The position numbers and the translations under genes are program-made. Of a DNA stretch of 32,933 nt, positions 1 through 32,933 are shown in pieces (within the stretch, counting starts at the first letter, position 1; each line of letters opens with the position of its first letter). The stretch is taken from positions 1 to 32,933 of the forward strand of contig JALOOJ010000018.1 in NCBI GenBank assembly GCA_025454475.1. The letters are read 5' to 3'. Below the pieces are notes generated by a model, which saw only the letters and a list, made by a program, of their open reading frames with translations, made no database searches and was not told where the DNA came from. Source of the stretch: Anaerolineae bacterium. GTDB lineage: Bacteria; Chloroflexota; Anaerolineae; B4-G1; SLSP01.

Positions 1-12
1 CAGACGTCTGGA

Positions 13-708
13 TCAGGGAACTAAGTAACCCTCGACAGCGGCCTCATCGTCCATCAGCAGGATGCGTTCGATGCAGATCTCTGAAGGCCATACCTGGGCG
101 ATACGCTCGTCGGCCATGCGCTGGGCTATTGCGCGCAGCCCGATGCTCCAGCCGTTGACCTTCAGGCTTTCGATAGTCACCGAGGGCAGGCAGTTGGCGG
201 CCGATGCCCCTATAGTGGTGATAGCTCTGAGGCTGCCGCGTACGATCGCGGGTAGATCCACGCCTGCCCGCTCAATCAGGGAGGCGTCTGCCGTTGCGTC
301 GGCCTCGGCCTTGTTGGGTGCAAAGTCGACCCACAGTGTGGCACCGTCCCCAACCTGTTGTACCAGTAAGTCATGGGCTATGCTGTTGGCGTCGGCCTCC
401 GATATGGTGACGCGGACGCGCACGCCAGCCTGGATGCCATCAAGCTGGTCCAGGTCGCTGAGTGTGCTGATGCGGTACTCGGGCAGATCCGGATCGGGCA
501 CAGGCGCAGGTTCCGAAGCTTCATCGACTATGCCCAGACGGACCAGAAGCGGGCCGATGACGGGCCACTCGGGGAGCGGGGGAAGTGCGGCAGCCGGCGC
601 CGATGCAGTCGACGCGCTGCGGCTCAACGCACTCACGGGTGCTGTGCGAGCAGCCAGCAACACGAGAACCACCAGCAGAATCAAGGTTCGTTTCGTTGGT
701 GCAGCCAT
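13..708 (-). CDS. Hypothetical secreted or membrane-anchored protein (N-terminal hydrophobic segment)
   Basis: ORF 13..804 trimmed to ATG at 708 (MAAPTKRTLILLVVLVLLAARTAPVSA), preceded on the minus strand by TGGAGGAATACC (good SD); signal-peptide-like N-terminus; no recognised family. Confidence 0.6.
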   Translation of the reverse strand: MAAPTKRTLILLVVLVLLAARTAPVSALSRSASTASAPAAALPPLPEWPVIGPLLVRLGIVDEASEPAPVPDPDLPEYRISTLSDLDQLDGIQAGVRVRVTISEADANSIAHDLLVQQVGDGATLWVDFAPNKAEADATADASLIERAGVDLPAIVRGSLRAITTIGASAANCLPSVTIESLKVNGWSIGLRAIAQRMADERIAQVWPSEICIERILLMDDEAAVEGYLVP

Positions 709-983
709 GGTATTCCTCCAGTCGCCGACAGCGCCGGCGGTGCTTGGATCTTCTGGACGTCCGGCCTCGCTTAGCCGCATGCTAGCTGGCAGGAACGTCT
801 CCATCGGCGTCCCATTCTACCGAGCACTGTCCGATCGGCAATATCTGCGCCAGGTGCAGGAGTCTTGCGAGAGGCTCGGGAGCGCTCTGAAAACCGTGCA
901 CCTCGCGCGATAGCGCGTGACCGCCTGCGCTGGATGCCGCAAAGCATGAGATAGCGCGCAAGCCTGGGGTTCACCGAGCTCGT

Positions 984-1982
984 TCAGTCTTCGTCAATCC
1001 CCCACCAGTACATATCTGCAAGCTTGCTATGCTCCTCGCGGAGGCGCACGAAACTCTCATATCGGTGGCGGCTAATCTCGTCACGCTCCAGCGCTGCAAG
1101 CACCTCGCAACCGGGCTCGTGAGTATGGCTGCAGTCGGAGAAGGTACAGCGCGGCACAAACGGAGCGATGTCAGGGAAGTAGGCGTCGATCTCCTCCGGA
1201 TCCAGGTCGAACAGCGCCAGCGCGCGAATACCGGGCGTGTCGGCGACCCAACCCCCGACGGCCAGTGGCACCAGTTCGGCGACAGTGGTTGTATGACGTC
1301 CCTTTCCGGTGGTGCTGCTGACCTCTCGCACGCGATGGCCCAGGCCGGGCTCCAGCGCGTTGAGGAGACTGGATTTACCGACGCCTGATGGCCCGATGAG
1401 GGCGGATGTCTTGTGGGCCAGGTGATCACGGAGCACGTCGATGCCGCTGCGCGATTGGGCGCTCGCATAGGCCACGGTGTAGCCGATGGTCTCGTAGATG
1501 CCGAAAAGCTGCTTCGCCCGATCAAGGCCGATGAGGTCAGTCTTGTTGGCGCAGATGATGGCGGGGATCTCTTGCCGCTCGGCGCCCACAAGGAGTCGGT
1601 CTAGCATCTTCAGCCGGGGTTCGGGATCGGCGCAGGCCAACACAAAAACAACCTGGTCTGGGTTGGCGATGATTACCTGTTCCTGCTCACGCAGGTAGCC
1701 CTGACGATCCCATCGCCGGGTGCCACGGCCTGAGGGCAGGGGTTTGAGCCGCGACAGCGTGCGCACGCGCTCGTGGACGTCCTCGATCACAAAGCTGCCG
1801 TCGTCGAGCGCCTGCCAAGTCACACGATCGCCGACGGCGATCAGTGTGGCCTCGTTGCGTTCCTTCTTCAGCCGCCCTCGAACACGTGCAACTATCTCCT
1901 GTCCATCGTCGCTGAGGACAGAATAGAACCCACTCAGAGACCTGATGACGAGTCCAACCTGTGGGGGCTCGGACTCACCCAT
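984..1982 (-). CDS. rsgA: Ribosome small subunit-dependent GTPase A (RsgA/YjeQ)
   Basis: 332 aa; circularly permuted GTPase order: ANKTDL (G4) before GPSGVGKSSLLN (G1) and DTPGIR (G3); C-terminal Zn knuckle CTFSDCSHTHEPGC. Confidence 0.95.
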   Translation of the reverse strand: MGESEPPQVGLVIRSLSGFYSVLSDDGQEIVARVRGRLKKERNEATLIAVGDRVTWQALDDGSFVIEDVHERVRTLSRLKPLPSGRGTRRWDRQGYLREQEQVIIANPDQVVFVLACADPEPRLKMLDRLLVGAERQEIPAIICANKTDLIGLDRAKQLFGIYETIGYTVAYASAQSRSGIDVLRDHLAHKTSALIGPSGVGKSSLLNALEPGLGHRVREVSSTTGKGRHTTTVAELVPLAVGGWVADTPGIRALALFDLDPEEIDAYFPDIAPFVPRCTFSDCSHTHEPGCEVLAALERDEISRHRYESFVRLREEHSKLADMYWWGIDED

Positions 1983-2105
1983 ACACCCACGCTATAGCGT
2001 CCACAGACAGTACCTCCGCTTGGCCAAGTCTCTCATTCTACCCTCAGCGGAGCTGGTGACAACCTGCCGTTGTGTCGCAACGATCACACCAGGTAAGCTT
2101 TTTTG

Positions 2106-2134
2106 TTGACTTTGGCGCAAACGTCATTTATACT
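2106..2134 (+). promoter_or_regulatory. Sigma70-type promoter for the M23/Roco pair
   Basis: TTGACT (2106-2111) - 17 nt - TATACT (2129-2134), about 90 nt upstream of the likely ATG at 2223. Confidence 0.7.
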
Positions 2135-2222
2135 ACAGCATGTATGCGTGTTAACGCAATCGTAACCAAACTGTAACGCGCTGGTGCGTCTGTGCGTCAG
2201 CGCGGGGACGGGGAGGCGGCTG

Positions 2223-4886
2223 ATGGCTGCGTGGATGAGATGGCCAACGCGATCGGGAAGGGTCACCCAGAGATTCGGGGCCAATCCTGTCGTCTATGCC
2301 AAGTTTGGCCTGCCCGGACACGAAGGGCTTGACCTCGAGGCGCCTCAGGGAGAGGCGATCTACGCGGTTTGCGATGGTTTGGTGACCGATATCCGTCTGG
2401 ACGGCTTTGCGGATCCACTGACCAGACCGTATGGAAACCAGGTCCGGATACAGCATGCGAACGGCTATGAGTCGTTGTATGCTCACCTCAGCCAGACGGT
2501 AGTGGTGCGGGGCCAAGTGGTCAAGGCTAAGCAGCTTATCGGCTTTTCAGGCAGCACCGGGTACACTGCCGAACCGCATCTCCACTTGGGCGTCAGAAAG
2601 CGTGGGGCCACTGTCAGCGGTGATACGCCTTATCCCTACGATCTCGTGGATCCTGAGCCTCTACTACTTCCTCCGGGCCGCCCTGAGGAAGTTGGTGTGG
2701 TGATCCCCGAGCCTTCGTTGGAGGTCGAGGTCATTGAGACCACACCCGGCTCGGTGGCAGTCCTGGCTGAGCCGAAGAGCGAGTCCGTGACCCTGGCAAG
2801 CGTGGACGCGGGCACGCTGCTTGCTGCGCTGGAGGCCGCGGAGGTCGTTAGGGCAAAGGTTGGTCGCGCCGATCAGTGGCTGTGGGTTAGGACCGGCGCA
2901 GGCGCCGTGGGATGGGTAGCCGGCGCCTACCTGAGGCTGGTTGGCTCGACGGAGGCAGACGAGGGCGACCTTGAGATGGTCCTCTTTGTGGTAGTAGACA
3001 GCGCTGGGGACAACCTGCGCCTGCGCTTCGGACCGGGAATGGATTTCGACGAAGTGGCAAAGGTTCCCGATGGGACGCTACTTAAGGCCCTCGACGACGC
3101 GCATACCGTTCGGACCACGATCGGAAAAGCCGGCGAATGGCTTCATGTCCAGGCGCCGGAGGGCCAGGTCGGGTACTGCGCGGCGTGGTTCCTGGCCTTG
3201 GAGCCGTTCGGCGAGAAGCCCGCTATCGCTCAGCCGCCGGTCGGGACGCCGACGTCCTACGTGATTGTCGAAAGCCCCGGAGCGGGGCTGCGTTTGCGAG
3301 ACGGGCCCGGGACTGAGTATGCGCGGACGTGGTGGATGCCGCATCGAACCGTGTTGGAGTCGCTGGAGGATCCGGTTGCCACAGGCGCGAAGGTGGGCCA
3401 GCGCGGCGCGTGGGTACGGGTGCGCACCCCCTCGCGGCGAGAAGGGTACGTTGCGGCTTGGTACCTGCGCTATCCTGCGCAGGCCGACGAGCGCCCGCGA
3501 GTCGCCCAAGCGGGGGTTCGAACCGGAGAGTCACCCCATATCTTCGGAATCCATGCGCTTGCTGCATCCGATGACCAGATCGTGCGCGACCGGATGCGTG
3601 GTCTCTATCACGAGAGCGGCAAAGCCGGGTGGGTGCTTTTCACTGAGATCTGCGGTCGCCACGCGCGTTCTATTTCCATGAACCCTGAGATACGGCGGCG
3701 CCTGTGGAACTGGGCGGATGCAGGCTACGGCGTGATCATCCGCCTAAACCATGGGTACGAGCCAGGGGGGACGATACCGGAATCGCGACTCTACGATGAC
3801 TTCGCGGCAGCCGCGGCGCGTTGGGTGGAGCTCTATCTCCGAGACAGCAACCGTTCTGCCTCCACCTACACCTGGGCGGTCCAGATCGGGAACGAACAGA
3901 ACAACCCCCGAGAGCATCCTGGCGGCTTTGAGCATCCGACCGAGCATATCACGGCACATCGCTACGCCGATGCGTTCAACCGGACGTATGCCCGGATCAA
4001 GGCTGTACTGCCGAATGCCATTGTCTGTCCGGGGGGCATCGATCCATTTAACTACATGCCGATGCAGAAGCTGGGCAATGTGCGCTGGCGCCCACTGGAT
4101 TACTTCACCGAGATGATGTCGGGCATCGATGCATTGGATGGTGTTGTGCTACACACCTACACTCACGGCCCCGATCCGGCTTACATCACACATCTGAAGC
4201 GGTTTGGCGATGGCAGCGGCCCGCTCGGCGATCACTACTACGACTTTCAGTCGTATCGCACCTTCATGGAGCGTATTCCGGCGAAATGGCGCGACGTCCC
4301 CGTCTACATTACTGAGATGAATCACATTCATCGACCCGCGGGTGAGCACGACCAGGGGTGGGTGGACAAAAACGTGGGGTGGCTGCGTGCCGCCTATGAG
4401 GAGATCGACCGCTGGAACCGCCAGCCCTACGCCCAGCAGATACGCTGCGCGCTCATCTACCGCTGGATGGGTGATGCATGGGCGATCGTCAACAAGCCGG
4501 AGGTCCTCACCGAGTTCAAGCAGGCACTAACCAGCGATTACCGCTGGAGAGGAGCTCCTCAGCGCGAGGCGCATAGCTTTGCTATCACATCGCTGGCGGA
4601 TGGCGGTGCGCGTCCCAGTGAACTCGAGGAGCGCTTCCTGGTGAGCCCTGACGACCTGATGCAGGTCAAAGGGGTCGGCGAGATTGGTGCGGCTGCGCTC
4701 AACGCGGCAGGCATCTACCTGTTTGAGCAACTCGCACGCTTGACATCGGAGCAGCTTGCGGACATCATAGGCGAGACAGGGATCCGTGCGCACTTCCTGA
4801 CGACCTGGCCCCAGCAGGCGCGCTTGGCAGCAGCAGCGGACTGGCCGGCATTACAACACTTCCGTGAGCAGTTACGGGAACCGTGA
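2223..4886 (+). CDS. Multidomain cell-wall hydrolase-like protein: M23 metallopeptidase + 3 SH3b-like + clan GH-A-like glycosidase barrel + C-terminal helix-hairpin-helix
   Basis: ORF 2184..4886; ATG 2223 has SD GGGGAGG. M23: GHEGLDLEAPQGEAIYAVCDG...YAHLSQ...GSTGYTAEPHLHLG. Three SH3b-like segments ending WVAGAYLRL, YCAAWFLAL, YVAAWYLRY. GH-A-like: IGNEQN (acid/base) and VYITEMNH (nucleophile). C-term: DDLMQVKGVGEIGAAALNAAGIYLFEQLA (HhH). Confidence 0.8.
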   Translation: MAAWMRWPTRSGRVTQRFGANPVVYAKFGLPGHEGLDLEAPQGEAIYAVCDGLVTDIRLDGFADPLTRPYGNQVRIQHANGYESLYAHLSQTVVVRGQVVKAKQLIGFSGSTGYTAEPHLHLGVRKRGATVSGDTPYPYDLVDPEPLLLPPGRPEEVGVVIPEPSLEVEVIETTPGSVAVLAEPKSESVTLASVDAGTLLAALEAAEVVRAKVGRADQWLWVRTGAGAVGWVAGAYLRLVGSTEADEGDLEMVLFVVVDSAGDNLRLRFGPGMDFDEVAKVPDGTLLKALDDAHTVRTTIGKAGEWLHVQAPEGQVGYCAAWFLALEPFGEKPAIAQPPVGTPTSYVIVESPGAGLRLRDGPGTEYARTWWMPHRTVLESLEDPVATGAKVGQRGAWVRVRTPSRREGYVAAWYLRYPAQADERPRVAQAGVRTGESPHIFGIHALAASDDQIVRDRMRGLYHESGKAGWVLFTEICGRHARSISMNPEIRRRLWNWADAGYGVIIRLNHGYEPGGTIPESRLYDDFAAAAARWVELYLRDSNRSASTYTWAVQIGNEQNNPREHPGGFEHPTEHITAHRYADAFNRTYARIKAVLPNAIVCPGGIDPFNYMPMQKLGNVRWRPLDYFTEMMSGIDALDGVVLHTYTHGPDPAYITHLKRFGDGSGPLGDHYYDFQSYRTFMERIPAKWRDVPVYITEMNHIHRPAGEHDQGWVDKNVGWLRAAYEEIDRWNRQPYAQQIRCALIYRWMGDAWAIVNKPEVLTEFKQALTSDYRWRGAPQREAHSFAITSLADGGARPSELEERFLVSPDDLMQVKGVGEIGAAALNAAGIYLFEQLARLTSEQLADIIGETGIRAHFLTTWPQQARLAAAADWPALQHFREQLREP

Positions 4887-4889
4887 GGA

Positions 4890-7451
4890 ATGTCAGTGAC
4901 TGACGAGCAACTGTTGCAGCGAATCAATGAAGCGGCGGCGACGGGATCTGAGGTACTGGATCTTAGCTACTGTGAGCTTGCCGCTCTTCCGCCTGAGATC
5001 GCTAAGCTCGATCATCTGCTCGCGCTCGACCTGTGCGGGAATGATCTCGTGGCGCTGCCGCCGCAGATCGGCAGGCTGCGAAACCTCGCTCAACTGGACC
5101 TGCGTCACAACCAACTGGTCGGCCTGCCGCCCGAGATCGGCCTGGTCACCGGCCTCACCTCGCTGGACTTGCTGGGCAACGAGTTGGCTTCGTTGCCGCC
5201 GGAGATGGAGATGCTGACCGGCTTGGCGAGTTTGGATCTCCGCCAGAATCGCATCCGAATCTTCCCGCAGGTGATACTCCGCTTGCTCGCTCTGGAAGAC
5301 CTGCAGCTCTGGGGCAATCCCCTGGTCGCCCTTCCGCTGGAAATCGCCAGACTGGCGCGCCTGAGCTACCTGAACCTGGGTCGCAATGAGATGTCAGAGA
5401 TCCCGCCTGGTGTTTGGCGGTTGGGTAGCCTGGAACGGCTCGTCATTGATCACACCCAGATCCGCGCTATCCCACCGGAAATCAGGAACCTACGGAATCT
5501 TGAGTATGTCGAGTTGCATAACAATCGGCTCAGCGCAGTGCCGCCCGAAGTAGGCGAGCTGGATCGGCTGATGGCATTGCTGCTACACAACAACGCGATT
5601 ACCCATCTGCCCGCCGAGATCGGTGCTCTGCGCAGGCTGCGGCAGTTGGACCTGCATCACAACCAGCTTATCTCACTGCCCATCGAGATCGGCAAGCTTG
5701 AGGGCCTGCATCGGCTTGATCTCACGCAGAATCCGCTTGCGGTGCCCCCGGAGATTCTCGCAAAGACCGAGGCGCCGACGGCGATCATCACTTACTACCT
5801 CCAGCACTTGGGCGGACGGCTGCGCCCGCTCAACGAAGCCAAGATGGTGCTCGTGGGTCAGGGCAGCGTGGGAAAGACCTCCCTGGTCAAGCGTCTGACA
5901 GCCAACACCTACGATCCCTGGGAGCCCAAGACCGAGGGAATCGCTATTCGGCCCTGGCAGGTGCAGGTCAACGACACCGCCATCCAGCTCAATGTCTGGG
6001 ACTTCGGTGGTCAGGAGATCATGCACGCCACGCATCAGTTCTTCCTCACCAAGCGAACGCTCTATCTTCTTGTGCTTGATGGGCGTCTGAGCGAAGAAGA
6101 GAACCGTCTTGAGTATTGGCTCAAGATCATACAGAGCTTTGGCGGAGACTCTCCGGTCGTGATCGTGGCGAACAAGACTGATCTCCACGCCATTGACCTC
6201 GACGTGCGTGGCCTCCAGGTAAAATACCCGCAGATCCGGGCGATCGTTGGTACCTCGTGCGCCACAGGGCTGGGCATCGACAGACTGAAGGCGCGCATCA
6301 TACGCGAGATCACGCGAATGCCCCACTTGCACGATGCGCTCCTGGAATCGTGGTTTGAGGTCAAGCGCGAGATCGAGGCGCTCGACAAGGACTACATCCC
6401 GTACGAGTACTACCTGGAGCGATGCCAGGCTCACGGGATCACGGATGAGCGCAGCCAGCGCACGTTGATCGGCTTCCTGCACGACCTGGGCATTGTCCTC
6501 AACTTCCAGGATGACCCTCGGCTGGAGGATACGAATATCCTGAATCCCCAGTGGGTCACAAACGGCGTCTACCGTATACTGAATGATGAGGGCCTCCGAC
6601 GCAAGAATGGCTGTCTTGCCCGGGCAGATCTCTCGCACATCCTGGATCGGCGCGCGTATCCGCGCCACAGGCACCAGTTTGTTCTGGACATGATGCGCAA
6701 GTTTGAGCTATGCTTCCCGTTTGATGAGGATCGAGGAGATCGGTTCCTGGTGCCTGACCTGCTGAGCAAAGAGGCGCCGGATACCGGGGTCTGGGCCGAT
6801 GCTCTAGCTTTCCAGTACCATTACAACGTGCTTCCTGGGAGCGTGATTTCCAGGTTCATCGTGCGGGCGCACCCCTACCTCGATCAGGACCTCTACTGGC
6901 GCAGTGGCGTTGTGATAACGGACCAGGGCAACTCGGCGCTGGTGCAGGCCGACCGCGAGGAGAAGCGGGTCAGCATCTGGGTGCGCGGCCCCGAGCGTAC
7001 GCGTCGCGCCCTCCTGAGCATCATCCGCTCGCACTTCGATGTCATCCACAGCACGATATCCGGTATACACGTTGCGGAGAAGGTGCCCCTATGGGAGCAT
7101 CCCGAGATCGTGGTCGACTATCAGTACTTGCTGGACCTGGAGGCCATGGGCGAGAAGAGCTTCGTGCCGCCCGGCTTGCGGGAGCGGGTGGATGTGCGCG
7201 CGCTACTCGACGGTGTGGACCTCACCCAGCCTCAGCGCGAAGCTGTCCGATTGCGGCAGGCGCTGGTTGAGCGCTTTGACATCGATGAGCTACGCACGTT
7301 GTGCTATGATCTTGGTGTGGATTTCGAGGCCCTCGACGGACTCGGGAAGGCCGGAAAGTCACGAGAGCTTGTGGCCTTCCTTGAACGGCGTGAGCGGCTT
7401 GACGAGCTAGCCCGGGTTGGACGGCTACACCGCCCTGATGCGCCCTGGTGA
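4890..7451 (+). CDS. Bacterial Roco protein: 11 LRR + Roc GTPase + COR + C-terminal effector-associated/death-like domain
   Basis: 853 aa; eleven consecutive 23-aa LRRs (LPPEIGxLxxLxxLDLxxNxLxx); Roc: GQGSVGKTSLVKRL, VWDFGGQEIMHATHQFF, VANKTDL; COR-like region follows; last ~66 aa LRQALVERFDIDELRTLCYDLGVDFEALDGLGKAGKSRELVAFLERRERLDEL resemble effector-associated domains. Confidence 0.9.
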   Translation: MSVTDEQLLQRINEAAATGSEVLDLSYCELAALPPEIAKLDHLLALDLCGNDLVALPPQIGRLRNLAQLDLRHNQLVGLPPEIGLVTGLTSLDLLGNELASLPPEMEMLTGLASLDLRQNRIRIFPQVILRLLALEDLQLWGNPLVALPLEIARLARLSYLNLGRNEMSEIPPGVWRLGSLERLVIDHTQIRAIPPEIRNLRNLEYVELHNNRLSAVPPEVGELDRLMALLLHNNAITHLPAEIGALRRLRQLDLHHNQLISLPIEIGKLEGLHRLDLTQNPLAVPPEILAKTEAPTAIITYYLQHLGGRLRPLNEAKMVLVGQGSVGKTSLVKRLTANTYDPWEPKTEGIAIRPWQVQVNDTAIQLNVWDFGGQEIMHATHQFFLTKRTLYLLVLDGRLSEEENRLEYWLKIIQSFGGDSPVVIVANKTDLHAIDLDVRGLQVKYPQIRAIVGTSCATGLGIDRLKARIIREITRMPHLHDALLESWFEVKREIEALDKDYIPYEYYLERCQAHGITDERSQRTLIGFLHDLGIVLNFQDDPRLEDTNILNPQWVTNGVYRILNDEGLRRKNGCLARADLSHILDRRAYPRHRHQFVLDMMRKFELCFPFDEDRGDRFLVPDLLSKEAPDTGVWADALAFQYHYNVLPGSVISRFIVRAHPYLDQDLYWRSGVVITDQGNSALVQADREEKRVSIWVRGPERTRRALLSIIRSHFDVIHSTISGIHVAEKVPLWEHPEIVVDYQYLLDLEAMGEKSFVPPGLRERVDVRALLDGVDLTQPQREAVRLRQALVERFDIDELRTLCYDLGVDFEALDGLGKAGKSRELVAFLERRERLDELARVGRLHRPDAPW
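4986..5744 (+). repeat. Tandem 69-bp-period coding repeat (11 LRR units of 23 aa, no indels)
   Basis: Counted from the ORF translation: LPPEIAKLDHLLALDLCGNDLVA ... LPIEIGKLEGLHRLDLTQNPLAV. Confidence 0.85.
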
Positions 7452-7470
7452 TTCGCCCACTCGCGCGCGA

Positions 7471-7498
7471 TTGACTTAGGGGGCGCTTACGGTATAAT
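7471..7498 (+). promoter_or_regulatory. Sigma70-type promoter for rpmH operon
   Basis: TTGACT (7471-7476) - 16 nt - TATAAT (7493-7498). Confidence 0.8.
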
Positions 7499-7637
7499 GC
7501 GTAGGCGTCTGGGTTGACGTGTAACGCTATACTCCACTGAGCGAATCGCCGCGGGTGACCGCGTGCGTTTTGTGTATGGGGTCTGAGCGGCGGCGTTCAG
7601 TGTTTGAGAGAAGTACAAAGCTAGAAGGAGATTCATC

Positions 7638-7844
7638 ATGGCAACGAAGGGCACCTATCAACCGAAGAAGCGTCGCCGGATGCGAGTCCATGGCTTCCGC
7701 GCGCGTATGGAGACCAAGACGGGGCGCGATGTGCTCAAGCGTCGGCGGCAGAAGGGTCGGCATAAGCTGATTGTCGTGGCGCTGGGCGGCGCCAAGCGCA
7801 TTAACTGGAAGGAATCGGCACAACGGCCGCGTTCAGGCAAGTAG
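7638..7844 (+). CDS. rpmH: 50S ribosomal protein L34 with C-terminal extension
   Basis: [44 protein letters not shown]; strong SD AGAAGGAGAT; followed by rnpA. Confidence 0.95.
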
Positions 7845-7850
7845 GCCCAG

Positions 7851-8258
7851 GTGGGATGCCCTTGCGGCTCGGAAGCCGACTGCGGCTCTCCCTGGCTGAA
7901 GCAGATGCGCCTTCGACGTCCAGAAGAGTTTCGCAGGGTTCGTTCTGAGGGACGATCGTGGGCGCATCCGCTGTTTGTAGTATGGCGAGCACCGAATCTC
8001 CTGGACCACAGTCGAGTAGGGATCACGGCAAGTCGGAAGCTTGGGTGTGCGGTGGAGCGTAATCGTGCGCGTCGGCTCCTCCGTGAGGGTATGCGCCATC
8101 TCTATGCGCACATCGCTTCTGGCTGGGACATCGTGCTGGTCGGTAGGTCGGGTCTCCTGAGCGCGAAGGAAGCGCAGGTCGAGATCGCTCTGCGCCTGGT
8201 CCTCACTCGCGCGAATCTTGTGTCGCCACCGGAGTCAGGGTGTGATGCCGGTGTCTGA
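7851..8258 (+). CDS. rnpA: Ribonuclease P protein component
   Basis: LRRPEEFRRVRSEGR...VGITASRKLGCAVERNRARRLLREGMR; RNR motif; position after rpmH. True start may be internal (near MRLRRPEEF). Confidence 0.92.
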   Translation: MGCPCGSEADCGSPWLKQMRLRRPEEFRRVRSEGRSWAHPLFVVWRAPNLLDHSRVGITASRKLGCAVERNRARRLLREGMRHLYAHIASGWDIVLVGRSGLLSAKEAQVEIALRLVLTRANLVSPPESGCDAGV

Positions 8259-8273
8259 TATCAGGGGCGCGGT

Positions 8274-8567
8274 GTGAAGCGTCTCTTCTTGGATCTGCTG
8301 CGGTTCTACCAGCGCTTCATCTCACCCGCCTTCCCGCCCTCTTGCCGCTTCACGCCTTCCTGTTCGCAGTACACCTATGAAGCGGTTGATCGATTTGGCA
8401 TCGTGAAGGGCGGTTGGTTGGGCGTGAAGCGTCTTGTTCGCTGTAACCCACTGAACCCGGGAGGCTACGACCCGGTGCCTGAGATGACACCCCAGGCCCG
8501 GCATGAGTTCTCCCCGGTTGGGGCCGGGCACGATGATTGCTGCGTGCAACGCCAACGCCATGGGTAG
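8274..8567 (+). CDS. yidD: Membrane protein insertion efficiency factor YidD
   Basis: GTG start; [62 protein letters not shown]. Confidence 0.95.
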
Positions 8568-8596
8568 AGTTACGTGATATTAAGGCAGGAGGAAGT

Positions 8597-9784
8597 ATGA
8601 GAGTCCGGCGGATGACAGTCTCCCGCTCTATAGTGCCAACCAGTGTGCGATTGCACGTTCGCGCGTGGCGATCGACGGTGGCGCTGGTGTTGATGGTGCT
8701 ACTTCTCGCGGGGTGTGCCGGCGGAGGACTCCGCCACGAGAGCTGGCCCGGCATGATCTCTGCAGACGGTACGCTCTACGCCGCTAACCTTGCCCATGTT
8801 GAAGCTATCAACGCGGAGACGGGCAAGGTCTATTGGAGTTTCCCCGCAACCGAAGAGAGGAAGCCGCAACCGTTCTATGCTACACCGGTGCTGGTGCCAG
8901 AAGTGGGCGAACACGGGCTTCTCGTCGTAGCGGGGTTCACCGATCGCACGGTCTACGGGTTATCACTCGGCGCATCGCCTGCGGAGCGCCCCGATGAGGT
9001 CTGGCGCTTTCAAGGCGCCGGCGGGCAGTATGTGGGCAGCGGCATCGTGGCGGACGAGCTCTTCCTGATCGGCAATGGCGATGGCAGCGTGTACGCTCTG
9101 AATGTCTCTGACGGCACTGAGGTCTGGGAGTTCGCTACCCGCGACAGGGTGTGGGCGACGCCCGTAGTGGTCGATGGGGTTGTCTACATCGCATCACTTG
9201 ATCATCGTTTATATGCGGTGGATCTGCGTAGCGGCGCTGAGTTGTGGCACATAGAGGTCGCCGGAGCGATTGCCGCAACGCCGGTATACGCTGCCGGTCA
9301 CCTCTGGGTGGGCGATTTCGCCTCGAAGTTCTACCAGATCGACATGGATGCACGCGCGGTCAGTTGGACGTTCACGGCCGAAAACTGGTTGTGGGCGACG
9401 CCGGTGCTCTCAGGTAGCATTCTGTACGTTGCCGATATTGGGGGCAACGTCTATGCGCTGAACACCGAGACACTGACAATGGCCTGGGATGCGCCAGCCG
9501 TCGTGGGCGATGTGGTGCGGGGACGCCCGGCGCTCAGCGCCGATGGCGCTCAGCTCTTTGTCGCTGGCTATGAGAAGGGCAACGTTGTGGCCATCGACAC
9601 GGTCACGGGCCGTGTTCAACAGAGCTGGGGTATGACGCTGGCGAACCCGGGGCGGCTCCCGGGCGATCTTGTGCTGGATGACGCCCATCTCTATACGATG
9701 CCCGTGCTGGTGGCGGAGCGTGTGCAGGCGTTCGATCCAGCCACGGGGGAGCTGGTCTGGTCGTCGCCCGAGGCGGCGGAGTAG
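8597..9784 (+). CDS. PQQ-like beta-propeller repeat lipoprotein
   Basis: ATG 8597 with SD GGAGGAAG; lipobox LLLAGCAGG; repeated propeller blades (VYALNVSDGTEVWEF, LYAVDLRSGAELWHI, VYALNTETLTMAWD, VQAFDPATGELVWS). Confidence 0.85.
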   Translation: MRVRRMTVSRSIVPTSVRLHVRAWRSTVALVLMVLLLAGCAGGGLRHESWPGMISADGTLYAANLAHVEAINAETGKVYWSFPATEERKPQPFYATPVLVPEVGEHGLLVVAGFTDRTVYGLSLGASPAERPDEVWRFQGAGGQYVGSGIVADELFLIGNGDGSVYALNVSDGTEVWEFATRDRVWATPVVVDGVVYIASLDHRLYAVDLRSGAELWHIEVAGAIAATPVYAAGHLWVGDFASKFYQIDMDARAVSWTFTAENWLWATPVLSGSILYVADIGGNVYALNTETLTMAWDAPAVVGDVVRGRPALSADGAQLFVAGYEKGNVVAIDTVTGRVQQSWGMTLANPGRLPGDLVLDDAHLYTMPVLVAERVQAFDPATGELVWSSPEAAE

Positions 9785-9946
9785 AGCCTTTGCGCTGTCG
9801 GCAGACCCCGCTAGCGTTCGCCTGGGCTGTTGTGCCGTTCGGCAGATTACGCGGCGCGAGGTGTGGTAGAGGGATCAGTGCGGGCAGCTCGGAGCCAAAG
9901 CTGGCCCGTCCGAAGGTGTCTGTAGGATCAACTAGGAGAGTGTGTT

Positions 9947-10723
9947 GTGTTTGATGCCGTGTTAGTGCGACCTCTTATCAACGCTATGTTGCTGCTCTAC
10001 AAGTTCCTGGGTCAGGAGACGATCGTGGCGGTGACGATGATCACGCTCCTGTTAAGGCTCGCGACGACGCCGCTGCAGCTCAAGCAGCAAAAAGGAGTGA
10101 GACGACAGCAGGAACTCAAGCCGAAGCTGGATGAACTGCAGAAGAAATACAAAGACGACAAGAATCAGTACGCTCAGGAGCAGATGAAGCTGTACCGTGA
10201 GGCAGGGATTAACCCAGTTGCTGGATGTCTTCCGACGCTGATCCAGCTTCCGCTGATGATCGGCTTGTACCAGGCCATCATTCGTGTGCTGGCGGGAACG
10301 CCGTTGCAGCTCCTCGCCCTGCCCAAGGACATCTACCGCTGGATACCAAGTCTGAGCACGTTGGTGCCGCTAAAGAGCCAGTTCCTCTGGCTTGATCTGG
10401 CGATTCCCGATCCGCTCTTCATACTTCCGGTGCTGGTGGTCATCAGTGCTTGGTACTATCAGAAGCTCCTGACGCCACCCGCCACTGATGCGCAGGCAGC
10501 TGCGATGAATAAACAGATGATGCTGATGATGCCGCTGATGACTGGTTTCTTCACGCTTACCTACGCATCAGGCTTGGGCGTATACTTCCTGATCACGAAC
10601 CTCGTGGGTGTCCTGCAGTACTACCTCTTCCGCAGCCACTTCGCGCCGGCGACAGCAGCCCCATCCGGGAAGAGTCAGGAGAGCCCGACCCGTCCAGCGA
10701 AGAAGGCGCCCACAAAGAGCTAA
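9947..10723 (+). CDS. yidC: Membrane protein insertase YidC/Oxa1 family
   Basis: GTG start; TMITLLLRLATTPLQLKQQKGVRRQQELKPKLDELQKKYKDDKNQYAQEQMKLYREAGINPVAGCLPTLIQLPLMIGLYQAI. Confidence 0.95.
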   Translation: MFDAVLVRPLINAMLLLYKFLGQETIVAVTMITLLLRLATTPLQLKQQKGVRRQQELKPKLDELQKKYKDDKNQYAQEQMKLYREAGINPVAGCLPTLIQLPLMIGLYQAIIRVLAGTPLQLLALPKDIYRWIPSLSTLVPLKSQFLWLDLAIPDPLFILPVLVVISAWYYQKLLTPPATDAQAAAMNKQMMLMMPLMTGFFTLTYASGLGVYFLITNLVGVLQYYLFRSHFAPATAAPSGKSQESPTRPAKKAPTKS

Positions 10724-10837
10724 GGCTCTGCTATGGCGCCTCGCGCAGGCTCACCTGTCGGCGCGATGTGAGGTGTCGCTCGGATTGTGGCATGCGTGGC
10801 GGGCGGGCCCGCCGGTGTTGAGCAGGAGGATGCTTAG

Positions 10838-11812
10838 ATGGGATCGGATGATTCGGTAGTTGTGACTGCGCCTTCGGTAGAGGAGGCGATCATCGTCGGG
10901 CTCACGCGGCTGGTAGCCACCCGCGACGAGGTAGACATTGAGGTGCTTGACGAGGGCAGCCGCGGTTTCCTGGGCATTGGCGCACGCGAAGCGCGGGTAC
11001 GGCTGGAGCGCAGCGCGCACGAAGTCGTTCCGCCCGGTGTCGCTGTGACCCCCGCGGTTGGGGCTGGTGTATCGCCCGCGGCGGTGGCTTCGCCGGCCGC
11101 CGCCGAGCCTGGGACCGTGGAGGTAGTCTCCGCGACCGGCGGTACCGTGGCGGCACGTCCGCTTGGCCCGTCGCCCATCGACACGTCGCGGACTGAGGTG
11201 CCGCGCCGACAGAGCCAGCCGGCTGCAAAGCCGGCGCCTCGTGAACCGAAGCACACCGAGTCGTATGAGGCTCCCAAGCCTAAGCGAGGGGTGCGACCAT
11301 CGACGAAACGCGACGAGCCGGGCGCCGGCCAGGATCTGGACCGCGAGGGCCTCACGCGGCTAGCCGAAGATACGATGTCTCATATGCTCCTGGGACTGGA
11401 AGTCGAGGCTAGCGTTGAGTGGGTTGATGAGGACAGGCCGACGATCTGGATATCGCTAACGGGTCGCGACGCCGATGCGCTTGTCGGACCGCGCGCTCGA
11501 AACCTCCACGCGTTGCAGTACCTTGTGCGCGCTCTTATGTACCATCGGTCCGACGGCAGCTACAACGTCGTGGTTGATGCCGATGGGTATCGGAGGCGCC
11601 AGCGGCGCAGTCTCGAGATGATGGCCCAGGCCAAGGCGGATCAGGCTGTGGCTGAGGGGCGAATGGTGCGCCTGCGTGCGATGCCTCCGCACGAGCGCCG
11701 GATTGTTCACATCATCCTCCGTGATGATGATCGGGTGAGTACCGAGAGCGTGGGTAAAGGGCGTGATCGCGCCGTAACCATCGTGCCGCGAATGACTTCT
11801 GAGCCCAAGTGA
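10838..11812 (+). CDS. jag: Jag/SpoIIIJ-associated RNA-binding protein (Jag_N + KH + R3H) with long low-complexity linker
   Basis: Jag_N: VEEAIIVGLTRLVATRDEVDIEVLDEGSRGFLGIGAREARV; C-terminal KH/R3H: DADALVGPRARNLHALQYLV...PPHERRIVHIILRDDDRVSTESVGKGRDRAVTIVP; follows yidC. Confidence 0.92.
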   Translation: MGSDDSVVVTAPSVEEAIIVGLTRLVATRDEVDIEVLDEGSRGFLGIGAREARVRLERSAHEVVPPGVAVTPAVGAGVSPAAVASPAAAEPGTVEVVSATGGTVAARPLGPSPIDTSRTEVPRRQSQPAAKPAPREPKHTESYEAPKPKRGVRPSTKRDEPGAGQDLDREGLTRLAEDTMSHMLLGLEVEASVEWVDEDRPTIWISLTGRDADALVGPRARNLHALQYLVRALMYHRSDGSYNVVVDADGYRRRQRRSLEMMAQAKADQAVAEGRMVRLRAMPPHERRIVHIILRDDDRVSTESVGKGRDRAVTIVPRMTSEPK

Positions 11813-11854
11813 TGTCTGGCGTGACTGAAGCCCAACGGAAGGCGGCGCCGACAC

Positions 11855-12715
11855 GTGGGATGTAGTACGCTGTCCGGTCCGGTGGAGTACCTCGCCATAG
11901 GCCACGTCACGCATGACGTTCGCCCCGACCACTCCTTCACTGTTGGAGGCACAGTCTCCTATGCGGCGCTCACGGCCGCGGCGTTGGGGCGCCGGGCCGG
12001 TATTCTGACCAGCGCCGGCGACGACTTCGACGTCTCGGTCTTCAACGGCTCGGTTGCGGTAGCCTGCCACCGAGCAGCGCAGACAACGACCTTCACCAAC
12101 ACCTATGTGGATGGCCACAGGCATCAGTGGGTCCACAAGCTGGCAGATCCCCTTGATCGCGCATCGGTTCCCGTGGATTGGCAACAGCCACGCGTTGCCC
12201 ACATCGGTCCGGTGATTGGTGAGTGCGATCAGGCGCTTGTCCAGTGCTTCGGGCCGGGAACCTTTGTTGGCGTGACCCCGCAGGGGTATATGCGTTCGCA
12301 GGATGGTGGCGGCAGGGTGTTGGCTCACGCGTGGCAGGTCGACCCGCAGCTTCTGGCTCGCACGTCGGCGGTGGTGTTCAGCCTGGACGACATACGAGGC
12401 GATCTTCAGGCCGCCACGAGCCTCGCGCAACGTGCTCACCTGCTCGTGGTGACTATGGGGGCGCGAGGTGGCACTGTGTTCCTCGATGGAACGCCTACGC
12501 CGTTTCCCGCCCTGGATGTAGTTGAGGTCGACCCGACGGGCGCCGGCGACATCTTCGCTGCGACCTTCTTTGACGCGCTCTCCACGGGCGTTCATCCGAT
12601 GCCGGCTGCCCGCTTCGCGGCCTGTCTTGCCTCAAGGTCCGTCACACGGGTGGGGATCGCCGGTGTCCCCGGCTGGGAAGACATCGAGGCGTGCGAGGCT
12701 CTCCTGCACGTCTAG
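11855..12715 (+). CDS. PfkB-family carbohydrate kinase
   Basis: GGTVSYAALTAAALGRRAGILTSAGDDFD and C-terminal signature VDPTGAGDIFAATFFDAL; exact start uncertain. Confidence 0.85.
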   Translation: MGCSTLSGPVEYLAIGHVTHDVRPDHSFTVGGTVSYAALTAAALGRRAGILTSAGDDFDVSVFNGSVAVACHRAAQTTTFTNTYVDGHRHQWVHKLADPLDRASVPVDWQQPRVAHIGPVIGECDQALVQCFGPGTFVGVTPQGYMRSQDGGGRVLAHAWQVDPQLLARTSAVVFSLDDIRGDLQAATSLAQRAHLLVVTMGARGGTVFLDGTPTPFPALDVVEVDPTGAGDIFAATFFDALSTGVHPMPAARFAACLASRSVTRVGIAGVPGWEDIEACEALLHV

Positions 12716-12731
12716 GGTCCTGAGGTCTGTG

Positions 12732-13529
12732 ATGGCCCTACGCTATACGTTCGCCAACCAGAAAGGCGGTGTCGGGAAGACCACGACAGTGGTCAACTTG
12801 GCTGCGTCGATGGCGTTGTGGGGCTTCCGGACCTTGGTCGTTGATGCTGATCCCCAATGTAACGCAACCACCAGCCTGGGGCTGGACGCGCGGGCGCTGG
12901 AGCGCAGCGTCTACGAGGTGCTTGTCGGTGGGTTGCCTGTGCGTCAGGCCATCGTATCGACACGCTGGGATGGCCTCGATCTGCTTCCAAGCACTCCGGG
13001 CCTGGCTGGTGCGACCGTTGAGCTCAACGCGGAGCCTGCCCAGGAGCGCGTGGGGCGACTCGCTCGGGTCTTGGCGGGCGTCGAAGGGTACGATTATGTG
13101 CTAGTGGACTCGCCGCCGAGCCTGGGGGTGCTCACCGTGAATGCCCTAGTTGCTGCGCAGGGCGTCGTTGTACCCGTGCAATGCGAATACCTGGCCCTTG
13201 AAGGACTGACGCAGCTTACGCATACGATAACGCTCGTGCAGCGAGCGCTCAACCCGAACCTGGCGTTGCGAGGCGTGGTGATGACGATGTTCGACCGCCG
13301 TACAACGCTGGCGAATGAGGTGGTCTCGCAGGTTCGAAAGCACTTTCCCAAGCGGGTTTTTGAGTCGGTGATCCCGCGCAGTGTACGCCTCAGTGAGGCC
13401 CCAAGCTATGGCGAACCGGGTGTTGTTTACGCCCCACGCTCACAGGGCGCGGTTGCTTACTTGTGCTTGGCCCGTGAGTTACTTGTTGGAGATGGCCACA
13501 CCGTGGATTGGGAGCCCGAGCCAGGCTAA
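12732..13529 (+). CDS. parA: ParA/Soj-family chromosome partitioning ATPase
   Basis: MALRYTFANQKGGVGKTTTVVNLAASMA...VVDADPQCNATTSLG...DYVLVDSPPSLGVLTVNAL; start taken at ATG 12732 rather than the longer ORF at 12522. Confidence 0.9.
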   Translation: MALRYTFANQKGGVGKTTTVVNLAASMALWGFRTLVVDADPQCNATTSLGLDARALERSVYEVLVGGLPVRQAIVSTRWDGLDLLPSTPGLAGATVELNAEPAQERVGRLARVLAGVEGYDYVLVDSPPSLGVLTVNALVAAQGVVVPVQCEYLALEGLTQLTHTITLVQRALNPNLALRGVVMTMFDRRTTLANEVVSQVRKHFPKRVFESVIPRSVRLSEAPSYGEPGVVYAPRSQGAVAYLCLARELLVGDGHTVDWEPEPG

Positions 13530-13599
13530 CGAGTCAGGCATCAGCCCGCTAGGTAAGCCGCGGCTGCGAAGCCAGTTGAGTTTGGCAAGACTCGGAAGG

Positions 13600-16026
13600 T
13601 CAGGCGACCTGGAAGATCCGCTGGCGCCGTCGGATCTGGTGCACCGCCCACGATGCTGTCTGGGCAACCAATGGGTCCGTGGAGTCTGTGAGCGACCCCA
13701 GTACTGCCAAGTCCGACTCCTGCCCGATCTGCGCCAGTGTCAGTGCGCTGAGCACCTTGGCATCGGCATTCCCCTCCTGAGCGGCGCGCCGCAGCATCAC
13801 CATCGCGGCCTCCCCAACACCGAGTCCCTCTCCTTGGCGCGCAGCCCAGCCAATCAGCCAGTCGAGTTGGTCTGGCTGGGGTGGGGCGGTGATCATTCCA
13901 GGCGCTTGGTCTGACTCGTCCTGGGCTTGTAGTGCCAGCTCCGCGGCTGAACGCACCATCCACTCCTGATCCTCGCGCGCAATCTCAAGCAGTTTCTCTC
14001 GTGCCCAGTCTGAACTGATGCGGCCCAAGCCGTGCGCTGCCGCTCGACGCACGAACAGGTCGGGATGATGGGCGGCTTCCTCCAGGGCTACTTCACCTTG
14101 AGGGGCGCCAGCCAAGGCCTCGGCGATGACAAGCATTAACGCCGGATCGACCTCGGTCAGCGCACCGGCCAGCGCGGCATACGCCTCATCTGATCCGAGA
14201 TCCAGAAGCGCCTGGGCCGCGCTCTCGCGCACTTGTGCGGTCGCTTGCTCATCACGGAGCACAGACTCGAGCAAGGTCAGGTCGCTGTTCACCTTGCACA
14301 AACCCAAGCCTCGCAGTGCGGCGCCACGGATGTCCGGTGAAGCATTGCGCAGCATCTGGACGAAGAAAGCCCTGGCGCCGTCCCCTGCAACGAGCGCGAT
14401 TGTCCGACCGATGCTCGCCCGTGTCACCGGGTCCAGCGGGTCTATCATGAAGCTGCGCGCCAGGATCTTGATCATCGCACTGCGGCTGGGCGACTCGGGA
14501 TCGGAGACTGCGATCCAGCGGGCTATACGTGTCAAGGGAGTTCTGTCGCCGTCGATCTCCGCTCTTCTGACCAGGTTCTCTACCAGGGGCCCAATGTCCG
14601 CCACCCCAGCGTAGAACTCAGTAAGAACGTGCCACTGGGGGTCCTCCAGGTGAGCCTCAATGATCGCACTGCCGGCCTCCTCACGAACAAGATGGCACGC
14701 TGCCAGGTAGTCGGCAAGAATCGGGTGCGCGATCTGCCAAGTCCGACCATTCTGTCGGAGAAGCCCGCTCCCTGTCAGGATCTTCCGGACAGCTTCTTCC
14801 TGCCTGTGATCTTGTCCCGACCTACCTTCGCGTTGCGCCTCCAGGAGATCGCGCATGTCTTTGTTGGTCAGCACGGGCTGGCCATCGAGGCGCGCCCTGG
14901 CGGATACCGCCATCAAAGCATCCAAAGCAACCTGCTGCGCAGCGTCGACGAACTCCTCAGGCGCCTTCCCTAGCGGCACTGCCCCGATCTTGGTCGCGAT
15001 ATAGCGATCAACTGCTTCGACTGGGCGTGAAGGTAGATCGCCCGTTGCCAGGTGAACCATTGTGCGGATCTGGAGTTCCCACGGGGGAGCGCCAGCGTCC
15101 GCGGCCCTGGCTATGGCTGTAAGGGCCTCATCGTCAGGCGGCTCAGCCACACGTCCAAGCGACGACTGCCACGCTTCGTAGAGCGCCCGCCGCCATTGGC
15201 TGCGTCCCTGCGGGATAACCTCAATCGGCACAAATCCCGCAGCCGTGAGATCGCTGTACCCCTCGGGCGCCGCCGACACCATCCACACGGTGTCCGCAAA
15301 CTCATCGTCGGCTTCCGAGATGCGCAGAGCCACCTCAGCACGGCGGTCTGGGGCGAGTTGGTCCCAGTTGTCCAGGAGCACCAGGCAGGGCTCACGACGA
15401 AGCCGCTGGAGGAGCCACTGGGGTAGGACAGCAGGAAGGTACGCCGCGGCGGCTGTCACGATGGCCTCAGCGGCTGAAGACACCTTGCCCGCCGACGCTG
15501 AAGGGGTGTGGGCCAGGTCGATCCATAACGGGAGACGCCTCCGACCGCCCTTGCCGGCGGGTGCCAGGTTCTGCAGGGCCTGGTGCACCAAGTACACCAT
15601 GGCGGTCGTGCGGCCCGACCCCTGTGTGCCTGAGATGATCAGGCGTGGGTGTCCGGACAACAGCGCGGCCAAGGGGATCTCGACCGTACGCGGCGCGTTG
15701 GCGGCATCAGCCACCGACGCGGGTAGCGGCGCAGGTACCGCGAACGTCGGCGGGATGAACCCAGCACTGAGGTCCGCGGGTTCGAGCAGCAAGGAGTGCC
15801 TGAGTTGTTCATAGAGCGCGCTCAGGTACTTCTCCTCTTGGCTCGCACGCGCGCGACTGCGCCAAGCTGCGATAGGGGTCCACACCTTCTGGACAGCGAC
15901 GCCGATGGCCCGTCGCTGGCCATAGAGGATCGCGGCGATGATCCATGCAAAAGCTACGCCGATCGCCGCAGAGCGGATGTCGAACTGCCAGCCGCCACGG
16001 GCCTGAAGGGCGTCGATGGGATGCAC
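13600..16026 (-). CDS. Membrane-anchored NACHT/STAND-like NTPase with C-terminal HEAT-like repeats
   Basis: 808 aa, GTG start; N-terminal TM (AAIGVAFAWIIAAILYG); P-loop LIISGTQGSGRTT; Walker B PCLVLLDNWDQL; C-terminal HEAT-like helical repeats (DPSAR-style: DIRGAALRGLG, QVRESAAQALLDLGSDEA, FVRRAAAHGLGRI). Confidence 0.8.
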   Translation of the reverse strand: MHPIDALQARGGWQFDIRSAAIGVAFAWIIAAILYGQRRAIGVAVQKVWTPIAAWRSRARASQEEKYLSALYEQLRHSLLLEPADLSAGFIPPTFAVPAPLPASVADAANAPRTVEIPLAALLSGHPRLIISGTQGSGRTTAMVYLVHQALQNLAPAGKGGRRRLPLWIDLAHTPSASAGKVSSAAEAIVTAAAAYLPAVLPQWLLQRLRREPCLVLLDNWDQLAPDRRAEVALRISEADDEFADTVWMVSAAPEGYSDLTAAGFVPIEVIPQGRSQWRRALYEAWQSSLGRVAEPPDDEALTAIARAADAGAPPWELQIRTMVHLATGDLPSRPVEAVDRYIATKIGAVPLGKAPEEFVDAAQQVALDALMAVSARARLDGQPVLTNKDMRDLLEAQREGRSGQDHRQEEAVRKILTGSGLLRQNGRTWQIAHPILADYLAACHLVREEAGSAIIEAHLEDPQWHVLTEFYAGVADIGPLVENLVRRAEIDGDRTPLTRIARWIAVSDPESPSRSAMIKILARSFMIDPLDPVTRASIGRTIALVAGDGARAFFVQMLRNASPDIRGAALRGLGLCKVNSDLTLLESVLRDEQATAQVRESAAQALLDLGSDEAYAALAGALTEVDPALMLVIAEALAGAPQGEVALEEAAHHPDLFVRRAAAHGLGRISSDWAREKLLEIAREDQEWMVRSAAELALQAQDESDQAPGMITAPPQPDQLDWLIGWAARQGEGLGVGEAAMVMLRRAAQEGNADAKVLSALTLAQIGQESDLAVLGSLTDSTDPLVAQTASWAVHQIRRRQRIFQVA

Positions 16027-16034
16027 GGGTGGTG

Positions 16035-16730
16035 TTACCCCTCCTGGGGCTCGACCACCAAACGGTAACCTTGACCGCGCTCGCTTACAATCCGCTCGGG
16101 GTCCCTGGGGTCCTGTTCAATCTTCTGGCGCAAGTACCAGATGTAGAGCTTCAGGTAGTCTCGGCGATTGCTATACTCGGGCCCCCATACTCTCCGGAGC
16201 AGTGTGTCATGGGTGACGGTGCGACCTGCGTCCTGGACTAAGGCCGACAACAACTGGAACTCGGTCGGCGTCAGAGTGACCTCGCGGTTGTCGATTTTCA
16301 CCTCATGTGTGTCCAGGTTCACATGGAGATTCCCCGTGACGAATACCGTCTGCTCGCCGCGGGCGCGACGGGCGCGCGAGAGGGCCGCCTTAACTCGAGT
16401 CACGAGCTCTTTGTAGCCGAAGGGTTTGACGATGTAGTCATCGGCACCCAACCCCAGGCCGTAGGTGATGTTGTGTTCGTCACCCAACGCGGTCAGGAAC
16501 AGCACAGGGGCATCCGTGATGCGACGGAGGGCTTCATAGACGTGCCAGCCATCCATGTCGGGCATGAGGATGTCCAGAAGGACAAGGTTGGGTGTGCCCT
16601 GGCGAGCAAGTCTGAGGCCTACCTCACCACTGTTGGCGGTCTGCACGGCGTAACCGGCGCGTTCCAGGAGTAGCTGTACCAACTGAGCCAGGGCCTCATC
16701 GTCCTCAACCAGCAAGATCGTCTCGCTCAT
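16035..16730 (-). CDS. OmpR/PhoB-family response regulator
   Basis: Receiver: MSETILLVEDDEALAQLV...LVLLDILMPDMDGWHVYEAL...VLFLTAL...GADDYIVKPF; winged-helix: LTPTEFQLLSALVQDAGRTVTHDTLLRRVWG...VSERGQGYRL. Confidence 0.95.
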   Translation of the reverse strand: MSETILLVEDDEALAQLVQLLLERAGYAVQTANSGEVGLRLARQGTPNLVLLDILMPDMDGWHVYEALRRITDAPVLFLTALGDEHNITYGLGLGADDYIVKPFGYKELVTRVKAALSRARRARGEQTVFVTGNLHVNLDTHEVKIDNREVTLTPTEFQLLSALVQDAGRTVTHDTLLRRVWGPEYSNRRDYLKLYIWYLRQKIEQDPRDPERIVSERGQGYRLVVEPQEG

Positions 16731-16845
16731 CTCGTGCTCCTCGCTATGGGCTAAGGCGCGGACGCGACGCCCGGATTGAGGATGTCCTCACCGCTGCGCT
16801 AGATGGGAACCCTGTAGGCGCGCGACCCAAGTTACCAATACACCT

Positions 16846-16873
16846 ATATTAGGTTAAAATTCGCATTTGTCAA
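16846..16873 (-). promoter_or_regulatory. Sigma70-type promoter for response regulator/NTPase pair
   Basis: On the minus strand: TTGACA (16873-16868) - 16 nt - TAATAT (16851-16846), inside a locally AT-rich intergenic region. Confidence 0.55.
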
Positions 16874-16904
16874 ACCAAAGTCGGTCTGAGAGTTAGAAAT
16901 TAAC

Positions 16905-16920
16905 TAGTACTTTCGTACTA
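16905..16920. other. Perfect inverted repeat (possible operator or weak hairpin)
   Basis: TAGTAC-TTTC-GTACTA, 6-bp perfect arms, between the SEDS/PBP gene end and the response-regulator promoter. Confidence 0.4.
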
Positions 16921-16931
16921 AGTGATATACG

Positions 16932-19604
16932 TTATGGGACGATCTGCTGAATCTCGGTCAGGAATCGCAGCGTTTCGACGCCGATGGAGAGGGCGAGCTG
17001 CGGGTCTGTCGTTTGGTCCAGGAACACGGCGACGGCGTAGCGGGGCAGGTCGGCCGAATTGAGACCCACAAACCACGCCTGTTGTCGGTTCAGACCTGCC
17101 AACGATGTGCCGAGATGACCCACCGCACCAGCGTACGGGGTCAGTAGATGGCGGACCGAATCGGCGATGTCAGCGTCGACGACACGTGTAGCCGTATCCA
17201 ACGGAAGCGTCGCGCATCCGTCGAAAGGAGCGCGCAGTAGGCTTAGGTTGGGGCGAAGCCCGTCGTTGCCCAGTGTTGCCATCGCCTGAGCAAGCTGGAG
17301 CGGGGTAATGAGCAACCGGCCCTGGCCCAGCGCATCGATGCGTGCGTCGAGCTGCTGCCCGCCGAGGTCCGCAGCCACCGTTGGCAGCACCAGACTCGGC
17401 GCGTCGAGGAACCCCCAAAGAGCCAGTGCCTCCATAACATCCGCGTCGCCCATCCGGCGCGCAGCCGCCACGAAGGGCGCGGGACACGCTGCGGCAAGCG
17501 CAGCCGACCAACCGTCGTCGACTGGTGGCACCAGGCACCCGAAAACCAGGCCGTTGAGGTCCACCGTTGCCGAGATGGCTCCCTGCGGCTTCAGAGACGG
17601 ATCACGTTGTAGCGCACTCGCCAGGATGAAGGGTTGAAGGCTCGTGCCTGGCTGGGCAAGGGCCTGCGTGGCCCGGTTCAGGAACGGAGAGTTCTCCGCT
17701 GAGCTCAACGTGGGCCACATTGCGGCCACCGAGGCCGAGTCATACACAGGGCTTGATGCCAGAGCCAGGATCTCACCGGTGCGCGTGTCAACGACGATGG
17801 CCGCGCCGGTATGGGGGGCGAGGCTACGTTGTGCGTGCTGCTGAAGCCTGCTATCAAGCGTCAACCGAACGTCACGGCCCACCGGATCAATGTGCAGGAG
17901 CTTGTGCCGTGCTGAGGACCAGGGAGACAGGTCGACCTCGCCACGCAGCCGCGCGTCACATGCGGCTTCGATGCCATCCGTGCCGTACGCGATCGTGGCG
18001 AAGCCGACAACGGGAGCCGCTTCGGGCTGGGAGTACACCCTCGTCACGAAGCCCTGCGCGTCCATCACGATGTCGGCAATGACCTGAGCGTTGCGATCGT
18101 AGATGCGTCCCCGGCGGATGCGAGACTCAGCCACGATGAAGCGCGGGTTACCGCGATGGCTTTGCAGCTCTTCGACTCGTACGAATGACCAGAGGCCGGT
18201 GAAGAGAGCCAGCCCTGCCAGGAGTGCGACGAGGGCCTGCCCAAGACGGGACGCTGTAACTCTTAGCGGTCGTGTGACCGTTGGTGCGAGCGATAGGCTT
18301 AGCGGAAGAGGGTGGGGGGCGGACAGATTCAGCAGCAGGCCTGCCGCAAACAGCATTGTCACGAGTGACGACCCTCCATGGCTCACAAACGGGAAGGTGA
18401 CCCCGGTGATGGGGATTAACTTGGCATTGCCGCCCGCAATAACGAACGTTTGGACGCCGATTAACGCAGCAATGCCTCCGGCGACGAGCGACTCAAAGAC
18501 CGACTCGGTCCTCTGCGCTATTCTGATGGCTCGGGCAATCAGTGCAGCGATCAGCAGCAGCAGGCTCACAGTGCCCACAAGGCCAAACTCCTCAGCGATG
18601 GCGGCATAGACGAAGTCGGTATGCACGGCGGGGATTAACGTAGGCGCGCCCTGCCCGAGGCCCTGACCGAAGAGCCCCCCCGCCCCAAATGCAAAGAGCG
18701 ACTGGAGGATCTGGAAAGCACGATCGGCCTGCTCAGGTGCCCATGGGTCAAGCCAGATGCTGACGCGCAGGGCCACACGGTCTGACAGCAGGTAACCCGC
18801 CACGGCGACCGGCGCAAACAAGCCAAGACTCAGCAGCGCATAACCGGCGTTGCCCCAGGCCAGGTAGATCATCATCACGAACGTAAGGTAGAAGAGAAGC
18901 GCGGCGCCAAGGTCCTGTTGCCATCCCAGAAGCAGGAGCGCCACCCCAACCATAGCCATCATCGGTCCGAGGACCACCATCCAGGTGGATCCCCCGGCGG
19001 CTCTGACGCTTGTGAGATCGCGCTTATCGGCGAGATAGGCCGACAGGTAGATGATGAGCAGTAGTTTGAGGGGTTCCGAGGGCTGCACGAACAGGCCGAA
19101 GGCCCCGAGCCAGAGCTCCTGTCCGAAGCCCGAGGGGTTGACGCCGAATACGAGAGTCGCGCCGAGAAGCGCAATACCTGCGGACAGAAGCGAGTAGCGA
19201 TAGCGCCGAAGAGTCCGGGTGAGCTGAGGGGTGAGCGCCGTTGCCACGAACACTCCGCAGCCGATCAGCAACCAGAGCACCTGGCGATAGAGCAGTGCGG
19301 GTGCCAGCCGCGCCTGCAGCACAAGCCCCCAGCCGGTCAGTAGTGCCACAAGCGCCACGATAATGGGATCGTAGTGGGTTAGCCTTGTCCTCAGGACCCA
19401 CTGGACGGTACCCCAAGCAGATAACCAACCGATGCCGACCACCAAAAGCTGGGCCGTGGTCAGGCTCAGCGGATAGGGCGCGAAGTGCAGCGTGACGATG
19501 CCTGACAGCACGAAGAGCGCTGCACTGGCGAAGAGCAGCGATCCGGCAGCCCGCTCGGAGAGCGTGAATCGGAGTCGGTACCGGGAGAGCGGACGGGTCC
19601 CCAT
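16932..19604 (-). CDS. SEDS-family (FtsW/RodA/SpoVE) polymerase fused to class-B PBP transpeptidase-like domain
   Basis: ORF 16932..19688, likely ATG at 19604 (MGTRPLSRYRLRF). SEDS: GFGQELWLGAFGLFVQPSEPLKLLLIIYLSAYL, LLGWQQDLGAALLFYLTF, VHTDFVYAAIAEEFGLVG, GVTFPFVSHGGSSL. PBP: RIRRGRIYDRNAQVIAD, GAAIVVDTRTGEILALASSPVYD, NRATQALAQPGTSLQPF, AWFVGLNS. Confidence 0.9.
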   Translation of the reverse strand: MGTRPLSRYRLRFTLSERAAGSLLFASAALFVLSGIVTLHFAPYPLSLTTAQLLVVGIGWLSAWGTVQWVLRTRLTHYDPIIVALVALLTGWGLVLQARLAPALLYRQVLWLLIGCGVFVATALTPQLTRTLRRYRYSLLSAGIALLGATLVFGVNPSGFGQELWLGAFGLFVQPSEPLKLLLIIYLSAYLADKRDLTSVRAAGGSTWMVVLGPMMAMVGVALLLLGWQQDLGAALLFYLTFVMMIYLAWGNAGYALLSLGLFAPVAVAGYLLSDRVALRVSIWLDPWAPEQADRAFQILQSLFAFGAGGLFGQGLGQGAPTLIPAVHTDFVYAAIAEEFGLVGTVSLLLLIAALIARAIRIAQRTESVFESLVAGGIAALIGVQTFVIAGGNAKLIPITGVTFPFVSHGGSSLVTMLFAAGLLLNLSAPHPLPLSLSLAPTVTRPLRVTASRLGQALVALLAGLALFTGLWSFVRVEELQSHRGNPRFIVAESRIRRGRIYDRNAQVIADIVMDAQGFVTRVYSQPEAAPVVGFATIAYGTDGIEAACDARLRGEVDLSPWSSARHKLLHIDPVGRDVRLTLDSRLQQHAQRSLAPHTGAAIVVDTRTGEILALASSPVYDSASVAAMWPTLSSAENSPFLNRATQALAQPGTSLQPFILASALQRDPSLKPQGAISATVDLNGLVFGCLVPPVDDGWSAALAAACPAPFVAAARRMGDADVMEALALWGFLDAPSLVLPTVAADLGGQQLDARIDALGQGRLLITPLQLAQAMATLGNDGLRPNLSLLRAPFDGCATLPLDTATRVVDADIADSVRHLLTPYAGAVGHLGTSLAGLNRQQAWFVGLNSADLPRYAVAVFLDQTTDPQLALSIGVETLRFLTEIQQIVP

Positions 19605-19742
19605 TGTGGTGGCCGGTCTAGTCCGGGTCCGGACTTCGTACTGCCGCGAGCGTGTGCTGTCTGCGAGGTGCCCGGAGCGTGGCTGCATCGGTAGCCGCGA
19701 CTAGAGCAGCTCGAAGGGCGTCATAGGATCGGAACTGCCCAG

Positions 19743-20117
19743 TCACGCCGATGCCTTCCCCTGGGCGTTGGGATCCGAGTCGTCTTGGACCACAAACTCC
19801 AGTGGGGCATGGCACAGGCCGCACCCCAGTCTTGGGTCCCGTACCGTGCCCGTGCTGAGCGAGCAGGTGGCTGAGATAACCATGTGTGGATGTGACCAGA
19901 ATCGCCAGCGCGACCTACCGATCTCCGCGTGAAGGGTCAGTGTCTTGCAGGCGTTGGCCCGCCTGATCTCGGGGACGGGGCAGGTCTGGCAGAGGCTCGA
20001 AGTCCATTTCGCCTGATCCGGTGACCCATCCAGGAGGTGACAGAGCTCGCGGACATCCGGCTTACGATGTGCGTCGGCGTAGTAGTAGGGGCATGCCTGG
20101 CCATAGGGTGTCAGCAT
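19743..20117 (-). CDS. Cys-rich conserved-looking hypothetical protein (possible metal/Fe-S binding)
   Basis: Start taken at ATG 20117 (MLTPYGQACPYYY), 5 nt after upstream gene stop; contains LCQTCPVPEIRRANAC and GCGLCHAP. Confidence 0.6.
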   Translation of the reverse strand: MLTPYGQACPYYYADAHRKPDVRELCHLLDGSPDQAKWTSSLCQTCPVPEIRRANACKTLTLHAEIGRSRWRFWSHPHMVISATCSLSTGTVRDPRLGCGLCHAPLEFVVQDDSDPNAQGKASA

Positions 20118-20122
20118 GGTGT

Positions 20123-20644
20123 TCAGGCGTGCGAGTAGCTCTGCACCATCCGGCGGTTGATGTAAATGAGCCGCGCTTGGGAGGGAAGGTCGGAGGTGCA
20201 AGTGGACAGGAAGTGGACGCGCGCGTCTGTGACCGGGAAGAAGAGGCCCTTCCAGAAGTCGAGGAAGTTCATAAGCCTGGCATCGCTCAGGAAGGGGGCG
20301 TTTCCACGAACAACGGCGATCCCGAGGTTAACCATGACCGTTTCGGTGTGGGGCGCCGCGCGGAACTGCTCCACAGCCGAATCGTCAGGGAAGATCAGGA
20401 ACTGCAGCCGCTCCCGCACCAGGACGACCTCATTGACGCGACTTGTCGGGAGTCCGGTGAAGGCCCAGGGAGCGATCCGCGCTTCACTGACCGACATGAC
20501 ATCCAGTCCGTCCTGGTTGAGGTAGTTGTTCGGGTTCCCCAACGTCATCAGTAGTCCGTCGACGTACTGCAGATCATTGGCTGCCAGGACTCGATGCTTC
20601 TGTACCGGCGACTCACCCTGGGTTGCTGGTACCAGTCGGCCCAT
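20123..20644 (-). CDS. Hypothetical protein, likely cotranscribed with Cys-rich gene
   Basis: ATG 20644 preceded by AGAAGGAGG; MGRLVPATQGESPVQKHRVLAANDLQYVDGLLMTLGN; sits between ligA and Cys-rich ORF on the same strand. Confidence 0.6.
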   Translation of the reverse strand: MGRLVPATQGESPVQKHRVLAANDLQYVDGLLMTLGNPNNYLNQDGLDVMSVSEARIAPWAFTGLPTSRVNEVVLVRERLQFLIFPDDSAVEQFRAAPHTETVMVNLGIAVVRGNAPFLSDARLMNFLDFWKGLFFPVTDARVHFLSTCTSDLPSQARLIYINRRMVQSYSHA

Positions 20645-20722
20645 ATGGCCTCCTTCTTCTTCTAGGGCATACCCGCCAAAGGACACGGAGCGATCTGGAT
20701 AGATCCGCTACGCCCGTGGGGC

Positions 20723-23269
<2,547 letters not shown>

Positions 23270-23280
<11 letters not shown>

Positions 23281-23297
23281 GTGACCTGATGTATACT
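23270..23297 (+). promoter_or_regulatory. Possible promoter for 23331 gene
   Basis: TTGCTG - 16 nt - TATACT, followed by SD TAGGAG and GTG start at 23331. Confidence 0.4.
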
Positions 23298-23330
23298 ACG
23301 ATGTTGGCAATATGACAATAGGAGCCGCAA

Positions 23331-23873
23331 GTGCGCGTTGCAGTCCGTGAGGAGAGTCACAATCGGGCGGAATGGCAGACCAGGCGACCGCTGCCTCAGA
23401 TCCTGGTTGGCCTGCTCCTGGCTGTCCTTTTCCTCACTGCTCTCGTTGCTTTCAGCCCCAACGTTGTCCGGAGACAGGTGGTCGCGGTGATTGTTGCTCT
23501 TGGCCTTGGTGTCGGCACGGCTGTCGTGCTGGCGATTCCTCTCGTCGACGGCGGATCGATTGAGCGGACGCCGGACGGTGGCGAGCTCCGGCGCACGAAG
23601 ACGTGGATCGGTCGCGGAGCTCGGGAGGTAGTGAGTGTGGACTTGGGTGACGTACGCGCTTTCGAAGTTGAGACGCGCAGCTTCGCGGATGGGCCCGTCG
23701 ATACTTTCGATCTGGGTAGACTCTGGATGCGCGATCTCGAGGGGAACCGGATCTCCCTGACGGACTGGGGTGAACTGTCCTCGGTGCAGGCGCTTGGCGA
23801 CGCACTTGCTAGAGCAGGTCGGCGCTCGTTGGGTTCGGGCGAGGGTGAGGAACTGCCACCCGCTATGGTATAA
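23331..23873 (+). CDS. Hypothetical membrane protein (two N-terminal TM segments)
   Basis: ILVGLLLAVLFLTALVAF and VVAVIVALGLGVGTAVVLAI; SD TAGGAG before GTG; divergent to the SH3b gene. Confidence 0.6.
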   Translation: MRVAVREESHNRAEWQTRRPLPQILVGLLLAVLFLTALVAFSPNVVRRQVVAVIVALGLGVGTAVVLAIPLVDGGSIERTPDGGELRRTKTWIGRGAREVVSVDLGDVRAFEVETRSFADGPVDTFDLGRLWMRDLEGNRISLTDWGELSSVQALGDALARAGRRSLGSGEGEELPPAMV

Positions 23874-23967
23874 TGCAGGCCGCGACGCGTATAGTTCTCG
23901 GATGTGCCACGGTTTCAACCGTGAGAGCGGCGTACTCCGGCGACTGCTAAATGCGAACGGTGCCTCT

Positions 23968-24777
23968 ATGGCGCGACACTCCCGGCTTTACCAGCTTGAG
24001 GGCATCATCCTCGGTCGACGCGACTATGGTGAGGCCGATCGTATCATTGTGTGTTTGACTTCGGAGGGTCGGGTCGACCTGCTTGCGAAGGGCACCCGCA
24101 AGACGCGGTCTCGTAAGGCCGGGCATCTGGAGTTGTTCTCACGGACTCAGATGCTAGTCTCACGAGTGGAGCATTCCTGGGATATTGTTAGCCAGGCTGA
24201 GGCGGTTGTCCTGCGCCCGGCACTCCAGGAGGATTTCCAGCGCGCAACGTATGCGCGGTATGTGGGGGAGCTCGTGATTCGGTTCTTCGAGTCTGAGGCC
24301 AACGAGCAACTCTACCAACTGCTTGACTCGACACTGACGGCGCTTGAGGCGGACGATACACCGGAGCTGCTCGTTAGGTGGTATGAGCAGCGCTTGTTGA
24401 CACTGGCAGGGTTCAGGCCGGAGTGGCACGCGTGTGTCGGTGAGCGCGACGGTGAGTTGTGCGGTGCGGAGCTTCGTCCGCGGCCGATGGATTCGGTGAC
24501 CTACGGGATGGATCCGGAGCGCGGCGGTGCCCTGTGTGCTGAGTGCTTTGCTGCGGCGCGCAAGGACCTAGGTGTCAGACCGCTAACCCCGAGCGCGCTC
24601 TCGTGGCTTCAGGCGTTGCAGCATCATCTGTACTCGGAGATTAAGCGGTTCAACATCTCACCCAGGGCGGCCACGGAACTGGCGTCGGCGATGCAGCATT
24701 ACATCTCGTACCACCTGGAGTACCGACCGTCTAGCCTGAGGATCCTGGAAGATCGTGCGCCTGGTAGTGATAGATGA
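23968..24777 (+). CDS. recO: DNA repair protein RecO
   Basis: MARHSRLYQLEGIILGRRDYGEADRIIVCLTSEGRVDLLAKGTRKTRSRKAGHLELFS; Zn-binding C...C...CAEC region; start taken at ATG 23968 rather than ORF start 23770. Confidence 0.93.
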   Translation: MARHSRLYQLEGIILGRRDYGEADRIIVCLTSEGRVDLLAKGTRKTRSRKAGHLELFSRTQMLVSRVEHSWDIVSQAEAVVLRPALQEDFQRATYARYVGELVIRFFESEANEQLYQLLDSTLTALEADDTPELLVRWYEQRLLTLAGFRPEWHACVGERDGELCGAELRPRPMDSVTYGMDPERGGALCAECFAAARKDLGVRPLTPSALSWLQALQHHLYSEIKRFNISPRAATELASAMQHYISYHLEYRPSSLRILEDRAPGSDR

Positions 24778-24844
24778 CTCGACAGTTTCGGAAACGATTG
24801 TTGAGAGCTCGCCGCGTGCCGCAGAGGTCAGGGGATAGGAGCAG

Positions 24845-27800
24845 ATGCTAACTTTTCAGCAAGCGATTCACCAGTTGGAGCAGTTCTGGGCCGAACAGGG
24901 TGCCCTGATCTGGCAAGCCTACAGCGAGAAGGTTGGTGCGGGGACCATGAACCCGGCGACCGTGTTGCGCGTTCTGGGCCCTGAGCCGTGGAATGTGGCC
25001 TACGTGGAGCCGTCATTCCGCGCCGATGATGGCCGATACGGCGACAACCCCAATCGGATGCAGATGCACACTCAGATGCAGGTGATTCTCAAACCCGATC
25101 CGGGCGATCCGCAGGAGCGCTACTTGCGGAGCCTTGAGGCGCTGGGCATTCGCCGTGACGAGCATGACGTGCGTTTCGTCGAGGACAACTGGGAGAGCCC
25201 CCTGATCGGTGCCTGGGGATTGGGGTGGGAGGTCTGGCTTGATGGTCAGGAGATCACCCAGTTCACCTATTTCCAGCAGGCTGGCGGCATGGCGCTTGAC
25301 GTGCCCGCGGTGGAGATAACCTACGGCCTTGAGCGCATCGTCATGTACCTGCAGAACAAGCGCTCGGTCTGGGACATCCTGTGGGATGACACTCACACCT
25401 ACGGCGAGATCCTGCGTGATCAGGAGATCGACTACTGCCGGTACAACTTCGACGTCGCCGACGTTGAACGGCTCCAGCGGATGTATAACCTGTTCGAGGC
25501 TGAGGCGCTGTTGGCCCTCGACCACGGCCTGGCTGTCCCCGCACTTGACTACATTCTGCGCTGTTCGCACACGTTTAACCTGCTCGATGCCCGCGGCACT
25601 GTGGGCGTCACGGAGCGCGCGGTGTTGTTCAAGCGGATGCGCGACCTGACGCGCCGGGTCGCCGAGGTGTACCTGGCCCAGCGCGACCGCGTCGGCTTTC
25701 CTTGGCAGGATGACCGACGGGGCCTCAAGACGATCGATCAGCAGCAAGGAACGCTCCTTCACCTTCCTCTGGGCGTGACCTCCGCCCAGTCAGCTGCTTC
25801 GGGCGAGTCTGCCGCATTCGTGTTTGAGATCGGCACGGAGGAGCTTCCGGCGTCCCATCTCAGCGGAGCTCTGGCCCAGTTGAGGGAGTTGGTTCCGCGG
25901 GAGCTCGATGCGCTGCGCCTGTCCCACGGCGACGTTCGCATCTGGGGCACGCCCCGGCGGCTCACGGTCTATGTTGATGCTTTGGGCGTTGCACAACGTG
26001 ATGAGGAGCGCGTCGTCAAGGGACCACCTGCGGCTGCCGCCTTCGCGAAGGATGGGCAGCCGACTCGCGCAGCCGAGGGGTTCGCGCGTTCGCGCGGTGT
26101 CGCAGTAGCCGATCTCGAGGTCGTGGAGATCGACGGCGGGCAATACGTGGTTGCCCACCAACGTATCGAAGGGCGGCCTGCGCTCGACGTGCTTGCGGAA
26201 GCTCTACCTGAGTGGATCGAGCGGCTGCACTTCCCACGATCTATGCGCTGGAACAACACCGGCGTGGCGTTCAGCCGTCCGGTGCGTTGGCTCACCGCGC
26301 TGCTTGGAGAAGGTATCGTCCCCTTCACGTATGGAGGCGTAGAGAGCGGGCGGATAACGCGCGGACCCCGTCCTGCCGGGTCGCCTCCGGTAGCGCTAGC
26401 CGCTGCGGAGGACTACAGCCCGACGCTGGCCGCCTACGGTGTGATCCTCGATCCTGTGGCGCGCGGCGAGGAGATCCTTAGACAGGCGCGGGCTGCTGCT
26501 GCGAAGGTCGGGGGAGTCGCTGCCGACGATACCGGTTTGCTGGAAGAGGTCACGAACCTCGTCGAGGTTCCAACGGCCGTGTTGGGGTCATTCGAGGAAC
26601 ACTACCTAACCCTACCTCAAGACGTGCTCATCGCCGTGATGAAAAAGCACCAACGCTACTTCCCAGTCTTCGATGCGCAGGGGCGGATCACGGCGAATTT
26701 CGTGACGATCCGCAACGGTGGGAAAGAGCACGTCGACCTGGTGCGCATAGGCAATGAGGACGTAATACGCGCCCGCTACGCTGATGCCGCTTTCTTTTAC
26801 GGGAACGACGCCCGAAAACCGCTCGCAGACTATCGTGAAGGGCTGGCGGCTTTGACATTCCAGGCCGAGTTGGGGTCGATGCTCGACAAGACCCATAGGT
26901 TGGAGCGTCTCGCTCCATGGGTGGGTGAGCGCTTGGGGATGGGTGCAGGAGAGTTGGCTCTTCTGGTACGGGCCGCGGCGTTGGCGAAAGCCGATCTGGC
27001 GACGCATATGGTGGTTGAGATGACAAGCCTGCAGGGCATCATGGGGCGCGAGTACGCTCTGAAATCCGGTGAGCCCCCCGCTGTTGCCGAGGCGATCTAC
27101 GAACACTACCTGCCCCGGTTTGCTGGCGACCAAGTGCCGACGGGTCGCCTGGGCGTTGCACTGGGCCTGGCCGATCGGGTGGACACATTGGCAGGTCTGT
27201 TTGCTGTGGGTATGGAGCCGACTGGTTCGGCGGATCCCTACGGCTTGCGGCGTGCGGCTGCTGGCGCGATCCAGATCCTGATGGAGCACAGCATCAGCCT
27301 TTCGCTACGGGATCTGGTGATCCAGGCAGTGCAGGCGTTGCCGGCTGCGCCAAAAGCCGGGACCGTCGACAGCGTAATGGCATTCCTGGAGGGGCGGCTT
27401 GAGGGAGCCCTGAAGGACGCCGGATATACGTACGACCTGGTGGCTGCGGTCCTTGCAGAGCGCGGCGCCAATCCCGTGCTAGCACTCCACACGGCTGAGC
27501 AGCTCGCTCGGTGGGTGGCTCACGACCAGTGGCGGCTATTGCTTGACAACTACGCTCGGTGTGTGCGCATCACGCGGGATCAGCCGGCTCTGGTACTCAG
27601 CCCCGGAGCCCTTGTCGAGGACGAAGAGCTGGTGCTCTATGCGGCGCTCCTCCATGCGGAAAGCGTCGTGAGTGCGGAGAGTGACATCGACGCCCTGATG
27701 CAAGCCTTCATGCCCATGGTCCCGCATGTTCAGCGCTTTTTCGAAAAGGTGTTGGTGATGGCTGATGACACCGGGCTCCGGACCGCTCGGCTGGCGTTGC

Positions 27801-27862
27801 TGAAGCGGATCGCGCACCTCACCCACGGCATCGTGGACCTGAGTAAGATGGAGGGTTTCTAG
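24845..27862 (+). CDS. glyQS: Glycine--tRNA ligase, fused alpha and beta subunits
   Basis: Alpha: [57 protein letters not shown]; beta begins at [24 protein letters not shown] in the same frame without a stop; beta core [30 protein letters not shown]. Confidence 0.97.
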
Positions 27863-27865
27863 GCC

Positions 27866-28528
27866 TTGCACCCGGGTCGATCCGCCGCCATCTCCGCACT
27901 CATCTGGGATGCAGGGGGGACTCTGTTCGACACGTACCCAGCCGTGGTTGAAGCGTGCCGGTCGGCCTTGGCATCCTTTGGCGTGTCAGCGTCGCGTGAA
28001 TGGCTGATGGGGCTGTTCCGGCGTACCACGGACGAGGCGATCGAGACGATATCCGCAACGTACGCTATCGATCCGGGGGCACTCAACGAGCGCTTCCGTG
28101 TGGCGTATGATCGTGCCGATCCGGTGCTACAGCCGCCATTCCCGTTCGCGAGAGAAGTGTGCGCCTATCTGGTGGCCCAGGGAGGAAGCAACTTCATCGT
28201 CACGCACCGAACGAGTGTGAGTCTCGAGAGACTCCTGATCGCCCACGGCCTCAGTCATCTTTTCAGTGACCTGGTCACCGCGGATGATCCATATCCCCGC
28301 AAGCCAGATCCAGCATCGATCCTGGCGCTGCTGCTGCGCTATCGCCTTGACTCGCGCCGATGTATGCTCGTGGGCGATCGTGATCTTGACCTGGAGGCAG
28401 GTATTCGTGCGGGGACCAAGACGTGTTTCTTTGGCGGTGACAACCACGTGACTCGGGCGGACTTGGAGGTCACCGGGCTCGATCAGCTCCTGCACTGGCT
28501 CGAGAGGTCGCGTCCACCGGTTAACTGA
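27866..28528 (+). CDS. HAD-superfamily hydrolase
   Basis: IWDAGGTLFDTYPAVVEACRSAL; IVTHRTSVSLERLL; KPDPASILALLLRY; MLVGDRDLDLEAGIRAGTKTCFFG. TTG start 3 nt after glyQS stop. Confidence 0.85.
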   Translation: MHPGRSAAISALIWDAGGTLFDTYPAVVEACRSALASFGVSASREWLMGLFRRTTDEAIETISATYAIDPGALNERFRVAYDRADPVLQPPFPFAREVCAYLVAQGGSNFIVTHRTSVSLERLLIAHGLSHLFSDLVTADDPYPRKPDPASILALLLRYRLDSRRCMLVGDRDLDLEAGIRAGTKTCFFGGDNHVTRADLEVTGLDQLLHWLERSRPPVN

Positions 28529-28776
28529 CGGTACACGACGTCATCCGGGATGCTCACGGCACCTTGCGTGGCACCTGTCCGGCGGTCTCCTGTGCGACGC
28601 TTGCGGCGCTGGAGAGCCGAGGCCCTCTGCAAGGGTCCGTCTGGCCACTGCATCTGTGTCGTCTCGGACGACTATGTGCTGGTGTGGAAGGCCCTGTCAT
28701 AGAACGGCGCGTGTGCCCAGGTAGTACTGATGACACCTGTTGTGGGTAGGCGGACCTAGAATTGGGGGAGTATAGG

Positions 28777-29685
28777 ATGATAGTGCCGGAGTTCCCAGAT
28801 TTCAAGGAGCTTGAGCAAGAGGATCGCGAGTTCCTGCATCCTCGCATTTGGCGTTTCCAGCCACAGACGTCGGAGTTGACGTTCAACAACTTTTACCTCT
28901 GGCGCTCATACTACGGGTTCGAGTGGTCAGTTCTCGACGACACTGTGCTCGTGGTGGCCCATGGGCAGAGCGGCGGCATCTTTGGGTATCCTCCGATCGG
29001 TGCGGGGTCACGAGGCACCGCAGCGGAGCGATTCCTGATGTGGATGCAGTCTGAGCGGGGCGAGTCGCACGCTGTGATTGCGCGCGCCGACGAATCCCTG
29101 GCGGTCGAGCTAGAACATCACCCGCGCTTCCTGATCCAGGAGACGCGCGACCAGTTCGACTACGTCTACCGGACTGAGGATCTGGGAGAACTCGCCGGAC
29201 GGAAATACAGCGCCAAGCGTAACCACATCAACCAGTTTACCCGGGCTTATCAGTATGAGTACCAGCCCATCACGCCCGACCTCGTGGATGCTTGTCTGGC
29301 GCTGGCCGAGGTGTGGTGTGAGCAGCGGCTCTGTGAGGAAGATCTGAGCTTGCAGCACGAGCTGTGTGGTATACAGGATGCGTTGGCAAACTTCGAGGCA
29401 CTGGAGCTGGATGGCGGCGCGCTGCTGGTGCAGGGGCAGGTCCAAGCCTTCGCTCTCGGCGAGCTGTTGAACGAGACGACTGCCGTGATCCACATCGAGA
29501 AGGCCAACCCGGAGTATAGGGGCATCTATCCGATGATGACCAAGACCTATTCCAGTCGCTGGCTCGGCCTAACATCCCACATTAGTATGGAGCAGGACCT
29601 GGGCGAACCCGGTTTACGGCGAGCCAAGGAATCCTACTACCCTGATTATCTAGCCAAGAAGTACGAGATCCGACTGGCTGAGTAA
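28777..29685 (+). CDS. DUF2156 / phosphatidylglycerol lysyltransferase C-terminal-like (GNAT-fold) protein
   Basis: RIWRFQPQTSELTFNNFYLWRSYYGFEWSVLDDTVLVV...KYSAKRNHINQF...HIEKANPEYRGIYPMMTKTYSSRW...DLGEPGLRRAKESYYPDYLAKKYEI. Confidence 0.8.
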   Translation: MIVPEFPDFKELEQEDREFLHPRIWRFQPQTSELTFNNFYLWRSYYGFEWSVLDDTVLVVAHGQSGGIFGYPPIGAGSRGTAAERFLMWMQSERGESHAVIARADESLAVELEHHPRFLIQETRDQFDYVYRTEDLGELAGRKYSAKRNHINQFTRAYQYEYQPITPDLVDACLALAEVWCEQRLCEEDLSLQHELCGIQDALANFEALELDGGALLVQGQVQAFALGELLNETTAVIHIEKANPEYRGIYPMMTKTYSSRWLGLTSHISMEQDLGEPGLRRAKESYYPDYLAKKYEIRLAE

Positions 29686-29701
29686 CGCATTCATACGTGG
29701 G

Positions 29702-29729
29702 AGCGGGGATCCTGTTGGGGATCCCCGCT
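29702..29729. terminator. Perfect 11-bp inverted repeat between convergent genes (possible bidirectional terminator)
   Basis: AGCGGGGATCC-TGTTGG-GGATCCCCGCT; no clear T-tract on either side. Confidence 0.6.
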
Positions 29730-29755
29730 TAGTGAGTGCAGCGAGACGGGGCGGC

Positions 29756-31423
29756 TCAGTCTGCGCGGCCCTCGTCTGCAACTGCCAGCTGATCAGATGC
29801 GCCGCCGGGCCTATCGTGCATCCTCGCGATGGCAGCACCGACGAAGTCCCGGAAAAGCGGGTGTGGTCGCTGTAGGCGCGACTTGAACTCCGGGTGGAAC
29901 TGGCTCCCCACCATCCATGGGTGGTCAGCCAGTTCGGCGATCTCCACCAACCTGCCATCTGGCGACATGCCACTGTAGACCAATCCTGCCTGGGCCAAGA
30001 TATCGCGATAGGCATTGTTGAACTCGAAGCGGTGGCGGTGCCGCTCCTGGACCTCTGCGACACCATACGCTGAGCGCGCTTTGGTTCCCGGCGCCAAGAT
30101 GCACGGGTAGCTTCCCAGTCGCATCGTGCCGCCGATATCGGCGATGCCGCGCTGATCGGGCATGAGCGCGATCACGGGATGCGCCGTGGAGGGCTCGAAC
30201 TCGGTGCTGTTGGGGGCGTGGCTGTCCAGCACGTGGCGTGCCAGCTCGATGCACATAACCTGCATTCCCAGACACAGCCCGAGGTAGGGTATCTGGTTCT
30301 CCCTGGCAACGTTCGCAGCGACGATCTTGCCCTCGATTCCTCGATAGCCAAACCCACCTGGAACCACGATGCCGTCGGCCGCCAAGAGCCGGCCAATGCT
30401 CTTCCCGCGCTCGAGATCCTCGCTGTGCACCCAGTCGAGGTCGATCTCGTGGTCGTGGTGCAGCCCTGCGTGGATGAGTGCCTCACGAACGCTCATATAT
30501 GCATCGTGGAGTTCGACGTACTTGCCCACAAGTGCGATCCGAACCTTCGGCTGTTCGCGTCTGAGCTTGGCGACGGCAGCGCCCCAGCCGTCCATCGCCG
30601 GGCTCTGGGCGAGCTCCTGCAGGCCTAGGCGCTTGACGACGAGGTCACCCACACCTTCTCTCTCGAGTAGCAGCGGCACCTCGTAGATGCTGTCCATGGT
30701 CAGGAGTGGGATCACGGCCTCGCTGTCCACATCACAGAAGAGCGCCACCTTGTTGCGCACGTCAACACCGATGGGGAGGTCGGAGCGCAAGGTGATAATG
30801 TCCGGCTGTATTCCCATCCCGCGCAACTCGCGCACGCTGTGCTGAGTCGGCTTTGTCTTGAGCTCGCCGCTTGCATTGAGATACGGGAGGAGCGTGACGT
30901 GGATGTAGAGGACATTGTCGCGCCCCACATCCTTGCGCATCTGGCGGATCGCCTCGAGGAACGGCTGACCCTCGATGTCGCCTACGGTGCCGCCGATCTC
31001 GATGATGGCGACGTTGGCCTTGAGCTCCTGGGCGGCGCGGATGATGCGGCGCTTGATCTCGTTGGTCACGTGCGGAACGACCTGGATCGTGCCGCCGAGG
31101 AAGTCGCCGCGCCGCTCCCGTGCGATGACCTCGCTGTAGACTTGGCCGGTCGTCACGTTGTTGAGCTTGCCAAGGTTCTCGTCGATGAACCGCTCGTAGT
31201 GTCCTAGGTCCAGGTCGGTCTCAGCGCCATCCTCGGTGACGAAGACCTCGCCATGCTGGTAGGGCGCCATCGTGCCTGGGTCGACATTGAGGTACGGGTC
31301 CAGCTTCTGGATGGACACGTGAAGGCCTCTTGCTTTGAGGACATGGCCAAGAGACGCCGCAGTGATGCCCTTCCCGAGAGAACTGACTACCCCGCCGGTG
31401 ACGAAGACGTATTTGGTTGTCAA
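29756..31423 (-). CDS. pyrG: CTP synthase
   Basis: [79 protein letters not shown]; GATase [13 protein letters not shown] start. Confidence 0.98.
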
Positions 31424-31453
31424 GAATCACCTCCTCTACGGGAACGTGATTCT
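31423..31453 (-). promoter_or_regulatory. Hairpin-forming leader overlapping pyrG SD and start codon
   Basis: mRNA-sense AGAATCAC (15 nt) GTGATTCT, 8-bp perfect arms; loop and 3' arm contain AGGAGGTGAT; first base of the TTG start lies in the 3' arm. Confidence 0.45.
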
Positions 31454-31482
31454 ACCCGATGTTGCGTGAACGCCAAGCTGAT

Positions 31483-31510
31483 TTGCGGAATTGGGAATTG
31501 TGTGTACAAT
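31483..31510 (+). promoter_or_regulatory. Possible promoter for RRM gene
   Basis: TTGCGG - 16 nt - TACAAT, about 70 nt before ATG 31580. Confidence 0.4.
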
Positions 31511-31579
31511 AGAACCAGAGCAAGCGTTCAGAGGGAACGGGGGCTCGAGTATTTCTGTAGTCTGAAAGGACGCGTCGAG

Positions 31580-31954
31580 ATGAGAATCTATGTCGGGAAT
31601 TTGTCGTACCAGGCGACCGAGGACGAACTACGCCAGCTTTTTGAGCCCTATGGCGAGGTCGCTGAGATCAACGTCATCACGGATCGGGATACGGGGCGCT
31701 CACGAGGATTTGCCTTCGTCGAGATGCCTGATGCCAAGGCTGGCGCAGCCGCGATCGAGGCGCTAGACCAGAAGGATCATCAGGGTAGGAATCTGCGTGT
31801 CAACGAGGCGCAGCCTCGTCAGCAGTCCGGCCGCGGTGGTGGCTTCGGTGGTGGTGGCGGCGGCGGTGGTTTTGGTGGTGGTGGTGGCGGCGGCGGCCGC
31901 GGGCAGCGCCGCACGGGTGGTGGTGGCGGTGGCAGCAGCCGTCGCGACTGGTAA
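31580..31954 (+). CDS. Glycine-rich RRM RNA-binding protein
   Basis: RNP2 RIYVGNLSY and RNP1 SRGFAFVEM; C-terminal Gly/Arg-rich tail GRGGGFGGGGGGGGFGGGGGGGGRGQRRTGGGGGGSSRRDW. Confidence 0.93.
   Translation: MRIYVGNLSYQATEDELRQLFEPYGEVAEINVITDRDTGRSRGFAFVEMPDAKAGAAAIEALDQKDHQGRNLRVNEAQPRQQSGRGGGFGGGGGGGGFGGGGGGGGRGQRRTGGGGGGSSRRDW
31834..31936 (+). repeat. Low-complexity GGN coding repeat (Gly-rich tail)
   Basis: Runs of ggtggtggcggcggcggtgg encoding poly-Gly. Confidence 0.85.
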
Positions 31955-31987
31955 TCCCTCGACGTCTCCGATAGGTTGACCCACTCC

Positions 31988-32017
31988 CCCCCCAGGCTCC
32001 GGCCTGGGGGGTTCTCT
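31988..32017 (+). terminator. Rho-independent terminator downstream of RRM gene
   Basis: CCCCCCAGGC-TCCG-GCCTGGGGGG followed by TTCTCTT. Confidence 0.85.
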
Positions 32018-32170
32018 TGCCGGCAAGCCCCCCGCGAAGCCACGTGCTCAGTAACTGCTCTGCCTCCCCTGGTTTGCCAGCGTAGTCATAATGTGCTATG
32101 GTACCGATCAGGGCGTGGCGACCTGCGCTGCGCCTCGAAGTCCACACGTGGCCACGGAGGAGGTGCGAGT

Positions 32171-32917
32171 ATGGTTATCCTTGGCGTCGATGTCGGTGGT
32201 TCAGGCATCAAGGGCGCTCCTGTCGACACGGAGAAAGGGGTCATGCTGAGTGAGCGGTTCCGCATCCCCACACCAGGAGGAGCCGAGCCGCAGGCTGTGG
32301 CTCTCGTTGTAGGTGAGATCGCTCGGAACTTCGCCTGGAACGGTCCGATTGGCGTCGGGTTCCCTGCGGTGATCCAACACGGTGTCGCCAAGACCGCTGC
32401 CAACGTGCACAAGAGCTGGATCGGTACCCATGCGGAGGATCTCTTGGCCGGGGCCACAGGATGCCCCGTGAGGGTGCTCAACGATGCCGATGTCGCAGGT
32501 ATGGCGGAGATGCGCTTTGGGGCTGGACGCGGGCGTCAAGGTGTGGTGTTTATCATCACCATTGGCACCGGACTGGGCACGGCGCTCTTCACGAACGGCG
32601 TTCTCGTCCCCAACACTGAGTTGGGCCATATCGAGATGGACGGCCAAGATGCGGAGTGGCAGGCCTCCGATGCTGCACGCCAGCGTGGGAAGATGAAGTG
32701 GACAGCATGGGCAAAGCGGTTCAACCGTTACCTGCAGCGGCTGGACGCGTTGTTCTGGCCAGACCTGTTCATCCTGGGCGGTGGCGCCAGTAAGAAGATC
32801 GACAAGTTCCGGAGTGAACTCGACGTTCACGCGGAGATCGTTCCAGCGAAACTGGCCAACGAGGCGGGAATTGTTGGCGCCGCCATTGCAGCAGAGGCGT
32901 TAGCGAACGAGCACTGA
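32171..32917 (+). CDS. ppgK: ROK-family polyphosphate glucokinase-like kinase
   Basis: [71 protein letters not shown]; start at ATG 32171. Confidence 0.88.
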
Positions 32918-32933
32918 GATGATGGCTCATATG

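Follow-up and report, generated by a model that had tools for sequence, protein, structure and literature searches.

A SEDS polymerase fused to a class B penicillin-binding protein without catalytic motifs in Anaerolineae

A stretch of 32,933 nucleotides from an Anaerolineae bacterium (contig JALOOJ010000018.1; hereafter "the window") encodes, in one open frame, a SEDS polymerase of the FtsW/RodA type and a class B penicillin-binding protein (PBP), in which none of the class B motifs SxxK, SxN and KTG/KSG is found. The reading we favour, with a probability of roughly 0.7, is that this protein is an extra SEDS polymerase whose pseudo-transpeptidase has been kept as a presumed activator or scaffold, with other PBPs providing the cross-links. 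The gene and its parts, all on the minus strand, are:

16932 to 19604, minus strand: SEDS-pseudoPBP fusion gene, one open frame of 890 amino acids, stop codon at 16932-16934
18318 to 19295, minus strand: SEDS (FtsW/RodA-type) polymerase domain, residues 104-429, Pfam FTSW_RODA_SPOVE
18612 to 18623, minus strand: HTDF with the putative catalytic Asp330, residues 328-331
18180 to 18272, minus strand: long helix between the SEDS and PBP parts, residues 445-475, from AlphaFold2 secondary structure
17868 to 18113, minus strand: PbpA-type pedestal, residues 498-579, Pfam PBP_dimer_2
17007 to 17807, minus strand: transpeptidase-fold domain, catalytically degenerate, residues 600-866, Pfam Transpeptidase
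17634 to 17645, minus strand: TSLQ in the SxxK position, residues 654-657
17535 to 17537, minus strand: Cys690, invariant in 86 of 86 degenerate relatives
17481 to 17489, minus strand: ACP in the SxN position, residues 706-708
17109 to 17117, minus strand: HLG in the KTG position, residues 830-832

The three Pfam domains (FTSW_RODA_SPOVE, PBP_dimer_2 and Transpeptidase) all score over their gathering cut-offs within the 890-residue frame, which confirms the original prediction of a SEDS core and a PBP domain in a single frame; an in-frame ATG upstream, at 19688, is a possible alternative start. With 224.9 bits against the PF01098 profile (cut-off 26.4), the polymerase domain belongs to the SEDS glycosyltransferases. 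Since it scores below the NCBIfam equivalog cut-offs for both ftsW (246.3 of the required 337.5 bits) and rodA (187.4 of 336.7 bits), it would be classed by profile as a SEDS of its own kind, neither FtsW nor RodA proper. The SEDS motif with its aspartate is retained as predicted: HTDFVYAAIAEEFG lies at residues 328-341 and contains Asp330 within HTDF, and the QPSE..K motif (Glu177, Lys180) is there as well. Judging by its position, the helix at residues 445-475 is presumably the membrane anchor of the PBP. The architecture of a class B PBP follows from the combination of pedestal and transpeptidase fold, according to both Pfam and a fold match to PbpA.

The positions of the catalytic motifs were set by alignment to Mycobacterium tuberculosis PbpA (3un7) and an Eggerthella PBP (4mnr), which places PGTSLQ opposite PGSTFK, ACP opposite SCN, and HLG opposite KTG; the coordinates given for the degenerate motifs in the original prediction proved exact. 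A Ser/Lys pair displaced to another place was ruled out by sequence: residues 491-890, i.e., the PBP part, contain no SxxK or SxN anywhere, and their lysines number two (568 and 672). The proposal that the fused PBP is a pseudo-enzyme is thus strongly supported.

The loss is shared by a large set of relatives. All 60 relatives searched first match the query, and those of the window's own order are mostly fused, with the motifs lost. The best 80 named relatives from Anaerolineae, labelled Anaerolineae, Thermoflexales, Anaerolineales, Ardenticatenia, Promineifilum, Aggregatilineales or Chloroflexi/Chloroflexota, are all without the motifs (one, L193, ends before the motif region); an isolate, Leptolinea tardivitalis YMTK-2 (L200, 4815-7439, plus strand), and a complete genome, that of Leptolinea sp. 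HRD-7 (L196), are among the degenerate relatives. In a class-wide alignment of 105 PBP parts, all seven catalytic residues (S and K of SxxK, S and N of SxN, K, T and G of KTG) are present in 10 rows; none of the remaining rows has the lysine of SxxK or the asparagine of SxN, and KTG is kept in a single non-active row, L043, a copy with a broken head. When the phylum was searched with an active query, all 30 loci obtained were found to retain SxxK, SxN and K[TS]G, and 28 of them come from other classes. The SEDS family, at E<1e-100, occurs in 44 of 121 sampled genomes of the class (an approximate count), six of which have active-type PBPs by motif reading (likewise approximate). As only about one third of the sampled genomes carry it, the family is not essential to the Anaerolineae.

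The copy with the broken head is a case of its own. This PBP (L043, 1128-2267, minus strand, genome G053) lies beside an intact SEDS gene in a family that is otherwise active; its stretch from SxxK to SxN is replaced by a repetitive insert rich in Glu, Leu and Gly, and KTG is retained; the DNA there contains a tandem repeat. It looks like a recent independent breakage or an assembly fault.

A PBP tree calculated without the motif columns unites the degenerate PBPs in one clade (ultrafast bootstrap 100, SH-aLRT 99), which is nested among active relatives of the class; the nearest active branch is L114, with weak placement (90/15). The single clade persists (96/86) when L220 and two Leptolinea proteins are added, and SEDS trees agree with the PBP trees for most rows. 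As far as the trees can tell, a single ancestor within the class apparently lost transpeptidase catalysis, long ago. Several independent losses were considered and are disfavoured by the PBP trees, though the SEDS trees put L220 elsewhere: its SEDS part falls among SEDS proteins of other classes (AU p 0.041 against one clade). L220 itself (4785-7445, plus strand) is a fused degenerate protein with a PBP part that groups with the degenerate clade.

In an alignment with fused and stand-alone relatives, which had been suggested as a check, the degenerate PBPs of both kinds share the loss. Degenerate PBPs are often separate genes adjoining their SEDS gene; these unfused genes share the strand of the SEDS gene and are mostly adjacent to its frame or overlap it. 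On the tree, fused degenerate genes are interspersed with unfused ones, with seven changes between the two states, some of which stem from contig ends; the fusion counts are approximate, as a few "split" rows end at contig ends (e.g., L040, L045). It follows from this mixture, and from the position of the unfused genes beside SEDS, that catalysis was lost before fusion took place. Fusion is later than the motif loss and incidental to it, and the idea that the loss was caused by, or tied to, fusion is ruled out by pairs that are degenerate yet unfused.

The dead domain is nevertheless maintained. In close pairs, dN/dS is 0.08-0.31 for the PBP part where dS is finite and 0.06-0.20 for the SEDS part, with several dS values near saturation; the degenerate PBP domain is under purifying selection. 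An AlphaFold2 model (40-row alignment) has a mean pLDDT of 87.5, with blocks of the PBP part mostly at 82-98, and its best solved matches in Foldseek are PbpA-type PBPs, with TM-scores of about 0.75-0.80 by target length. The transpeptidase fold is therefore predicted to be intact despite the lost residues. What differs is the distribution of constraint. For 37 active PBPs, mean column entropy comes to 0.445 (pedestal) and 0.390 (head), compared to 0.435 and 0.517, respectively, for a thinned set of 53 degenerate PBPs. The difference of differences amounts to 0.137 for the full sets and to a mean of 0.132 over resamples (bootstrap interval 0.093-0.177), and it stayed above zero in all 300 resamples. 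By this measure, constraint in the degenerate clade appears to have moved from the head to the pedestal that contacts SEDS. In several further lineages (e.g., L145, L149, L150), profile matches even stop near the lost SxxK, with SEDS and pedestal still matching.

The SEDS partners of degenerate PBPs retain Asp330 and Glu177 in 168 of 168 cases and Lys180 in 167 of 168, some genomes being counted twice through two records each. Such invariance, together with the constraint on the pedestal, would be expected of a working polymerase for which the pedestal, not the catalytic head, matters; it is consistent with activation rather than proof of it, and conservation of the pedestal would fit activation or mere complex assembly alike. 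The head, however, has not been deleted; in most lineages it has kept its fold, purifying selection, Cys690, Cys707 and Pro708, so that it may have a role beyond dead weight.

Cross-linking could be supplied from elsewhere in the cell. The window's genome encodes six transpeptidase domains, including that of the fusion protein: a PBP2 over its equivalog cut-off, in which SVFK and KTGT are seen, an FtsI-like PBP with SVFK, SLN and KSGT, and three class A PBPs, all with SxxK and SxN and two of them with a visible KTGT. Since other PBPs with intact motifs are encoded, another PBP can supply the cross-links, and the earlier suggestion to this effect is plausible on the basis of gene content. The genome also has a RodA-like SEDS gene and part of another SEDS gene. 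With these other SEDS and PBP genes in the genome, the fusion is an extra SEDS unit and not the sole polymerase for elongation or division.

In Actinobacteria, the locus order is fhaA-fhaB-rodA-pbpA-pknAB. The window's protein is of the PbpA type by homology (the tree with active relatives) and by the adjacency of the SEDS gene. Like the actinobacterial RodA-PbpA pair, it belongs to a family with adjacent SEDS and PBP genes, and genes for FhaA or FHA-domain proteins lie further upstream in part of the relatives (22-24 of 80). M. tuberculosis PbpA (PDB 3UN7) is also among the closest solved folds and has a PBP_dimer_2 pedestal. In contrast, actinobacterial PbpA is an active penicillin-binding transpeptidase, whereas the PBP of the window is without catalytic residues and is fused to its partner. 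Two downstream neighbours are kept in the window's closer relatives:

16035 to 16730, minus strand: orphan OmpR-type response regulator
13600 to 16026, minus strand: membrane protein of 808 amino acids with HEAT repeats and a P-loop-like motif (by eye)

On the upstream side, a frame with several cysteines (19743-20201, minus strand) resembles one in the relative L156, and a protein of about 190 amino acids without a Pfam match (20123-20686, minus strand) is conserved in 10 relatives. At 47 of the 80 loci (L151-L230), a gene resembling MTA phosphorylase (PF01048) stands directly upstream of the SEDS gene, for no obvious reason.

The combination of a SEDS protein that keeps its catalytic Asp with a class B PBP partner is shared with RodA-PBP2 and FtsW-FtsI of Escherichia coli, in which the PBPs, however, are active cross-linkers; unlike in these systems, RodA, PBP2 and an FtsI-like protein have genes of their own in the genome of the window, apart from the fusion. 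E. coli RodA was shown to be stimulated by the membrane helix of PBP2 in a purified fusion, and natural SEDS-PBP fusions have been mentioned (PMC10449877). The natural and engineered fusions of that study likewise form a single reading frame, but their PBPs are active. The interface between the pedestal and ECL4 has been proposed as the activation site, where contact drives activation, and Bacillus subtilis PBP2B and Staphylococcus aureus PBP1 are required although their catalysis is not (PMC8078798). Similarly, catalytically dead SpoVD of Clostridioides difficile partially supports division, for which its SEDS partner SpoVE is needed (PMC12713402). As proposed here for the Anaerolineae protein, these PBPs are needed for a SEDS partner, with transpeptidase activity being dispensable. 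The difference is that their catalysis was removed in the laboratory, by point mutation or beta-lactam, whereas here it was lost in nature and throughout a large clade. In the open-licence literature, we found no published description of a class B PBP that is naturally dead and retained alongside a SEDS protein, and nothing on Chloroflexota/Chloroflexi with FtsW.

Four other explanations were weighed. The most serious, although unlikely, is that the dead head has taken on a new job, i.e., that it binds glycan strands, lipid II or a regulator such as the product of the FHA or response-regulator neighbour, and that this instead of SEDS activation is the reason for its retention. The preserved fold, the purifying selection and the invariance of Cys690, Cys707 and Pro708 (the last in 85 of 86 aligned degenerate rows) would suit such a role, as would the FHA-domain genes upstream in some relatives. 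However, conservation in the head has dropped below that of the pedestal, whereas active relatives show the opposite order, and in several lineages the head has decayed so far that profiles no longer recognize it, although SEDS and pedestal are still there. The cysteines might be structural only, as the pair is seen in several active relatives too. The same residues could be taken to suggest that the domain is still an enzyme for cross-linking or for some different acyl transfer, its chemistry having been taken over by other residues, for instance by Cys707 as nucleophile: among the 86 aligned rows of the degenerate set, Cys707 is conserved in all, as is Cys690. This is the less probable of the two by a wide margin, given a PBP part with two lysines and neither SxxK nor SxN. 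Moreover, Cys707 corresponds to the central residue of SCN and occurs in many active relatives, and is therefore probably ancestral and structural; Cys690 and Cys707 probably form a disulfide, which we read as ancestral.

It is also conceivable, with a very low likelihood that slightly exceeds that of alternative catalysis, that the whole pair has left peptidoglycan synthesis, with the SEDS protein being inactive, working on another polymer or acting as a transporter, and the PBP merely stabilizing it. Scores below the FtsW and RodA equivalog cut-offs and the presence of canonical SEDS and PBP genes in the same genome would agree with this, but Asp330, Glu177 and other SEDS signature residues are as invariant as in the partners of active PBPs. 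Finally, the genome is a draft in 369 contigs, which might raise the suspicion of sequencing or assembly errors or of a decaying pseudogene. For the clade, this is already refuted and has a negligible chance: sequencing error at all three motifs is excluded because the best 80 named relatives have also lost them, the same losses recur in dozens of independent assemblies (the L. tardivitalis isolate and the complete Leptolinea genome included), the frames are open, and dN/dS is well under 1.

We therefore return to the reading of an extra SEDS polymerase with a retained pseudo-transpeptidase. The ancestor would have been a SEDS/class B PBP pair of the RodA-PbpA type, whose PBP would have lost transpeptidase catalysis once within the class and then been retained. 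Alongside canonical FtsW/RodA, the pair may act as an additional glycan polymerase, in which the membrane helix and the pedestal of the PBP could keep SEDS active in the manner of RodA-PBP2 and FtsW-FtsI, and the dead head could serve as a structural spacer or docking surface. Strands made by the SEDS part of the fusion would be cross-linked by other PBPs, and the repeated gene fusions would do no more than lock in a 1:1 ratio of the partners. The notion of a built-in activator thus survives in part: an activating role fits the shift of constraint to the pedestal as well as the literature, but the loss is older than fusion and not tied to it. With somewhat better than even odds, a large clade of one class would possess a SEDS polymerase whose class B PBP is permanently dead and serves purely for allosteric activation, a unit blind to beta-lactams via its own PBP, with activation and cross-linking fully separated.

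The indispensability of class B PBPs beyond their catalysis has so far been studied with point mutants, while here the separation is natural. In one clade of Anaerolineae, PBP fold, pedestal and 1:1 pairing have persisted without any catalytic residue, which provides a natural test of the idea that the partner is mainly a switch for the polymerase. A comparison of conserved surfaces between active and dead clades can map activation residues, and the protein itself, being fused already, could be taken as it stands into biochemistry and cryo-EM; the cultured L. tardivitalis has a relative of it. If the proposed reading is true, these bacteria would have a polymerase unit whose own PBP offers beta-lactams no target.
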